From contig JAROBA010000010.1 in the NCBI GenBank assembly GCA_029432815.1, positions 62,001-126,000 of the forward strand: a stretch of DNA of 64,000 nt, given 5' to 3'. Position 1 is the stretch's first letter. Every line of letters begins with the position of its first letter. Origin of the DNA: Pontiellaceae bacterium B1224. Its GTDB lineage: Bacteria; Verrucomicrobiota; Kiritimatiellia; Kiritimatiellales; Pontiellaceae. The notes beneath the pieces are model-generated. The model was not told the origin of the DNA and ran no database searches. It saw nothing but the letters and a program-made list of their open reading frames with translations. Of the stretch, positions 1 through 64,000 are shown piece after piece. A program made the position numbers and the translations under genes.

Positions 1-207
1 CTGCTTTCCCCGTGGGTTGAAGATCTGGAGCTGGGTTATTTTGATGCTGAAAATAATACGTGGGAGTACGAATCTTCCGCGGACGAAGAATATAAATCAT
101 CGGGTAAGCCTCCCGGGGCGCTACGTATTGTGTTTAATCAAAATGGGCGGAAAAAGACGCGTAATATCCGTCTGCTCCGCCACGACCGCCATGTACTTGT
201 TTACTAA
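1..207 (+). CDS. gspJ: Type II secretion pseudopilin GspJ, C-terminal part
   Basis: The window opens inside a gene read in frame 1 that ends with TAA at 205-207, leaving 68 residues. The residues include VEDLELGYFD, an acidic stretch, and the pattern PGALRIVF, which match the C-terminal beta-region of GspJ minor pseudopilins. GspJ forms the tip of the type II secretion pseudopilus with GspI and GspK. It sits directly upstream of gspK and overlaps its proposed start by 17 bases, as expected for the gspIJK cluster. The 5' part lies outside the window, so the prepilin signal cannot be seen. Confidence 0.72.
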   Translation: MLSPWVEDLELGYFDAENNTWEYESSADEEYKSSGKPPGALRIVFNQNGRKKTRNIRLLRHDRHVLVY

Positions 208-1282
208 TCCATCTGAAAAACGGCGCGAAGGTGCCGTACTGCTGATTGTGCTCGGAGTCATCCTGCTCGCAAGCTGGATGCTGGTGCAGATCATTGCACG
301 GGTTGGCGAAGAGATGGCTTTGCGTGGGGAAGATGAACAGAACGATGCCCTTCAGGCATCCGCTTTCCAATCCTTGGAAATCACGCTGGGTGTTCTTGCA
401 GAAATCAAAGTGCTCGATGGTGGCCTCTACAGTCCCGTACAGGGGTGGGGCAATCCATTGGCCTATGCCGGCTTTGCATCCCATGCTGTTTCGAATGAAC
501 TGGGGTTCGTAGAAGACGACGAGCTGGAGGTTGGGGGCGTCGATGAAATTGTTCCGTTTGCATTTCCTCCCGGTATTCAGGTTGCGGTGGAGCTTCGCGA
601 TGAATCGGGCCGTTTTCCGCTTAACACGACGTCTGAAGAGCGGTGGAAGTTGCTGTTTGAAGAAATGGAGATTCAGTCTTCCGATGCCGCGATACTGACA
701 GACAGCCTGCTGGACTGGATTGATGCCGACGATGAAACTCGGTTAAACGGCGCAGAAAACGGAACGTATCAGCGGCGCGATCCCGCCTACCTTCCGGCGA
801 ATGCGCCGATTGCGAATCTATTGGATCTTCAGTTGATCGAAGGATTCGATCGTCTGTTCTTTGATGAAGAAGGCATTCCGAATGATCTGTACCGTACCTT
901 TAAGGAGTGCGTTACCGTAATCAATTGTGAAGCCGTGAACCTGAATGCCGCTCATCCGCTGGTGCTTGAGGTGATGGGCGAAGAACTCGATTTTGAACCC
1001 GAACGAATTACCGATTATATGGCCGGTATTGACATGGAACCGGGGACGCTGGATGACAATGTCCTGCGTCCGGGACTCGACGATCCCGACCTGCCAACGG
1101 ACAACGAAGGCGAGCCCCTCGATTTAAGCACAACCAGCCGTTTTCTAACGGTCTACATTTCCGCGATGTCCGGAGGAACGGTCTTTAATCTTTCCGCACG
1201 CCTCGATACAGAGACGCCTTCTGAACATCATATCTATCCGATGACGATTCTGGATTTACAGACGAAAGGGTCAACCCTGTGA
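191..1282 (+). CDS. gspK: Type II secretion minor pseudopilin GspK
   Basis: GspK is the capping minor pseudopilin of the type II secretion pseudopilus in the inner membrane and periplasm. From the ATG at 191 the protein has 363 residues and begins with a short basic leader (EKRREG), followed by the hydrophobic segment AVLLIVLGVILLASWML. Cleavage would fall after that Gly. Like other GspK proteins it lacks the Glu at mature position 5 found in major pilins. The acidic segment LLDWIDADDETR resembles the calcium-binding region of GspK. The open frame extends back to 17, but that extension overlaps the gspJ end and is not pilin-like, so 191 is preferred. It overlaps the next gene by 4 bases. Confidence 0.85.
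   Translation: MYLFTNPSEKRREGAVLLIVLGVILLASWMLVQIIARVGEEMALRGEDEQNDALQASAFQSLEITLGVLAEIKVLDGGLYSPVQGWGNPLAYAGFASHAVSNELGFVEDDELEVGGVDEIVPFAFPPGIQVAVELRDESGRFPLNTTSEERWKLLFEEMEIQSSDAAILTDSLLDWIDADDETRLNGAENGTYQRRDPAYLPANAPIANLLDLQLIEGFDRLFFDEEGIPNDLYRTFKECVTVINCEAVNLNAAHPLVLEVMGEELDFEPERITDYMAGIDMEPGTLDDNVLRPGLDDPDLPTDNEGEPLDLSTTSRFLTVYISAMSGGTVFNLSARLDTETPSEHHIYPMTILDLQTKGSTL
365..379. repeat. Palindrome TTCCAR-N3-YTGGAA, copy 1
   Basis: Exact copy with spacer TCC, inside gspK, read as FQSLE. Confidence 0.9.
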
Positions 1283-2487
1283 CCGAAAAACCATTAAAAA
1301 CAGAAAATAAAACCATTGTTCCAATGACGCCCGATCCGGTGCGATTGGTGCCTTCGGCGCGGTTTATTGTCGAGACGCTGGAACTGCCACCCGGTATTTC
1401 GCCACGCGACACGCCGGGCTTTCTGGAAGGTGAGGTCGAAGAACGATCTCTTTTCGCGCTTGAATCCACGTCGTGGGGCTATATGGAAACCCGAAAAAAG
1501 GGTTCCCCTGTTTCAATCCTTTTGTATTCAGCATTCCGGGATCAGGTAAACGGCGAAAGCGATCCGCATTACGCAGAGCGCCACGCGGTGCTTCCGGGCT
1601 TTGCAGCATTGGTCGGCCGAACCTGGCGGAAGACAACCTGGGTCACGCTGCTGGAACCGGCGTGCGTCACGCTGGTTCGCATTCCGGCTCGTTCCGGAAT
1701 TCCGAATTTTGTGCGCAGTCTGTATGGCAAGCGATTGGATGACGATTTGCTTACGGCCTGGGCTTTGCGCGATACGCTGTTGAATGACGTGGAAGTGTTG
1801 GAAGATGAGTGCATCGAAGAAGGACTGGTTCGATGCAAAAATCCTTCCAATGATCGGAAAGGCGGGGTGGTTTTCCCGCTCGAACGCTGTCTCGCTCCCG
1901 ACGAAAGCTGGAAACGGTTTGGCAGTGGGAAGCTCCTTTCGGAAGCAACCTTACGGGCCGCCGATGTTCGGGATTCGCATTTTCTGAATCAGATGAGAAA
2001 CCGCCGCAGGGCAGCCCGGCAATTGAATACATTTCTTCGACTGGCCGCTTTGTTGTTAATCGGGCTGAGCTTCTTTCAGTTTCGATATATTCAATTGAAG
2101 AAAAAAACGGAACAGCTTTCGGAGCAGCTTGCCACGCAGCGCCCGGTTGTTGCGGCACTGCAGCAACAGGAGGCCTTGGCAAAATCGGCAGGCCGGCTTT
2201 CGGATCCTCCGCTTGAAATTTTTACGTGGCTGACGGCGGTGAACGATGTCCGTCCGCAAAACATTTCGTTTCTGAGTACCTATGCCGATCGTGACGGGAA
2301 TCTCGGGTTTTCCGGAGAAGCCCCCAGCGTGGCCGAAGTGAATACGTTTCGGGATGGACTGAATCAGACAAACAGCTTCAGTGAGGTCGATACCAAAGAA
2401 ATCAGCAGTGCAAAACGCGGCGTCAAATTCAGCATACAGGTCAAGATGAATATCGATCAACTAACACAGAAAGGAGGCGATGCATAA
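1279..2487 (+). CDS. gspL: Type II secretion inner-membrane protein GspL-like
   Basis: GspL is the bitopic platform protein that links the cytoplasmic ATPase GspE to GspM and the pseudopilus. The protein has 402 residues: a cytoplasmic part of about 245 residues in place of the actin-like domain, one membrane segment at about 250-268 (LRLAALLLIGLSFFQF), a short coiled coil, and a PilN-like periplasmic domain at about 300-395. The sequence is divergent and the call rests strongly on topology and on its place between gspK and gspM. The start is GTG at 1279, overlapping the gspK stop as GTGA, which implies translational coupling. Confidence 0.75.
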   Translation: MTEKPLKTENKTIVPMTPDPVRLVPSARFIVETLELPPGISPRDTPGFLEGEVEERSLFALESTSWGYMETRKKGSPVSILLYSAFRDQVNGESDPHYAERHAVLPGFAALVGRTWRKTTWVTLLEPACVTLVRIPARSGIPNFVRSLYGKRLDDDLLTAWALRDTLLNDVEVLEDECIEEGLVRCKNPSNDRKGGVVFPLERCLAPDESWKRFGSGKLLSEATLRAADVRDSHFLNQMRNRRRAARQLNTFLRLAALLLIGLSFFQFRYIQLKKKTEQLSEQLATQRPVVAALQQQEALAKSAGRLSDPPLEIFTWLTAVNDVRPQNISFLSTYADRDGNLGFSGEAPSVAEVNTFRDGLNQTNSFSEVDTKEISSAKRGVKFSIQVKMNIDQLTQKGGDA

Positions 2488-3038
2488 TGCTTAAACTTCT
2501 TTCCCGTATTTCCTCTCGCGAACGCATTATGCTGGCCGCTCTGGTGCTGGTTGGTTCCATGATTTGGTTGAGCAGTCTATGGCGGAACTGGGAATCGGTT
2601 TCGGTTCGGTATCGTAAGGTGAAGCTTGAGCTCGATCAACAGTCCGTCTGGCTGGATAATGCCGACCGCTTTGAAAATGAACTGGAAGATTCGCTGGACC
2701 AGCTTGATCCGGATAAGACCTACAACGATGCGGAATTAATTGCCCTGATTGACAGCCTGGCACGGGAGCATAAGGTTTCTCACGATCTAGGCACGCCCAC
2801 GACCATTGAAGGAGAGTTGTTTCTTCAGCACACCCTGAAAGTCAGTGTTAAGAATGTGCCGTTGCCTAGGTTGATTGATTTCGAACGGAGTCTTGCAACC
2901 CGCTATCCGTATGCCTCGCTGGAAGATTTTTCAATTTCCGCCAATAAGGCCGATCCCCGGCTTCTGAATGCGCGCTTAACCATTAGTGCCTACCAATTGA
3001 CCACCGAAGAGGATTATTCGAATGCCCTTTTCGATTAG
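2487..3038 (+). CDS. gspM: Type II secretion inner-membrane protein GspM-like
   Basis: GspM is a small bitopic inner-membrane protein that pairs with GspL. This 183-residue protein has a short cytoplasmic N terminus, a membrane segment at about 14-31 (IMLAALVLVGSMIWLSSL), a coiled-coil stretch rich in E, D and L, and a ferredoxin-like alpha/beta C-terminal domain resembling GspM/PilO. Its ATG shares a base with the gspL stop (TAATG), so the two are probably co-translated. The sequence is too divergent to exclude a PilO-type name; operon position favours GspM. Confidence 0.72.
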   Translation: MLKLLSRISSRERIMLAALVLVGSMIWLSSLWRNWESVSVRYRKVKLELDQQSVWLDNADRFENELEDSLDQLDPDKTYNDAELIALIDSLAREHKVSHDLGTPTTIEGELFLQHTLKVSVKNVPLPRLIDFERSLATRYPYASLEDFSISANKADPRLLNARLTISAYQLTTEEDYSNALFD

Positions 3039-3057
3039 ATTTTAAGAAGGAAATCCT

Positions 3058-6000
3058 ATGAATAAACAATCAATCATTATTTTCGCTGCTTTGGCCCTGG
3101 CCTCCTCAACGCTGCATGCTCAAACCAATTCAGTGACGCCACCCCGAATTGTGGCGATGCCGATTGAATCGCTTGATCCTGCTGAAGAGATCGGACCGAT
3201 TGTACTTCAAAAAATGCCGATCGAACAGGTGTTTGAGCTGCTTCAGACCTATAGCGGCCGGGTGATCATTCCTGCTGCCGGTTTGCCGAAAACGTCCTTC
3301 ACGTTTAAAAGCTCCGAAAAGATGCGCCGCGATGAAGCCATTCTCGCCATGGAAACCCTGCTTAATTTAAACGGCATCCTGCTGGTGCCGCGAAAGAACG
3401 GCTTTCTCGAAGCGATCCCTCATAAACAGGCGCTGCGGCATGGACCGATTATGCAGGATGGAGAGGTGCTGGCGAGCGGTGCAGAACAACAGGTCTACGG
3501 CCGAATTTTCGAGCTGAATCATTTGGATTCAAAAAGCATGTATAAACAGATTCAAAATCTGCTTTCTCCCGGTGGCCTGGCGAGTGTTTTGAATCTTGAA
3601 TGGCGCAATTCGCTGCTTGTTTTTGATACCGATCAAAATCTCGATGCGCTCGCAACCGTCATCAAAATGCTGGATCAGCCTCCCGGGCATCGCGCGGAAG
3701 TGTATGTGATCCCGATCAAAAACAGCCGGGTATACAGTGTTTATTATGCGTTGCTTCATGCGCAGCGCTATCGCGCAAATGCCGCGCTGTACCGGGCTCG
3801 CTTTCATATCGATAGCGCGGCCAACCATCTGGTGGTGGTCTCTCCGCCGGAAAGCAAACCCTATATTGAAGAGCTGGTTGAAAAGCTGGATCGGGAGATT
3901 GCTCCGCTGACAACGAGCCAGGTGTATACCATCGAAAAGGGAAATCTCCGCACGATCTATAGCATCCTGCTCGGAATGATCCGCCATCAGCAATCGCAGT
4001 TTGGTAAGCGCGGTTTCCAAAGTTCGGAAACCTACCGCATTACACAGGATTTAAATGAGCCGGACACCATGGCTGAAACAGAGCCGGTTGAAACCCCGCC
4101 GGTTGAAACGGTGGTTTCAGAAATCAGTGCCGATGCCGCAAGCACAGCTGAGTTGCAGTTCAGCCCTTATATGGGGGTATGGCTGGATTATCAGAATAAT
4201 GCGTTGGTCGCGTACGGAACTCCGGCAGATTTGCGACGGGTTGGAGAACTGATTAAAAAGCTGGACCGGGAAACAGCGCCGTATACCAGCAGTGAAATCA
4301 TTAAGCTTAAACATGCCTATGCCGCCGGTCTGGGAAATTTGGTGAACCACATGGTGAATGTACAGCGCAACCTGTTTGCAAGGCAGGGACTCAGCAGCGG
4401 TGAAGTGCGGGAGGGGCAGGCGAGCGATGTTGCTGAAGATGCCTTTGAATTCAGCCCATACACGTATATCTGGACTGAACGGGCCAACAACGCCATTGTG
4501 GTGTATGGAACCCGGTCGGATATTGACCGGATTAAATCCATCATTTCGCTGATGGATGTGGCGCAAACCCCGGTTACACGCAGCAAAACGATTCCGGTTA
4601 AAAACACGCAGGCCACTACGGTGGCCAGCATGATCGGACGTATTATTTCCATGCAGCGATATCTTTATCAGCGCGCGGGGTTATATATCGGGGAGCCTCG
4701 CGATGCTGGAACGGCGCAGAGCGAAGGAAGCTCTATGGAGGTCGGGTTTGAGTTCACTCCGTATGCAATGGTGACGGCCGACCGAACCGGAAACTCGCTG
4801 TTTATCTACGGAACAGATCGGGACATCCAACGAGTGGAAGAATTGCTGGTTGATCTCGACCGGGAAAGCGCACCGATTACCAAGAGTAAAGTGTACTATT
4901 TAAAACATGCTGAAGCGTATAGCCTGAGCAGAATCGTGTCGCAGGTGATTGCCTCGCAACGCAGAATTTTCGAACGCCGCGGTCTGCGTTCGGGGGAAGA
5001 ATCTGCAGCAATGGATACTGAAATGAGCATGGGCTTTGAGTTCAGCGAATTTGCCACCATTGTTGCCGACCGAAGAAGCAACAGCCTTTTGTTCTATGGT
5101 ACCGATTCCGATATTACGCGTGTTGATGCCATGATTGAAGAAACAGATATTGCGGTTGAACCCATTACGGGTAGCCGGGTATTCCCACTGAAGCATGCGG
5201 AAGCTAATAATCTGTCACGCGTGTTGCAGCTCATTGTTACCAGTCAGCGAAGAGCCATGCAGTCGGTAGAATCTTCCAGCGAAAAAGTAAAGAACACGCA
5301 GAATAATGATGACAGCCTGAGCGCCGAAGGAGAGCTCGCTTTGCAGTTCAGTCCCTTCCTTTCGATTGTCCCTGATGCGCGTAATAATGCGCTGATTGTT
5401 TACGGCACGCATGGTGATCTGAAACATGTGGCTTCGTTGGTTGAGCAAACTGATGTGGAGGTCGCCCCGCTGACCCGCAGTCAGGTTTTCTTTCTGGAAA
5501 ATGCAAAGGCGAATACGCTGTCTTCAATTTTAACCCGAATGATTCGCAGTCAGCAGACTGCAATGCGGTTGGTGCAATCGCGTTTTCGTGCCGTGCAATA
5601 TCCGGGGGAAGAGGGAGAGAATGCCGGGCCCATACTTTATGATCCGAATCAATCGATGCAGTTCAGCCCGTATGTTTCTGTGGTTCCCAATGATCGGAAC
5701 AACTCTTTATTGATCTATGGTACGGAGGAAGATATTCGCCAGTTGGATGAGATTATTAAGCAAAATGATATTGTCGTTGCTCCCCGTACACAGAGCCGCA
5801 TTTTTTATATTCGCCATGCCGATGCAAACGATGTGGTACGGACGATTAACCCGTTGATCACATCGCAGCAACGGGTGCGTGAACGTGAGGCAACACTCCG
5901 CCGGTTCTACCGAAAAAGCGGCGGCGATTTGGAAGATCCCTTGTTGGATGCACCGGAAATGCTGAGCGGGGACGCGCTGCCAGAGACGCAGGATGTGGGT

Positions 6001-7086
6001 ATGGATTTTGATGAAGATCTTCAGTTCAGTCCCTATGTCACTCTGTCGGCCGATGATCGAAGTAATTCAATTCTCGTGTACGGAACCCCGTTTGATCTCG
6101 AGCAGGTTGAAAATCTGATTGAACGGGTGGATCGCGTTCTGCCTCAGGTTCAGATTGAAGTTGTGATTGCCGAAGTGATGCTCGAAAACGGACAGGTTTC
6201 CGGGTTGGATTCCTTCGGTGTCAGTTACGATAATCCCTTCCCGTTTCAGGTTGACGGGGCCGCTGCGGGCGGCGTTGCAAGTCGGGGCGGTATACTCGGG
6301 CAAACGGCTGAAATAGATGCCGGCGAAGGAGCGGCTGGAGATATCGGCATCGGATTAAATCCGTTCAGCCTTCAGATGGTATTCCGTACGGCCAAAGAAG
6401 ATGGCAAGGTCCGTATTCTTTCCGCGCCAACGATCACGACGAGTCATAATCGTCCGGCCAGCATTAATGTCGGCGAAGCCCGGCCCATCATCACCAGTTC
6501 CACCTCCACATTGAATAATAGCGACACTTCCCGTTCAACGGTGGAATACCGTGATATCGGTATCGAACTGAAGGTCGTTCCTTTGGTGAGCGATCAGGGC
6601 TATATCCAGATGGATATTGAACAAACGGTTGAAACGGTTATTGGCACGCAAACCATTGATAACAACGAGCAGCCAATCATTGGAACACGGCGCGCGAATT
6701 CATTTGTCAGTGTTCGGGATCAACAGATCATCGTGATGGGCGGGCTCCAATCAGAAACCACGATCAAGACGGAAGGCAAGGTTTGGATTCTGGGTGATAT
6801 CCCGTTGCTTGGACGTCTTTTCCGTCCCAAGAAGGATGAATCAACGGTTCGGGAACTGATCATTTTCATTCGCCCGCAACTGGTTTCGGATACCAGCACA
6901 CAGACGTTAATGGAACAGTTGGTTGAGGAGCCGGGGCTGGCATCTGGAGATGCGCTTATTTATCTCGAGAACAATCAGTTTGACGGACAGCTTGCACGGG
7001 TTGAAAAAGGTCGAAAGCTTTCCGACAGCTCCACAAACGAAGTAGCTGAAGTGGTTATTGAAGTGGAGGGTTCAGATGAGAAATAA
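3058..7086 (+). CDS. gspD: Oversized type II secretion secretin GspD with repeated N domains
   Basis: GspD forms the outer-membrane channel of type II secretion. A signal peptide (MNKQSIIIFAALALASSTLHAQ) is followed by an N0-like domain at about 45-123, two N1/N2-like modules at about 143-285, seven tandem N-type repeats at about 285-1035, and the secretin domain at about 1035-1290. The secretin core shows VRILSAPTITT, the region DIGIELKVVP, and the terminal IPLLGRLFRP. Each of the seven repeats contains FSP/FTP-like and YGTxxD motifs; the YGT tyrosines are at about residues 386, 483, 584, 680, 782, 887 and 1008. At 1342 residues it is about twice the usual 650-750. The start has an upstream AAGGAAATCCT ribosome site. 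Confidence 0.93.
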   Translation: MNKQSIIIFAALALASSTLHAQTNSVTPPRIVAMPIESLDPAEEIGPIVLQKMPIEQVFELLQTYSGRVIIPAAGLPKTSFTFKSSEKMRRDEAILAMETLLNLNGILLVPRKNGFLEAIPHKQALRHGPIMQDGEVLASGAEQQVYGRIFELNHLDSKSMYKQIQNLLSPGGLASVLNLEWRNSLLVFDTDQNLDALATVIKMLDQPPGHRAEVYVIPIKNSRVYSVYYALLHAQRYRANAALYRARFHIDSAANHLVVVSPPESKPYIEELVEKLDREIAPLTTSQVYTIEKGNLRTIYSILLGMIRHQQSQFGKRGFQSSETYRITQDLNEPDTMAETEPVETPPVETVVSEISADAASTAELQFSPYMGVWLDYQNNALVAYGTPADLRRVGELIKKLDRETAPYTSSEIIKLKHAYAAGLGNLVNHMVNVQRNLFARQGLSSGEVREGQASDVAEDAFEFSPYTYIWTERANNAIVVYGTRSDIDRIKSIISLMDVAQTPVTRSKTIPVKNTQATTVASMIGRIISMQRYLYQRAGLYIGEPRDAGTAQSEGSSMEVGFEFTPYAMVTADRTGNSLFIYGTDRDIQRVEELLVDLDRESAPITKSKVYYLKHAEAYSLSRIVSQVIASQRRIFERRGLRSGEESAAMDTEMSMGFEFSEFATIVADRRSNSLLFYGTDSDITRVDAMIEETDIAVEPITGSRVFPLKHAEANNLSRVLQLIVTSQRRAMQSVESSSEKVKNTQNNDDSLSAEGELALQFSPFLSIVPDARNNALIVYGTHGDLKHVASLVEQTDVEVAPLTRSQVFFLENAKANTLSSILTRMIRSQQTAMRLVQSRFRAVQYPGEEGENAGPILYDPNQSMQFSPYVSVVPNDRNNSLLIYGTEEDIRQLDEIIKQNDIVVAPRTQSRIFYIRHADANDVVRTINPLITSQQRVREREATLRRFYRKSGGDLEDPLLDAPEMLSGDALPETQDVGMDFDEDLQFSPYVTLSADDRSNSILVYGTPFDLEQVENLIERVDRVLPQVQIEVVIAEVMLENGQVSGLDSFGVSYDNPFPFQVDGAAAGGVASRGGILGQTAEIDAGEGAAGDIGIGLNPFSLQMVFRTAKEDGKVRILSAPTITTSHNRPASINVGEARPIITSSTSTLNNSDTSRSTVEYRDIGIELKVVPLVSDQGYIQMDIEQTVETVIGTQTIDNNEQPIIGTRRANSFVSVRDQQIIVMGGLQSETTIKTEGKVWILGDIPLLGRLFRPKKDESTVRELIIFIRPQLVSDTSTQTLMEQLVEEPGLASGDALIYLENNQFDGQLARVEKGRKLSDSSTNEVAEVVIEVEGSDEK

Positions 7087-7429
7087 AAGCTGCTTTATTT
7101 GGCTGTTAGCGCTGTCTGCTGGTCTGGGTTTTGCGGATGAAAAAGAACAACCGTACAAATCACTCATAGATAATTCGCCCTTCCTGACCCCGGCTTTCAG
7201 GGCGAGGCTGGTTAAACACGACTCCACTTCGCTCAAGTTTATCGGGTATACTCAAATTGGAACGATCTGGCATTTTGCGCTGATCGATAAGAAGAGCGGA
7301 AAAACGCTCTGGGTTAAAATCGGTGAAGAATATGACGGCATCAAAATTGAGTCGTTTGATGAAGTGGCGAAGAGCATACATCTGACGATAGCCGACATCG
7401 CCTATGATTTAACCCTGGTAAAGGAGTAG
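7076..7429 (+). CDS. Small exported protein, GspC/PilP-like
   Basis: This 117-residue protein has a signal peptide or membrane anchor (CFIWLLALSAGLGFADE) and a small beta-rich domain with FIGYTQIGTIWHFALIDKK and a C-terminal YDLTLVKE. The pattern of short strands matches the homology-region fold shared by GspC and PilP, the periplasmic clamp proteins that contact the N0 domain of secretins. Its place directly after gspD, in an operon with no other gspC in view, supports that role, but similarity is weak. The ATG at 7076 is preceded by GGAGG at 7064-7068 and lies within the end of gspD; an in-frame ATG at 7058 is less well supported. Confidence 0.6.
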   Translation: MRNKSCFIWLLALSAGLGFADEKEQPYKSLIDNSPFLTPAFRARLVKHDSTSLKFIGYTQIGTIWHFALIDKKSGKTLWVKIGEEYDGIKIESFDEVAKSIHLTIADIAYDLTLVKE

Positions 7430-7435
7430 GTAGAA

Positions 7436-9139
7436 ATGCGTATTGATTCCATTTCGAGCAACTCGGGGCTGGGTAATATTATCGGCCAACTTGATCCAGA
7501 GGCGGAGCGAAGTGTTGAAACCGCAGCACGAGAGGATAAGCTGAACAGCTTATCTTCCGCTACTGGGATCGATGCCCGGGAACTTCTGTCCATGCTGGCT
7601 CATGCCTCCGGCTATCCACTGCTTGCTGCATTTGAACCGGATTTTGAAGAATCGGCAGGTTTTTCCGAGCGGTTAATTCACAGCTGCGGCGCCTTGCCCA
7701 TTCGGCCTCCGGAGGATTGCGATCCGGGAAGCTTGTGCATCGCGACACTTTGGCCGCCGAGCGAGCGGGTCGAACGCTGGGTCTATGCGGTTTGCGGTCG
7801 GGAGGTTCAATGGTTTCTGGTGGAACCTCGGAAACTTATGGCCGTCATCACCAGTAATTTTGGCGTTGGGGCTGCCAGTCTTGACGAGTCCGATACAGAA
7901 GGACTTGCCGGAGCGGTTAAAGAAGACGAGGAAGATGAAAATGCCGCAATCATCCGCTTTGTGAATGATGTCATTCAACAGGCGATGCGTGATCGGGCAA
8001 CCGATATTCACTTCGAGCCGCGAAAAGAACACCTGGACATTCGCTATCGGATTGACGGGCGCTTGGTTCCGGTCAGGGTTCCGTCTAACCTGGTCAATTT
8101 TCAGAGTGCGATTATTTCCCGCATCAAGATCATGTCGCGCATGAATATTTCAGAAAAACGCCGCCCGCAGGATGGTCGTATCACTTACGGAAAAGGACGG
8201 CAGGAAGTGGATGTGCGCGTTTCAACGCTTCCAACGATGTATGGTGAAAGTGTCAGCATGCGTTTGTTGAATGAACAGAGCCAACCGACTTCCATTCAAG
8301 AGCTGGGGTTTCTGCCGGACGATGAAGAGCGCATTAACCGTGTGCTGGATTTGCCGCATGGCATCATGCTGATCACCGGTCCGACGGGCTCAGGAAAGAG
8401 CACCACGCTGGCTTCGTTTATGCGGCAGATTGGCACCCCGGAACGCCGGATCATCACGGTGGAAGATCCCATTGAATATGAAATTCCGCAGATCAATCAG
8501 ACGCAGGTGAATTCCGAAATCGGGCTGACCTTTGCCAGTGCTTTGCGCAGTGTCCTGCGTCAGGATCCGGATGTGATTATGGTGGGGGAGATTCGTGACC
8601 GCGAAACGGCTGATATTGCGGTGCGTGCATCGCTTACCGGACACTTGGTTCTGAGTACGCTTCACACCAACGATGCGCCGGGAGCCATTGTGCGTTTGGT
8701 GGATATGGGGATCGAACCCTTTCTCATCGCATCCTCGGTCAAGATGGTCATTGCGCAGCGGTTGATTCGTCGCCTCTGCCAGCACTGTGCGGTGCCAGAC
8801 ACCACTCCGCCCGAAGTGATTCGCTCTTGTTTAATGGCGCTGGGTATGGATCAGGCGCTGGCCGAAACGGCCGATGGGCTGCGCATGCCATCCGGCTGCG
8901 ATTCCTGCTCCGGGATCGGGTTCCGCGGTCGCGTCGGTATGTTCGAGTTATTGCAGGTGGATGAAACCATTCATTCGTTAATTGTGCAGCGGGCTTCAGC
9001 ACACGATATCCGTCGCCAGGCATTGGCGAACGGCATGCGAAGTCTGCAGGCCTGCGGATGGGAACATGCGGCACGAGGACAGTCTGCCTTGTCGGAAGTC
9101 ATGCGTTATGCCGAGATGGCAGAACATGGTGGGGGATAA
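7436..9139 (+). CDS. gspE: Type II secretion ATPase GspE
   Basis: GspE is the cytoplasmic hexameric ATPase that drives pseudopilus assembly. The 567-residue protein has a divergent N-terminal GspL-binding region to about 150, the N2 domain (RFVNDVIQQAMRDRATDIHFEP), Walker A GPTGSGKST at 315-323, the Asp-box region around 340, Walker B VIMVGEIRD near 379-387, and a His-box LSTLHTNDA. A zinc knuckle is formed by C448, C451, C488 and C491, as in GspE and PilB. It starts 6 bases after the preceding gene and ends 2 bases before gspF. Confidence 0.95.
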   Translation: MRIDSISSNSGLGNIIGQLDPEAERSVETAAREDKLNSLSSATGIDARELLSMLAHASGYPLLAAFEPDFEESAGFSERLIHSCGALPIRPPEDCDPGSLCIATLWPPSERVERWVYAVCGREVQWFLVEPRKLMAVITSNFGVGAASLDESDTEGLAGAVKEDEEDENAAIIRFVNDVIQQAMRDRATDIHFEPRKEHLDIRYRIDGRLVPVRVPSNLVNFQSAIISRIKIMSRMNISEKRRPQDGRITYGKGRQEVDVRVSTLPTMYGESVSMRLLNEQSQPTSIQELGFLPDDEERINRVLDLPHGIMLITGPTGSGKSTTLASFMRQIGTPERRIITVEDPIEYEIPQINQTQVNSEIGLTFASALRSVLRQDPDVIMVGEIRDRETADIAVRASLTGHLVLSTLHTNDAPGAIVRLVDMGIEPFLIASSVKMVIAQRLIRRLCQHCAVPDTTPPEVIRSCLMALGMDQALAETADGLRMPSGCDSCSGIGFRGRVGMFELLQVDETIHSLIVQRASAHDIRRQALANGMRSLQACGWEHAARGQSALSEVMRYAEMAEHGGG

Positions 9140-9141
9140 GT

Positions 9142-10410
9142 ATGCCGAGATTCTTCTATAGAGCGGTTAATGCGAACGGGCATTCGACTTCCGGTGCGGT
9201 GGAGGCGGCCGATGCCAGTGCCGTACGCAAAAAGCTCCGAGTTGATGGACTGACCACTGTTGATATTCGACCTGCAAATCCAACCGACGGTGCGCATTCA
9301 TCCGGTTCTGAAAAACACACCTCGGTTTCTTCCGCTGAAATGGAAAAATTTACGAAGGCACAAATCAGCGCGGGTGAGGCGAATAAAATTGCGTTGGAAT
9401 TTTTCACGAGGGTTCATCAGTTGGTCGATAACGGCATGCCTTTGGGCGATGCCGTTAAAGCGCTGGGTCAGCGTTTAACGGTACCACGCCAGAAAGCACT
9501 CTGTACCGGGCTCTGGCAGGAACTGAGCAAAGGGTCGGATATGGGCGGGGCCATGCGGCGGTTTCCGAAAATATTCGATTCAACCACAGTAGCGATGATT
9601 GAAGCCGGTGAAGCGACCGGGAATCTTGCGCCCATTCTTGCCAACCTGATTGAAATGCTGGATACCCGCCGAGAGATGCGCAAGGAAATCGGCTCAGGAT
9701 TGGCCTATCCTGCATTTATTCTGATGATGGTTTTCTTCGTGATGATATTTGTTCTGTTCTATCTGATGCCCAACGTGCAAACCATGATGGACTCCATGGG
9801 AGGGGAGCTCACATTGCCCACCCGCATTGTGATGGGGTTTGCCCGCTTCAGCCTGACCGGAGGTCCGTTTGTTCTGGCGGCATTTGGGGGGATTGCCCTG
9901 TTAATTCGGCAATGGCGGAAGTCGGAGGGGGGGCGCATGAAATCGGACCAATGGATGCTTCAGATTCCAATCGTCAAAGGAATCGCACAAAATGCGGAAC
10001 TCTGCCGCATGTGTAATTTAACGGCCGTGCTGCTGGATAGCGGAGTGGATACCACCGATGCGTTACGCCTGATTGAACGGGCCATGCAAAATCGATATCT
10101 CAGAGGTCTGTTTTCCTCAAGCCGTACCCTCATTAGCGACGGAGCCTCCTTCGCAAATGCCCTGCGCCATAATCACGTGATGCCCGATATGGATTTGGAT
10201 ATTCTGAGCATCAGTGAAGATGCCGGTGATTTGGTAGCCGGCTTCCGCAGTGTGTATAAATCGCGAAATGAAGAGCTGCGGGAACAGATGAAAAAACTCA
10301 CCGTCTGGATTTCCACGGTAGCGCTCTTCTTTGTGTTTGCCCTAGTCTTCCTTTTGGTCTTCGGCATCGTCAGCAGTATCCTTCAGCTCAGCAGCAGCGT
10401 GCTCGGATAA
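9142..10410 (+). CDS. gspF: Type II secretion inner-membrane platform protein GspF
   Basis: GspF is the polytopic membrane platform of the type II secretion system. The 422-residue protein begins MPRFFYRAVNANGH, typical of the family, and carries two GspF domains: the first near 90-210, with the motif EAGEATGNLAPIL, and the second near 295-415, with SISEDAGDL. Membrane segments lie near 190-212, 240-265 and at the C terminus. The ATG at 9142 is favoured over an upstream in-frame ATG at 9058 because it gives the canonical N terminus and lies 2 bases after the gspE stop. It is the last gene of the operon. Confidence 0.94.
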   Translation: MPRFFYRAVNANGHSTSGAVEAADASAVRKKLRVDGLTTVDIRPANPTDGAHSSGSEKHTSVSSAEMEKFTKAQISAGEANKIALEFFTRVHQLVDNGMPLGDAVKALGQRLTVPRQKALCTGLWQELSKGSDMGGAMRRFPKIFDSTTVAMIEAGEATGNLAPILANLIEMLDTRREMRKEIGSGLAYPAFILMMVFFVMIFVLFYLMPNVQTMMDSMGGELTLPTRIVMGFARFSLTGGPFVLAAFGGIALLIRQWRKSEGGRMKSDQWMLQIPIVKGIAQNAELCRMCNLTAVLLDSGVDTTDALRLIERAMQNRYLRGLFSSSRTLISDGASFANALRHNHVMPDMDLDILSISEDAGDLVAGFRSVYKSRNEELREQMKKLTVWISTVALFFVFALVFLLVFGIVSSILQLSSSVLG

Positions 10411-10421
10411 CGGCGGAAGAA

Positions 10422-10820
10422 CTAATAGCTGATGAGGTTAGTGAGAGGGATGTAATCTATTTCCTGAAAATCGGCGACTTCATTCAGCCACGCCTGTTGC
10501 ACAAAGGCTATGTGTTCCGGATGAGTATTGTAGGTATCGTATGCCGCCTGATCCGCAAATTCCATAGAGAGCCCAAAATCAAAACTATTCTTTGGACTGG
10601 TTTCTTCCAAGATCTGGAAGTTTTCAACTCCGGGAATGGCTGACAGCGCTGCGGCTTTTGAAAGAAACAGAGCTTCTGCTTCCGAGCCTCTGACGTGATT
10701 CAGCTTAAAAAAGACAGTGTGGGTAATCATTTCACTGCCCTTGGTTACTGAGGGGGATTCAGTTGTTGCACATCCGGTCAGCAGGAAGGCTATACATAAA
10801 ACGGATATAAATTTTATCAT
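10422..10820 (-). CDS. Lipoprotein with stress-responsive Dabb domain
   Basis: The 132-residue protein has a lipoprotein signal with lipobox LLTGC (Cys17), so it is probably anchored in a membrane. The rest is a dimeric alpha/beta-barrel (Dabb) domain, starting at ITHTVFFKL and including a FGLSMEFADQAAYDTYNTHPEH core and a C-terminal hydrophobic strand. Dabb domains occur in plant stress proteins and some polyketide cyclases; the substrate here is unknown. It converges with gspF, only 11 bases away, and no terminator is visible between them. Export of a Dabb domain is less common than the cytoplasmic form. Confidence 0.8.
   Translation of the reverse strand: MIKFISVLCIAFLLTGCATTESPSVTKGSEMITHTVFFKLNHVRGSEAEALFLSKAAALSAIPGVENFQILEETSPKNSFDFGLSMEFADQAAYDTYNTHPEHIAFVQQAWLNEVADFQEIDYIPLTNLISY
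10605..10619. repeat. Palindrome copy 2
   Basis: Exact TTCCAR-N3-YTGGAA, spacer GAT, inside the Dabb lipoprotein gene; read on the minus strand as FQILE. Confidence 0.9.
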
Positions 10821-10865
10821 GAGTTCTCGGCTTTCATATACAGGTACTTATCAAAGAGGAATATA

Positions 10866-10880
10866 TTCCAACCTTTGGAA
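10866..10880. repeat. Palindrome copy 3
   Basis: Exact copy, spacer CCT, in the gap upstream of the Dabb lipoprotein gene and downstream of nqrF. Confidence 0.9.
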
Positions 10881-10914
10881 GATCGCAACCGTGTTTGTTC
10901 AGGCTTCCCTATAC

Positions 10915-10945
10915 GTAAAAAGCCCGGCGGGTGCCGGGCTTTTGC
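10915..10945 (-). terminator. Rho-independent terminator of the nqr operon
   Basis: A perfect 8-bp stem AGCCCGGC/GCCGGGCT with a 4-base loop is followed, in the minus-strand direction, by CTTTTTACG. It lies 24 bases beyond the nqrF stop. Confidence 0.85.
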
Positions 10946-10947
10946 AG

Positions 10948-10962
10948 TTCCAATGTTTGGAA
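10948..10962. repeat. Palindrome copy 4
   Basis: Exact copy, spacer TGT, one base from the nqrF stop codon and just before the operon terminator. Confidence 0.9.
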
Positions 10963-10963
10963 C

Positions 10964-12196
10964 TTAGATGCCGAAGTCGTCTGCGCGAATCATTTCCGGC
11001 TCAACCCCGAGGTTGTAGGCCATGTCGTTCACACATTTGAGCATGATGGGCGGTCCGCAGAGATAGTATTCAATCTCGGTCGGATCTTCGTGATTGTTCA
11101 GATATTCATCCAGACAAACCTGATGAATAAATCCGGTTAAACCTTCCCAATTGTCTTCAGGAAGCGGATCGCTGAGGGCCACATACATTTTGAAGTTCGG
11201 GAACTGTTTTTCCAATTCCTGGAACTCTTCCATGTAGAACAGCTCGCGCTTGGAGCGACCGCCATACCAGAAGGTAATCTTGCGGTCAGTACCGATACGT
11301 TTAAGCTGATCGTAGATGTGTGAGCGCATTGGAGCCATTCCGGCACCACCACCGATAAAGCACATTTCGCGGTCGGTTTCCTGGGCAAAGAATTCACCGT
11401 AGGGACCGGAAATGGTGATCTTATCGCCGGGCTTCAGATCAAATACATAACTGGAGCACAGACCGGGCGGGTAGCTGGTGCCCGGAGGCGGGGAGGCGAT
11501 ACGAATGTTTAGCATAATGATGTCGTCTTCCAACGGGAAGTTAGCCATCGAATAAGCACGGAAGCAGGGTTCGTCATTGTTTGCGACATTGTCCCAGACA
11601 TTGAATTTATCCCAGTCTTCACGGTACTCTTCCTGAATATCAAAGCTTTTGTAGGAAAGATCCTTGTAGGCAGGCACGTCGATCTGAATGTAGCCGCCGG
11701 CACGGAAGTCGAGCTTTTCGCCTTTAGGCAGCTCCACAACCAGCTCTTTAATAAAGGTGGCCACGTTGTCGTTCGAACGTACGGTGCATTCGTACTTTTT
11801 GATGTCGAGAATTTCAGGTTCGATATCAAGCACCATATCTTCCTTCACCTTCAGCTGACAGGCCAGACGAACGCCTTCTTTGGCTTCGGCTTTAGTGACC
11901 TGTCCTGCTTCCGTCGGCAGCAGTGAACCTCCGCCTTCAAGAACTTTGCATTTACACATGGCGCAGGTTCCGCCACCGCCGCATGCGGAAGGCAGGAATA
12001 TTTTCTGGGTGGCCAGTGCGGTCAGCAGGGAAGATCCCGGCTTGATTTCAATCTCGCGGGAGCCTTCGTTAATGCTGAGTTTGGCCAGTCCCTGCGGGAC
12101 CAGCTTTTTCGCGGCGACCATCAACAGGACGACCAGCAACATGATCACCGCTGTGAAGACGATGACGCTTGATACAATGTAGGTTACGTTTTCCAT
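10964..12196 (-). CDS. nqrF: Na+-translocating NADH:quinone reductase subunit F
   Basis: NqrF is the NADH-oxidising entry subunit of the Na+-pumping NADH:quinone reductase. The 410-residue protein has one N-terminal membrane helix at about 8-28, a ferredoxin domain with [2Fe-2S] ligands C72, C78, C81 and C113, an FAD domain with RAYSMAN, and an NAD domain with GGGAGMAPMRS and YLCGPP. Length and domain order are those of the family. It is the last gene of nqrABCDEF and is followed by a strong terminator. Confidence 0.97.
   Translation of the reverse strand: MENVTYIVSSVIVFTAVIMLLVVLLMVAAKKLVPQGLAKLSINEGSREIEIKPGSSLLTALATQKIFLPSACGGGGTCAMCKCKVLEGGGSLLPTEAGQVTKAEAKEGVRLACQLKVKEDMVLDIEPEILDIKKYECTVRSNDNVATFIKELVVELPKGEKLDFRAGGYIQIDVPAYKDLSYKSFDIQEEYREDWDKFNVWDNVANNDEPCFRAYSMANFPLEDDIIMLNIRIASPPPGTSYPPGLCSSYVFDLKPGDKITISGPYGEFFAQETDREMCFIGGGAGMAPMRSHIYDQLKRIGTDRKITFWYGGRSKRELFYMEEFQELEKQFPNFKMYVALSDPLPEDNWEGLTGFIHQVCLDEYLNNHEDPTEIEYYLCGPPIMLKCVNDMAYNLGVEPEMIRADDFGI
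11210..11224. repeat. Palindrome copy 5
   Basis: Exact copy, spacer TTC, inside nqrF; read on the minus strand as FQELE. Confidence 0.9.
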
Positions 12197-12212
12197 AATA
12201 GATCTCTATATC

Positions 12213-12893
12213 CTAGTTACCGGTATCGGTGAGTGCTTCAGCCGCCACTTGCGGGCCCGGATCCTGCGCCGTGGTTTTCTTGTCCAGATTAATTCCGGAG
12301 AAGCACATGAAGGCCATGGCCATCAGACCGGTCATGATCATCGTGATACCGAGGCCCTTGAGACCGTCGGGCAGGTGCGAATAACGCAGCTTTTTACGAA
12401 TGGCCGCCATGGCAGCAATGGCCAGCAGCCAGCCGATCCCGGAGCTGAATCCGTATACCGTTGATTCCAGTGCACCGTAGTTGCGTTCCACCATGAACAG
12501 GGAACCGCCGAGAATCGCGCAGTTTACTGTGATGAGCGGCAGGAAAATGCCCAGTGCGTGGTAGAGCGCCGGGAAAAACTTATCGAGGATCATTTCCACG
12601 AGCTGCACCATCGATGCAATCGTTGCAATGAAGCAGATAAAGTTCAGGAAGCTCAGATCCAGTGTGGCAAACTTAGGGTTCACCCAGACCAGTGCACCTT
12701 CACGGAGCAGGAAGTGGTGAATGGCCCAGTTCGCCGGCAGGGTGATCGTCAAAACGAAGATAACCGCGAATCCAAGGCCGATGGCCGTGTCAACTTTCTT
12801 GGAACATGCCAGGAAAGAGCACATGCCCAGAAAGAAAGCCAGCAGGATGTTTTCAACAAAGATTGCCTTAATGGCGAGGTTTAAATATTCCAC
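12213..12893 (-). CDS. nqrE: Na+-translocating NADH:quinone reductase subunit E
   Basis: NqrE is a six-helix inner-membrane subunit that with NqrD holds an intramembrane iron centre. The 226-residue protein starts [29 protein letters not shown] and has the second half-motif [14 protein letters not shown], with the paired cysteines (Cys25 and the Cys of VNCAIL) expected for iron binding. The C-terminal tail after about 205 is longer than usual and hydrophilic. It lies 3 bases after nqrD and 16 before nqrF. Confidence 0.97.
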
Positions 12894-12896
12894 AGA

Positions 12897-13502
12897 TTAA
12901 TCCTCCACATATTTGGTAAGGGTGCGCTGTCCCCAGATCAACAGACCGAGAATGATGAACGCTCCCGGTGCGAGCAGGACCAGACCGTTGCCCATGAAAT
13001 TGTCCCCCAGCGGAAGCTGGAAGCCGAGCCATTTTCCGAATCCGAGAATCTCGCGGATCGAAGCAACGGCAATCAACACGATCCCGTAGCCCAGGCCGTT
13101 TCCGAGGCCATCGAGCAGTGACGCTTTCGGTGGGTTTTGCAGAGCAAATGCTTCCGCTCGACCCATCACGATACAGTTCGTAATAATCAGACCGACAAAT
13201 ACGCTGAGCTGTTTACTGATATCGAACAGGAAAGCCCGCAGCAGCTGGTCGGCGATGATTACGAGGGTCGCAATGACGGCCATTTCCACAATCATCCGGA
13301 TTCCGCTTGGAATCACATTGCGCATCAGCGAGATGACAAAGTTGGAGAGGGAAACAACCGCCGTCAGTGCCAGCGTCATTACAATCGCTGTATCAACTTT
13401 GACTGTTACCGCCAACGCGGAGCAGATCCCGAGTACCTGGATCGTAATCGGATTGTTGTCCGAAAATGGATCCATCAATAGTTTCTTAGCAGCAGAAGCC
13501 AT
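12897..13502 (-). CDS. nqrD: Na+-translocating NADH:quinone reductase subunit D
   Basis: NqrD is the inner-membrane partner of NqrE, with inverted topology and the same internal two-fold repeat. The 201-residue protein carries the motifs [18 protein letters not shown] and [19 protein letters not shown], each with the cysteine that ligates the shared iron centre. Six membrane segments are evident. It starts 2 bases after the nqrC stop, within the compact nqr operon. Confidence 0.97.
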
Positions 13503-13504
13503 GA

Positions 13505-14131
13505 TTAGTTCCCCTTAATTGATTTAAAGTATTCAGCATACGCAGCGGCATCTTTCTGGAGCAACGCCTGAACGCCTTTGCCGGTGAGTGTTGCACCCGA
13601 GATTCCGTCCACCGAAGTATCCGTCAGCGGAGTGCCCGGCTTAACGACTAAAAAGTCAACGGCCTCTCCATCTTCATAGAGCTTCTTGCCGGCGAACTGA
13701 CTCAGGAACCAGGGCTTCTCGATCTCAGCACCCAGCCCGGGAGTTTCCCCGTGCTTGTAGAAACTGATACCGGCAATGGTTTCCAGATCCGCTTCGAGCG
13801 ACAGATAGCCGTAGAGCATACTCCATAGACCTTTTCCAGAGATTGGAAATGCGTATTTGGAGGGTTCCTCCGAACCATCTTCAGTCCAGGTAAAGATCGG
13901 TAGACCGCCGTCCATATCTTCAGCCACGTGGGCTGCATAGGTATCTTCAATACCCGGGCGATCCATCGCACTGATATCGATGCCGAACGCCTTCACGATG
14001 TTCCGCTTCACGTCAAATGCCTGGTTGGCCTCCTGCCGGCTCTTGAGTCCGGCAGCGGTGCCGGAGAGCAACAGACTGCAGGTCACGCAGACCACCGCCG
14101 CAAAAACAATTGTTCTAGTATCTTCACGCAT
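13505..14131 (-). CDS. nqrC: Na+-translocating NADH:quinone reductase subunit C
   Basis: NqrC carries a covalently bound FMN in the periplasm. The 208-residue protein has one N-terminal membrane helix ([21 protein letters not shown]) and a C-terminal FMN-binding domain with SGATLT at 178-183, the flavinylation motif whose final Thr receives FMN from ApbE in characterised homologues. It is somewhat shorter than the roughly 260 residues of Vibrio NqrC. Its start overlaps the nqrB end by 8 bases. Confidence 0.96.
13834..13848. repeat. Palindrome copy 6
   Basis: Exact copy, spacer AGA, inside nqrC; read on the minus strand as FPISGK. Confidence 0.9.
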
Positions 14132-15365
14132 TGTTCAAAGCCCTCGCATAAGCTGTACGTTTCTTGATGTGTCCCTGAACCACGAAGTGGTCGATCAGCG
14201 GAGCCATCACGTTCATGAACAGGATCGCCAGCATGGCGCCTTCCGGATAGGCCGGGTTGGCGACACGGATCAGTACGGTGAGCGCACCGATCAGGAAACC
14301 GTAGATAAACTTGCCGGTGTTTGTTGCCGAGGCAGAAACCGGGTCCGTCGCCATAAAGACGATACCGAACAGGAATCCACCCATTACCAGATGGTAAACG
14401 AAGGGCAGGGCGGCAAACGGATTATCAAGCGGCAGCACATTGAACAGGGCGCCCATGGCAACACAACCGATGATGCCAGAAAACATGACGCGCCAGGAAG
14501 CGATGCCGGTTATGAGCAGGAAGATCATACCCAATACAATGGCAACCACGGACGTGGAACCAATACAACCCGGAATATTACCCAGGGTCATATTAAGCAA
14601 CGTATAGCCTTGTCCCGCATTGTCTGCAAGGGCTTGCACAACATCGCCTCCTTTTTCAACCGCAGCGGCAACCGCCAGTGGAGTGGCCATGGTTACACCG
14701 TCCACGTTTTCAGCAACAGTTCCAAAGATTGGACTGTTATCGAACGCTGTTTTTGCGGTGCCGACCCAAACCTTGTCGCCCGAAATCTGCGCCGGATAGG
14801 CGAAGAAGAGGAACGCACGGGCCGTAAGCGCCGGGTTCAGAATGTTGTATCCAACACCACCGAAGATTTCCTTACCGATCACGATCCCGAAAGAAACGCC
14901 GACCGCAACCTGCCAGAGCGGCAACGTGGGCGGAAGAATCAGCGGGAAGAGCATACCGGTTACGAGGAAGCCTTCGTTGATTTCGTGCCGCCGGATAACC
15001 GCAAAGAGCACTTCCCATAAACCGCCGACCAAGTAGGAGACGAAAATGATCGGAAGGACCATCGTGGCGCCGCGTAAGATGTCGGTCATTAGAGATGCGT
15101 CTTCAACATTATTGGCGATGTTGAACTGGTTGCCCGCATTCCAGATTCCAAACAGGATGCAGGGAATCAGCGCATAGATCACGAAGATCATCAAGCGCTT
15201 CTGATCGATGGAGTCGCGAACGTGCGGTGCACTCGGTGTTACATCGCCCGGAGTGCGGTTAAATGTATCGCCGGCTTCCCAGAGCGGGTACAACCGCTCA
15301 AACTTTCCGCCTTCTTCAAAAAGCGGGCCGATCTTTTTGTCCATAAAATCGAATAGAGCTTTCAT
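14124..15365 (-). CDS. nqrB: Na+-translocating NADH:quinone reductase subunit B
   Basis: NqrB is the large membrane subunit that forms the Na+ path and holds one covalent FMN and riboflavin. The 413-residue protein has the N-terminal soluble helix region (MKALFDFMDKKIGPLFEEGG), about ten membrane segments, and the conserved EIFGGVGYNILNPALTARAF. The putative flavinylation site is TMATPL, fitting the pattern S/T-x-A-T rather than strict SGAT. It shares one base with the end of nqrA. Confidence 0.97.
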   Translation of the reverse strand: MKALFDFMDKKIGPLFEEGGKFERLYPLWEAGDTFNRTPGDVTPSAPHVRDSIDQKRLMIFVIYALIPCILFGIWNAGNQFNIANNVEDASLMTDILRGATMVLPIIFVSYLVGGLWEVLFAVIRRHEINEGFLVTGMLFPLILPPTLPLWQVAVGVSFGIVIGKEIFGGVGYNILNPALTARAFLFFAYPAQISGDKVWVGTAKTAFDNSPIFGTVAENVDGVTMATPLAVAAAVEKGGDVVQALADNAGQGYTLLNMTLGNIPGCIGSTSVVAIVLGMIFLLITGIASWRVMFSGIIGCVAMGALFNVLPLDNPFAALPFVYHLVMGGFLFGIVFMATDPVSASATNTGKFIYGFLIGALTVLIRVANPAYPEGAMLAILFMNVMAPLIDHFVVQGHIKKRTAYARALNNA

Positions 15366-16720
15366 TAAATTCCTTCCTCCTCGATCTCTTCCAAACCGCG
15401 TTTGATGATGCCGCAGACATCGGTCTTATGCGGGTCAACAAACGAAGCCAGCGCAAAATCTTCCGGATCGGTTTCAAGGATGCCGAGCTGAATCATTTCA
15501 TCGGTGTCGTGCGCCAGGGCAGCACGAACCAGAAAATCGGTCATAATATTTAGTGGTTGATATTTATCCATCCAACCCGTAACCACCATGGCACGATGAC
15601 TGCCGTGCATACTGGTTCCCAGTTTCCACTCGTGGTTGAAGCCCATCATAGAAGACAGGTTTACGCGGTGCGAGCTGTATTGGAAAAGGCCGGGCATGGT
15701 CCAACCCATCAGGTGCCGCGAACGATCTTCTTCGAGGGCGAACAGTTCTGAACCATAATAGGGTACACAGGTATCGGAAGGAACTTTATCGCCCCAGAGG
15801 ATGTTTCCGTTGATTACACGAACCTCTTCACCCTCCAGAGCTTTGCTCAGTAGCGGTTCCAGCGAAGCCCCTGTCTCTACCTTATAGTATTTACGGAATT
15901 CCTCTTTAACAGCCGGGCCAGCCAGCGCGATAATCTTCGTGCGGGGCAGCTCGCCGGTGTTGAGGAGTTTTCCGATCAGAATCACATCCTGCCCTGTGAT
16001 GGTGTAAACCGTGTCGTTTGGCAGAATCGGGCTGATGCGGTTAATGTGAATGCTGGTGTTTCCGGAAGGATACTTGCCGGCAAATGAGTGGCTTTCGGCA
16101 TTTCCAAAGGCTGGAATATCTGATCCGGCCGACGTGCAAAGGTGTACTTTACCTTCGGTCAGTTTGGCCAGCGCATTGATGCCGGTTTGGAAGGCTTCTT
16201 CTTCACCTTTCAGCACCACACTGAAATCCGCCTGAAAAGGAGCGGAGTTTGCGGCGTTAATGAAGATGGCTTTCGGAGCGATGTCCGGATCTGCAATCTT
16301 ATTAAAAGGGCGCTGCTTGATCAGCGGCCACAGGCCGGTGTTCAGGAGATGATCGGCGATCTGTTCTCTGGAGAGCTGACCAACGCTGTCGCGGGTATAC
16401 GTCTCGAAGGTAACCCGTTCTTCCTCTGCTGATTTTTCGATCAGGATTTCAACCGGGAAGCGACGGGCGCCCAGATTGACTGCCTTCACCGTGCCGCAGC
16501 AGGGCGAACGGAAGAGCATCTTCTCGTTCTTTTTATTCTCGAATAACACGTCGCCGCGCTTCACGGAATCGCCCGCCTTAACTTTAAGGCGAGGCTTTAA
16601 TCCTTCAAACTCGGAAGGATAGACCGCGAAAAGCTGCTGGCTCGCATATTCTTCAACGTTCGTGGACGGTTTCCCGATCACTTTGACGTCGAAGCCTTTT
16701 TTTATTTTGAAGTTAGCCAC
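15365..16720 (-). CDS. nqrA: Na+-translocating NADH:quinone reductase subunit A
   Basis: NqrA is the cytoplasmic subunit of the Na+-pumping NADH:quinone reductase and has been implicated in quinone binding. The chosen GTG at 16720 gives 451 residues beginning VANFKIKKGFDVKVIGKP, the family N terminus, and is preceded by AGGAG about 10 bases upstream. The frame stays open to a TTG at 16810, but that extension has no family similarity. The body shows the NqrA beta-barrel-sandwich region (KAGDSVKRGDVLFENK) and the C-terminal segment DFALASFVDPHKTDVCGI. First gene of nqrABCDEF. Confidence 0.96.
   Translation of the reverse strand: MANFKIKKGFDVKVIGKPSTNVEEYASQQLFAVYPSEFEGLKPRLKVKAGDSVKRGDVLFENKKNEKMLFRSPCCGTVKAVNLGARRFPVEILIEKSAEEERVTFETYTRDSVGQLSREQIADHLLNTGLWPLIKQRPFNKIADPDIAPKAIFINAANSAPFQADFSVVLKGEEEAFQTGINALAKLTEGKVHLCTSAGSDIPAFGNAESHSFAGKYPSGNTSIHINRISPILPNDTVYTITGQDVILIGKLLNTGELPRTKIIALAGPAVKEEFRKYYKVETGASLEPLLSKALEGEEVRVINGNILWGDKVPSDTCVPYYGSELFALEEDRSRHLMGWTMPGLFQYSSHRVNLSSMMGFNHEWKLGTSMHGSHRAMVVTGWMDKYQPLNIMTDFLVRAALAHDTDEMIQLGILETDPEDFALASFVDPHKTDVCGIIKRGLEEIEEEGI
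16102..16116. repeat. Palindrome copy 7
   Basis: Exact copy, spacer AGG, inside nqrA; read on the minus strand as IPAFGN. Confidence 0.9.
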
Positions 16721-16829
16721 GCTATTTTCACTCCTCGGATTTCTTGTACAAAAAACCTGTTCATTCCCACATTGAAAAGCACTGTGAACAGCGCCTGCCA
16801 ATTTATTCAACTCCCCTAAAATGGGGGCG

Positions 16830-16843
16830 AAACCGTACGGTTT
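16830..16843. promoter_or_regulatory. Perfect 14-bp palindrome upstream of nqrA, possible operator
   Basis: AAACCGTACGGTTT is a perfect inverted repeat 110 bases upstream of the nqrA GTG, in the 276-base gap between nqrA and the polyprenyl synthase gene. Size and position fit a dimeric repressor or activator site. No clear -35/-10 pair was found next to it, so the role is inferred. Confidence 0.4.
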
Positions 16844-16996
16844 AAACCCTCATTTTACCAGCACATATTCAGTTGGGAAAAAGATATGAACTGCTTAATG
16901 GGTATCTCTATACCGATTCATTTCTATCGTTAAAAGCACAAAACGTTATAAAGTTGCTCACGTTTGATTGATATTTGATTAACCAGTCTAGCGGAC

Positions 16997-17863
16997 TTAT
17001 CCTGCGTTCAGATGTTTACTCAACACGGGTTTCATTGTCACGTTTAAAAAGGAATCCCACGCGCCGTGGATTTCCGGCCAGGCGGCCAGCTGCGCGGTAG
17101 AAGCCTCCAAAAGGCTGTAAATATAACCGATCGGGTCTTGCGGGGCATTTTTAGTTGCGGTAATCGCGGTGGTTTTTCCACGCAGATCGTCGGTGCCCAG
17201 CGTTTTTCCGGAAACTTCCTCATTACCGGAAGCATCGAGCACATCGTCCGCCAGTTGATAGGCCGTGCCCAGAATGTAACCCGCTTCACGCAGGGCTTCG
17301 GCCTGGTCTTTTTCTCCGTTCCCGCCCGCAACGGCCGCAAATGCAAACAGAGCTCCGGTTTTATAGCGGCCGACCTCCTCGCACTCTGCCCAGGTTCCCG
17401 GAGTCCCGCGCAAAATCAGTTCCTGCTCTACCTCCGACCGGCAGACTTCACCCGTCCGGTCGATCAGTTCCTGCAGAAGATCTGTCCGGCCGACCTCGGT
17501 CAGCAGGGCCAGCGCCTTGAACATTAAGAGGTCACCGAAGAGAATCGCCCCGTTTGTGCCGTATTTTTTCCAGAAGGTGGGCGCACCGCGTCGCAGAATG
17601 CCGCCATCAATCACATCATCATGCAACAGACTGGCACCATGAATCATGTCCACCGCCGCACCGGCATTAACTGCAACCTGTTCATTCACGCCATTCGCAT
17701 TGGCCAGAAAAAGGGTCAGGCGGGAGCGGAGCATTTTGCCGCTTCCCAGAAGGTTCTTGTTCGCGGGCAGCAATTTAGAAATATTGGTATCCTTCAGGCA
17801 TTTTACCATGGCCTGTTTCACTAGCTTTAATTGCTTCTCAATCTGTTTTTCATCTGTAGACAT
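16997..17863 (-). CDS. Polyprenyl diphosphate synthase, trans-isoprenoid type
   Basis: This enzyme family condenses isopentenyl diphosphate units onto an allylic primer to make the side chain of quinones or other isoprenoids. The 288-residue protein has the substrate motif GKMLRSR, the first aspartate-rich motif LLHDDVID, and the second, YQLADDVLD, followed by GKTLGTDD. It is a little shorter than the usual 320 or so residues of IspB or HepT, and the chain length cannot be deduced with confidence. It shares orientation with nqrABCDEF but is separated from nqrA by 276 bases; a role in making the quinone used by that pump is plausible. Confidence 0.9.
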   Translation of the reverse strand: MSTDEKQIEKQLKLVKQAMVKCLKDTNISKLLPANKNLLGSGKMLRSRLTLFLANANGVNEQVAVNAGAAVDMIHGASLLHDDVIDGGILRRGAPTFWKKYGTNGAILFGDLLMFKALALLTEVGRTDLLQELIDRTGEVCRSEVEQELILRGTPGTWAECEEVGRYKTGALFAFAAVAGGNGEKDQAEALREAGYILGTAYQLADDVLDASGNEEVSGKTLGTDDLRGKTTAITATKNAPQDPIGYIYSLLEASTAQLAAWPEIHGAWDSFLNVTMKPVLSKHLNAG

Positions 17864-17925
17864 CCGCGTATAATGCCGACCAATTTCCTCATGTCAACAA
17901 TCCGCTACAATGGAGTTTTTTTACC

Positions 17926-17994
17926 CTCACAAAGCCACGAAGCACAAAGTTGAATAAATCAGTATCCTTTGCGCCTCTGCGGCTTTGTGAGAGG
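17926..17994. repeat. Dispersed imperfect hairpin element, copy A
   Basis: The left arm CTCACAAAGCCACGAAGC and the right arm (reverse complement beginning CTCACAAAGCCGCAGAGG) form an imperfect inverted repeat immediately upstream of the aminomutase gene. The same theme recurs at 31466 and 33181. Confidence 0.75.
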
Positions 17995-18003
17995 TTCTAT
18001 ATT

Positions 18004-19059
18004 ATGAATTCAAAAGTATCCAATGATTGGAAATGGCAGATCGCCAACCGAATCTCCACTCGCGAGCAGTTGGAGGAATATATTGAACTGACTGATGATG
18101 AGCGTGCCGCATTTGATGGCGATATTCCGCTCTCCTTTGCCGTTACCCCACACTATGCATCCTTGCTGACAAGCGATGCCCTGCGGAAAACCGTCATACC
18201 AACGGATCATGAAAATAACATCGGCACCGGCGAACTGGCCGATCCGCTTGGGGAAGAGGATCACCGCGCCACGCCACACCTCATTCACACCTATCCCGAT
18301 AAGGTGCTGTTTCTTGCCACCACGTTTTGCTCCACCTATTGTCGCTACTGCACCCGCTCACGTATGGTGGGCAAGCCGTTGCCTTTCGACGTTTCCACTT
18401 TTGATGAGACCTTTCAATATATCGAAGAACATAAGGAAATCCGCGACGTGCTGATCTCCGGCGGCGATCCGCTTACGATGACCGACTCCGTGCTCGACGA
18501 ACTGCTTTCCAGAGTTCGGAACATTCCACACATCCGTATGGTCCGCATCGGCTCAAAAGTCCCGGTTGTCTTGCCGCAGCGCATCACCGCTGAACTATGT
18601 TCCATACTTCGGAAACACCGCGTCTGGCTCAGCCTGCACTTTATTCACGAAGCCGAACTTTCGCCCGAAACGAAGGCCGCCTGCCGCATGCTTTCCGACT
18701 ATGGAATCGGGATGGTCAGCCAAACCGTTTTGCTGAAAGGGGTGAACGACGATACGCAATCGCTCATCGATCTCTTTTACGGTCTGCTCGAAATCAACGT
18801 GAAACCGTACTACCTGCTGCAATGCGATCCCGTCCAGGGTTCGGAACATTTCCGAACCACCGTAGAAAAGGGGATCGAGCTCATCCAATCCCTGCACGGC
18901 CATATCTCCGGCCTCGCCGTCCCGCAATACGTCATCGACGCCCCAGGCGGCGGAGGAAAAGTTCCAATCATTGGAAAAGAGCAGATCCGCCGGGAAGGGG
19001 ATGATGTTGTCTTCCTCAACTATCTCGGAAAAGAATACCGCTATCCAGATCCGCTCTGA
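18004..19059 (+). CDS. Lysine 2,3-aminomutase family radical SAM enzyme
   Basis: Members are radical-SAM, PLP-dependent enzymes that move the alpha-amino group of lysine to the beta carbon. From the ATG at 18004 (GAGAGG upstream) the protein has 351 residues. The [4Fe-4S] cluster motif CSTYCRYC gives C109, C113 and C116, and the PLP-lysine motif DAPGGGGKVP lies near 315-324. That glycine-rich motif fits KamA-type enzymes better than EpmB, although the length is nearer EpmB because the tetramerising C-terminal part of KamA is short. Possible roles are beta-lysine formation, for osmoprotection or EF-P modification. No epmA or ablB neighbour is visible. Confidence 0.85.
   Translation: MNSKVSNDWKWQIANRISTREQLEEYIELTDDERAAFDGDIPLSFAVTPHYASLLTSDALRKTVIPTDHENNIGTGELADPLGEEDHRATPHLIHTYPDKVLFLATTFCSTYCRYCTRSRMVGKPLPFDVSTFDETFQYIEEHKEIRDVLISGGDPLTMTDSVLDELLSRVRNIPHIRMVRIGSKVPVVLPQRITAELCSILRKHRVWLSLHFIHEAELSPETKAACRMLSDYGIGMVSQTVLLKGVNDDTQSLIDLFYGLLEINVKPYYLLQCDPVQGSEHFRTTVEKGIELIQSLHGHISGLAVPQYVIDAPGGGGKVPIIGKEQIRREGDDVVFLNYLGKEYRYPDPL
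18962..18976. repeat. Palindrome copy 8
   Basis: Exact copy, spacer TCA, next to the PLP-lysine motif of the aminomutase gene; read as VPIIGK. Confidence 0.9.
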
Positions 19060-19076
19060 ATCCATTCGCCAATTAA

Positions 19077-20519
19077 TTATGTTCCGCAGAAGGTTTGGTG
19101 CACGATCTCTTCCGGTTTTGGTGCCTTTTCGTATGCTGCATATTCCGCGCGATCCTCGTAAGGTTTGGCCAACGCATCAACGAGTTTGTTGAAGGGAGCG
19201 AAGTCATTGCCATACGCCGACTGAATGGCCTGCTCAATACGGTGGTTGCGGGGAATCAGAATGGGGTTGGATTGCCGCATTGCCGCCGTGTTCGGATTCG
19301 ACTGGGTGGCGGCTTCCCATGCAGCATACCACTCATCCAGCAAAGCGGGGTCTTTGAATAGCGCATTCAGTTCATTCCGGTTCTCATAGGTCAAGTGACG
19401 GAAGAAGAGGGTAAAATCGACTTCCTGTTTTGTAAGGAGCGAAAGCCCACTCCGGACGATATCCAGCGGCGCATCTTCGGCCAGTCCGAATTTTGCGAGG
19501 AACCGTTTATCATATTCGGAGCGGAATTGACCCGAAAAGGTGCCGAGTGCTGTTGTAGCTTTTTCAATGGCCGTTTTGCTGTCTTCAGAAATCAGAGAAA
19601 GCAGGGTTTCTGCAAACCGTTCCAGATTCCAGCGAGCCATATTCGGTTGGCTGCCCCAGGCATAGCGTCCGTTGCTATCAATCGAACTGAATACACATTG
19701 CGGATGAAAGTCATCCATGAAAGCGCACGGACCATAGTCGATGGTTTCTCCGGAGATCGCGGTATTATCGGTATTCATCACGCCGTGGATAAACCCGAGC
19801 GACATCCAATGTGGAACGAGTTTAGCCTGCGCTTCAATCACCCGTTCCAACAAAGTGAGATAGGGGTTGTCGGACTCGGCCGCATCGGGGTAGTGCCGTG
19901 CAATCGTGTAATCCGCCAATTCGCGCAGCGCATCGGCATCGTTGCTGGCATAAAAATACTGGAAGGTACCGACGCGGATATGGCTCGATGCCACTCGCGT
20001 AAAAATACCGCCCGCCAGATGCCCCTCCTGCCGCAACACCGACTCTCCGGTCGACACCGCCGCCAGCGCGCGGGTGGTCGGCACACCGAGGGCGTGCACC
20101 GCTTCACTGACGATATATTCGCGCAACACCGGACCCAATGCTGACTTTCCATCGCCACCCCGCGAGAACGGCGTGCGGCCGGATCCTTTCAGCTGAATAT
20201 CCCGCCGCGTTCCGTTCTGATCCACCACCTCGCCGAGCAATAGGGCCCGGCCATCGCCCAGCTGCGGAACAAAACCGCCGAATTGATGCCCGGCATAGGC
20301 CTGCGCCAGCGGCTCGGAGCCGGCAGCAATTTGCTTTCCCGAAAAAACATCGAGCGCTTCTTCGGTTTCCAGCCAGGCGGGATCGATTCCCAGCTCGACA
20401 GCCAGTGCCGAATTGGCACGTAGCAGTTTCGGGGCCGGTACCGCTGCCGCATTTTGTTTCGCATAAAAGCGTTCGGGTAAACGGGCGTAGGTATTATCAA
20501 AAGGAATGGGGGTAGGCAT
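19077..20519 (-). CDS. selO: Protein adenylyltransferase SelO (YdiU family)
   Basis: SelO is a pseudokinase-fold enzyme that transfers AMP from ATP to protein hydroxyl side chains. The 480-residue protein has the family sequence throughout: QFGGFVPQLGDGRALLLGEV, DIQLKGSGRTPFSRGGDGKS, the catalytic-loop region FIHGVMNTDNTAISGETIDYGPCAFMD, and the bacterial C terminus TFCGT. The length is normal. It converges with the aminomutase gene and shares orientation with the downstream-coded esterase upstream of it, 18 bases away, so the two may be co-transcribed. Confidence 0.95.
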   Translation of the reverse strand: MPTPIPFDNTYARLPERFYAKQNAAAVPAPKLLRANSALAVELGIDPAWLETEEALDVFSGKQIAAGSEPLAQAYAGHQFGGFVPQLGDGRALLLGEVVDQNGTRRDIQLKGSGRTPFSRGGDGKSALGPVLREYIVSEAVHALGVPTTRALAAVSTGESVLRQEGHLAGGIFTRVASSHIRVGTFQYFYASNDADALRELADYTIARHYPDAAESDNPYLTLLERVIEAQAKLVPHWMSLGFIHGVMNTDNTAISGETIDYGPCAFMDDFHPQCVFSSIDSNGRYAWGSQPNMARWNLERFAETLLSLISEDSKTAIEKATTALGTFSGQFRSEYDKRFLAKFGLAEDAPLDIVRSGLSLLTKQEVDFTLFFRHLTYENRNELNALFKDPALLDEWYAAWEAATQSNPNTAAMRQSNPILIPRNHRIEQAIQSAYGNDFAPFNKLVDALAKPYEDRAEYAAYEKAPKPEEIVHQTFCGT

Positions 20520-20537
20520 AATTTTCGGTGAAAAGGC

Positions 20538-21218
20538 TTAGGAGAGCTGCTGATTGATGAAGGTGGCGATGTCGTTGATTTCTTCGGGACAGACGGAGTG
20601 CTCCATTGGATAGGTTTTAAAGCAGTAGGCAAACCCCAGTTCTTCCAGATGCTCTTTAGCCAGGTCGGCGAGAACGGGCGGTACGACTTGATCGTGTGTG
20701 CCATGACCTATCAGAATAGGCATGCTTTTATTCTCGCCCGGGTAGTCACTGCCGTCATCGCTGGGCACGGGGATATAACCGGAAAGGGCTATGATACCGG
20801 CGAGTGGTTCGGTATGGCGCAGTCCGGTGTGGAAGGCGACGGCTGCGCCTTGCGAGAATCCGACGAGCAGAATCTGATCTGCCCGCATGCCGTTTGCCTG
20901 TTCCGCATCGATAAAGGCTGTAATCTGATTTCGGCTTTCCTCCATATCGTCCATCGAAACATCGCGCGTTGTGCCGATACTTTTGATGTCATACCAGGCA
21001 GGCATCGGCATTCCGCCGTTCAGTGTAACGGGCCGCACGGGGGCATGGGGAAAGATAAACTTTACGGGCGCACTTAACTGTTTTTCCAGCTGCGGAACGA
21101 TCGGCGCAAAATCATGCCCGTCGGCACCCAGCCCATGCATCCAGATGATCGTTAGTTTTGGGTTCTCGGTAATGCCGGCGAGTACATGCGGTAAAAGGGG
21201 CTGTGCGTTTTCGGTCAT
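20538..21218 (-). CDS. Alpha/beta-hydrolase, carboxylesterase/phospholipase family
   Basis: This is a cytosolic serine esterase of the acyl-protein-thioesterase type. The 226-residue protein has the oxyanion segment WMHGLGADGHDF, the nucleophile elbow GFSQGA, the acid in GTHDQVV and the catalytic histidine in MEHSV. It resembles YpfH and Pseudomonas carboxylesterase II. The physiological substrate is not evident. It lies 18 bases upstream of selO in the same direction. Confidence 0.9.
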   Translation of the reverse strand: MTENAQPLLPHVLAGITENPKLTIIWMHGLGADGHDFAPIVPQLEKQLSAPVKFIFPHAPVRPVTLNGGMPMPAWYDIKSIGTTRDVSMDDMEESRNQITAFIDAEQANGMRADQILLVGFSQGAAVAFHTGLRHTEPLAGIIALSGYIPVPSDDGSDYPGENKSMPILIGHGTHDQVVPPVLADLAKEHLEELGFAYCFKTYPMEHSVCPEEINDIATFINQQLS

Positions 21219-21235
21219 GGAAATCCCGTTGCTTT

Positions 21236-21832
21236 CTACATGAACAAGCGTCTAACAAAAAGGATGCCGCATCCGAAGATCCCGATCAGGACCAGCGCCG
21301 CGGGTTCTGGTATGCTGTTCACTGAAATCTCGGTAAATCCAAATCCACTGTTCGCCACTTCGTGAGGCAGGTTGGCGCGAATCCGCATGGCCCAGCTTGC
21401 TACGCCGCTTTCGGAATATTCGGACGAATTAATCAGATCACTTAAAACTACTGTCTGTTTTTCGGTATCCTGTGTATCGGAAATCCAGACGAGCTCGTTG
21501 ATATAATTGCCTACTGTATTATAAAGAAGGATGTTCACATTATAATACCCTCCGTTTACCGGAGCATCCGGAGTAATGCTGACACTCGTATAGACATCGA
21601 CATCCATGCTTCCGCCGAATGCGCCTCCCAGCTGCCAGTCCATACCGGTGTCCACGTAATTCGTACTTGTTTTCTGCAGTGTTACAATACCGTTGCCGCC
21701 ATTGTCCGACACCGAGGCTGCTCCGAAGGTGTAGGAAATATTATTCGTATTATCCAAGGTGTCCACAACCACATCAGCCTGCAGCGTTCCGGCCATCACA
21801 AGTCCCGCCAATAGAAAAATCAATTTTTTCAT
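21236..21832 (-). CDS. PEP-CTERM-anchored secreted protein
   Basis: The 198-residue protein has a signal peptide (MKKLIFLLAGLVMAGTLQAD), a central beta-rich domain of unknown function, and a C-terminal sorting signal: SIPEPAALVLIGIFGCGILF followed by the basic cluster VRR. This PEP-CTERM tripartite tail targets proteins to the exosortase system in Gram-negative bacteria that make extracellular polysaccharide; no exosortase gene is in this window. The middle domain may bind polysaccharide or cell-surface material, but nothing in the sequence proves it. Confidence 0.85.
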   Translation of the reverse strand: MKKLIFLLAGLVMAGTLQADVVVDTLDNTNNISYTFGAASVSDNGGNGIVTLQKTSTNYVDTGMDWQLGGAFGGSMDVDVYTSVSITPDAPVNGGYYNVNILLYNTVGNYINELVWISDTQDTEKQTVVLSDLINSSEYSESGVASWAMRIRANLPHEVANSGFGFTEISVNSIPEPAALVLIGIFGCGILFVRRLFM

Positions 21833-22020
21833 GTCCGTTTTCTCCTTAAATAAAGCGCAGGATCATATACATCCTGTTGCCTGCAACAAGCCAATGTCCC
21901 GAAAATCATCTGTACCCTAATTCTTGCTCTCCATGAGCTGTGGGGTACTGTGTTTCATATTAACTAATTTTAGCATCTTTAACACCAACTCTGACTTTAT
22001 ACGATAACTGAGGGAAATGA

Positions 22021-23028
22021 ATGACGGGCTTACGAACAGCAGATCGGTGCAAAGTAACTGTCGGGCAAACGATTACATGTTTGATAGGCACATGCATCAG
22101 TTGGTTATTCATCGGTTGCTTATTTATTGGTGCTGCTCCGGATACCGCAGCCCAAGTGAGAATTACCGATTTTAATGGAAACGGTGTGCTCAGCTGGACC
22201 AATAGTTTAAGTAATGCTGTAGGAACGGTTCAGTGGTCGCCCAATCTGACCGGCGGCGAATGGAACTCGGATTGGCAGTCACTACGTCAGATTCCCCTCA
22301 CAAACCAAACCACGTCGGTTTCTGTACCGATGTTCTACCGTGTCCAGGTATCCACAAACGTTCATTCTGGAACCAGCCTCGCGGGATGGACGACCGTGCT
22401 AGGGGACGGAATCTATGTACCAACCGGGGTGTCTCCCGTTACAACCAACGACATTGGGACCACACATTTTACTGAATACAGTGAACTGGAGGCCAACAGC
22501 AATCAGCGCCAAATCATGGCTCATAACATTCTGTTCAAGCGCGTCAACGACGCCGAAGCCGCAAACGTTGTTCATGATTGCGGTTATTCTTTCCGACTGC
22601 CGTATCTGCCGACAACAGAAAATTCGGTTCTCAATGCTCAAACACTGGAGGGCGGACTCTTCGTATGGAATGATGACGATCAGCTCGACTATGGCGGCGC
22701 ATTCCAATGGATCCTGAACCCCTGGATCAGCGAGTTTGGCACCGTACAGGTGTGGACAGGGTTCTGTACGAACGAATGGCGCTCCGTGGGCTACCTTGAA
22801 CCAGACACCAATTGGCATCATGTCCGGATGCAAATCGATTTCAAGACTCAGATGGCGAGCCTTTCGATCGACAATCATCTATTTCCCTTTGTCTTCACTG
22901 CCACACCCAAGGAAGGTTGGGGCCCGGAGACGGCGGCGCGTTTTCAGGTGGAAATTGTGAGCACATTTCCGGGAACCACCGGCTATGTTCATAAGGCACA
23001 CGTCAAAGACTGGTTCTGGCACTGGTAA
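22021..23028 (+). CDS. Secreted protein of unknown function
   Basis: I do not recognise the family with certainty. The 335-residue product has an N-terminal hydrophobic segment (LIGTCISWLFIGCLFIGAA) that should direct export, a short beta-sandwich-like segment at about 45-110 ending SVPMFYRVQVS, a repeat style common in secreted PVC-bacterium proteins, and a C-terminal region at about 150-335 resembling a jelly-roll fold, with W- and Y-rich strands (ending VKDWFWHW). The start codon is uncertain because several upstream residues are not signal-like. It is divergent from the PEP-CTERM gene, 188 bases away. Confidence 0.6.
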   Translation: MTGLRTADRCKVTVGQTITCLIGTCISWLFIGCLFIGAAPDTAAQVRITDFNGNGVLSWTNSLSNAVGTVQWSPNLTGGEWNSDWQSLRQIPLTNQTTSVSVPMFYRVQVSTNVHSGTSLAGWTTVLGDGIYVPTGVSPVTTNDIGTTHFTEYSELEANSNQRQIMAHNILFKRVNDAEAANVVHDCGYSFRLPYLPTTENSVLNAQTLEGGLFVWNDDDQLDYGGAFQWILNPWISEFGTVQVWTGFCTNEWRSVGYLEPDTNWHHVRMQIDFKTQMASLSIDNHLFPFVFTATPKEGWGPETAARFQVEIVSTFPGTTGYVHKAHVKDWFWHW

Positions 23029-23266
23029 TCCCATCAAGGGTGCCAAGGAGGCCTGACTGTTTTATTGACCCATAAAAATTCGTTTAATCATGTTCAGGTT
23101 TCTCAGCCCGCCATCTTTTGACTCCGTCGATGGGGAACGGGAGGAGGGTAAAGTTTCTTTGGTTTATCTTCTGAAGATTGATACCGTAGCGCTCTAAATA
23201 ATTGTAATCCTCAGGTTGACCCTTCGTAGGGTTGAAATCATTCGCCGAGTGCGAAAAGGAAATCGT

Positions 23267-24439
23267 ATGAATCTATTTTTTAAAGCAGTGCTGTTATTCG
23301 GGCTAATCGGGTCTGCACAGGCAGGCGTTCCCGTTCTCTATATATATGGCGATGTCTCGGCAGATGGGGATATTCCTTCGGGCGAGAAAGAACCTTTTCA
23401 ACAAATGCGGCTGAATGATTCCGGGAAGTACGGCATGTCCGAGTTTAAAGAGGCGATTGAAGAGGTCGGGTTTGATATTGCCGAAAAATATGATGCCGAG
23501 ATTGAGCTGAACGACTCTTTTTTAAATCAATATCGTGTCATTATGCTTGCCTCGAACCAGCGCATGTTCTGTCCGGCTGAAGTGGCGGCAATTCACAAAT
23601 GGGTCGAGCAAGGGGGCGGTTTAATCGCTTGGTCCGACAGCGCTTTCGGTGGTCATTACCGAAAGGTGGGGATAGGTAATACCCAGGGGCGCGATAGCAA
23701 TAATCTCATTACAGAAAAATATGGCATGTATTTTCTGACCGATAACGGAGGGGGAAATTATCTGATTTCGCAATATGATGAAGATCATTATTTGAATGAT
23801 AACAATCGGAACGCCGGTATTCGTTACCGCGGCGAAGGAGTCAGTTGCGTTCGTGTTTCTTCGCCAGCCCGGGTACTCGCCCGTTTGCAGGAAGGCGGAC
23901 TGGGCGGGAAAATGGAGGTGAATAAGGTGGATGGAATCTACCAGCCGGAAAACGATGCCGCTCTGGCGGTTGCCGAAAGCGGGAAAGGCCGTGTTGTCGG
24001 AACCTTTGACCGAAACTGTTTTTGGAATGCCGGGGACGGAAGCCGATTGAGTCATTGTGATAATCGCGAATTTACGCAGCGGATGGTGGTTTGGGCGGCC
24101 GGACTGGAGAAAGAGGTTGAAATTGTCGGCAAGCCGCTGCCAAAAAGCGGAGTGCCCAATCAGCCTCCAAAAGTATCGGCAGGGAAGGATCAAATGGTAA
24201 AACAACTGCAGGCCGATCTGGTCGGAACCGTAAGCGATGATTCCCAACTGAAACGGTTCCCCGAGATTCGCTGGTCAGTAAGAAAAAGTCAGGGAAAGGT
24301 CACGTTTGAGAACGATAATCCAAATGCGGCAACAGTCCGGGTTTTCTTTTCAAAGCCCGGAAAATATAACTTCATTTTAACGGCAGATGATGGCGAGTTC
24401 TCCATCCGTGATTATGTGACCGTTACGGTGAAACCGTAA
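23267..24439 (+). CDS. Secreted ThuA/GATase-like protein with C-terminal PKD-like domain
   Basis: The ATG at 23267 follows AAAAGGA and gives 390 residues with a signal peptide ending SAQA. Residues about 20-280 look like a flavodoxin/GATase-type Rossmann fold of the ThuA class: VLYIYGDVS, YRVIMLASNQRMF, HKWVEQGGGLIAWSDS and GKGRVVGTFDRN. From about 300 there is an Ig/PKD-like beta sandwich beginning NQPPKVSAGKDQ and ending DYVTVTVKP. ThuA-like domains in PVC bacteria often accompany sugar-catabolic genes, but no such neighbours are present here. Function unknown. The longer frame back to 23216 lacks a ribosome site. Confidence 0.7.
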   Translation: MNLFFKAVLLFGLIGSAQAGVPVLYIYGDVSADGDIPSGEKEPFQQMRLNDSGKYGMSEFKEAIEEVGFDIAEKYDAEIELNDSFLNQYRVIMLASNQRMFCPAEVAAIHKWVEQGGGLIAWSDSAFGGHYRKVGIGNTQGRDSNNLITEKYGMYFLTDNGGGNYLISQYDEDHYLNDNNRNAGIRYRGEGVSCVRVSSPARVLARLQEGGLGGKMEVNKVDGIYQPENDAALAVAESGKGRVVGTFDRNCFWNAGDGSRLSHCDNREFTQRMVVWAAGLEKEVEIVGKPLPKSGVPNQPPKVSAGKDQMVKQLQADLVGTVSDDSQLKRFPEIRWSVRKSQGKVTFENDNPNAATVRVFFSKPGKYNFILTADDGEFSIRDYVTVTVKP

Positions 24440-24803
24440 GGGGTCACGAAAGTAGAACGGCCCTTCAAGCTGTTCATCGGCTAAGTGATGGGGCAGGTAC
24501 AATATTGGAGGTAGAAAATGATCTGGAAGAGCAGTGAACATTTTTGACCCCCTATTTTGACCTGAAAAGTGCCGTACGTGCCGGTCCCGTGATCCCGCAA
24601 TCCAAGAATCATCCAGACATTGGGGAAACGTGCGGCTTTTTACGTTAACTTTTTCGTACGCAGGCCACAGAGGCCATCGCCCTTGCAGAGGATAAGGTCT
24701 ACCTGTTTTTTTGTGTCTTTGGGTTAGCCTATTTCGTTCTCTTTAAAAACATCTTTTGGCTATTGATTAAATGTGTGGGTCGGGCAGGCTGTTGTCTACT
24801 TCC
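24440..24803. other. 364-base gap with no recognised gene
   Basis: The gap separates the ThuA-like gene from the antiporter gene. It holds a GGAGGT sequence followed by a nine-codon frame at 24518-24547, but nothing that looks like a conserved gene, RNA or clear promoter. Confidence 0.5.
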
Positions 24804-26390
24804 ATGAAGATACGCTTTATCATTGTTATGATTCTGTTTCTCGGCACCTGGCTGGTCGGATTGTCCGATGCGCCATGGATTGCTCTTTGGCCGAGTGTGG
24901 TTGCGCTGGCTTCGGTCTTTATTCTCAGCCGGACCATTTTAGGGCTGCTTCTGGGTATGGGTGCGGGGTTAGTACTACTTGCGGATGGCAACCCGGTCAT
25001 GGCATTGGGTTCATTTTTTACGGTCCACCTGCTTCCTGTTTTTTCGAGTACATGGAATCTGAGTGTTCTGGCGTTTACATTGCTGCTCGGCGGATTTGCG
25101 GCGTTGCTTGAACGCGGCGGCGGTATTCAGGCGCTGATGCAGAAAGGGTTGCTTTCGGGAAGTCATTCTGGAAAAAGGGTTCAGTGGAGCGCTTATATGC
25201 TTGGCCTGATCTGCTTTTTCGACGGGTTGGCGAACTGTATGCTGGTAGGCAAGTCGATGAGTCCAATGGCGAAGCGGGCCGGGGTTTCGAAAGCACGGCT
25301 GGCGTACATTGTGGATTCAACCAGTTCGGCGGTGGCGTGCGTGGCGGTAATCTCGACCTGGATTGCCTATCAGCTGGCGATGATTCGCGAAGGTTTGCTG
25401 CAGGCCGATGTTGAGGCTCAGCCGTTTGGTCTTTTTCTGAAATCGATCCCTTTCAATTATTACTGCTGGTTTACGCTGATCCTTTTGGCGGTCGTGGTTT
25501 CCAGGGATTGGAACATTGGACCAATGCGGAAGCGGGAGATGGGGATCAGACTGGTTGAACCGGTACAGCAGGATTTTAACGGCATGAATAAAACAACTGC
25601 ATGGAGTGCGGTTGTCCCGTTGGGATTTCTGATTCTTGGATTGTTGATTGGGCTTTATTTGAGCGGCAGCCAAGGGAACTGTTTTCCGATGACACTGCAA
25701 CGTGTTTCCGATGCGTTCGGAAATGCAAATGCATCGGCTGTGCTGGTTTGGGTGAGTGCGTTGGCATGCGGAATTGCGTTATTCTTTAATTTTAAGCCCA
25801 TTAAATCTCAGGGAGAAAACCCGTTGAAAGTTTTCGGGGCAGGGATAAAAAATCTATTTAAGCCCGTGCTGATTCTTGTCGCAGCCTGGTTGCTGAGCAG
25901 TACACTGAAATCATTGAATGCCACCGAAGTTCTGACGGGTCTCTTACAGGGCAATGTTGCTCCGGGCCTGTTTTCTCTGTTGGTTTTTGTTACGGGCGCA
26001 CTGATCTCATTCAGCACTGGAACTTCGTGGGGAACGATGGGGATTCTTATGCCGCTCGCACTGCCGGTTGCGCTGAGTTTTTCCGGTGGTGAACTGTCCC
26101 CCCTTATTCACGGCACGATTGCTGCAGTTTTCAGCGGGGCGGTTTTCGGGGACCATTGTTCGCCTTTCAGCGATACTACTATTGTTTCCTCCATCTCTTG
26201 TGGAACTGAACCGATGGAGCATGTGAAAACCCAAATGCCGTATGCACTGATTGCGGCAAGTGTTTCAATCCTGATTGGTTTTCTGCCATCCGGGCTCGGG
26301 GTAAATCCTTTCGGGGCTTTGCTGATCGGCGCGGTTGTGTTGTTTGCTTTACCCATCGTTTCCAATGCCTGGAAAAAACAACATGGCTAA
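24804..26390 (+). CDS. Na+/H+ antiporter, NhaC family
   Basis: An integral membrane exchanger with about 12 segments. The protein of about 528 residues has the NhaC-type features LICFFDGLANCMLVG, SKARLAYIVDSTSSAVACVAVISTWIAYQL and, near the C terminus, STGTSWGTMGILMPLALPVA and VFGDHCSPFSDTTIVSS, a highly conserved antiporter signature. A Na+/H+ antiporter fits an organism using a Na+-pumping NADH dehydrogenase. The start is uncertain: the frame opens at 24771, but MKIRFIIVMILF at 24804 gives a typical membrane N terminus. It overlaps the following MFS gene by 8 bases. Confidence 0.88.
   Translation: MKIRFIIVMILFLGTWLVGLSDAPWIALWPSVVALASVFILSRTILGLLLGMGAGLVLLADGNPVMALGSFFTVHLLPVFSSTWNLSVLAFTLLLGGFAALLERGGGIQALMQKGLLSGSHSGKRVQWSAYMLGLICFFDGLANCMLVGKSMSPMAKRAGVSKARLAYIVDSTSSAVACVAVISTWIAYQLAMIREGLLQADVEAQPFGLFLKSIPFNYYCWFTLILLAVVVSRDWNIGPMRKREMGIRLVEPVQQDFNGMNKTTAWSAVVPLGFLILGLLIGLYLSGSQGNCFPMTLQRVSDAFGNANASAVLVWVSALACGIALFFNFKPIKSQGENPLKVFGAGIKNLFKPVLILVAAWLLSSTLKSLNATEVLTGLLQGNVAPGLFSLLVFVTGALISFSTGTSWGTMGILMPLALPVALSFSGGELSPLIHGTIAAVFSGAVFGDHCSPFSDTTIVSSISCGTEPMEHVKTQMPYALIAASVSILIGFLPSGLGVNPFGALLIGAVVLFALPIVSNAWKKQHG
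25499..25513. repeat. Palindrome copy 9
   Basis: Exact copy, spacer GGA, in the antiporter gene; read as SRDWN. Confidence 0.9.
26360..26374. repeat. Palindrome copy 10
   Basis: Exact copy, spacer TGC, at the 3' end of the antiporter gene; read as SNAWK. Confidence 0.9.
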
Positions 26391-27720
26391 AGATCTGCAG
26401 TGCATTGCAAAAAATAATGTTCGGCGGTTTATTCTGTTCAGGATGCTGTTTAATGCGCGGTTCTACTACCCGGTCTTTGCAGTAATCTTTCTGGATTTCG
26501 GGTTAACGCTCGATCAGTTTGCGCTGTTGAATGTGATCTGGGCCGCCACGATAATTCTAGCCGAAGTTCCATCGGGAGCACTGTCGGATCTGATTGGCCG
26601 CAAAAAGCTGCTGGTGCTCACATCCGGTTTAATGGTCTGCGAAATGGCGGTTTGGGCTTTTGCGCCCACGGGAAATCCGAAACTGCTCTTCTGGATGCTG
26701 GCAGTGAACCGAATACTCAGCGGGCTGGGGGAGGCGGCGGCCAGCGGTTCGGATGAGGCGCTGGTTTATGAAAGCCTGGAAGAAGCGGGCATGAAGAGTC
26801 AGTGGTCGAAAGTGCTGGAGCGAGTTTCAAAATGGCAGTCGGTGGCTTTCATGATTTCGATGATTTCCGGCGGGCTGGTTTATGATTCGGCCCTGCTTTC
26901 AAAAATTAGCGGATGGGACATTAGCAAAGAGGTCGCAGTACGCCTGCCGCTCTATCTGACCTTAATCACCTCGATTATCTGCTGGTTCAACTGCCTGGGA
27001 TTTCACGAATCGGAAATGCCGCATAAAGAAGGAAAACACCTGTCGGTGGGTAATGCCTTTCGCCAAACCTTCGCGGCTGGAAAATGGATTTTACAAACTC
27101 CGTTTGCATTGGTGGTTATTTTGGCGGGGGCCTTTGCTGATAGCATTATCCGCATGTTCGTGACACTGAACTCGGAATATTATCGGCTGATCGGCTATCC
27201 GGAATTTGCACTTGGCATTATTGGAGCGGGCATTGCCCTGATGAATTTTGTGGTGGCTCCGCTGGCGCGCCGTTTGGTCGACCGTCACTCTCCAGGATTT
27301 GTTTTCGGCATCGTCAGTGTTCTTGGATTGACGGGCTTTATTGGAGTTTCTTTTTTTGTGCCCTACATCGGTCTACTGTTCAGTGTTCTGCTGTTTGCCG
27401 CGTTCACCATTGTTACCTTTTCTTTATCATACTATCTGAATCAGATTGCGAGCAGTTCGATACGTGCCACCGTGCTGAGTTTCAAGGGCATGGCGCTGAA
27501 TCTGGGCTATGGTTTGATAGGGATCGTCTATGCAGAGTTGCTGCAATATCTGACGCGATCCAAATCCATAGCAACCGGCTCCGATGAACTGTTTATCAGT
27601 GGAGCCCAGTATTTCACACCGTATTTTCTGATCGGCAGCATTGCGGTTCTCATCTTTGGCAGGCTGTATTATCCAGCCGGTAATACCTTCCACTTGTTGA
27701 AAAAAGAACAGGATGATTAG
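26383..27720 (+). CDS. MFS transporter
   Basis: A major facilitator superfamily permease of about 445 residues with 12 predicted membrane segments. The loop 2-3 signature appears as GALSDLIGRKKLLV, and a second-half equivalent as PLARRLVDRHSPGF. The first helices (FRMLFNARFYYPVFAVIFLDFGL) are typical of the MFS_1 group that includes efflux pumps of unknown substrate. The ATG at 26383 overlaps the antiporter stop, indicating coupling; in-frame ATG codons at 26335 and 26365 are alternatives. Confidence 0.85.
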   Translation: MAKDLQCIAKNNVRRFILFRMLFNARFYYPVFAVIFLDFGLTLDQFALLNVIWAATIILAEVPSGALSDLIGRKKLLVLTSGLMVCEMAVWAFAPTGNPKLLFWMLAVNRILSGLGEAAASGSDEALVYESLEEAGMKSQWSKVLERVSKWQSVAFMISMISGGLVYDSALLSKISGWDISKEVAVRLPLYLTLITSIICWFNCLGFHESEMPHKEGKHLSVGNAFRQTFAAGKWILQTPFALVVILAGAFADSIIRMFVTLNSEYYRLIGYPEFALGIIGAGIALMNFVVAPLARRLVDRHSPGFVFGIVSVLGLTGFIGVSFFVPYIGLLFSVLLFAAFTIVTFSLSYYLNQIASSSIRATVLSFKGMALNLGYGLIGIVYAELLQYLTRSKSIATGSDELFISGAQYFTPYFLIGSIAVLIFGRLYYPAGNTFHLLKKEQDD

Positions 27721-27781
27721 AATCCGCCGTATCTCGCTCACCTTTCCTTGGCATTCTTGCTGATTTATTCCACTCTCTCGG

Positions 27782-27787
27782 TATAAT
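27782..27787 (+). promoter_or_regulatory. Possible -10 box of the GAF gene
   Basis: TATAAT lies 39 bases upstream of the GAF gene ATG. A TTGCTG at 27757-27762 could be the -35, but the 19-base spacing is long. Confidence 0.35.
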
Positions 27788-27825
27788 TGCTTCAGCTATG
27801 AAGTTTTGGGAGCGGCGGTGGAGTT

Positions 27826-28377
27826 ATGAGAAAAGGAAAAACGTTAGATTGCAAGCAGCTCTTCGAGATGTTCGGCAAGATTGCATCCCGTCGCCAGCCC
27901 GATGATGCGGATGCGATTTTATATGAAATTTTAAGTACACTTGGAATATCCGTGGGTGTGGACCGAACCTATCTCTTTGATTTCCAGTCTTTGGAAAACG
28001 GTAATCTGATTGCCAATCAGCGGGCCGAGTGGGTGGACGTCGGGCAGAGCCGGCAAATCGCGAATCCCAACTTGCAAAACATTGATCTGGCCGAGAATGG
28101 ATTTTCAGACTGGAATCACAAACTGCGGAACGGCGAAAGTATAACCGGTCTCGTGGAAAAACTGCCGCACGAGCAGTTTGATTTTCTAGGGAAGATGCAG
28201 GGCATTATTTCGATCGCTTTGGTGCCTGTATTTTCTTTTGGAAAATTGGTGGGAGCCATGGGATACGATGACTGCACGACCGAACGCGTGTGGCAAAAGG
28301 ATGAAATTGAAGCCCTGAGTCTGGCCGCCAGTATTGTCGGCGTTCTGTGCTATTCAACTAAAACCGCATCGACCTGA
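27826..28377 (+). CDS. Stand-alone GAF domain protein
   Basis: The 183-residue cytoplasmic protein is almost entirely one GAF domain (about 20-178): VGVDRTYLFDF, the central helix with NGESITGLVEKLP, ISIALVPVFSFGKLVGAMGYDDC, and a closing helix. GAF domains bind small ligands such as cyclic nucleotides or act as dimerisation sensors. No output domain is attached, so a partner is expected but none is visible nearby. It has its own probable promoter and a good ATG context. Confidence 0.85.
   Translation: MRKGKTLDCKQLFEMFGKIASRRQPDDADAILYEILSTLGISVGVDRTYLFDFQSLENGNLIANQRAEWVDVGQSRQIANPNLQNIDLAENGFSDWNHKLRNGESITGLVEKLPHEQFDFLGKMQGIISIALVPVFSFGKLVGAMGYDDCTTERVWQKDEIEALSLAASIVGVLCYSTKTAST
27982..27996. 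repeat. Palindrome copy 11
   Basis: Exact copy, spacer TCT, in the GAF gene; read as FQSLE. Confidence 0.9.
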
Positions 28378-28386
28378 TTTAAAACG

Positions 28387-28755
28387 ATGGAACCTTACGT
28401 CATTATACGGGGTAACCGATGGGCGAAATACATGGCACTTCCTCTGGCCGTGATCTTTTTCGTTCTGTTGCGTTATGATGTGATCGAAGATGCCAGTATT
28501 GCAGTTGGCACTATTCTGCTGGCCTTTGGTTTTGAGCCTCGATCCTGGACCATCAAAGAAGACGGAAGCGTTGCGTATAAAACTAAAAAGACGCGGATTG
28601 TTTTCCGACCGGTCCCCCTAAGGAAACTACAGCGTAAGAAAGGAAATTTCCATATTGTGTTTAAAACCGGGCGCGAGCTTGATTTCCCGGTCGCCGGCCT
28701 GAAAAAGCGGGAGAAAGATGCCCTGTTTGCACACATGGAAAAGAGTCTCGTTTAA
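28387..28755 (+). CDS. Small membrane protein of unknown function
   Basis: The 122-residue protein has two probable membrane segments near 14-28 (YMALPLAVIFFVLLRY) and 35-50, then a basic cytoplasmic domain with a beta-rich YKTKKTRIVFRPVPLRKLQRKKGNF pattern reminiscent of PH-like folds. No family was recognised. It begins 9 bases after the GAF gene and is probably co-transcribed with it. Confidence 0.6.
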   Translation: MEPYVIIRGNRWAKYMALPLAVIFFVLLRYDVIEDASIAVGTILLAFGFEPRSWTIKEDGSVAYKTKKTRIVFRPVPLRKLQRKKGNFHIVFKTGRELDFPVAGLKKREKDALFAHMEKSLV

Positions 28756-28768
28756 ACCTCTCCCGAAT

Positions 28769-28830
28769 GTGGAGCAGACATTCCTGTCTGCTCAGCAACG
28801 TGGGTGGTCAGACAGGAAAGTCCGCCCCAC
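28769..28830. repeat. Imperfect inverted repeat (TTCCTGTCTG type)
   Basis: Two 22-base arms, 28769-28790 and 28809-28830, are reverse complements at most positions and share the core TTCCTGTCTG; the arm starts read GTGGAGCAGAC and GTGGGGCGGAC. They are separated by an 18-base loop between two gene blocks. Confidence 0.7.
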
Positions 28831-28959
28831 AACCCAATGTAGCTTAGATTGTGTGCAAATATATTGTGAGCCTTGAAGAGAGCGGGTGATCAGGTAGAAT
28901 CGATGGAGAAAAACGCGCAGTGCTTATAATGACTATATATAGATCGAGGTAATGTAAGG

Positions 28960-29298
28960 ATGTCGGCAAGTAACTACAACTGGGTGTGTTTCGATTGTCG
29001 TTTCTCGATTAGAGCTCCAAAAGTTTCTAAAGAAGCACCTCTTTGTCATCTTTGTAAAAGAGAGTGCTACTGCCTTGGTTATAAGGTTGAGATTCCCAAA
29101 AAGAACGACAAAAAGAGATGGGATAGATTAAGGGAGAATTGTCGGAAGAGAGAGCACCAAAGGATCGATGCTGAATCTGTGGGTACTACACGAAGGCGCC
29201 ACGACATCGAGAAGGAGATCATGGAGCTGGAAAGCCGGGAGGTATCTCCTGGCCGACGAAAATATATCGACTCCTTGAGAAAGAAGTTGGAGACCTAA
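28960..29298 (+). CDS. Small zinc-ribbon-like basic protein, unknown function
   Basis: The 112-residue protein has two CxxC pairs, VCFDC and CHLC, with a further CYC close behind, as in a zinc ribbon at about 9-40. A basic coiled-coil-like C terminus (RRRHDIEKEIMELESREVSPGRR) follows. I do not recognise a named family. By eye it is more AT-rich than its neighbours and has different codon choices, as has the next gene, so recent acquisition is possible. Confidence 0.6.
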   Translation: MSASNYNWVCFDCRFSIRAPKVSKEAPLCHLCKRECYCLGYKVEIPKKNDKKRWDRLRENCRKREHQRIDAESVGTTRRRHDIEKEIMELESREVSPGRRKYIDSLRKKLET

Positions 29299-29337
29299 CG
29301 ACGTATGGATTGTATACGGTATTAGAAAGGAAAATTG

Positions 29338-29955
29338 ATGAACAAAGCATTGATCCTGATGAGCTTGTTTTCATGGATGATTTCAAGCACTGCTATGACC
29401 GTTCAGGAAGCTGAACGTATTTTGGAGGAAGATCCATACAACCTACAAGCGTTCACCGTGATTGCCGATGCAGCAAGAGAAGAACGGCGTAAGAATGAGC
29501 CGACCGATCGAGAACGTTTAAACTTCATGAAGATGTTGCATAAATATTGTGAGCCTCCCGCGTTGAATTCTTTTACAAACAACTTTTCAGGTTTCTCCAG
29601 CAACTTTGGCTCGTGCGATGTATCTCACCGATATTACCCATCCCACGGAACATCCCTTAGCAGTGATGAGCTCTTGAAACAAATAATAGATTCTTTCGTT
29701 AAAGAAGGGTGGGTAGAGGAAAAACGGGAAAAAGCTAAGAGCAATAGATTTATATTCATCAAAACAGAAGGGCCTGAGAATAAAAACCTCTGTGTTCCAA
29801 AAATGGTGATTTTAACCAATCATCTTCATGCAGAAAAGGGATTTATAAGATGTGACTACTATTTCAGATGCGAGGGAGGCTGGGCCAGTAAAGGCGATCT
29901 CATGCGAAAAGATATCCTTTCCATGGAGCCGAACGATGAGTCCGGCAATGAATAA
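29338..29955 (+). CDS. Exported protein of unknown function
   Basis: The ATG at 29338, with AAAGG 9 bases upstream, gives 205 residues. An N-terminal hydrophobic stretch (ALILMSLFSWMISSTAM) suggests a signal peptide, followed by a helical TPR-like first third (VQEAERILEEDPYNLQAFTVIADAAREERR) and a second domain with cysteines and aromatic strands (FIRCDYYFRCEGGW). Function unknown. It lies 39 bases after the zinc-ribbon gene and shares its lower GC, so they may form one unit. Confidence 0.6.
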   Translation: MNKALILMSLFSWMISSTAMTVQEAERILEEDPYNLQAFTVIADAAREERRKNEPTDRERLNFMKMLHKYCEPPALNSFTNNFSGFSSNFGSCDVSHRYYPSHGTSLSSDELLKQIIDSFVKEGWVEEKREKAKSNRFIFIKTEGPENKNLCVPKMVILTNHLHAEKGFIRCDYYFRCEGGWASKGDLMRKDILSMEPNDESGNE

Positions 29956-29963
29956 GGCTTATG

Positions 29964-31391
29964 CTAAACCCCGTGATCCACATATTGCTTTGTGATGGCT
30001 GATACGGTTTCAAGGCAGCTGCCGCAGAGGCCGCCGGCATAGGTGGCACCCATCACATCGCCGAGCGTTTTCAGGTTCTTTTCGTCAATCGCCCGGCAGA
30101 TGTCGCCCTTGGTCACATAGTTGCAGAAGCAGACCAGATCGTCGTCTTCCATTTCCAACTCAACATTAAAGGGCCGCCCGACGGGGGCGAGCAGGTCGTG
30201 CGGGGTGGGGGGCAGTTCTCCGCCGCTTTCAAGCGTCTTACGTATTTTTTCGAATTCAGAAATCTCGCCGACCAGCACCGCCCCGATCAGGGTTTTCCAA
30301 TCTTTGGAAATGAGCAGTTTTTTATAGACCCCTTTGGGCAGATCCATTTCATAGACAAAATCCACCTCTTCGAGTGAATAGTGGGTTTCCCCAATACTGC
30401 CCACCTGCAGATCGAGCAGTTTAAGTTTGGAGGCCGGTACCATCATCTCAAAGGTTTTATTAATGTTGCCGAGCCGGGCCGCCGCCACTTCGGCCATGGC
30501 ATAGCCGGGCGCCACGAGTCCGAATAGAGCATCATTGAAGGAGGCACACTCTCCGATAGCGAAAATTGAGGGGTCCGAGGTTTGCATGGTGTCTTTGACC
30601 GCAATGCCGCCGCGCGCTCCCATTTCAAGTCCCGCCTCACGCCCCAGTTCATCGTTGGGAATAATGCCGGTGGCAATAATGACCATATCGGCCGAAATGC
30701 GGTCGCCGCTCTCCAGTATTACAGCTTCGGCTTTTCCAATGCCTTCAATCGATTTTACATGCGCATCCAATTTAAGGTGTATGCCTAGGTTTTCGATTTT
30801 TTCATCCAATAGGCCACCGGCAATTTCATCCAGCTGACAGGCCATTAAAAAAGGTTCCCGTTCCACCACCATTGTTTCAAGACCCAGTTCTCGGCACGCT
30901 TCGGCGGCTTCGAGCCCGAGCAGGCCGCCGCCGATGATTACGGCGCTGGATGCATTGCGGCTTTCATTGCGGATGGCATACACATCGTCCGACGTACGGT
31001 AGACGTGAACGCCGTCCAAACCGGTTCCTCCAATGTCTGGAACATGCGGTCGGGATCCCGTGGCAATCACCAGATGATCGTACGAATAGATTTTCCCACC
31101 CTTGGAAGTCACGGTTTTTTCGGTCCGGTTGATCGAGGCGGCGCGGGAGCCCAGCTTCAGGTCGATTTTGTAATAATCATACCAGCGGCTTTCGGCCAGA
31201 ATCAGATCGGTATCGCTCTTGCCGGCAAACAGTTTTGAGAGAGAAACCCGGTCGTAGGCCGGAATGAGTTCATCGCCCAGCACGGTGATGGAATATTCGT
31301 GGTGGGCATCGTATTCCAGCAGTTTTTCGCAAAAGCGAAATCCACTCATCCCGTTGCCAATAATCACGACCTGTTTTTTCTTTTCCGACAT
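29964..31391 (-). CDS. FAD-dependent oxidoreductase with BFD-type [2Fe-2S] domain (NirB N-terminal-half type)
   Basis: The 475-residue protein matches the N-terminal half of assimilatory nitrite reductase NirB: FAD motif GNGMSGFRFCE, ATGSRPHVP, NAD-binding GGGLLGLEAAE, and a second FAD motif IFAIGECA. A bacterioferritin-associated-ferredoxin-like domain follows at about 415-470 with CFC and CGSC cysteines. The sirohaem domain of NirB is missing and no nirD lies nearby, so a general NAD(P)H-linked electron-transfer role is more likely than nitrite reduction. Confidence 0.85.
   Translation of the reverse strand: MSEKKKQVVIIGNGMSGFRFCEKLLEYDAHHEYSITVLGDELIPAYDRVSLSKLFAGKSDTDLILAESRWYDYYKIDLKLGSRAASINRTEKTVTSKGGKIYSYDHLVIATGSRPHVPDIGGTGLDGVHVYRTSDDVYAIRNESRNASSAVIIGGGLLGLEAAEACRELGLETMVVEREPFLMACQLDEIAGGLLDEKIENLGIHLKLDAHVKSIEGIGKAEAVILESGDRISADMVIIATGIIPNDELGREAGLEMGARGGIAVKDTMQTSDPSIFAIGECASFNDALFGLVAPGYAMAEVAAARLGNINKTFEMMVPASKLKLLDLQVGSIGETHYSLEEVDFVYEMDLPKGVYKKLLISKDWKTLIGAVLVGEISEFEKIRKTLESGGELPPTPHDLLAPVGRPFNVELEMEDDDLVCFCNYVTKGDICRAIDEKNLKTLGDVMGATYAGGLCGSCLETVSAITKQYVDHGV
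30295..30309. repeat. Palindrome copy 12
   Basis: Exact copy, spacer TCT, in the oxidoreductase gene; read on the minus strand as SKDWK. Confidence 0.9.
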
Positions 31392-31465
31392 TATTTTCCT
31401 TAATTAATACTAAATTGGTACGGGAGATGTACCGGAGACATATATGCTGTACGAGTCTTTTTCAT

Positions 31466-31535
31466 CATAAAGACACCAAGATCACAAAGGTTGTATTGTT
31501 TATAGTCACTTTGAGTCCTTCGTGCCTTTGTGTTG
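31466..31535. repeat. Dispersed imperfect hairpin element, copy B
   Basis: The left arm CATAAAGACACCAAGATC and the right arm (reverse complement CACAAAGGCACGAAGG) form the same imperfect hairpin theme as copy A, in the gap between divergent genes. Confidence 0.75.
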
Positions 31536-31591
31536 AATTATTTTTTAAAATGAATTGGCGATCCCGCGGTATTGCCCCATCTTCTGCCGTC

Positions 31592-32713
31592 ATGACCGGT
31601 CTATACATCCATGTTCCGCTGTGTGTGGCGAAATGCCGCTATTGCGATTTTTACAAACTGACGCCCCGCGAAACCGACGGCATGGCGCTTTTTCTCCAAT
31701 GTCTGGAAATCGAACTGCGGCGGCTGCCGAAGGATTTTGCACCCGACACCGTATTTATCGGCGGGGGAACGCCGACGGCGCTGAGTCCCGATGAATATAG
31801 AAAAATGCTCGATTCCATCGACCGGCGCATCAATCTTTCCAATGTGGTCGAATTTACCAGCGAGGCCAATCCAGGCACGCTTACCCCGGAAAAGCTGGCG
31901 GTGATGCGGGAGGGGGGCGTGAACCGCGTATCCATCGGAGTGCAGTCATTCAATCAGCAGGCACTGCAGCTGCTCGGGCGAATTCATGATGCCCAAACCG
32001 CGATGGATGGATATCGTATGCTGCGCGCCGCCGGATTCGATAATGTGAATATTGATCTGATCCAGAGCATTCCCGGCATGTCGCCGGAAGATGTGCTGGC
32101 CGATGCCCGGCAGGTGGCCGAACTTGGGCCGGAGCATATTTCATTCTACAATCTGATTTACGAATCCGGAACGCCGCTCACCAAAGCGCGAGACGAAGGC
32201 AAAGTAATTCCGCCCGATGAAGATGAGGAGGCGGATAACTATTTCGCCGTAAAAGCCTTTCTGGAAAACGCCGGTTATTCGCACTACGAAACCTCGAACT
32301 TTTCCAAAGGCGGAAAGGAGTGTCTGCACAATGTACTCTATTGGCAGGGCGGGGAATATCTGGGGTGCGGACCATCGGCACATTCGCATTGGCATTCGAA
32401 GCGGTTTGGAAACATACCGGACCTGGAGGTCTACACGAACCGTTTGCTGAAGGATGCCAAACCGTTCGATGAAGTGGAGTTTCTTACAAAAGAGGATAAA
32501 GCCCGGGAAACGCTGGTGATGTGGCTTCGCATGACAAATGGATTTGATTTAGATGAGTTTAAAGGGGGCACCGGTTTTACAGCCCATGAACTTTGCGGGG
32601 ATTCAATTGAATCTATGATCGAGGAAAACCTGCTCCAATGTGTGGAAAACCGCCTCTCTTTAACCCATGATGCGCTGTTCATCAGCAATGCGGTGTTCTC
32701 AGAATTATTGTAA
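31592..32713 (+). CDS. hemW: Radical SAM haem chaperone HemW
   Basis: HemW is a haem-binding radical SAM protein related to HemN and thought to insert haem into target enzymes. The ATG at 31592 gives 373 residues beginning TGLYIHVPLC. The cluster motif CVAKCRYC supplies C11, C15 and C18, without the extra C-terminal cysteine of true HemN (CxxxCxxCxC is replaced by CDF). Other marks are GGGTPTALS, EANPGTL, SIGVQSFN and LIQSIPGMS. The frame is open back to 31415, but that part includes the hairpin repeat and is unlikely to be translated. Confidence 0.9.
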   Translation: MTGLYIHVPLCVAKCRYCDFYKLTPRETDGMALFLQCLEIELRRLPKDFAPDTVFIGGGTPTALSPDEYRKMLDSIDRRINLSNVVEFTSEANPGTLTPEKLAVMREGGVNRVSIGVQSFNQQALQLLGRIHDAQTAMDGYRMLRAAGFDNVNIDLIQSIPGMSPEDVLADARQVAELGPEHISFYNLIYESGTPLTKARDEGKVIPPDEDEEADNYFAVKAFLENAGYSHYETSNFSKGGKECLHNVLYWQGGEYLGCGPSAHSHWHSKRFGNIPDLEVYTNRLLKDAKPFDEVEFLTKEDKARETLVMWLRMTNGFDLDEFKGGTGFTAHELCGDSIESMIEENLLQCVENRLSLTHDALFISNAVFSELL

Positions 32714-32772
32714 CGACCGCTATATGTTGTGTTTTGCCGAAGAGGTAAACCCGAAAAAAGGCGCATTTAGTC

Positions 32773-32800
32773 TTGCAAAGCGGGCGGATATCCTTACATT
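32773..32800 (+). promoter_or_regulatory. Possible promoter of rpmB
   Basis: TTGCAA and TACATT are separated by 16 bases, about 57 bases upstream of the rpmB ATG. Sequence evidence only. Confidence 0.35.
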
Positions 32801-32856
32801 CCCAACCTCTTGTTGATCAGAGAGAATTTTGAAAACAGATTACTGAGGTATTTGAG

Positions 32857-33087
32857 ATGTCTAGAGAATGTGCAGTTACAGGAAAAAAAACCATCGTTGG
32901 ACGTCGTATCGTTCGTAAAGGTTTGTCCAAGAAAAAAGGTGGTATCGGTCTTCACGTGACGAGTGCCACCAAGCGTACTTTTAAGCCCAATCTACAGCGT
33001 GTGCGTATCCGCACCGAAAACGGCACGGTTAAACGTGTATGGGTTTCCACCAAGGCTCTGCGCTCCGGCGCTGTGAAAAAAGCCTAA
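32857..33087 (+). CDS. rpmB: 50S ribosomal protein L28
   Basis: L28 is a small basic protein of the large ribosomal subunit. The 76 residues are collinear with the family: MSRECAVTGKK, the KKKGGIGLHVTSATKRTFKPNLQ core, and a VRIRTENGTVKRVWVSTKALRSG C-terminal part. It stands alone with its own likely promoter and terminator, as is common for rpmB. Confidence 0.97.
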   Translation: MSRECAVTGKKTIVGRRIVRKGLSKKKGGIGLHVTSATKRTFKPNLQRVRIRTENGTVKRVWVSTKALRSGAVKKA

Positions 33088-33089
33088 TT

Positions 33090-33104
33090 TTCCAATCATT
33101 GGAA
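33090..33104. repeat. Palindrome copy 13
   Basis: Exact copy, spacer TCA, 2 bases after the rpmB stop and just before its terminator. Confidence 0.9.
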
Positions 33105-33113
33105 ATTGCAAAG

Positions 33114-33143
33114 CCGTCCCCAATGCGGGGCGGTTTTTTTTTT
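33114..33143 (+). terminator. Rho-independent terminator of rpmB
   Basis: CCGTCCCC/GGGGCGG stem with one bulged T and a 5-base loop, followed by ten T residues. Confidence 0.85.
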
Positions 33144-33180
33144 GCCCGCAGATTACGCCGATCACCGGAGATCTTTTTTT

Positions 33181-33251
33181 ACCGCGAAGGAGCAAAGAAT
33201 AGATGGATTAAAAAAACCTTTCTTCACTTAGTGTCTTCGTGCCTTTGCGGT
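33181..33251. repeat. Dispersed imperfect hairpin element, copy C
   Basis: The left arm ACCGCGAAGGAGCAAAGAA and the right arm (reverse complement ACCGCAAAGGCACGAAGAC) make an imperfect hairpin between rpmB and rpsN. Confidence 0.75.
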
Positions 33252-33289
33252 CATTCACCCACAGATCCATCGGTTTTCTGCGGAGGCAC

Positions 33290-33319
33290 AAAAAAAACGC
33301 CCCGTTCGAAAACGAGGCG
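33290..33319 (-). terminator. Rho-independent terminator of rpsN
   Basis: Read on the minus strand: stem CGCCTCG/CGGGGCG with an 8-base loop, then a run of T residues. It lies 28 bases beyond the rpsN stop. Confidence 0.75.
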
Positions 33320-33346
33320 CGATTCTTTCAACAAAGTGAGGAATGG

Positions 33347-33652
33347 TTACCAGCTGGCCTTTGTCATTCCCGGGATCTTGCCTTGCGAAGCCATTTCGCG
33401 AAGCGTGATACGGGAAAGCTTGAACTTACGGTAAACGGCGTGCGGGCGGCCGGTTACTGAGCAGCGGTTCATAATGCGGTTCGGGTTGGCATCGAGCGGA
33501 AGCGAGCGTAGCTTACGAACGGCAACCATACGGTCAGTCGGGTCCGTTTCCGGATCGCTGATGGTTTTTTTGAGTTCCATGCGCTTTTCGTAATACTTTG
33601 CAGCCATCGCGATGCGCTTCTGGTTTTTAACAACTGTGCTTTTTTTAGCCAT
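33347..33652 (-). CDS. rpsN: 30S ribosomal protein S14
   Basis: S14 helps assemble the head of the small ribosomal subunit. The 101-residue protein starts [20 protein letters not shown] and ends with [34 protein letters not shown]. It is the long form without the CxxC zinc pairs. It stands outside the main ribosomal protein operon, convergent with rpmB, a placement seen for stand-alone S14 genes that can be regulated separately. Confidence 0.97.
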
Positions 33653-33790
33653 ATATTCTTAGTTCCTTTTGTTGAAAGACCCGTGGATAAAACATAAATG
33701 ACATGGGCCGCGCAACATAAATAGTTATAAAATTAAGCAGTTCGGGGGCTCATTTTGCGCGCATCAAATCATCCCCATGATCTTTTAAAC

Positions 33791-33818
33791 TTGAAAGCCG
33801 AACAGCAAACCGTATTTT
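33791..33818 (+). promoter_or_regulatory. Possible promoter of gltA
   Basis: TTGAAA and TATTTT are separated by 16 bases, 46 bases upstream of the citrate synthase ATG. Confidence 0.4.
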
Positions 33819-33863
33819 TTAGCGCAACGAAACGAAAACGCGAAAGCAAAAAGGATCCAAATT

Positions 33864-35156
33864 ATGTCTAAAAACAAAGATCTGGGCAAAGCAACGCTCA
33901 CCTATAATGAGCAGACCATCGAGCTTCCGGTATTCGAAGGATCTGAACACGAAAAGGCTGTTGATATTCGCGCACTGCGAAAAGAGACCGGAATGATCAC
34001 CTACGATCCCGGCTTTGTGAACACGGGTTGCTGCCAAAGCGACATAACCTATATTGATGGGGAAGCCGGAATTCTGCGCTATCGTGGTTACGACATTAAT
34101 GAGCTCGCAGAAAAATGTGAGTTTGTTGATGTGGCCTATCTGCTGGTTCACGGCACCTTGCCGAATGCTGAACAGCATGCTGAATTCTCCAAAAACCTGA
34201 ATACGCATTCTTTACTGCATGAAGACATGCGCCACTTCTTCGATGCCTATCCAGACCATGCACACCCAATGGCCACGCTGTCGGCCATGGCGGTTTCGCT
34301 TTCCACATTCTATCCGGAACTGGAAGACAGCAGCTTGCAGGAAAATATCGATTTCAAGGTGACCCGCCTGCTTTCGAAAATGCGTACGGCAGCGGCTTTT
34401 TCCTATAAAAAATCCATCGGGCACCCAATTGTTTATCCGCGCCACGACCTGAAATATTGCGAGAACTTCATCAATATGATGTTCCGTACGCCGGTTAATA
34501 ACTATCAGGTTGATCCGGTGGTCGCCACGGCTCTGAACAAACTGCTGATTCTTCATGCAGACCACGAACAGAACTGTTCAGCTTCTGTTGTTAAAATGGT
34601 CGGCAGTGCCGGCGCCAATCTTTATGCGTCGATTTCAGCAGGTATCTGCGCGCTTTGGGGACCGCTGCATGGTGGTGCAAACCAGCACGTAATTGAAATG
34701 CTAGACCGTATTATTGCGGAAGACGGCGGCGATGTGAAGCGGGTGATTCAACGTGCCAAGGACAAGAACGATCCGTTCCGTCTGATGGGTGTTGGTCACC
34801 GTGTTTACAAATCCTATGACCCGCGTGCAAAAGTTGCGAAGCAGATGTGCAAAGATGTACTGGCCAAGCTCGGCGTTAACGATCCGTTGGTGGATCTGGC
34901 GCAGGAACTGGAAGAAGCTGTGTTGGCCGATGATTATTTCGCGGAACGCAGCCTCTATCCGAATATTGATTTCTACACTGGCCTGACGTACCGCGCCATG
35001 GGCATCCCGACCGATATGTTTACGGTTATGTTTGCCATTGGTCGTATGCCGGGATGGATTGCCCAGTGGTTGGAAATGCGCGAAGATCCGCATGGTCGCA
35101 TCGGTCGCCCGCGTCAGGTTTATACCGGCCACACGCAGCGCCCCGTGAACAGTTAA
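33864..35156 (+). CDS. gltA: Citrate synthase, type II
   Basis: Condenses acetyl-CoA and oxaloacetate to citrate. The 430-residue protein has the N-terminal small beta domain of hexameric Gram-negative enzymes, then the catalytic histidines and aspartate in LHADHEQN, GPLHGGANQ, and GVGHRVYKSYDPRAK, and an Asp in the region ERSLYPNIDFYTG. Length and motif spacing are normal. AAGGATCC lies 9 bases before the ATG. A TPR gene follows by 8 bases. Confidence 0.97.
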   Translation: MSKNKDLGKATLTYNEQTIELPVFEGSEHEKAVDIRALRKETGMITYDPGFVNTGCCQSDITYIDGEAGILRYRGYDINELAEKCEFVDVAYLLVHGTLPNAEQHAEFSKNLNTHSLLHEDMRHFFDAYPDHAHPMATLSAMAVSLSTFYPELEDSSLQENIDFKVTRLLSKMRTAAAFSYKKSIGHPIVYPRHDLKYCENFINMMFRTPVNNYQVDPVVATALNKLLILHADHEQNCSASVVKMVGSAGANLYASISAGICALWGPLHGGANQHVIEMLDRIIAEDGGDVKRVIQRAKDKNDPFRLMGVGHRVYKSYDPRAKVAKQMCKDVLAKLGVNDPLVDLAQELEEAVLADDYFAERSLYPNIDFYTGLTYRAMGIPTDMFTVMFAIGRMPGWIAQWLEMREDPHGRIGRPRQVYTGHTQRPVNS

Positions 35157-35164
35157 GGTTTGAA

Positions 35165-35563
35165 ATGAGTAAGAAGAGATCGTCCGCCCGCGCCCGACAG
35201 GACGCGGTCGAGCTGAGTTTCCTGCAAAAAGTCTCCAATCGCCTGCCTGAGGATATTGAAATCCTGCAGGCGTTGGCAGACCTGTATACCAAGGCTGGAA
35301 AATATCAGGAAGGGTTGGAAATCGATGAGAAGCTGAGCCATCAGCTCCCTAACGATGACCTCGTTTGGTATAATCTGGGTTGCTCCTATTCACTGATGCA
35401 TAAAGCGGACGAAGCCTTCGAAGCGCTGACCAAAGCGGTGGAGCTGGGCTATGCCGATTATGATTGGATGAAAACGGATTCCGACCTGAACAACCTGCAT
35501 ACAGACCCGCGGTTCGAATCCCTGCTAAGCTGGCTCTATACAGCCTGCAATGAAGAAGAATAG
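35165..35563 (+). CDS. Small TPR-repeat protein
   Basis: The ATG at 35165 gives 132 residues. Two TPR units are seen: EILQALADLYTKAGKYQEGLEIDEKL and DLVWYNLGCSYSLMHKADEAFEALTKAVELG, followed by YDWMKTDSDLNNLHTDPRFESLL, a closing half-repeat typical of the TPR_end motif. It is a probable protein-interaction module with no enzymatic part. It may be co-transcribed with gltA. The longer frame from 35054 lies within gltA and is rejected. Confidence 0.82.
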   Translation: MSKKRSSARARQDAVELSFLQKVSNRLPEDIEILQALADLYTKAGKYQEGLEIDEKLSHQLPNDDLVWYNLGCSYSLMHKADEAFEALTKAVELGYADYDWMKTDSDLNNLHTDPRFESLLSWLYTACNEEE

Positions 35564-35567
35564 CCGC

Positions 35568-35582
35568 TTCCAATGGTTGGAA
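35568..35582. repeat. Palindrome copy 14
   Basis: Exact copy, spacer TGG, 4 bases after the TPR gene stop. Confidence 0.9.
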
Positions 35583-35628
35583 AAAAGGGGCGACTTTTCT
35601 TTGTGCTTTGCTACATTCACGGCTTCTT

Positions 35629-35643
35629 TTCCAAGGTCTGGAA
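35629..35643. repeat. Palindrome copy 15
   Basis: Exact copy, spacer GGT; its end runs into the purine-rich ribosome-binding region of the next gene. Confidence 0.9.
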
Positions 35644-35662
35644 AGGAACTGGAGCCTGAGAA

Positions 35663-36817
35663 ATGACGCAACGTACAAAATCTGAATGGCAGACTGCCGG
35701 AGTTTATATTGGCGATGAAGTCGATTCTTCGCGGATTGCGGCCGATGCGATCCTTCTACCCGGTTGCCGGATTCAGGGCTCTGAAACCTCGATCGGCCCT
35801 GAGTGTCAGTTGGGTTCAGAGGCACCGGTTATTCTTGAAAACTGTCAGCTAGGCCGGAACGTCGATCTCAAAGGCGGCTATTACTCCGGTGCAGTTTTCT
35901 TCGATGGCGCGAATATGGGCAGTGGCGCGCATATCCGCGCCGGAACCATACTGGAAGAAGAAGCCAACGGTGCGCATACGGTCGGGCTCAAGCAAGCCGT
36001 TTTCCTTCCATTCGTTACCGCGGGAAGTCTGATTAACTTCTGCGATGTGCTCATGGCCGGTGGAACGAGCCGCAGGGATCATTCCGAAATCGGCTCGGCC
36101 TACGTACACTTTAATTTCACACCCCATCAGGACAAAGCCACCGCTTCGCTGCTGGGCGATGTTCCGAGCGGCGTTTTCCTGAATCAGAAACCGATCTTTC
36201 TCGGCGGACAGGGCGGACTGGTCGGCCCGTCGCGCATTGCCTACGGCTGCGTCATCGCCGCCGGCGGAATTTGCCGGAAGGACGTGCTGAAAGAGGATCA
36301 ACTGCATATACCCATTGTTCCAAAGGCTGGAACCGGTCCTTACAAAACAGGCGTCTACAGCCGCGCAAACCGGTTGATTCAGAATAACCTGACCTATATC
36401 GGCAACATTTTTGCCCTGCGCGAATGGTATCGCAATGTGCGCCCACTCTTTGTTCGCGATGCATTCGACCAGGCCGTACTGGACGGCGGCCTCAAAAACC
36501 TCGATCTCATTTTGAAGGAGCGTATCAAGCGCCTCGGCGATGTTGCCGTAAAGTTTGAAAAATCGTTCCAAACCTTGGAAAAATCTGGCGGAGCGCAGGC
36601 CGAGATTGAAACGCAGAAACAATTTAATGCCGACTGGCCCGCGCTGAAGGAGAAGCTGGAATCGCTGGGTTTCCAACCTTTGGAACGCTTCCAAACCTTG
36701 GAACCCGCTGGCACATATATCGAAACGATCCAGTCTCTGGAACCTGCTGCAAAAGAAGCGGGCCGGGAATGGTTGCAGTCGATTGTGGATGAAACAGAAC
36801 AAGTTTGGAATGGATAA
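35663..36817 (+). CDS. Left-handed beta-helix (hexapeptide repeat) protein, GlmU C-terminal-like
   Basis: The 384-residue protein has hexapeptide-repeat turns at about 10-230 (for example SRIAADAILLPGCRIQG, GPECQLG, ENCQLGRNVDLKGG, RIAYGCVIAAGG), the fold of acyltransferases and of the GlmU C-terminal half. No nucleotidyltransferase domain (GxGTRM type) is present. The adjacent glmM suggests a place in UDP-N-acetylglucosamine synthesis, which is inference. The C-terminal 100 residues are helical and contain four palindrome-derived FQTLE/FQPLE/IQSLE peptides within 60 residues. It overlaps nothing; glmM starts 2 bases later. Confidence 0.75.
   Translation: MTQRTKSEWQTAGVYIGDEVDSSRIAADAILLPGCRIQGSETSIGPECQLGSEAPVILENCQLGRNVDLKGGYYSGAVFFDGANMGSGAHIRAGTILEEEANGAHTVGLKQAVFLPFVTAGSLINFCDVLMAGGTSRRDHSEIGSAYVHFNFTPHQDKATASLLGDVPSGVFLNQKPIFLGGQGGLVGPSRIAYGCVIAAGGICRKDVLKEDQLHIPIVPKAGTGPYKTGVYSRANRLIQNNLTYIGNIFALREWYRNVRPLFVRDAFDQAVLDGGLKNLDLILKERIKRLGDVAVKFEKSFQTLEKSGGAQAEIETQKQFNADWPALKEKLESLGFQPLERFQTLEPAGTYIETIQSLEPAAKEAGREWLQSIVDETEQVWNG
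36318..36332. repeat. Palindrome copy 16
   Basis: Exact copy, spacer AGG, in the hexapeptide gene; read as VPKAGT. Confidence 0.9.
36566..36580. repeat. Palindrome copy 17
   Basis: Exact copy, spacer ACC, read as FQTLE. Confidence 0.9.
36671..36685. repeat. Palindrome copy 18
   Basis: Exact copy, spacer CCT, read as FQPLE. Confidence 0.9.
36689..36703. repeat. Palindrome copy 19
   Basis: Exact copy, spacer ACC, read as FQTLE, 3 bases after copy 18. Confidence 0.9.
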
Positions 36818-36819
36818 TC

Positions 36820-38172
36820 ATGGGTAAACTTTTCGGAACAGACGGAGTGCGCGACCGCGCAAATCAGGGAAATATGACCACTGAACTGGCGCTGAAGCTG
36901 GGACGGGCGGTGGCGCTGTATTTTAAAGACAAGAGCGATCCCGAGCAGTGGCCGTCGATTGTTATCGGCCGTGACCCGCGGTTGAGCGGGGCCATGCTTG
37001 AGTCGGCATTGGCTGCCGGAGTTTGTTCTGCGGGCGTCGATTCGCATTTGCTGGGGGTTGTCCCGACGCCGGCGGTGGCATCAATCGCTGCATCGACGGG
37101 GGCGGTCGCAGGTTTAATGGTTTCAGCTTCTCACAATCCTTATTTTGATAACGGGATTAAAGTGTTTAAAGGCGACGGGTTTAAACTTTCCGATGCGGAA
37201 GAGGCGGCCATCGAAAATCTGTATTTCAGCGAAATGAGCAATCTGCCAGTCGACGATAAGGTCGGTGCTGTTTATCAGCTCGGAAATTCCGCCGAAATTT
37301 ACTCGGAGTTCTGTCTCGATACAATGGTGGAAGAAACCCCATTGACCGGACTGAAACTGGTACTTGATTGCTCACACGGTGCCACGAGTGCATGTGCGGA
37401 ATCCATTTTCAAAACGCTGGGGGCTGACGTAACCGTCATTCACAATCAGCCGGACGGCATTAATATTAATGATAAGTGCGGCTCGCAGCACACGGAGGTT
37501 CTGCAGCGTAAGGTGAAGAAACTGCATGCCCATGCCGGACTGGCATTTGATGGGGACGGCGATCGGCTGATTGCGGTCGATGAGCGCGGAAATGAATTGA
37601 CCGGCGATCAGATTATGGCGATCTGCGCCAAGGATTATAAAGACCGGGGCGCATTGAAAAATAATCGTGTGGTAGCCACGGTGATGAGTAATGTTGGATT
37701 TCATGCCGCCATGAAATCCATTGGAGCCAAAGTCGATACGGCCGGGGTTGGCGATCGCCTGGTGCTGGAGTTGATGAAAGAAAAGTGCGCGGTGCTGGGG
37801 GGGGAGGATTCCGGGCATATGATTTTTCTGGATTGCCACACCACGGGTGATGGAATTGTTTCGGGCCTGAAACTGGTCGATGCACTCAAACGCTCGGGCA
37901 GAAAGCTTTCGGAGCTGGCTGAGATTATGACCCCGTTTCCTCAGAAGCTGATTAATGTGGATGTGAAAGAAAAACCACCCGTTGAGAAAGTTGCGGTGTT
38001 GGTTCAGGCCATCAGCGAAGCCGAGGCCGAATTGGGCGATGAAGGGCGCGTGCTGATCCGTTATTCCGGTACGCAGCCGATGTGCCGCGTGATGGTGGAA
38101 GGGCCTACCGTTGTTCAGACGGAAGAAATCGCAACCCGGCTTGCGGGTGTTGTAAAGGATGCGATTGGATAA
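36820..38172 (+). CDS. glmM: Phosphoglucosamine mutase
   Basis: GlmM converts glucosamine-6-phosphate to glucosamine-1-phosphate for peptidoglycan and lipopolysaccharide synthesis. From the ATG at 36820 the protein has 450 residues, starting GKLFGTDGVRDRAN. The phosphoserine loop is VSASHNPYFDNG, the metal loop DGDGDRLI, the sugar loop GGEDSGHM, and the phosphate-binding loop RYSGTQPMCRVMVEG. Sequence and length are standard. lolD starts 1 base after its stop region. Confidence 0.96.
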   Translation: MGKLFGTDGVRDRANQGNMTTELALKLGRAVALYFKDKSDPEQWPSIVIGRDPRLSGAMLESALAAGVCSAGVDSHLLGVVPTPAVASIAASTGAVAGLMVSASHNPYFDNGIKVFKGDGFKLSDAEEAAIENLYFSEMSNLPVDDKVGAVYQLGNSAEIYSEFCLDTMVEETPLTGLKLVLDCSHGATSACAESIFKTLGADVTVIHNQPDGININDKCGSQHTEVLQRKVKKLHAHAGLAFDGDGDRLIAVDERGNELTGDQIMAICAKDYKDRGALKNNRVVATVMSNVGFHAAMKSIGAKVDTAGVGDRLVLELMKEKCAVLGGEDSGHMIFLDCHTTGDGIVSGLKLVDALKRSGRKLSELAEIMTPFPQKLINVDVKEKPPVEKVAVLVQAISEAEAELGDEGRVLIRYSGTQPMCRVMVEGPTVVQTEEIATRLAGVVKDAIG

Positions 38173-38841
38173 ATGGAACAGATTTTAAAAGCTACCGGGC
38201 TGCAGCGGATTTATAAGGTGGGTAAAACCACGCTGAATGTGCTGAAGGGGATTTCGCTTGAGGTGAATCAGGGTGAGACGCTGGCTATTATGGGCGAAAG
38301 CGGCTCCGGGAAAAGTACCCTGCTGCATGTACTGGGCGGACTGGATAATCCAAAGTCTGGAAAAATAGAGTTTAAAGGTCAAAGTGTATACAATATGTCG
38401 GCTGCAAAACTGGCCCGTTTCCGGTCCCGTAATGTGGGGTATGTTTTTCAGTCGTTTCATTTGCTGCCCGAGCTCGATATTGTTGAAAATGTAGCGTTAC
38501 CGGCCATGGCTACCGGTTCCCGGAAGGCGGCAAAACTCCGTGCAATGGAGCTTTTAAACGAAGTCGGACTTTCGGAAAGGGCGGGGCACCGGCCTCAGGA
38601 ACTGTCCGGCGGCGAGCAACAGCGCGTGGCAATTGCGCGCGCGTTGATGAACGAACCGGACATTATTTTTGCCGATGAACCGACCGGAAATCTGGACTCC
38701 CGGACGGGTGAAAAAGTATTGAATTATTTGTTTCAACTGGTTGAGGCAAGAGGGCATACTCTCGTGCTCGTTACTCATAGTAAGGAAGTGGCTTCACGTT
38801 GTTCGCGCGAGCTTTTTCTGAAAGATGGGTTGTTAATTTAG
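38173..38841 (+). CDS. lolD: ABC transporter ATP-binding protein, LolD/MacB type
   Basis: The 222-residue ATPase has Walker [11 protein letters not shown]-loop [10 protein letters not shown], signature [15 protein letters not shown], Walker [14 protein letters not shown] and the H-loop VTHS. LolD releases lipoproteins from the inner membrane with LolC/LolE; MacB-type exporters share this sequence class. No permease gene is adjacent, so the partner is elsewhere and the exact substrate is inferred. It follows glmM without a gap. Confidence 0.85.
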
Positions 38842-38855
38842 AAAAGGTAGTGTGA

Positions 38856-39725
38856 ATGAAAATTTTTCTGGGCGATAAACTGGTAGATGAAAAAGATGCG
38901 ATGGTTTCCGTTTTTGACCATGGCTTATTATATGGCGATGGCGTGTTTGAAGGAATTCGGGCGTATAACGGACGTGTGTTCCTTTTGGATGAACATATTG
39001 ACCGCTTATATGATTCGGCTAAAGCAATTGCATTAACTATTCCGATGAGCAAAAAGGAAATGTCCGATGCAGTGATTGAAACCTGCAAGGCTAATGAGAT
39101 TTCCGATGGTTATATCCGGCTGGTTATCACCCGCGGCGTCGGTACGTTGGGGTTGAATCCCTATCTCTGCGATAAAGCGCAGATCATCATTATTGCCGCA
39201 AAAATTCAGCTTTACCCGCAGGAACTTTACGATAAAGGCCTGAGGATTGTGACCGTGGGGACGGTGAGAAATCACCCGGAAGCCATTAATCCGCGCGTTA
39301 AAAGTCTGAACTATCTCAACAATGTGCTCGCGAAAATCGAAGCCATCAATGCCGGTTGCATGGAATGTCTGATGCTGAATCACAAGGGTGAAGTGGCCGA
39401 AGCTTCCGGGGATAACGTCTTTGCCATTAAAAACGGTGTGATCACCACACCGCCCAGCACTTGCGGGGCTCTCGAAGGGCTCACACGGAATAAAGTGATG
39501 GAACTGGCGCAGGCTGCCGGCTATGAAATGCGTGAGGCGCCGATGGCCCGTTACGACCTGTATGTGGCAGATGAAGTGTTTCTGACCGGTACCGCAGCTG
39601 AAATTATCTCTGTTGTGGATATTGATAAGCGCGATATTGGAGATGGAAAGCCGGGCGAAATTACCGGAAAATTGGCGAAAATGTATCATGATTGCGCCAA
39701 TTCTGAGGGCACACGGATTCAATAA
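38856..39725 (+). CDS. ilvE: Branched-chain amino acid aminotransferase
   Basis: A PLP fold-type IV aminotransferase acting on leucine, isoleucine and valine. The 289-residue protein has FDHGLLYGDGVFEGIRAYNG, RLVITRGVG, the PLP lysine in NPRVKSLNYLNNVLAK, and EASGDNVFAIKNG, TPPSTCGALEGLTRN. Those features fit IlvE rather than D-amino-acid transaminase or aminodeoxychorismate lyase, though the families are close. A GAAAAGG site precedes the ATG by about 8 bases. Confidence 0.92.
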   Translation: MKIFLGDKLVDEKDAMVSVFDHGLLYGDGVFEGIRAYNGRVFLLDEHIDRLYDSAKAIALTIPMSKKEMSDAVIETCKANEISDGYIRLVITRGVGTLGLNPYLCDKAQIIIIAAKIQLYPQELYDKGLRIVTVGTVRNHPEAINPRVKSLNYLNNVLAKIEAINAGCMECLMLNHKGEVAEASGDNVFAIKNGVITTPPSTCGALEGLTRNKVMELAQAAGYEMREAPMARYDLYVADEVFLTGTAAEIISVVDIDKRDIGDGKPGEITGKLAKMYHDCANSEGTRIQ

Positions 39726-39825
39726 GCCCATATTTCCAATAGTCATGGCCTGAAAAGATTGCGTCTCTAACATCCAACGTATTAAATTTCCCGTTGTCTT
39801 ATTTAGGAATAACAGGAATTTTTTC

Positions 39826-40359
39826 ATGAAATGTGAATGCTGCAATAAAACAGAAGCCACGATTCATCTGACTCAGGTGATCGATGGCGAGGTTAAAAAA
39901 CTTAACCTCTGCCAGGTCTGCGCTCAAAAAAATGGAATCGATTTAAACTCTCCGATTTCAATTACCGATGTCCTGCTGGGATTGGGCAATGCTTCATCCG
40001 GCGATTCGGACAAAGCGAGTATGAGCGAATTTGATTTAAGTTGCAGCCGGTGTCAAATGACTCGGGCGGAATTCAAGAAACGAGCCCGATTGGGTTGCCC
40101 GGAATGCTACAAGGCATTCATGGGCGAGTTGAATGCCATCACCCAGGCCATGCATCACAGTCGTCAGCATGTCGGCAAGATTCCGGCCCGGCAGGGGAAT
40201 GAAGCTCGGATTTCTGCACAGATTGCCGCTCTCCAGAAAGATATCGAAACCGCCATCGCCAAAGAAGAATACGAAGTGGCGGCCAATCTGCGCGATAAAA
40301 TCAAATCTCTAAAAGACGGAGCCCGAATCGCCGCTGAAGGAGAATTTGATGACGCTTGA
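39826..40359 (+). CDS. mcsA: McsA-like zinc protein, activator of McsB
   Basis: McsA binds and activates the protein-arginine kinase McsB. The 177-residue protein has N-terminal zinc pairs CECC and CQVC, a second pair CSRC and CPEC at about 72-95, and a C-terminal UvrB/UvrC motif (ISAQIAALQKDIETAIAKEEYEVAANLRDKIKSLK). The order McsA, McsB, ClpC is the same as in Bacillus, but the CtsR repressor that precedes them there is absent. AACAGGA lies upstream of the ATG. Confidence 0.92.
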   Translation: MKCECCNKTEATIHLTQVIDGEVKKLNLCQVCAQKNGIDLNSPISITDVLLGLGNASSGDSDKASMSEFDLSCSRCQMTRAEFKKRARLGCPECYKAFMGELNAITQAMHHSRQHVGKIPARQGNEARISAQIAALQKDIETAIAKEEYEVAANLRDKIKSLKDGARIAAEGEFDDA

Positions 40360-41395
40360 TGACATGGTGAAGCGCCACGGAAGCTGGCTGGAAGCCGGCA
40401 TCGACGAAGGGCCGGTCATCAGCAGCCGCATTCGACTGGCACGCAATATTGAGGATTACAGTTTCCCGGGGTGGGCCAGCGAAGAGGAAAATGACGCGGT
40501 TTGGAAGAAAACGACCGAAATTTTCGGGCAGATGGAAAAACCGTTTTTAGCATGGGGAATGGCGGATACTGCGGCACTGGATAAAGAAATTCTATTCGAA
40601 CGCCATCTGATCAGTCAGGAACTCGCTCAGCAGGACGACAGTTGCGGTGTATTTGTTACCTCTGATGAATGCCTCTCGATTATGGTGAACGAAGAGGATC
40701 ACATTCGCATTCAATCGCTGCAGCCCGGACTGAACTTGAAGGGAGCCTGGGATGCCGCTGATAAAATTGATGACGAGCTTGAGTCAAAGCTGTCTTACGC
40801 TTTTTCGCCCAATCTGGGTTATTTGACATCGTGCCCTTCGAATGTGGGAACGGGCATGCGTGCATCAGTCATGCTGCATCTGCCTGCATTGGTTTTGATG
40901 GAAGAAATGGATCCTGTAATTAACGGAATTTCTAAAATCGGCCTGGCCGTGCGCGGAATGTGGGGAGAGGGCACCGAGGCCGCCGGTAATATGTTTCAGG
41001 TTTCGAATCAGATTACGTTAGGTCGCAGGGAAGATGAAATCATTTCACATCTCGAACAGATTGTTCTCGAATTGATTGAGCATGAAAACAATGCACGCAT
41101 CCGCCTGATGAATGAACGCTCCCTGATTGTTGAAGACCATGTTGAACGTGCATTCGGGATTCTTTCACACGCCCGCCTGATTTCCAGCGGAGAAGCATTG
41201 AATCTGCTGTCGACTCTGCGTCTGGGGCTGGACCTGGGCATGCTGGATAAGTTTTCCCGCCGAGAGCTCGATATGCTTTTTATATCTATTCAGCCAGCGC
41301 ATTTACAGAAGCTGGAAAGCAAGGATTTAGAACCCGAAGCACGGGATGTTGTTCGCGCAGAGATGTTGCGCAAGTATATGAAAAATGATAGTTGA
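40349..41395 (+). CDS. mcsB: Protein-arginine kinase McsB
   Basis: McsB phosphorylates arginine residues in misfolded proteins and marks them for ClpC-ClpP degradation. The protein of 348 residues is of phosphagen-kinase type: ISSRIRLARNIEDYSFPG, the catalytic cysteine region YLTSCPSNVGTGMRASVMLHLPAL, and a C-terminal helical region. It overlaps mcsA by 11 bases, so translation is coupled. The ATG at 40349 follows GAAGGAG; a TTG immediately before it is in frame. Confidence 0.95.
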   Translation: MTLDDMVKRHGSWLEAGIDEGPVISSRIRLARNIEDYSFPGWASEEENDAVWKKTTEIFGQMEKPFLAWGMADTAALDKEILFERHLISQELAQQDDSCGVFVTSDECLSIMVNEEDHIRIQSLQPGLNLKGAWDAADKIDDELESKLSYAFSPNLGYLTSCPSNVGTGMRASVMLHLPALVLMEEMDPVINGISKIGLAVRGMWGEGTEAAGNMFQVSNQITLGRREDEIISHLEQIVLELIEHENNARIRLMNERSLIVEDHVERAFGILSHARLISSGEALNLLSTLRLGLDLGMLDKFSRRELDMLFISIQPAHLQKLESKDLEPEARDVVRAEMLRKYMKNDS

Positions 41396-41423
41396 ACCAA
41401 TAGTTTAAACTAAAGGTAAACGT

Positions 41424-43928
41424 ATGGATAATTTTACACCACGGGCGCAGCAGGTGCTGCAACTTGCACGGAAAGAAGCCGACCGTTTTAACCACGGGTA
41501 CGTCGGCACGGAACACATCCTTTTGGGTTTGATTGCCCTGGGGCATGGCGTTGCGGTGAATGCGCTTCAGGCGCTGGGGATCGATCTTGCTTCGGTTCGT
41601 CTGGAAGTTGAGAAAGCGGTAGGCACCGGGCCGGAAACAAAAACGATCGGAAACATTCCCTTCACACCGCGGGCAAAAAAAGTACTGGCGCTCTCCGCCA
41701 GCGAAGCTCGCGGCCTGGGGCACAGCTATGTCGGCACCGAGCATATCCTGCTCGGACTGCTGCGAGAAGGAGAGGGGATTGCTGCGCGCGTTCTGGAAAA
41801 CCTGGGCGTTGACCTCGATGAAACCCGCTATGAAATTATGAAAACACTCGACCCGGATTATGACCCCGCCGCAGAGGGGGAATTTGAAGACGAGGGTGAG
41901 CCTGAAGCGCCGCAGCTGGGCGGACAGGCCCGTGGTAAAGGTAAAACCAAAACACCTGCGCTCAATACGTTCGGAAGAGATCTGACCAAGCTGGCCAAAG
42001 ATGGCGAGCTGGATCCAGTCATTGGAAGAAAAGACGAAATCGAACGCGTGATTCAGATTCTCTGCCGCCGGACAAAAAATAATCCTGTTCTGTTGGGAGA
42101 AGCCGGTGTGGGAAAAACAGCGATCGCCGAAGGGTTGGCGCAAATCATCAACGATGGCAATGTGCCGGATCTCCTGGTGGATAAAAAAGTGATTACCCTT
42201 GATCTGGCTCTGATGGTGGCCGGCACAAAATACCGTGGTCAGTTTGAAGAGCGAATCAAAGCGGTCATGGATGAAATCCGTAAGGAAAAAAATATTATCC
42301 TGTTTCTGGATGAGCTGCACACGATTGTCGGAGCCGGTTCTGCTGAAGGCACCATGGATGCTGCGAATATTATTAAACCGGCCCTTTCGCGCGGCGAGAT
42401 GCAGTGTATCGGGGCAACGACGCTGAAAGAATATCGAAAGTACATCGAAAAAGATGCAGCCCTTGAGCGCCGCTTCCAAACCGTGAATGTCAAAGAACCG
42501 ACAGTGGAAGATGCGATTGAAATCATGAAAGGGCTTCGCATTAAATATGAAGAGCACCACCATGCCAGATTCACAGATGATGCCTTAACAGCCGCAGTCG
42601 AATGCTCGGCTCGCTATCTGCCCGACCGCTTTCTACCGGATAAGGCGATTGACCTGATTGATGAGGCCGGTGCGCGTGCCCGCATTGGTAGTATGAGTCG
42701 GCCTCCCGAGCTGAAACAGCTCGAAGAAGATATTCATGATTACGAGAAAAAGAAAAACGATGCGATCCATGAACAGAAGTTCGAGGATGCCGCAAACTTC
42801 CGCGACCAGGAGCGTCAGTCCAAAGAAAAGCTCGAAGAGTTGCTAGACGACTGGCGTAAGAAACGCGATGAAAATCAATCAGTCGTAACCGATGAAGACA
42901 TCATGATTGTGGTCTCCAAGTGGACTGGTATTCCGGTCATGAAAATGGGCGAGAAAGAAATGGCCCGCCTGCTTCGCATCGAAGAAGTTGTTGGAGAGCA
43001 GGTGGTTGGCCAGGCAGAAGCCGTGGGCGCCATCTCGCGTGCGTTGCGTCGCTCCCGCGCCGACTTGAAAGATCCCAAACGACCGATCGGTTCCTTCATA
43101 TTTCTCGGCCCGACAGGCGTGGGCAAAACGCTGCTTGCAAAAACGCTGGCGGATTTCATGTTCGATGATCCCGAATCTTTTATCCAGATCGACATGTCGG
43201 AATACATGGAAAAATTCAATGCATCCCGTCTGGTGGGGTCTCCTCCCGGCTACGTCGGTCACGAAGAGGGTGGACAGCTGACAGAGCGTGTGCGTCGTCG
43301 GCCGTATTCTGTAGTGCTTTTCGACGAGGTTGAAAAAGCGCATCCGGACGTCATGCACATGCTGCTCCAGATTATGGAAGAAGGTCGTTTAACGGATAGC
43401 CTCGGACGCAGTGTCGATTTCCGGAATACCGTTGTAATCATGACATCGAATCTTGGCGCACAGGAAGTGAAGAAATCCAGCGCGCTTGGCTTTGCTCCTT
43501 CCAACGAAAGTGCAGACTATGCCAAGCTGAAAGAGATGATGATCGGGATTGCAAAGAAAGCTTTTAAGCCGGAACTGCTGAACCGTCTGGACGACATGAT
43601 CGTTTTCCGCGAACTGACGAAAGTGGATCTGGAAACCATCATCAACCTCGAACTGGCCAACATTCAAAATCGGGTGCTGGGCCGTAATATTGAGCTGAAG
43701 ATCACCAAGTCAGCGCGGGAATTCCTGCTCGAAAAAGGATACGATAAGGCCTACGGGGCACGACAGCTCCGCCGCACTGTCGAACGCTTTCTTGAGGATC
43801 CATTGGCGGAGGCAATACTGCGCGATACCATCCAGAACGATTCAACGGTATCAGTTAAAGCCAATAAAGACGGCCTCACCTTTAAAGGCACGCCGAACGT
43901 CATCGAAGAAACCGCTTCCGAAGAATAA
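41424..43928 (+). CDS. clpC: ATP-dependent unfoldase ClpC
   Basis: ClpC is a Hsp100 hexamer that unfolds substrates for ClpP. The 834-residue protein has two N-terminal Clp_N repeats ([32 protein letters not shown] and its partner near 76), the first AAA module with GEAGVGKTA, a UVR-containing linker ([17 protein letters not shown]), the second AAA module with GPTGVGKT, and a C-terminal D2-small domain. The UVR linker identifies ClpC rather than ClpB or ClpA. It begins 28 bases after mcsB. Confidence 0.96.
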
Positions 43929-43930
43929 CA

Positions 43931-43945
43931 TTCCAATCATTGGAA
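43931..43945. repeat. Palindrome copy 20
   Basis: Exact copy, spacer TCA, 2 bases after the clpC stop. Confidence 0.9.
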
Positions 43946-43967
43946 TAAATGCAATCGATCCCTGAGT

Positions 43968-43982
43968 TTCCAGCCCTTGGAA
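43968..43982. repeat. Palindrome copy 21 within a larger hairpin
   Basis: Exact copy, spacer CCC. It is flanked by CCCTGA and TCAGGG, giving a hairpin at 43960-43989 with 12 paired bases per arm and one bulge. Confidence 0.9.
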
Positions 43983-43997
43983 ATCAGGGTTTGATTT

Positions 43998-44012
43998 TTC
44001 CAGAGGTTGGAA
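43998..44012. repeat. Palindrome copy 22
   Basis: Exact copy, spacer AGG. Its GAGGTT also pairs with AACCTC at 44015-44020. Confidence 0.9.
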
Positions 44013-44030
44013 ATAACCTCCGGCCTTTTT
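44000..44030 (+). terminator. Possible terminator between clpC and argS
   Basis: GAGGTT/AACCTC stem with outer CC/GG pairs, followed by GGCCTTTTT. The stem uses bases of palindrome copy 22. It ends 15 bases before the argS start. Confidence 0.45.
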
Positions 44031-44045
44031 ATGGAGAGAATAAAT

Positions 44046-45773
44046 ATGCGCGAATTTGCCACTTTTGAAGAGCGTCTGTCAGCCTGGACAACCGAAGCGA
44101 TGGTCAAGGTTTTCGGCTTGAATGACAGCGATGTTAACCTGGGTGTTACCCCTACGAATAATGATAAATTCGGCGACTATCAATGCAATGCCGCCATGGT
44201 ACTTTCGAAACAACTGAAAACAGCGCCGCGGCAGATTGCTCAGGAATTTGTCGATGCTGCCGAACTTCCTGACTTTGTTGAAAAGATCGATATTGCCGGG
44301 CCGGGATTCATTAACTTTTTCCTGTCGAATACGGCCCTGGCCGAATATATCCAATCGTTGGAAAATGATCCGCATCTCGGGGCGGAGCAGGTGGGCGAGG
44401 GGAAAAAGGTCATCATTGACTATTCCAGTCCTAACGTCGCCAAATCGATGCATATCGGTCATATTCGTTCTACGGTCATTGGAAATGCGATTGATCGTCT
44501 CTATCGATTTCTGGGTTACGATGTAATTGCCGACAACCATCTGGGCGACTGGGGTACACAGTTTGGCCTCATGCTGGTGGGATATCGTGAATTTGTAAAC
44601 GAAGAGGCATTGGCGGCAGCTCCAGTGGAAGAGTTGGAACGTATTTATGTGGCGAGCTACAACAAGTCGAAGGAAGACGATTCGTGGCGTGATCACGCAA
44701 AAGCGGAGTTGGTAAAACTTCAGCAGGGTGATGCAGAAAATCGGGCGCTATGGGAAAAGTTCATTGAACTTTCCATCGGTGAATTTGATACCATCTACAA
44801 ACGTCTTGATGTCAAATTCGACCTGTATCGTGGAGAGAGTTTTTATAATGAACGACTCCCGAAAATTATCCAGGCATTGGAAGAAAAGGACTTGGTCAAA
44901 GAGAGCGATGGCGCCCTAATCGTCGATCTGGAAGAGGATGGTATGCCAATCTGTATCGTCCGCAAGAGCGATGGGGGATATAACTATGCCACCACCGATC
45001 TGGCCACGGTTGAGTCCCGTATCGAGGAGTTTGATCCGGACCGGATTATCTACGTCACAGACGAGCGTCAGCAGCTCCACTTTAAACAGTTTTTCACCAT
45101 TGCCAAAAAGTTGGAAATGGAAGCAAATCTGGTACACGTTTGGTTTGGTCTGATGCGTCTACCGGAAGCCACTTTTTCCACGCGCGAAGGCAATGTGATT
45201 AAACTCGCTGCCATGCTGGATGAAGCGGAATCCCGCGCCCTGGAAATGGTAAAATCGAGTAGTCCCGATATGCCAGAAGAGCAACAGAAAGATCTCGCAA
45301 CGGCCATCGGAATTGGAGCCATTAAATATACCGATCTGAGTCAGAATCCGAAAAGCCTGGTGACGTTTACATGGGAAAAGGCGCTCAATATGCAGGGAAA
45401 TTCCGGGCCGTATATGCAGTATGCATATGCTCGTATTTCGTCCGTATATGACAAATGGCAAGCGCTGTTTCCGGGTATGAAGTTGACGGATTGTTCAATA
45501 AATATTGAACATGAGATTGAGCGGAAGTTGGCGATTAAACTGTCCAGATTTCCGGCGGCGGTTCACTCGGCTGCAGAGAATTACAGTCCCAATATCATGG
45601 CTGATTACTTGTACGATCTCGCACAGATCTACAGCAGCTTTTATCAGAATGTGCCATTCCTGAAAGCAGAAGAAGGTGTTCGCGAGAGCCGGATCCGGCT
45701 GTGCAAATTTACTGCGGAAACGCTGAGACAAGGTCTGAATCTGCTCGGTATTGAAACGCGCGAACGGATTTAA
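44046..45773 (+). CDS. argS: Arginyl-tRNA synthetase
   Basis: Charges tRNA-Arg with arginine. The ATG at 44046 follows GGAGAG and gives 575 residues. It has the Add1 N-terminal domain, the class I HIGH motif SMHIGHIRS, the insertion NHLGDWGTQFG, the KMSKS-equivalent STREGNVIKL (the usual ArgS variation), and the DALR anticodon-binding domain with MQYAYARI. Upstream in-frame ATG codons at 44007 and 44031 lie in or next to the terminator-like hairpin and are less likely starts. Confidence 0.96.
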   Translation: MREFATFEERLSAWTTEAMVKVFGLNDSDVNLGVTPTNNDKFGDYQCNAAMVLSKQLKTAPRQIAQEFVDAAELPDFVEKIDIAGPGFINFFLSNTALAEYIQSLENDPHLGAEQVGEGKKVIIDYSSPNVAKSMHIGHIRSTVIGNAIDRLYRFLGYDVIADNHLGDWGTQFGLMLVGYREFVNEEALAAAPVEELERIYVASYNKSKEDDSWRDHAKAELVKLQQGDAENRALWEKFIELSIGEFDTIYKRLDVKFDLYRGESFYNERLPKIIQALEEKDLVKESDGALIVDLEEDGMPICIVRKSDGGYNYATTDLATVESRIEEFDPDRIIYVTDERQQLHFKQFFTIAKKLEMEANLVHVWFGLMRLPEATFSTREGNVIKLAAMLDEAESRALEMVKSSSPDMPEEQQKDLATAIGIGAIKYTDLSQNPKSLVTFTWEKALNMQGNSGPYMQYAYARISSVYDKWQALFPGMKLTDCSINIEHEIERKLAIKLSRFPAAVHSAAENYSPNIMADYLYDLAQIYSSFYQNVPFLKAEEGVRESRIRLCKFTAETLRQGLNLLGIETRERI

Positions 45774-45801
45774 TTCGGACAATATATTACAGTTGAGCAA
45801 G

Positions 45802-45836
45802 ATGGTCGGGGAAAATAAAATCCCGGCCATTTTTTA
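45802..45836 (+). terminator. Rho-independent terminator of argS
   Basis: ATGGTCGGG/CCCGGCCAT stem (one G-T pair) with an 11-base A-rich loop, followed by six T residues. Confidence 0.85.
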
Positions 45837-45839
45837 ACG

Positions 45840-46336
45840 TCTGTCTTAAATCGTAAAAATAAACTCGTGGAGAATTAAAAAATATAAAACCTAAAGGGTA
45901 AGGGTTATTATTTTCAATTCACGGCCGCTATGCATATTCGGTACTTGTGTGAGTATAGAACAGATACTAACAAATCACTCAATGGATTTTTTTTCAAGCG
46001 TTTGGCTATGGCAACGGCTTAAAAAAACTCAGCTCTTTTATAGAGATTCTAAAATAATACCTTAATAATTTCCACGAAGGCTTAGCTCGGAATTGTTTTA
46101 ACGGCAAGATTTCGCGTCATCCATCTTTGGCAGTTTCCGTGCAGTACTGAGTTATTAATCAACCATGCGGTGAGGTGCAATATAAGCAAGAACTCCGGTT
46201 ATCAACAGTTATACACATTTCTATCAACATACAATACGTCGCATAATATATATTATGTCTATATAAAGGTTAAAAATCGCTCTATATGTGGTACTTATGC
46301 GGATTGAGTTCATAATGAGGCACAATGATAAGTGTT
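45840..46336. other. AT-rich gap between convergent genes with DnaA-box-like 9-mers
   Basis: About 500 bases without a gene. TTATACACA at 46209-46217 is a perfect DnaA box; TTATCAACA at 46199 and CTATCAACA at 46221 are partial matches on the same strand, spaced 10 and 12 bases apart, followed by an AT-rich run. Whether they have a role in replication is unknown. Confidence 0.4.
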
Positions 46337-47023
46337 TTAGCTACGCCTGGAAATTCTGAGCACTTGGTTGCCGCCTATCTGAAATTCATAATCTACTTGC
46401 TCAATTTTGCAGATGAACCCCAGGTCGAATAACTTTTCTAAAAGCCCATCAAGGTGTCTGGATCTTTGGTTGTTTAATTCGATGATTGGAAAAATGCGTA
46501 TCTCTGATGAAACACGAAGCAGCTCGAGTATGGAGAAGAGATGAAATTCGAAACTAAGCTGTTCGCTGTATAGAAAAAGGAAGTGCGAGCAGAGTGAGAG
46601 ATTAAACTCGTTTTCTTTAAAAGAAAGGGAGGGTAATTCTTCTGCGATATACCTCCCCTGTTCTTTTCCTGCAGTGAAATCGGACAGGAATATTTCCATG
46701 GCTGAAAGGCGTATGTTCAGCAGATTTTCTGGGGTGCCGAAGTGGGACCATTTAAACGAGGCCCGATTCTCTTTAAGCTGAGCATAAACCTGCTCTGAAG
46801 TTTCGCGAACACGCGTACGTATGAGATCGCTTGAAAGTTGATATATGGGGTCAATGGATACAATTATTCCTCCATTGACCGTATGCTCGGAATTGAAAGA
46901 AGCCGGGCCATCAGAACAGCCGAGTATGTGCTTGCTCAGGTCTGATTCGCTTAATGAGAACATTTGTATATATTCCGCATAGCTTCTTCCCCATGGAACT
47001 ACAGAATTTAGCTGAAATGACAT
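46337..47023 (-). CDS. SAM-dependent methyltransferase-like protein
   Basis: The roughly 228-residue protein resembles a family usually annotated as SAM-dependent methyltransferase: VVPWGRSYAEYIQMFSLSESDL, the nucleotide-binding ILGCSDGPASFN, IVSIDPIY, the central LPSLSFKENEFNLSLCSHFLFLYSEQLSFEFHL, and RIFPIIEL. Substrate unknown. The likely start is the ATG at 47023 (MSFQLNSVVPWGRS), though the frame opens with TTG at 47053. By eye it is more AT-rich than its neighbours, and it sits beside the AT-rich gap, so recent acquisition is possible. Confidence 0.75.
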   Translation of the reverse strand: MSFQLNSVVPWGRSYAEYIQMFSLSESDLSKHILGCSDGPASFNSEHTVNGGIIVSIDPIYQLSSDLIRTRVRETSEQVYAQLKENRASFKWSHFGTPENLLNIRLSAMEIFLSDFTAGKEQGRYIAEELPSLSFKENEFNLSLCSHFLFLYSEQLSFEFHLFSILELLRVSSEIRIFPIIELNNQRSRHLDGLLEKLFDLGFICKIEQVDYEFQIGGNQVLRISRRS

Positions 47024-47133
47024 GATCGAATTCAACATCGGTTTGTCTGGCAAAGCAACACGTCTTTCGCTTTAGTCTTTTTCAGGTCTTAAACAGGAAA
47101 TGAATTCCGTGCGGAGAACAAGGCCAGAACTAC

Positions 47134-48405
47134 ATGAACGACATACATACTGAATATTTTTTATACAGCCTCATCACGCTTTTCCTTGCCGGACTTCTGG
47201 CCACCGTTTTTACCTCTCTTCGTTTTACCGGTGATGCCGGGGTTCCGCGTCTGATGGATCGCTCGGGACGGAATGTAAAGCTGCTGGATTTTTGGAGCAC
47301 GCGTTGGAATTTTTTAAGCAAGACTGCACGTCTGCTGCTGACGAACTCTGCCATTGCCACCTTTACACTTTTCTATCTGGCACTGAGAAATTGTGAAACG
47401 TGGTTTATGGTGGTTTCTTTGTTTTTCCTGTCGCTGCTATATATGTTTATAGCACGGATTATTCCGCATGTACTTTCCGAAAGTTATGCCGACCGAATTT
47501 CGCTGGCATCGCTTCCAATGGTTGGAAGTCTGACATTCCTTCTGTTTCCATTTGTATGGCCCCTGCAGTTTGCCGAAGATCGTCTGCTCAGACATGCACT
47601 GTTGACATCCGATAATGAGGATCGACCCTCCACCGAGGACGAAATCAAAAGCCTGATCGAGGAAACAGATGAGGAAGCTCTGGAAGAAGAAGAGCGCGAA
47701 ATTATTCGCAGCGTTTTTGAATTCGGGGAAACGGTTGCACGTGAAATCATGACCCCGAGGATTGATATCAGCGGGATCAAAGATACGTTAACGGTTCAGG
47801 AATGCGTGGAGCAGGTAAAAGAATCGCGCCATTCGCGTTTCCCGGTTTATCATGAAAACATCGATGACGTCGTCGGCATGGTTCATGTTAAAGATCTGCT
47901 GAAACTGGTTGCCGGTCTCGAAGGTGAAACGCCCATCAGCCAACTGGCCAAAAAAATTGAATTTGTTCCGGAAACGATGCCGCTAAATGACCTGTTGCAG
48001 TTGATGAAAAATTCGCGCGCTCAAATGGTGCTCGTTGTGGATGAATACGGCGGTACTGAAGGTCTCGTGACCATGGAGGATGTCATCGAGGAATTGGTCG
48101 GCGAAATTGAGGACGAATACGATCTCAAAGAAAATGAGCTGCACCGGCGACCGGATGGATCCGTGATGGTTCAGGCTCGCACGCCGATTTATGAACTGAA
48201 TGAAGAGCTTAAAACGACCCTTCCTGAAAGCGATGAATATGATTCGCTGGGAGGCTATATTTTTTCCGTGATCGGCAGAATTCCAACCGCCGGTGAAAAA
48301 ATTCAGGTTGGTGACTGGATTCTGAAAATCCATTCCGCAACACAACGTCAGATCCAAGTTGTGCATATGCAGCCGGTTACTGACATCATGAATTCCGCTA
48401 AATAG
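47134..48405 (+). CDS. CorC/HlyC-type membrane protein with CBS domains (CNNM family)
   Basis: The 423-residue protein has a divergent CNNM-type membrane domain with about four segments to residue 155, then two CBS domains (ETVAREIMTPRIDISGI and QMVLVVDEYGGTEGLVTMEDVIEELVGEIEDEYD) at about 205-335, and a C-terminal CorC_HlyC domain at about 345-415 ending in IPTAGEKIQVGDW. These proteins are implicated in magnesium or cobalt efflux and are often called hemolysins, though haemolysis is not their established role. Confidence 0.9.
   Translation: MNDIHTEYFLYSLITLFLAGLLATVFTSLRFTGDAGVPRLMDRSGRNVKLLDFWSTRWNFLSKTARLLLTNSAIATFTLFYLALRNCETWFMVVSLFFLSLLYMFIARIIPHVLSESYADRISLASLPMVGSLTFLLFPFVWPLQFAEDRLLRHALLTSDNEDRPSTEDEIKSLIEETDEEALEEEEREIIRSVFEFGETVAREIMTPRIDISGIKDTLTVQECVEQVKESRHSRFPVYHENIDDVVGMVHVKDLLKLVAGLEGETPISQLAKKIEFVPETMPLNDLLQLMKNSRAQMVLVVDEYGGTEGLVTMEDVIEELVGEIEDEYDLKENELHRRPDGSVMVQARTPIYELNEELKTTLPESDEYDSLGGYIFSVIGRIPTAGEKIQVGDWILKIHSATQRQIQVVHMQPVTDIMNSAK
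47513..47527. repeat. Palindrome copy 23
   Basis: Exact copy, spacer TGG, in the CorC-type gene; read as LPMVGS. Confidence 0.9.
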
Positions 48406-48445
48406 ACTCGACCCGGCTTCCGTACTCTGGAGAATACGCCCCGAT

Positions 48446-48460
48446 TTCCAATGATTGGAA
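48446..48460. repeat. Palindrome copy 24
   Basis: Exact copy, spacer TGA, between the CorC-type gene and mutY. An in-frame ATG of mutY falls inside it but is probably not the start. Confidence 0.9.
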
Positions 48461-48474
48461 ACGGGACCTGTTTA

Positions 48475-49560
48475 ATGGATCAGACTAAAAAAGTAAAACG
48501 GGCGGTAAAGGGCAGGCTGCTGCCCTGGTTTTCCGTAAATAAGCGCAGTATGCCCTGGCGGAATAACCGCACGCCTTATCGGGTCTGGATTTCTGAGCTG
48601 ATGCTGCAACAGACCCGTGTCGATCAGGCCACGCCCTATTTTCATCGCTTCATGAAGCGGTTTCCCTCCTTGAAGTCGCTGGCCGAGGCTTCGCAGGAGG
48701 AAGTGCTGAAAATGTGGGAGGGGCTGGGCTATTATTCCCGCGCACGGAATCTGCACAAAGCGGCTCGGATTATCCGATCAGACCACAAGGGTCGTTTTCC
48801 CTCCGATGCGGATGAAATCATTAAACTTCCAGGCATTGGAAGTTATACGGCGGCGGCGATTGGATCGCTGGCTTTTAATCTGGATATGGCTGTGCTGGAC
48901 GGCAATGTGATCCGGGTTTTATCGCGCTTATTTGCATACGATAAAGACACTCGATCAACCATCGCCAAAAAAAAACTGCAGTCGCTGGCGGATGAGCTGT
49001 TGGTTAAAGGTGAAGCCGGAAACTTTAATGAAGCGATGATGGAGCTCGGGGCCACGGTTTGCCTGCCGCAGAATCCGGATTGCTCGGGCTGTCCCCTCGC
49101 CCGCTGTTGTCTGGGCAAAGAAACCGGGACTCCAACTGATTTTCCCAAAAAAGCTCCAAAGAAAAAGGTCCCGCATATTATCGTTGGGGCGGCCGTTGTG
49201 ACGAACGGTAAAGGCGAGGTGCTCGTGGCACAGCGACGCGCCGAGGATATGCTGGGCGGGCTGTGGGAATTTCCCGGCGGAAAACAGGAAGCCGGCGAAA
49301 CTATTCAGGAATGCATTGCCCGCGAACTGAACGAAGAACTGGGTATCCATATTAAAGTGGGTGAGTTTCTGGTGAAGGTGAAACACGCTTACAGCCACTT
49401 TACGATGGATCTGCACACCTACTTCGCGACAATAAAAAGCGGCCTCCCTAAGGCGGTTGAATGCCAGAATTTCCAATGGTTGGAAATTTCCAAACTTCGG
49501 AAACTCCCGTACTCTAAAGCTGATCTTAAAATTATCGATGAGCTTGAAAACAATGATTAA
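48475..49560 (+). CDS. mutY: A/G-specific adenine DNA glycosylase MutY
   Basis: MutY removes adenine mispaired with 8-oxoguanine. The 361-residue protein from the ATG at 48475 has the start motif MPWRNNRTPYRVWISELMLQQTRVD, a helix-hairpin-helix LPGIGSYTAAAI with the catalytic Asp in MAVLDGNVIRVLSR, the [4Fe-4S] cysteines in CLPQNPDCSGCPLARCC, and a C-terminal NUDIX-fold domain with GGLWEFPGGKQEAGE for lesion recognition. Its stop overlaps the next gene by 8 bases. Confidence 0.96.
   Translation: MDQTKKVKRAVKGRLLPWFSVNKRSMPWRNNRTPYRVWISELMLQQTRVDQATPYFHRFMKRFPSLKSLAEASQEEVLKMWEGLGYYSRARNLHKAARIIRSDHKGRFPSDADEIIKLPGIGSYTAAAIGSLAFNLDMAVLDGNVIRVLSRLFAYDKDTRSTIAKKKLQSLADELLVKGEAGNFNEAMMELGATVCLPQNPDCSGCPLARCCLGKETGTPTDFPKKAPKKKVPHIIVGAAVVTNGKGEVLVAQRRAEDMLGGLWEFPGGKQEAGETIQECIARELNEELGIHIKVGEFLVKVKHAYSHFTMDLHTYFATIKSGLPKAVECQNFQWLEISKLRKLPYSKADLKIIDELENND
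48827..48841. repeat. Palindrome copy 25
   Basis: Exact copy, spacer GCA, encoding the LPGIGS of the helix-hairpin-helix in MutY. Confidence 0.9.
49471..49485. repeat. Palindrome copy 26
   Basis: Exact copy, spacer TGG, in mutY; read as FQWLE. A one-mismatch copy follows at 49488-49502. Confidence 0.9.
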
Positions 49561-50749
49561 ATTTTGGTTTCCCATATTGCTTCTATGCAGCGCGGTTCAG
49601 GCAGAACCGTTCGACTGCATGATTGCGGTAACGCGCCAGGATGCTTCCATGGATTGGTGGTATGCCGTGCCGCAGGAATATGCGCCCAAAGTCAACCGGA
49701 TCAGCACGGTGGCTAAAGATGAATATTTCAGAATCATTCCGATCTTTCGAAATTATGGAACGGACTCCAATCAAAATGCGCGGATCTCATTTGATGTTGA
49801 GGTGCTTCGGCCGGACGGCACCACGGACATTTCCCTGACAGAATGCCAGGGACACATCGGAAGCGCGGTCACTGCCACCCTGTTGCCAGCCCAGGCCATT
49901 TTGAATATGTGCTTCGATCCAGAGGATCCGTATGGCGAATACGCAATAAATGTAAGCTCTGTGGACCATATTTCGAACCAGACAAACCGGCAGCATACGG
50001 TTGTTGAACTCCGGAAGTTCAGTTTTGAGAAGCTGTCGGAAAAAGAACGCGAACAGCTTTTTCTGCAATATGCAACCGCACCGAATCCCTCAAAGGCCGC
50101 ATCGGCTTTTATGCAGACCCATCACTCTTTTTTTGATGAAGAGAATGAGCCCATCTGGTCTGCCATCTGGTTTTTTAAAACCATTTTTGAAAACAACGAA
50201 TACCTCATCCCGCATTTGATGGATGAATTCCCCGTTGCAACGGTAAAACAAAAGCGGGATCTCATGTTGGTGATGACTTTAATGGACAGGGTTGAACAAC
50301 TTCCGCGGGTGTCCGGCGAGCTGAATGTCTATTTGCGGCTTATGAAGGCCGGGCGGATTCCCGACCCCTATGAAGAAATTACAACCGGAAAACAGCTGGA
50401 TATGCTATGGGCTGAGTTTTTCGCAACCGGCACCATTGAACCGATCCGACAGATTGCCAGGTCACTCTCGCTGGTGCAGTATGTGGGAACGCTCGATAAG
50501 ATAAAAGCCGGCGAGCTGGACCCGGAAACGCCCGAGGTTTTTCACGACGGTATGCTCGAGGCCGTTTTTCAATCGGCACTGTGGTCGCTGAAAAGCAACT
50601 GCCAGGCTGTGCCACTGGTCTATCAGTATTGTGAGGGCATTCTTCACAGCGGTGAGCTGGATGCCCCTGCTGAAAACTGCCTGGCATTGCTGCTTCAATC
50701 AATTGCAACAGACCCTGAAAAATCGAATCTAACGGAGAAAAAGGAATGA
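49553..50749 (+). CDS. Exported protein of unknown function
   Basis: The ATG at 49553 gives 398 residues with a signal peptide (FWFPILLLCSAVQAEPFD). The first 150 residues look like a beta-sandwich (YFRIIPIFRNYGTDSNQNARISFDVEVLRPDG), as in periplasmic domains; the remainder is helical (residues about 170-398). No family was recognised. It overlaps mutY by 8 bases and ridA by 4, so it sits in one tight operon with mutY, ridA, apbE and the LysM lipoprotein. Confidence 0.7.
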   Translation: MIKFWFPILLLCSAVQAEPFDCMIAVTRQDASMDWWYAVPQEYAPKVNRISTVAKDEYFRIIPIFRNYGTDSNQNARISFDVEVLRPDGTTDISLTECQGHIGSAVTATLLPAQAILNMCFDPEDPYGEYAINVSSVDHISNQTNRQHTVVELRKFSFEKLSEKEREQLFLQYATAPNPSKAASAFMQTHHSFFDEENEPIWSAIWFFKTIFENNEYLIPHLMDEFPVATVKQKRDLMLVMTLMDRVEQLPRVSGELNVYLRLMKAGRIPDPYEEITTGKQLDMLWAEFFATGTIEPIRQIARSLSLVQYVGTLDKIKAGELDPETPEVFHDGMLEAVFQSALWSLKSNCQAVPLVYQYCEGILHSGELDAPAENCLALLLQSIATDPEKSNLTEKKE

Positions 50750-51126
50750 AACATATCATAACCACTGAAAAAGCCCCGGCCCCGATCGGTCCATATAATC
50801 AAGCGGTCAAAAGCGGCCATCTGCTCTATACCTCCGGCCAGATTCCGGTAAATCCGGAAACCGGCATCAAAGTTGATGGCGGTATTCGGGAGCAGACCAT
50901 CCAGGTATTGGAAAACCTGAAAGCAGTGCTCGAAGCTGCCGGAGCCACACTGGAAGACGTGATTAAAACCACGGTGTTTTTGCAGGATATGGGGGACTTT
51001 GCTGAATTCAACGGCATTTATGCCGAATACTTTGCCGAAGCAACCGCCCCCGCCCGCTCCACCATTCAGGTGGCTGCACTTCCAATTGGCGCGCTGGTTG
51101 AAATTGAATTGGTGGCGAAGGTCTGA
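50746..51126 (+). CDS. ridA: 2-iminobutanoate/2-iminopropanoate deaminase RidA
   Basis: RidA hydrolyses reactive enamine/imine intermediates made by PLP-dependent dehydratases. The 126-residue protein has the family sequence: APAPIGPYNQAVKSGHLLYTSGQIPVNPETG, the catalytic Arg in TAPARSTIQVAALPIGALVEIELVAKV, and standard length. Its ATG overlaps the preceding stop (ATGA), and its own stop shares a base with the apbE start. Confidence 0.96.
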   Translation: MKHIITTEKAPAPIGPYNQAVKSGHLLYTSGQIPVNPETGIKVDGGIREQTIQVLENLKAVLEAAGATLEDVIKTTVFLQDMGDFAEFNGIYAEYFAEATAPARSTIQVAALPIGALVEIELVAKV

Positions 51127-52184
51127 TGCCGCGTAAAAAAATCATACAAATGGTGGCCGGTCTGATCATCGTGCTCTCGCTGGGCATCGGCGGGATCATT
51201 AATTCGGGCACCATCAAAAACCCGTCCCGTGGCGGCTCAACTATGGGCACGGGATACAGCATTAAACTTAGCGGGAAGTTTAAAGAGGCCCGACTGAACG
51301 AAATCTCAGATCAGATTGAAGCAACCCTGCTGGAGGTAAATCGCCAGATGTCTACCTGGGATCCGGAGAGTGAAATCTCCCGATTCAACCATTCCCGATC
51401 GGTTGATGCATTTTCCTGTTCGGAGGCGTTCTCAACAGTGGTTCGCAGTGCGCTGGAGTTGAGCCGCACGACCGGCGGAGCCTTTGATCCAACTCTGCAG
51501 CCCTTGCTGAATCTATGGGGTTTCGGCAGTGAAGCGGAGGAAAGAAAGGTGCCGAGCGATGAGGCCGTGGCGACGGTCAAACAGCGCACCGGCTGGGAAA
51601 AGGTAACCGTTGATTCCGATTCCAACCTTCGGAAAAACGAGCCGGAACTATCACTGGCGCTGGGGGCCATTGCCAAGGGATATGGTGTTGATGCTGTCGG
51701 TCAGGTGCTCAATGAGGCCGGTTTGGAAAACTGGTTTGTCGAAATCGGCGGCGAAGTTCTTGCGCAGGGCGTTAATGGGGAAAATGAGGCGTGGCGAATC
51801 GGCATCCAGTTTCCCACCACCAATCCAATGGATATGACGTTTCAGGGTATTGCTCATATTACCAACGGGGCCATTGCCACGTCGGGCGATTATCGGAACT
51901 ACATAAAAGAAGACGATGTCGTCTATTCTCATATCCTTGACCCAAGGACCGGGCGGGCCGTCAAATCCAGAACGGCCAGTGTGACTGTTAAGGCCTCTAC
52001 CTGCATGGAGGCCGATGGCATTGCCACCGCCCTGTTCGTGATGGGGCCTGATGAGGGGCTGCCCTGGGTTGAGCAGCGGGATGATGTCGAAGCCTTCTTT
52101 ATGATCAGGACCGAAGCCGGTGAAATATTCGAAATATTTAGTTCGGGATTCAAGAAAGCAACCGGCTATACTTCTGACCTTTAA
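51126..52184 (+). CDS. apbE: FAD:protein FMN transferase ApbE
   Basis: ApbE transfers FMN from FAD to Thr/Ser of exported flavoproteins such as NqrB and NqrC, which are encoded elsewhere in this window. The 352-residue protein begins with a membrane anchor (MVAGLIIVLSLGIGGIINSG), then GGSTMGTGYSIKL, NRQMSTWDPESEISRFN, LALGAIAKGYGVDAV, VEIGGEVLAQG, and the metal-binding ATSGDYRNY with SHILDPRTGRAV. All motifs are intact. It is coupled to ridA by one shared base. Confidence 0.95.
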   Translation: MPRKKIIQMVAGLIIVLSLGIGGIINSGTIKNPSRGGSTMGTGYSIKLSGKFKEARLNEISDQIEATLLEVNRQMSTWDPESEISRFNHSRSVDAFSCSEAFSTVVRSALELSRTTGGAFDPTLQPLLNLWGFGSEAEERKVPSDEAVATVKQRTGWEKVTVDSDSNLRKNEPELSLALGAIAKGYGVDAVGQVLNEAGLENWFVEIGGEVLAQGVNGENEAWRIGIQFPTTNPMDMTFQGIAHITNGAIATSGDYRNYIKEDDVVYSHILDPRTGRAVKSRTASVTVKASTCMEADGIATALFVMGPDEGLPWVEQRDDVEAFFMIRTEAGEIFEIFSSGFKKATGYTSDL

Positions 52185-52206
52185 TTTTGAAAGGATTAAA
52201 TAAGCG

Positions 52207-52950
52207 ATGCGTACGATTTATATATTTTTATTTGCAGCTCTCATCATCCTGACGGGGTGTGACAAAGATACCGGCTCTATGGAGGCGCGGGAAGAGAACG
52301 ATCCCAATGTGCTTTCCGGACAGCAATACGTGGAACAGGGGAATTATGAAGCAGCTATTGAAGAATTTAAACGCGCGATAGAGCTGGAACCCTTGATGGC
52401 GCGTCCACATCTGGATCTGGCCCTGATCTATCAAAACAACTTCTCCAACCCAATTCATGCGATCTACCATTATGATCGTTATCTCGAATTACGGCCCGAT
52501 TCTGAAAAGGCTGAATTTATCAATGAACAGAAGCTCAAGGTTGCTCAGTCTTTGGCCAACACGCTCATCAATAATTCTCCGGAAGTGAAAAAGGTGGTGC
52601 AGGAGCGCAATACGCTGATTCAGCAGAACAATGATTTAAAGCGCCAGCTGGCCGCCAGCCTGAAAAGCAAGTCAACCCCCGCCGCGCCGGCTCCGGGCCC
52701 TTCCGGGCAGACGGTCACAACGACCGTGCCGAAATCCGCCGCACCGTCTGCTCAGCCGGTTCCGGCCGCTGGGCAGAAACATCAGATCTATCACGTCGTT
52801 GGCGGAGATACACTCACCAAGATTGCCATCAAGTTTTACAGCGATGCCAGCAAGTGGGATATTATCTATGAAGCTAATAAGGAAATGATGCGCGGCCCCG
52901 GAGATCTTAAAGTGGGCCAGACCATCGTGATTCCAATGATTGGAAACTGA
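52207..52950 (+). CDS. Lipoprotein with TPR and LysM domains
   Basis: The 247-residue protein has a lipobox ILTGC (Cys18), two TPR units (about 38-102: GQQYVEQGNYEAAIEEFKRAIELEP and ARPHLDLALIYQNNFSNPIHAIYHYDRYLELRP), a coiled coil, a Pro/Ala/Ser/Thr linker at about 158-195, and a C-terminal LysM domain at about 198-244 (HVVGGDTLTKIAIKFYSDASKWDIIYEANK). The domains suggest peptidoglycan binding and envelope assembly. Its last codons are supplied by palindrome copy 27. Confidence 0.88.
   Translation: MRTIYIFLFAALIILTGCDKDTGSMEAREENDPNVLSGQQYVEQGNYEAAIEEFKRAIELEPLMARPHLDLALIYQNNFSNPIHAIYHYDRYLELRPDSEKAEFINEQKLKVAQSLANTLINNSPEVKKVVQERNTLIQQNNDLKRQLAASLKSKSTPAAPAPGPSGQTVTTTVPKSAAPSAQPVPAAGQKHQIYHVVGGDTLTKIAIKFYSDASKWDIIYEANKEMMRGPGDLKVGQTIVIPMIGN
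52931..52945. repeat. Palindrome copy 27
   Basis: Exact copy, spacer TGA, forming the last codons of the LysM lipoprotein gene (IPMIGN, then stop). Confidence 0.9.
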
Positions 52951-52977
52951 GTTTCCCGAATGAACCTGTGTCGAAAA

Positions 52978-53004
52978 CGGAGCAGATTGCTGCTCCGTTT
53001 TTTT
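52978..53004 (+). terminator. Rho-independent terminator after the mutY-to-LysM operon
   Basis: A perfect 8-bp stem CGGAGCAG/CTGCTCCG with loop ATTG, followed by seven T residues. Confidence 0.9.
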
Positions 53005-53166
53005 ATGATGCATTTCAATTGTGCACAGGCCTGCTTCCTTAAAAAATGCAAGCTTTGTTTTTGTAGTAAATGAATACGCATTTTGCTTCAACGGGGCTTG
53101 CATCCCCGTATGGGGTCGGCTATCAAGAACACAGTTGTGAACTTAAACACGAAGGGGTTTTCAAAA

Positions 53167-55638
53167 ATGTCACATTTCAAAAACAACATGACCGCCGAAC
53201 AGCTCACAGAACGTGCCCTGTTTCACCTGAAATACAACCGGGGCAAAGACCTCCGGGCTGCCACTGCGTTCGATAAAATGACGTGCTTTTCCAAAGCAGT
53301 ACGAGATATGGCCGTGGATGGTTTTATTTCAACGCAGCGCCAGTACCTCGATCAGGATGTACGACGGGTCAATTACCTATCAATGGAATATCTCATTGGC
53401 AAAATGTTAGCCAACAATATCTATGCGCTGGGCATTGAAAAGATGGCCGATGAAGCGTTGAAGCCCCTGGACATTACCATTGAAGAAGTGCTGGCGCTGG
53501 ATGTTGAAGCCGGTCTCGGCAATGGAGGTCTGGGCCGTCTGGCAGCCTGCTATCTCGATTCACTCGCCACCATGGAACTGCCGGCCTACGGGTACGGCAT
53601 TCGTTATGAACACGGAATCTTCCGGCAGGAATTTGATCACGGTTGGCAGAAAGAACGTCCTGATGAATGGTTGGCCCTCGGCTACCCCTGGGAACTGATT
53701 CGTCCGGAATATACATTGCCGGTTTGCGTGTATGGGCGCGTAAAGAAAAATTTCCGCCCGGGTAAAGGTTCCGACGATGTCTGGGAAGATTTCCAGGTGT
53801 TTGAAGCCGTACCGTACGATGTTCCAATCATTGGATATCATGTTAACACCGTTAATATGCTCCGCCTCTGGAAATCGCAGCCGGCCGAAGGTTTCCGCCT
53901 GGATGTGTTCAATCAGGGCGACTATGTACGTGCCGTTGAGGAAAAGAACTGGGCGGAAAATGTGTCGAAGGTACTCTATCCTTCAGACTATACCTACGCG
54001 GGCAAAGAGCTGCGTCTGATTCAGGAATATTTCCTGGCCTCCTGTTCTGTGCGCGATATCATCCGCCGCTATAAAAAAACGCACAAAGATTTCAAGAAAT
54101 TTGCTGAGAAGAACGTGGTGCAGTTGAATGACACCCACCCCACCCTCGCGATTGTTGAACTGATGCGGGTGTTGCACGATGAAGAGCGTATCCCTTGGGA
54201 TACCGCCTGGGATATTACCGTGAACACCTTCTGTTATACCAATCACACACTGTTGGCTGAGGCTCTTGAAAAATGGACGGTTGATCTGCTGCAGCGCGTA
54301 CTTCCGCGTCATATGCAGATTATCTTTGAGATCAACCATCGTTTCCTGCAGTCGGTTGAACTCAGTCATCCGGGCGAAGGCGATCTGATGCGTAAGGTTT
54401 CGCTCATCGAGGAAGGACCGCACCAGCAGGTTCGCATGGCCAACCTCAGCGTTGTCGGAAGTAATAAAGTGAACGGCGTATCTGCCCTGCACTCGGATCT
54501 GCTGAAAAAGAACACTATGCCGGAATTCGATAAGATATATCCCGGCAAGTTCACCAATGTGACCAATGGCATTACGCATCGCCGCTGGTTGCTGAAGGCG
54601 AACCCGGAACTGTCCGAACTGATTGCTGAAAATATCGGCGAAGAGTGGAGGATGGATCTGGCTCTGCTGACAGAATTCGAAAAGACAGCCACGAAGCGCA
54701 ATATTCAGAAAAAGTTTATGGAAATCAAGCGCGAGAAAAAGGTGGAGCTTTGCAAGACGATCAAGGAATTGACCGGTTATCTGGTCAGCCCCGATTCCAT
54801 CTTCGATGTCCAGATCAAGCGTCTGCACATGTATAAGCGCCAGCTTTTGAAAGCGATGCATATCATTCATCTCTACAACAAGATTAAAGCCAACCCGAAG
54901 GCTAAGGTGCAGGCAAAGACCTTCATCTTTGCAGCCAAGGCGGCTCCGGCTTATCTGATTGCAAAATCAGTTATCAAGCTGATCAATACCATGGCTGAAG
55001 TCATCAACAACGATGTGGATGTTGCCGGTCGCCTGAAAGTGATTTTCCTGCCGGACTACAATGTATCTCTGGCGGAAAAAATTATTCCGGCGGCGGATAT
55101 TTCCGAACAGATTTCCACGGCAGGGCTGGAAGCCTCCGGTACTGGTAACATGAAGCTTTCGCTGAATGGTGCGCTGACGGTTGGAACCTGGGACGGCGCC
55201 AATATCGAAATTGCGCAGCATGTCGGCGAAGATAACATCTTCATTTTCGGTAACCGTACGGAAGAGATCGCCGAACTGGGCCGCAAAGGCTACAACCCGT
55301 GGTCATATGTCGAAAAGTCCGAAGACCTGCAGGGCGTGCTTGAAGTGATTCGCGATAATATCTTCAATCCGTCTGAACCGGACCTGTTCAAGGACCTCTA
55401 CAATGAAGTCACTGAACACGGGGATTACTATTACTACCTCGCTGATTATGAAAGCTACATCAAGTGTAATGAGGAAGTAGATAAGCTCTATGCGAAGCCG
55501 TCCAAGTGGGCTGAAAAAGCCATTCTGAACGTGGCGCGTATGGGCTGGTTCTCGTCCGACCGTTCTATCCAGGATTATGTGGATGGCATCTGGCATCTCA
55601 AACGTACGCCGGTTGAGATGGACGAAAGCCTCGTGTAA
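53167..55638 (+). CDS. glgP: Glycogen/starch/alpha-glucan phosphorylase
   Basis: Releases glucose-1-phosphate from alpha-1,4-glucans. The ATG at 53167, preceded by AAGGGG, gives 823 residues. Family motifs include RRVNYLSMEYLIGKML, GLGNGGLGRLAACYLDSLAT, YGIRYEHGIFRQ, HTLLAEALEKW, and the PLP-lysine segment EASGTGNMKLSLNGALTVGTWDGAN. Length is normal for GlgP. An in-frame ATG at 53083 would add 28 residues without family similarity. No other glycogen gene is near. Confidence 0.96.
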   Translation: MSHFKNNMTAEQLTERALFHLKYNRGKDLRAATAFDKMTCFSKAVRDMAVDGFISTQRQYLDQDVRRVNYLSMEYLIGKMLANNIYALGIEKMADEALKPLDITIEEVLALDVEAGLGNGGLGRLAACYLDSLATMELPAYGYGIRYEHGIFRQEFDHGWQKERPDEWLALGYPWELIRPEYTLPVCVYGRVKKNFRPGKGSDDVWEDFQVFEAVPYDVPIIGYHVNTVNMLRLWKSQPAEGFRLDVFNQGDYVRAVEEKNWAENVSKVLYPSDYTYAGKELRLIQEYFLASCSVRDIIRRYKKTHKDFKKFAEKNVVQLNDTHPTLAIVELMRVLHDEERIPWDTAWDITVNTFCYTNHTLLAEALEKWTVDLLQRVLPRHMQIIFEINHRFLQSVELSHPGEGDLMRKVSLIEEGPHQQVRMANLSVVGSNKVNGVSALHSDLLKKNTMPEFDKIYPGKFTNVTNGITHRRWLLKANPELSELIAENIGEEWRMDLALLTEFEKTATKRNIQKKFMEIKREKKVELCKTIKELTGYLVSPDSIFDVQIKRLHMYKRQLLKAMHIIHLYNKIKANPKAKVQAKTFIFAAKAAPAYLIAKSVIKLINTMAEVINNDVDVAGRLKVIFLPDYNVSLAEKIIPAADISEQISTAGLEASGTGNMKLSLNGALTVGTWDGANIEIAQHVGEDNIFIFGNRTEEIAELGRKGYNPWSYVEKSEDLQGVLEVIRDNIFNPSEPDLFKDLYNEVTEHGDYYYYLADYESYIKCNEEVDKLYAKPSKWAEKAILNVARMGWFSSDRSIQDYVDGIWHLKRTPVEMDESLV

Positions 55639-55643
55639 ACCGT

Positions 55644-55658
55644 TTCCAATAGCTGGAA
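55644..55658. repeat. Palindrome copy 28
   Basis: Exact copy, spacer TAG, 5 bases after the glgP stop and just before its terminator. Confidence 0.9.
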
Positions 55659-55663
55659 ATTTG

Positions 55664-55694
55664 AACGCGTCCTGTTTCGGGGCGCGTTTTTTTT
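55664..55694 (+). terminator. Rho-independent terminator of glgP
   Basis: AACGCGTCC/GGGGCGCGT-type stem followed by eight T residues, lying between the convergent glgP and recD2 genes. Confidence 0.8.
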
Positions 55695-57849
55695 ATGCGT
55701 ATTCTTTGAGACGCTCCTCCAGCGTTGTGATACGCTCGCGCGATTCCGCCCGGGTGATGGCCAGGTTCAGGGCCTTCTTGGTTCCCAGAATGATCACCAG
55801 TTTTTTGGCACGCGTTATGGCCGTATAAATCAGACTGCGCTGCAGCAGGACAAAATGCTGTGTGTGCATCGGGATTACAACACAGGGATATTCACTGCCC
55901 TGACTTTTATGGATGGTGATGGCATAGGAGAGAACCAGTTCATCAAGTTCCCGGAAATCATAGATCACTCTTCGCCCATCAAAATCCACCATCAGTTCTG
56001 CAGCCTCAGTATCGATCGATTTAATACGACCGATATCGCCGTTGTAGACATCTTTATCGTAGTCATTTTCCGTCTGCATAACCTTGTCGCCGGTGCGATA
56101 GGTAATGCCGAAACGCTCCACTTCATCACCTCGGGGGTTCAGCAGACGCTGCATCGTCACATTCAGGTTCCGGGCTCCCAGATCGCCTTTCTGCATGGGG
56201 GTCAGGATCTGAATATCTTCCAGAGGATTAAAATGGAATTTTTGTGGAATGGATTGTTTCACCATTTTTCCAATCAGCTTTAAGGCTTTTTCAGGATCTT
56301 CAGCTTCGACAAAATAGCAGTCGCTGGTCTCGCCTTCCTCCGGAAACTCCGGCGCCTTACCCTGATTGATCTTATGAGCATTTGTGACAATCCGGCTGGT
56401 CGCCGCCTGGCGGAACACTTCATTCAGATGCCCCACCGCAATCGTTTTGGAACGGATGATATCCTGCAATACCCGGCCCGGTCCGACAGAAGGCAGCTGA
56501 TCGGAATCGCCTACAATCACAATGGCGGCATGAAGCGGGACGGCATCCATTAGCTGAGTAGCCAGTACGATATCAATCATACTGGATTCATCCACAATCA
56601 GCACATCGCACTCCAGCGGATTATCAGCTTTATGTATAAAACCGCCGGTGCCGGGATTAAATTTTAGCATGCGGTGGATGGTCTTGGCTTCCATTCCAGT
56701 CGTCTCCGCCATCCGCTTGGCAGCACGCCCGGTCGGCGCACAAAGCTCAACTCGCATTTTTTTGGCTTTCAGTATCATCAGCACCGAATTCACCAACGTG
56801 GTTTTACCAACGCCCGGCCCGCCGGTAATCACCATAACCTTTGAGCGTATGGCGGTTTTCAGGGCTTCGCGCTGTGCATTCGCCAGTTCAATTCCGGCCT
56901 TCTTTTGAACCCATTCCAGCGCTTTGCTGAAATCAATATCCGGACAGGGATGTTTTCCTTTTTCCAAAGCCTGGAGTTTTTTCGCCAGCTCGATTTCCGC
57001 AAAGTAGAGTTTGGGCAGATACACCAGATCTCGTCCGATGGAATCGGTGCGCAGAATCAACCGCTTATTTTCAACGAGATATTCCAGCCCGGCATCAATA
57101 ATATCCAGATCAATGTCCAGCAGTTCGGCGGCACGGGACAACAGGTCATTGCGGACATAGGCACAATGACCATTGGAGGTCAGTTCATCCAAACAGTATT
57201 CCAGACCGGCCCGCGCCCGCAGATCGGAATCCTTACCGATGCCCAGTTTCATGGCAATCTGGTCGGCAATCAGGAAGCCGATTCCGCGAATATCCCGGGC
57301 CAGGCAATACGGATCGCGCTGCACCAGCTCGATCGCTTTGTCGCCATAGATTTTATGAATGCGGAACGCCCGGGTGGTACTGATCCCATGACTGAACAGG
57401 AACGACATAATTTTGCGGACATTCTTCTGCTCATCCCAGGCTTTCTTAATGTTGTCCTTTCGCCCCTTGCCGATGCCCTCGACTTTCAGCAACTTGCCGG
57501 ACGAATTTTCAATGACATCAAATACATCGCGACCGAAGGTTTGCACCAGACGTTTTGCGTATTCCTTACCGATGCCTTTCACCATGCCGGACGCCAGATA
57601 TTTTTCGATACCCGCCAGTGTATCCGGTTGCGACATTCGCATTCCGCTTGCTTTAAACTGCTGGCCGTGGCGCGGGTCAGTCAGCCATTCACCATCAGCC
57701 GCGAGCCATTCGCCCGGATTCACTGTCGGCGCGGTTCCTGTGACTGTAATGAGCTCTTTATGGCCCCGCACCTTCACTCTTAAAACGCAAAAGCCGTTTT
57801 CCTCGTTTCGGAAAACGACCCGCTCAATCTGACCGTCCAGCTTATCCAT
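55693..57849 (-). CDS. recD2: RecD2-type DNA helicase
   Basis: RecD2 is a 5'-3' superfamily 1B helicase that works without RecBC. The 718-residue protein has an N-terminal OB-like domain (EENGFCVLRVKVRGHKELITVTG), helix-hairpin-helix repeats (KGIGKEYAKRLVQTFG, VEGIGKGRKDNIKKAW), Walker A GGPGVGKTT, APTGRAAKRM, Walker B VLIVDESSM, and motif VI VLSYAITIHKSQGSEYP with YTAITRAKK. The long N-terminal region is the mark of RecD2 over RecD. It starts immediately after the FmdB-type gene ends, so the two are probably co-transcribed. Confidence 0.95.
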   Translation of the reverse strand: MDKLDGQIERVVFRNEENGFCVLRVKVRGHKELITVTGTAPTVNPGEWLAADGEWLTDPRHGQQFKASGMRMSQPDTLAGIEKYLASGMVKGIGKEYAKRLVQTFGRDVFDVIENSSGKLLKVEGIGKGRKDNIKKAWDEQKNVRKIMSFLFSHGISTTRAFRIHKIYGDKAIELVQRDPYCLARDIRGIGFLIADQIAMKLGIGKDSDLRARAGLEYCLDELTSNGHCAYVRNDLLSRAAELLDIDLDIIDAGLEYLVENKRLILRTDSIGRDLVYLPKLYFAEIELAKKLQALEKGKHPCPDIDFSKALEWVQKKAGIELANAQREALKTAIRSKVMVITGGPGVGKTTLVNSVLMILKAKKMRVELCAPTGRAAKRMAETTGMEAKTIHRMLKFNPGTGGFIHKADNPLECDVLIVDESSMIDIVLATQLMDAVPLHAAIVIVGDSDQLPSVGPGRVLQDIIRSKTIAVGHLNEVFRQAATSRIVTNAHKINQGKAPEFPEEGETSDCYFVEAEDPEKALKLIGKMVKQSIPQKFHFNPLEDIQILTPMQKGDLGARNLNVTMQRLLNPRGDEVERFGITYRTGDKVMQTENDYDKDVYNGDIGRIKSIDTEAAELMVDFDGRRVIYDFRELDELVLSYAITIHKSQGSEYPCVVIPMHTQHFVLLQRSLIYTAITRAKKLVIILGTKKALNLAITRAESRERITTLEERLKEYA

Positions 57850-58101
57850 TTAATACTTTTTTTCGTATTCGCCTTTGCCCAGTTTTTCATAGGTCGTGAA
57901 GCCGGCGTTTTTTGCCCGGTCGTGCAGACCGCTTCGGGAACCGCCCACACTGGGAGCCGACAGCTGACGGGCAATTTTACCGCCGCAGCGAGGGCAGGTT
58001 TCTTTTGCCGGCGCATCCATGGATTCCATCTCTTCAAATCCGTTTTTACAGTGCCGGCAGCAGTTGCCGGAATCTACAGCAGCATATTCACGAATGGGCA
58101 T
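57850..58101 (-). CDS. FmdB-type zinc-ribbon protein
   Basis: The 83-residue protein has an N-terminal zinc ribbon with CRHC and CPRC pairs, as in FmdB/CxxC_CxxC_SSSS proteins, then a Gly/Ser-rich tail. The first cysteine pair is preceded by PIREYAAV where the family often has PxYEY. Function is unknown beyond likely regulation or RNA/protein binding. The ATG at 58101 follows GGAAGGAATTC; part of that ribosome site comes from palindrome copy 29. A longer frame to 58239 runs through both palindromes and is rejected. Confidence 0.78.
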   Translation of the reverse strand: MPIREYAAVDSGNCCRHCKNGFEEMESMDAPAKETCPRCGGKIARQLSAPSVGGSRSGLHDRAKNAGFTTYEKLGKGEYEKKY

Positions 58102-58111
58102 AATGAATTCC

Positions 58112-58126
58112 TTCCAATGATTGGAA
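58112..58126. repeat. Palindrome copy 29
   Basis: Exact copy, spacer TGA; its end on the minus strand merges with the ribosome site of the FmdB-type gene. Confidence 0.9.
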
Positions 58127-58143
58127 AAAGGTTGTAGCACGTC

Positions 58144-58158
58144 TTCCAGAGTTTGGAA
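58144..58158. repeat. Palindrome copy 30
   Basis: Exact copy, spacer AGT, 17 bases beyond copy 29 and 22 bases after the stop of the transglutaminase-domain gene. Confidence 0.9.
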
Positions 58159-58180
58159 AGCGCACCGAGCGGCAAATGGC

Positions 58181-59281
58181 CTATCCGGCCGGCGGGATGA
58201 CGTATTTCGTGGTCGCTTTGGAGCGGACATCAAAAACATGTTCTATCCGGTCCAGCCTGGCGGCGCCGTAGCCGATTCGAGCGTTCGGATCAGCGGCATC
58301 GAGGATATACGCCGGTTTCCCGTCGATCAGGACATGTGGCACATCTGCAAGTTCCGGATAACTCTTCTGAAAACGTACCAACACAAAAACATGATCCTCA
58401 GTGAAGGCCAAATATGTTTTAACACCCACGGACTCGAGCAAAGAACAGAGCAGAACCGACTGATCTTCGCAATCGCCCCCGCCGGAAATCAACGTGCTCA
58501 GCGGATCTTTCGCATACTCGAGCCCATCGCCCGGGTCGGAGATATACATGATGTCATTACTGACAAAATCCAGCAGGGTTGTGGTTTTCCGGAGGTCATC
58601 ATCTCCGGAATAGAGGACTTTGCGAACGGCGAGCATATTCAGCTGTTCATCGCGATAATCCACTTTTTTAAGATAGCCGGCATAATTTCCGGCAATCAGC
58701 GTGTTTGCAACATCCTCAATGGGTTGGATTTTAAAAATGGTACGGCCACATGTTCCCAGCGTATCCAGGAAACTCATTTCTCCCGTCACAATTGCCCGCC
58801 CGTTCGCTACTGTCACCCAGATAAATGCCACGGCAATGAAAGCCATCAGCAGTTGAATAATGCTCTTGCGAAAGGCGATCAGCAAAAGGGCCAGGCTTCC
58901 GCAAATAATCACGGCAGCCAGCGTCTGATCCTCGATATTCTGCGCGGCATAGCGGAGTGCCAGCAATACAAGCAGACCACTGACCAGAGAGAGCAGGTAC
59001 CACTTAATGGTATATTTGGAATGTTTGCGCGGTAGGGTTCCCCGGTTAAGCAGTGCATTAATGAAAAGCATAATTCCCAGCAGGCCAGCTGTGCCACCCG
59101 CAATTTTAAAAGGAAGCGTAGGCCAGAAGAGATACGTGCAGGCACCGAAAATTAACAGATAGAGCGACAGTACTGTGAAGGAAATACGCTCGTCCCCGTT
59201 CAGCGAACGCATTTCACCCGGTTTCCAATGTCTGGAATCGGGCTGTTCGTTGGCTTCTGAGATATGGGTCTGGGTCGACAT
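58181..59281 (-). CDS. Membrane protein with transglutaminase-like domain
   Basis: The 366-residue protein has about five membrane segments at about 33-160 and a cytoplasmic or periplasmic C-terminal domain of the transglutaminase-like cysteine protease superfamily at about 215-345: nucleophile Cys in GGGDCEDQSVLLCSLL, His in EDHVFVLVRF and Asp in ILDAADPNARIG. A complete Cys-His-Asp triad suggests an active peptidase or amidase; the target is unknown. Confidence 0.8.
   Translation of the reverse strand: MSTQTHISEANEQPDSRHWKPGEMRSLNGDERISFTVLSLYLLIFGACTYLFWPTLPFKIAGGTAGLLGIMLFINALLNRGTLPRKHSKYTIKWYLLSLVSGLLVLLALRYAAQNIEDQTLAAVIICGSLALLLIAFRKSIIQLLMAFIAVAFIWVTVANGRAIVTGEMSFLDTLGTCGRTIFKIQPIEDVANTLIAGNYAGYLKKVDYRDEQLNMLAVRKVLYSGDDDLRKTTTLLDFVSNDIMYISDPGDGLEYAKDPLSTLISGGGDCEDQSVLLCSLLESVGVKTYLAFTEDHVFVLVRFQKSYPELADVPHVLIDGKPAYILDAADPNARIGYGAARLDRIEHVFDVRSKATTKYVIPPAG
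59223..59237. repeat. Palindrome copy 31
   Basis: Exact copy, spacer TGT, in the N-terminal region of the transglutaminase-domain gene; read on the minus strand as SRHWK. Confidence 0.9.
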
Positions 59282-59349
59282 GTGGAAAAAGATAGCTTCA
59301 CTTTTAATGAAAAGAAAGCCCCGTTCGCCTTATTAAATGCAGGTTGAAT

Positions 59350-60300
59350 TTAAAAAACCTGATTGCGCAAGCAAAGTTCCATCGGATGAGGTTGCAGGTA
59401 GAACTGCTGTCCCAGATAGGGTTCTTTATATTTGCGGATGTAGTGATTGATCAGCGTAACCGGAACGATCAGGGGAAAATTGCCCTGTTTGTATATTGAA
59501 ATGGTTTCAACCAGTTCCTGTTTTTCATCTGCATCCAACTGTTTTTTGAAATACCCCGCCAAATGCTGGAGCACGTTCACGTGTTTCTTCACAGTGGCTC
59601 TCAGGCGTAACGCATCCATCATTTCATTCAGGTATTCAGTTTGGATGGCAGGCAGTTTTTTGCCCTTCATAGCAGCCACAATTCGGCCCAGCCCCCGGTA
59701 ATGTGGAATACTGTGCGACATAAACAGGTATTTATGCCGCTCATGAAATTTAACCAAACCGCCGCGTGTATTGTCGTTCGCCAGCATTTCTCGCCAACGC
59801 TTCAGGGTAAAAACCCGTTCAATAAAGTTTTCGCGCAGGCCGGAGTCATTCAGCCGACCTTCCTCCTCCACCGGCAGCAGGGGGAAATGCTGCATGAACG
59901 CATTTGCAAAAAGGCCACGCCCATTATTCGAAGGCATCCCTTTAGCCGAATAGACCTTTACCCGCTCCATACCGCTGCTGGGCGACTTGCTTTTAAAAAT
60001 AAATCCGCAGAGATTTTCTTTATCGAGCTCGTGTACCCGTTTATCGCACCAGGCCAGCATTGGCTCGGTCAGGTCGCGCTTCGTCTTGTTTGTAATAAGC
60101 CGCGGGTTTTCCGGATCACCTTCCAGACGCATCGATTCCCGCGGAACGCCCAGTCCCAATTCAAACTCAGGACACACCGGAACAAACTCAAACCAATTGG
60201 CCAAAGTTCCGGTAATGTAGCTATCGTGCTTATGCTGCCCGTCATACCGCACCTGCTCGCCCATCAGGCACGCACTTACGCCAATACGAATCTTTTCCAT
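59350..60300 (-). CDS. DUF523-DUF1722 fusion protein (YbgA-type)
   Basis: The 316-residue protein joins an N-terminal DUF523 domain (about 5-145: IGVSACLMGEQVRYDGQHKHD, PVCPEFELGLGVPRESMRL, FIFKSKSPSSGMERV) to a C-terminal DUF1722 domain (about 190-305: LVKFHERHKYLFMSHSIPHYRGLGRIVA). The pairing is common in bacteria. Cysteines C11, C43 and others in DUF523 could bind metal. Function not established. Its start overlaps the murB stop by one base, indicating coupling. Confidence 0.92.
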   Translation of the reverse strand: MEKIRIGVSACLMGEQVRYDGQHKHDSYITGTLANWFEFVPVCPEFELGLGVPRESMRLEGDPENPRLITNKTKRDLTEPMLAWCDKRVHELDKENLCGFIFKSKSPSSGMERVKVYSAKGMPSNNGRGLFANAFMQHFPLLPVEEEGRLNDSGLRENFIERVFTLKRWREMLANDNTRGGLVKFHERHKYLFMSHSIPHYRGLGRIVAAMKGKKLPAIQTEYLNEMMDALRLRATVKKHVNVLQHLAGYFKKQLDADEKQELVETISIYKQGNFPLIVPVTLINHYIRKYKEPYLGQQFYLQPHPMELCLRNQVF

Positions 60301-61235
60301 CAGAATCCTCCCAACAGTTTGATCTCGCGTTCCAGCTTAAATCCGAATTTATCCTCAACGGCGGCGATCATCTTTTCCGTCAGTTCATAAACATCAGATG
60401 CAGTCGCATCGGGCTCCGCAATGATAATGTTGGCGTGCTTTTCAAACAGACAGGCGCCGCCCACCCGAAAATTCTTGGCCCCCGCTTCCTCCAGAAACCA
60501 ACCGGCCGCCTGGCGCCGGTCCGCTGCCGAGGTCGGTTCCACATTGCGGAAGACGCTGCCGGCGCAGGGATTCTTTTTCCAGTCGGGATGTTTCGTGCGT
60601 CGCAGCTCCAGAATACGTTCCCTTTCCTGCTCCATAATAGATCGGTCGCACGGTTTCAGTTTCAGCTTTGCATCCAGAACAATCGAACCGCTTTGCTTAA
60701 GTGCCGAGGAGCGGTATTCAAACTCAAGGGCTTCGGTCTTCACTTCCGCAACCGACCCGTCGAGGCTCATAAGCCGAACCGATTCCACCACATCGCCAAT
60801 CTGCTGCCCGAAAGCACCGGCGTTGCCGGCAATCGCGCCGCCGACGGTTCCGGGAATCCCGCTCAAAAAGGAGATGTCTCCCAGCCCGTATTCGATGGCA
60901 ATTCGAGCGAGATCGTCCAGCAGGGTGTTTCCGGACACCCACACTCGGCATCCCTCTTTCACAACGTCGGGCGCTTTGTCGGAACAATAGCGCAGAATAA
61001 TCAGGTCCAGTCCCGTGTCGGATATCAACAGGTTGGACCCCTGCCCGATCACCATAAAGCGGCACTGCGCTGTCGACAGAACCGAAACGGCCGTAACCAG
61101 CGATTCAGCATCGGGGCAATCCAGCACCGCCGGGCACGGTCCGCCCAGTTTAAAAGTGGTGTAGTCGCGCAGCTCAGGATTCAGGTTCACCCGCACAGCA
61201 GCGGGCAGTTCTTTTAATAAAGCATTATCAATCAT
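60300..61235 (-). CDS. murB: UDP-N-acetylenolpyruvoylglucosamine reductase MurB
   Basis: MurB reduces the enolpyruvyl group to form UDP-N-acetylmuramic acid in peptidoglycan synthesis. The 311-residue FAD protein has YTTFKLGGPCPAVL, VIGQGSNLLISD, LSGIPGTVGGAIAGNAGAFGQQIGD, and the catalytic serine in KKNPCAGSVFRNV, plus a C-terminal Glu region in KHANIIIAEPDATASDV. Length is that of type II (shorter) MurB. It ends one base into the DUF523 gene. Confidence 0.95.
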   Translation of the reverse strand: MIDNALLKELPAAVRVNLNPELRDYTTFKLGGPCPAVLDCPDAESLVTAVSVLSTAQCRFMVIGQGSNLLISDTGLDLIILRYCSDKAPDVVKEGCRVWVSGNTLLDDLARIAIEYGLGDISFLSGIPGTVGGAIAGNAGAFGQQIGDVVESVRLMSLDGSVAEVKTEALEFEYRSSALKQSGSIVLDAKLKLKPCDRSIMEQERERILELRRTKHPDWKKNPCAGSVFRNVEPTSAADRRQAAGWFLEEAGAKNFRVGGACLFEKHANIIIAEPDATASDVYELTEKMIAAVEDKFGFKLEREIKLLGGF

Positions 61236-61298
61236 GGTTTCTTCCGCAAAATTCTCGCTATGCTAATCGGACCTCAGCTAATTTCCAACCCCTGAACG

Positions 61299-61931
61299 AT
61301 GAAGAAGTTGATTTATATCCTGATTGCCCTGCTGACCTACAACGTCCATGCCGACGTTTCCGGACGCACGTTTGTTGCTTTCGATGTTGAAACCACCGGG
61401 TTCAGCCCGGAAGAAGAGCGCGTCATAGAAATCGGTGCGGTGAAATACTGCGATGGAGAAATCGTTGATTCAACCCATTGGCTCATCAATCCCGGTTGCC
61501 CCATCCTGAACAGCGAGGTGCACGGCATATCCGATGAAATGATTATCGGCTACCCGGGCTTCAACGATACGTATCGTGCATTTTCCAACTTTGTCGGGAA
61601 TGCTGTACTGCTGGCGCACAATGCCTCCTTCGATGTCCGATTTATGACCGCCGAGATTGAGCGGAACGGGCTGAAGCCCCTGCCCAACCCGACCATCAAC
61701 ACACTTACTCTGTTTCGCCGCTGGTTTCCCGATGCGCCCTCGCACAAGCTGGGGCCGTTGGCGGAATATCTTAAAATCCCGGTGGCCGTAGAGCATCGGG
61801 CCGAAGATGATTCCGCCACCCTGCTTAAAATTTTTAATCTCGGTCTGGAAACGCGGCCCTCTATCACGCTGGGCGAAATCACAGCAGCGGCCAACGGAAC
61901 CTACTACCTGAACGGAACACGAAAACCATGA
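61299..61931 (+). CDS. DnaQ-type 3'-5' exonuclease with N-terminal signal peptide
   Basis: The 210-residue protein is a DEDDh exonuclease: Exo I DVETTG at about 25-30, HGISDEMI, Exo II AHNASFDVRFM, and Exo III HRAEDDS. It resembles DNA polymerase III epsilon and RNase T. Unlike most, it begins MKKLIYILIALLTYNVHADVS, a typical signal peptide with a cleavage site after HA, so it may be exported. A shorter cytoplasmic form is possible but no internal start was seen. It overlaps the next gene by 4 bases (ATGA). Confidence 0.85.
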   Translation: MKKLIYILIALLTYNVHADVSGRTFVAFDVETTGFSPEEERVIEIGAVKYCDGEIVDSTHWLINPGCPILNSEVHGISDEMIIGYPGFNDTYRAFSNFVGNAVLLAHNASFDVRFMTAEIERNGLKPLPNPTINTLTLFRRWFPDAPSHKLGPLAEYLKIPVAVEHRAEDDSATLLKIFNLGLETRPSITLGEITAAANGTYYLNGTRKP

Positions 61932-62695
61932 TCCGCGAAATCACCTCCAGCACCAATCCACAGATCAAACACCTGCGCGCGCTCTCCTCCTCCAAAAAGG
62001 CCCGGCAGGAATCCGACACCTTCATCATCGAAGGCTGGCGCGGCATTCAAACTCTGCTCGATCACAAGAGCCCCTACTACAACATCGAACAGCTCGTCAT
62101 TTCCAAGGATTGGAACAAACCGCTCCCCCAAACCATCGACACCCTCGTTCTGCCCGCACACGTCTTTGAAAAAATTTCCGATGTCCGGAACGCCCAAGGC
62201 ATCCTTGCCGTCGTGTCGCCCATCGAAATGGAACACACACTTCCAACCACTGGAAAATTCCTATTGCTCGATAACCTGCGCGATCCCGGCAATCTCGGCA
62301 CGCTCATCCGTTCCGCCGTTGGCTCCGGCTTTGACGGTGTTTTGCTCTATGGCGACTGCGTTGAACCCTTCAACCCCAAAGTCATCCGCTCCACCATGGG
62401 CACCTTCGCCTTTTCCAAAGTCTGGAACATCACGCCGCCCGAACTTTTCCAGACCCTGGAAAACGGATTCGATCTCTGCGTCACCACCGGACTCGACGGA
62501 GAAAACCTCTACGACGCCGCCTTCAGCGATAAAACCATCTTAGTCATCGGCTCCGAAGCCCACGGAGTTTCCGAGGAGTTATCCGAACGCGCCACCAAAA
62601 AAATAACCATTCCCCTGCAACCCGAATGCGAATCCCTCAACGCCGCCATCGCCGGCAGCATCTGCATGTTTCACATGCAGAACAGTCATCGCTAA
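61928..62695 (+). CDS. TrmH/SpoU-family RNA methyltransferase
   Basis: A SPOUT-fold 2'-O-methyltransferase acting on rRNA or tRNA. The 255-residue protein has an N-terminal RNA-binding domain (NPQIKHLRALSSSKKARQESDTFIIEGWRGI) and the catalytic domain with DNLRDPGNLGTLIRSAVGSGFDGVLLYGDCVEPFNPKVIRSTMG, VIGSEAHGVSEEL, and IPLQPECESLNAAIAGSICMFH, the three SpoU motifs. It carries four exact palindromes in 361 bases. Confidence 0.93.
   Translation: MIREITSSTNPQIKHLRALSSSKKARQESDTFIIEGWRGIQTLLDHKSPYYNIEQLVISKDWNKPLPQTIDTLVLPAHVFEKISDVRNAQGILAVVSPIEMEHTLPTTGKFLLLDNLRDPGNLGTLIRSAVGSGFDGVLLYGDCVEPFNPKVIRSTMGTFAFSKVWNITPPELFQTLENGFDLCVTTGLDGENLYDAAFSDKTILVIGSEAHGVSEELSERATKKITIPLQPECESLNAAIAGSICMFHMQNSHR
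62101..62115. repeat. Palindrome copy 32
   Basis: Exact copy, spacer GGA, read as SKDWN. Confidence 0.9.
62241..62255. repeat. Palindrome copy 33
   Basis: Exact copy, spacer CCA, read as LPTTGK. Confidence 0.9.
62413..62427. repeat. Palindrome copy 34
   Basis: Exact copy, spacer AGT, read as SKVWN. Confidence 0.9.
62447..62461. repeat. Palindrome copy 35
   Basis: Exact copy, spacer ACC, read as FQTLE. Confidence 0.9.
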
Positions 62696-64000
62696 ATCGC
62701 TACGCGCTCATTCAGCTGATCGATCCGCTTCACGATTCCCTGGGCCACATCAATCCGACCCTCAAACAGATCAATCAGCGTGCCGTGCCGCGTGAACGGG
62801 TGTTCGTTCAGCGCGCTCTTCTCCAGATAGCCGTTCGCCACAATATGCCGCACAATGCGCTGCACAAACTCCAGCTGATGGCTGTCGAGCGACTGATCGT
62901 TAATGAATTCCGAAAAAAGCGCATTCGCCGCCGCCTGATCCAGTCCCACCAATCCCGCCACCAGTTTCAGCAGCGGTTCGTCGCCGAACGCCTTGCGATA
63001 ATCCTCGGCACTGCCCAGCTCATCCCAAAGCACATGCTCCAGATGGTTGCAGTCGTGCTCGGTCAGTTCCTGATTAAACCGCAGTTTATGCACCACCAGA
63101 TCATTTTCATAATCCTGCAGATAGGCATCCACCTTTTTGCGATAGCTTTGAAATTCGCCTGATCCATATTCGCCCGGATGTTCATTCACCCCCAGCACTG
63201 CATCCTCAAACGAGGTATAATAAATCGTGGTTTTATCCGCTTCCAATAATTGGATCAAATCGCGCAGCGCCAGCCGCACGCGTTCATAATCGAAGGTGTC
63301 CGCCGCCTTCCAGAAGGCATCCGTCTGCACCTCCGCAATCAGTTCCGCCTGCTGTTTCACCTGCGGCAGATTGCCGATTTTCTGCAGATTTTCAGCTGTC
63401 GCCTGCACCTTCATGCGCGGTCTGGAAACCGGCTCGCCGCGCAACGCGGCATATTCAATCGTATACATCAGATAATCGAACCGCTTCGCCAGTTCTTCAT
63501 CCTCAATCGCCGGCACCAGCGGCGCAATCTGCCGTTCCAGTTCGCGCAGCATTTCATCCGAAATCGTCTGCCAGCGTTTTTTCTGATTATACCGATGGAT
63601 AAACTCAATCCGCATCCGATTGTAAAAGCGCGATTCATCAATCTCGCAAACCGTCGCATGCAGTCCATCCACCAGACCTTTGCGATACGCGGCCAAGGCG
63701 TCCGTCTGATGGTCGGCATGCTGCAGCTCCTGCGCAATACGCGCCCGGATGTTAAACAGATTTTCCGAAAGCGACTTCACCGCCTTCGCCTCTTTCCCGT
63801 TTTTATTCGCGCGGAAATACTCGAAGTTGCCGCAATAGTCGAAAATCACAAATGCTTCTTTATCCTGCCCGCCGCCGAACAGGTTTTCACATAAACGCGT
63901 GCCCCGCCCGATCATCTGCCAGAACTTCGCCTTCGACCGCACCCGCTTGAAAAAGACCAGATTCACCAGTTCCGGAATATCAATTCCCGTATCCAGCATA
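62692..64000 (-). CDS. hsdR: Type I restriction enzyme R subunit (HsdR, EcoEI type), C-terminal part
   Basis: About 436 residues of a gene that begins beyond the window. The visible part starts in the helicase C-terminal motor: MLDTGIDIPELVNLVFFKRVRSKAKFWQMIGRGTRLCENLFGG, with motif VI QMIGRGTR, then the long helical C-terminal domain of EcoEI-type HsdR (VSRPRMKVQATAENLQKIGNLPQVKQQAELIAE). HsdR drives DNA translocation and cleavage with HsdM and HsdS, which are not in this window. It converges with the RNA methyltransferase gene, overlapping its end by 4 bases. Confidence 0.85.
   Translation of the reverse strand, partial: MLDTGIDIPELVNLVFFKRVRSKAKFWQMIGRGTRLCENLFGGGQDKEAFVIFDYCGNFEYFRANKNGKEAKAVKSLSENLFNIRARIAQELQHADHQTDALAAYRKGLVDGLHATVCEIDESRFYNRMRIEFIHRYNQKKRWQTISDEMLRELERQIAPLVPAIEDEELAKRFDYLMYTIEYAALRGEPVSRPRMKVQATAENLQKIGNLPQVKQQAELIAEVQTDAFWKAADTFDYERVRLALRDLIQLLEADKTTIYYTSFEDAVLGVNEHPGEYGSGEFQSYRKKVDAYLQDYENDLVVHKLRFNQELTEHDCNHLEHVLWDELGSAEDYRKAFGDEPLLKLVAGLVGLDQAAANALFSEFINDQSLDSHQLEFVQRIVRHIVANGYLEKSALNEHPFTRHGTLIDLFEGRIDVAQGIVKRIDQLNERVAI

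What the first reader, a model, noticed from the sequence alone, without database searches (positions are those of the whole stretch)
3058..7086. Secretin with seven extra tandem N-type repeats
Typical GspD has N0 to N3 (four periplasmic domains). Here N0 and two N1/N2-like modules are followed by seven more repeats, each about 100 residues with an FSP...YGTxxD pattern and an R/Q-rich insertion. The periplasmic ring stack could be far longer than usual, perhaps to span a wide periplasm or thick envelope layer, or to accommodate large cargo.
Basis: partly seen in the sequence, partly recalled or inferred. Interest (0 to 1): 0.62.

Follow-up and report, generated by a model that had tools for sequence, protein, structure and literature searches.

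The report
Secretin with seven stacked N3 domains
A marine bacterium's protein-export channel has ten periplasmic ring domains instead of the usual four, because the one nearest the outer-membrane pore (N3) is present in seven copies, which should make the export tube about twice as long; the same design recurs, with six or seven copies, in seven other genomes of its phylum.

Summary
The gene at 3058-7086 is real: a 1342-aa type II secretion secretin (GspD; NCBIfam TIGR02517 478 bits, cutoff 351) in a complete gspGHIJKLM-D-orf-E-F operon. Its domain order is N0-N1-N2-(N3)x7-secretin. Profiles built from 29 ordinary four-domain GspDs assign the first three domains to N0, N1 and N2 and all seven repeats to N3 (48-103 bits; at most 23 bits to N1/N2). 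So there are six extra domains, not seven. The repeats are old (25-42% identical), under purifying selection, and recur in eight genomes of two classes (six or seven N3 copies, same operon); a sister GspD has three. A misassembly is excluded. A predicted two-repeat fragment has the GspD N-domain fold (1.6 A over 66 residues to XcpQ). Most likely the extra copies form six more rings, giving a tube of about 35-41 nm instead of 20 nm (extrapolated). The purpose is unknown. A generally wide periplasm is not a sufficient reason, because the same genome has an ordinary four-domain GspD. The published maximum I found is six rings (Thermus PilQ), and T2SS secretins are described as having four. This is a new variant of a known kind.

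The parts
3058..7086 (+). gspD, 1342 aa: N0-N1-N2-(N3)x7-secretin
3058..3120 (+). signal-peptide-like N-terminus (residues 1-21)
   Evidence: read from sequence (MNKQSIIIFAALALASSTLHA); not run through a predictor
3190..3462 (+). N0 domain (residues 45-135)
   Evidence: 71.9 bits to the N0 profile of 29 ordinary GspDs
3481..3684 (+). N1 domain (142-209)
   Evidence: 41 bits to the N1 profile
3685..3900 (+). N2 domain (210-281)
   Evidence: 19.8 bits to the N2 profile
3901..4275 (+). R3, N3-type repeat 1 (282-406)
   Evidence: 76.5 bits to the N3 profile
4276..4566 (+). R4, N3-type repeat 2 (407-503); counterpart absent in G909
   Evidence: 54.6 bits
4567..4869 (+). R5, N3-type repeat 3 (504-604); counterpart absent in the other-class homologues; least conserved
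   Evidence: 48.3 bits
4870..5157 (+). R6, N3-type repeat 4 (605-700)
   Evidence: 77.5 bits; in the modelled fragment
5158..5463 (+). R7, N3-type repeat 5 (701-802)
   Evidence: 86.1 bits; 1.6 A over 66 residues to XcpQ
5464..5778 (+). R8, N3-type repeat 6 (803-907)
   Evidence: 72.4 bits
5779..6138 (+). R9, N3-type repeat 7, next to the barrel (908-1027); most likely the original N3
   Evidence: 103 bits, the best of all
6139..6927 (+). secretin (barrel and gate) region (1028-1290)
   Evidence: PF00263 at residues 1113-1276; GspD chains in the PDB
17..1282 (+). gspK (true start may lie further in)
   Evidence: NF037980 1.1e-23, below its cutoff; conserved position
1279..2487 (+). gspL-like (PilN domain)
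   Evidence: PF05137 1.2e-5
2487..3038 (+). gspM-like
   Evidence: PF04612 0.0039, below its cutoff
7058..7429 (+). small exported-protein gene conserved after gspD in all long and intermediate operons (invariant NSPF); possible inner-membrane-side partner
   Evidence: no Pfam or credible PDB match
7436..9139 (+). gspE ATPase
   Evidence: best model TIGR02533 8.2e-157, below its cutoff
9142..10410 (+). gspF (ORF open from 9058; likely start ATG at 9142)
   Evidence: best model TIGR02120 8.2e-67, below its cutoff

Best explanation
The gene encodes the outer-membrane secretin of a dedicated type II secretion system. Within one verrucomicrobial lineage its N3 ring-building domain was amplified in tandem (3, 6 and 7 copies are seen), giving N0-N1-N2-(N3)x7-secretin. 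Inferred mechanism: as in other secretins each N domain forms one ring of the oligomer, so the channel carries ten stacked periplasmic rings and is roughly twice as long as an ordinary GspD (extrapolated 35-41 nm against 20 nm for PulD). N0 docks to the inner-membrane platform and the pseudopilus pushes folded substrates along the tube. Each N3-type domain carries a loop insertion, which in ordinary N3 domains may correspond to the constriction sites, so the tube could hold several successive constrictions rather than one. Shown: domain assignment, N-domain fold of the repeats, conservation, operon, recurrence. Inferred: oligomer, stacking, length, loops in the lumen. Unknown: substrate and why the length is selected.
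For: Nine Secretin_N domains and one Secretin domain; GspD equivalog 478 bits over cutoff 351. N0/N1/N2/N3 profile assignment. Two-repeat model pLDDT 66.4, about 77 in the cores, with best PDB matches almost all secretin N domains: Foldseek E 1.4e-5 to ETEC GspD, Z 9.1 and 1.6 A over 66 residues to XcpQ. Whole-gene dN/dS 0.07, repeat cores 0.036. Copies keep order and identity across genomes. Long forms form one clade with the three-N3 form as sister. Same 11-gene operon each time. Literature: PulD with N0-N3 is 20 nm long and has N3 constriction sites (PMC6882859); six-ring Thermus PilQ makes a channel about 35 nm long (PMC4463427; PMC5745081).
Against: No oligomer or full-length model: the 1036-aa N-region model failed (pLDDT 36.7). 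The two-repeat model leaves the relative placement of neighbouring domains uncertain (rmsd 11-15 A when both are superposed). Loops of 24-53 residues could let parts of the chain hang outside a regular stack. The ring height used for the length estimate comes from other secretins.
Confidence: 0.78

Rival explanations
1. The long tube is an adaptation to a wide periplasm or thick envelope: it is needed simply to span the gap, as proposed for Thermus PilQ.
For: Thermus PilQ has six rings and its authors link them to a wide periplasm (PMC5745081, PMC4463427). Pontiella species make viscous sulfated exopolymers (PMC7356697).
Against: The same genome encodes an ordinary four-domain GspD and five other secretins; only 3 of 28 genomes of the genus have the long form. 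PulD itself is linked flexibly to its platform with a 5-10 nm gap (PMC6882859), so width need not dictate ring number.
Confidence: 0.2
2. The extra N3 rings form an enlarged antechamber or serial lock for special cargo (long, multi-domain or fibrous exoenzymes, or a longer pseudopilus).
For: N3 is the domain that carries constriction sites (PMC6882859) and it alone is amplified. Copies keep separate identities across lineages, suggesting distinct roles. The operon is a second, separate system.
Against: No cargo identified; no non-T2SS neighbour is shared across the operons of different classes (coarse ORF comparison). Pilin-signal counts do not clearly separate holders from non-holders.
Confidence: 0.35
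3. The repeats are a flexible tether, not a ring stack: only some N3 copies form rings and the rest hang as beads, perhaps binding peptidoglycan or polysaccharide.
For: Acidic, poorly conserved loops (74% identity against 94% for cores) and uncertain domain packing in the model.
Against: Repeats score as N3, a ring-building domain, with conserved cores; linkers between repeats are only a few residues.
Confidence: 0.12
4. Near-neutral repeat expansion: tandem duplication was tolerated and copy number drifts without benefit.
For: Copy number varies (3, 6, 7) and different copies are missing in different lineages.
Against: Strong purifying selection on the repeat cores and long retention of six or seven distinct copies.
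Confidence: 0.08
5. Misassembly or recent duplication artefact.
For: None found.
Against: Repeats 25-42% identical, no long near-identical DNA repeat, eight genomes share the layout.
Confidence: 0.005

Closest known systems
Type II secretion secretin GspD (PulD, XcpQ, EpsD; TIGR02517)
   Same: N0, N1, N2, N3, secretin order; equivalog score; full gsp operon; N-domain fold
   Different: Seven N3-type domains instead of one: ten N domains instead of four
Thermus thermophilus PilQ (N0-N5, six rings, about 35 nm channel)
   Same: Enlarged stack of ring domains on a secretin
   Different: Type IV pilus/DNA uptake secretin; different N0/N1; six N domains against ten here; P0001 scores below the PilQ cutoff (197 against 284)
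Deinococcus DR_0774 secretin (PDB 8co1)
   Same: Secretin whose N domain matches repeat R7 at 38% identity over 63 aligned residues
   Different: Named a type IV piliation protein; 740 aa against 1342
G464 GspD (L099, 918 aa)
   Same: Sister of the long clade, same operon with the small orf
   Different: Three N3-type copies

Membership tests
GspD (T2SS secretin) | GspD equivalog model over its cutoff | tested here: met
   478.1 bits, cutoff 351.35
GspD (T2SS secretin) | C-terminal secretin domain | tested here: met
   PF00263 2e-42
GspD (T2SS secretin) | N0, N1, N2 in order at the N-terminus | tested here: met
   N0 is not found by Pfam's own N0 model in P0001 but is by the profile of ordinary GspDs
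GspD (T2SS secretin) | Encoded with T2SS platform, ATPase and pseudopilins | tested here: met
   11-gene operon; several genes score below curated cutoffs
GspD (T2SS secretin), canonical form | Exactly one N3 domain (four N domains in all) | tested here: not met
   seven N3-type domains; so filed as a variant GspD, not a canonical one
GspD (T2SS secretin) | About 15-subunit outer-membrane channel that exports folded proteins | not testable with these tools
   needs structure and secretion assays
GspD (T2SS secretin) | Pilotin-binding S domain (optional) | not tested
   C-terminal tail not analysed
PilQ (type IV pilus secretin) | PilQ model over its cutoff | tested here: not met
   197.5 bits, cutoff 284.35

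The most novel reading that the evidence does not exclude
A T2SS whose secretin is a ten-ring, roughly 35-41 nm tube with several serial N3 constrictions, i.e. a multi-lock export tunnel carried by a horizontally moving operon, whose ring number has been changed ring by ring in evolution.
Probability: 0.3. Interest if true: 0.75.

Novelty: new variant of a known kind. Interest (0 to 1): 0.52.

Why it matters
Secretin ring number is described as a property of each machine type (T2SS four, Thermus PilQ six). A clade of one T2SS with one, three, six and seven N3 copies, in a single conserved operon, is a natural experiment on what N rings do: whether they set reach across the periplasm, gate the channel, or hold cargo. 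It also gives a target where ring number can be changed without changing system.

Tried and rejected
Misassembly/recent duplication: rejected. PilQ identity: rejected. Non-N-domain fold: rejected. Full N-region structure with two sequences: failed, pLDDT 36.7. First repeat-pair alignment was out of register because overlapping fragments aligned by identity; replaced by non-overlapping pairs. Search for shared neighbours of the operon: none seen across classes beyond gsp genes and shadow frames; coarse. Pilin-signal counts as a hint to cargo: inconclusive. Small orf as GspC-HR/PilP-like: suspected from its pattern, but no Pfam hit and no credible PDB match. Plasmid records: no match. Other phyla could not be surveyed: the single genome-contig scan found only the 87% relative. 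My first reading that ordinary relatives have five N domains was wrong: they have N0-N3, some with long loops.

Full report
What is there. The ORF at 3058-7086 (+) encodes 1342 aa. Pfam finds nine Secretin_N stretches (2.7e-82) and one Secretin domain (2e-42). The NCBIfam GspD equivalog scores 478 bits against a cutoff of 351, PilQ 197 against 284. The units are residues 142-209, 210-281 and seven longer ones ending at 1027.

Which N domains are repeated. I built N0, N1, N2 and N3 profiles from 29 ordinary GspDs of another class of the same phylum and scored the window's units: residues 45-135 are N0 (71.9 bits), R1 is N1 (41.0), R2 is N2 (19.8), and R3-R9 are all N3 (48-103 bits; at most 23 bits to N1 or N2). 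R9, next to the barrel, is the best N3 match. So the architecture is N0-N1-N2-(N3)x7-secretin: six extra domains, all copies of the one that in known GspDs joins the barrel and carries constriction sites (PMC6882859; PMC10550240, describes T2SS N-modules as N0, N1 and N2, with N3 as part of the C-module).

Fold. AlphaFold on the whole N region with two sequences failed (pLDDT 36.7). A two-repeat fragment (R6-R7) with six non-overlapping repeat pairs as alignment gave pLDDT 66.4, about 77 in the cores, and two beta-alpha-beta-beta-alpha units. Its best PDB matches are nearly all secretin N domains (Foldseek E 1.4e-5; XcpQ 1.6 A over 66 residues, Z 9.1). The packing between the two domains is not reliable.

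Real and old. The repeats are 25-42% identical to one another, with no long near-identical DNA repeat. Between the window and its 87% relative dN/dS is 0.07 for the gene, 0.036 for repeat cores and 0.10 for the loops. R5 is the least conserved (74% identity).

Distribution. The window lies in a genome whose 87% relative is named Pontiellaceae bacterium B12219. The long GspD is in 3 of 28 genomes of the genus, in one more genome of the class (G909, another family; 4 of 346 genomes of the class), and in four genomes of another class (G088, G264, G454, G455). N3 copies: seven in the three Pontiella-group genomes, six in G909 and in the four others, three in a sister GspD (L099, G464), one in ordinary forms (Pfam agrees for L105 and L049 with eight Secretin_N and for L040 with three, and finds four of five in L099).

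History. On the last-N3-plus-secretin tree all long forms form one clade (95/96, 100/99 before G909 was added), with L099 as sister, away from the Kiritimatiellia-type GspD that the same genome also carries; holding the Pontiella long forms with those is rejected (AU p = 0.003). Repeats are colinear across lineages: Pontiella copies 1, 2, 4, 5, 6, 7 match copies 1-6 of the other class, leaving R5 without a counterpart (the assignment around copies 2 and 3 is weaker), while G909 matches 1, 3, 4, 5, 6, 7, leaving R4 without one. Single rings were gained or lost while the others kept their identity. The patchy distribution suggests transfer of the operon between classes; this is inferred, and deep paralogy with many losses is not excluded.

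Operon. All eight long forms and L099 lie in the same eleven-gene order G-H-I-J-K-L-M-D-orf-E-F; the ordinary GspD of G264 has the same order but the small orf was not detected there. The small orf (window 7058-7429) has an invariant NSPF motif and no recognised relative. Its place after gspD suggests a secretin partner, untested.

Most likely working. Inferred from known secretins: one ring per N domain. PulD with four N domains is 20 nm long (PMC6882859); the pIV barrel plus N3 is 9.6 nm (PMC8563730), leaving about 3.5 nm for each of N0-N2. Thermus PilQ with six rings is about 35 nm (PMC4463427). Each N3 copy carries a loop insertion at the same place, so several constrictions are possible. 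That the tube is long for a wide periplasm is not well supported, since the same genome has an ordinary four-domain GspD and most relatives do without the long one. A cargo or gating role fits better but no cargo is known.

Limits. Other phyla were not surveyed; six rings is the highest number I found in papers, and only openly licensed papers were searched. Ring stacking, length and function are not shown here.

Noticed in passing
window 7058-7429 and L046, L103-L107, L109, L113, L116: Small exported-looking protein with an invariant NSPF motif, conserved between gspD and gspE in all long and intermediate operons; no Pfam or credible PDB relative.
   Followed up: partly
L038 9532-9894 (-) and window 10422-10820 (-): Two similar small Dabb-like genes flank the T2SS operon on both sides (both match the same gene of the 87% relative at 71-75% identity), possibly marking its insertion.
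   Followed up: no
L040 / L111 (G000:C111): The genome's ordinary four-domain GspD stands apart from other gsp genes, next to hydrogenase-like and murein-ligase-like genes.
   Followed up: partly
G000 genome: Seven secretin genes and about nine to ten T2SSE-type ATPases in one genome.
   Followed up: no
L116 (G909:C290) copy U4 against window R7: One repeat is 67% identical between families while its neighbours are 41-53%, so rings evolve at unequal rates or were exchanged.
   Followed up: no
window 62692-63999 (-): EcoEI_R_C domain (type I restriction subunit end), cut by the window edge.
   Followed up: no
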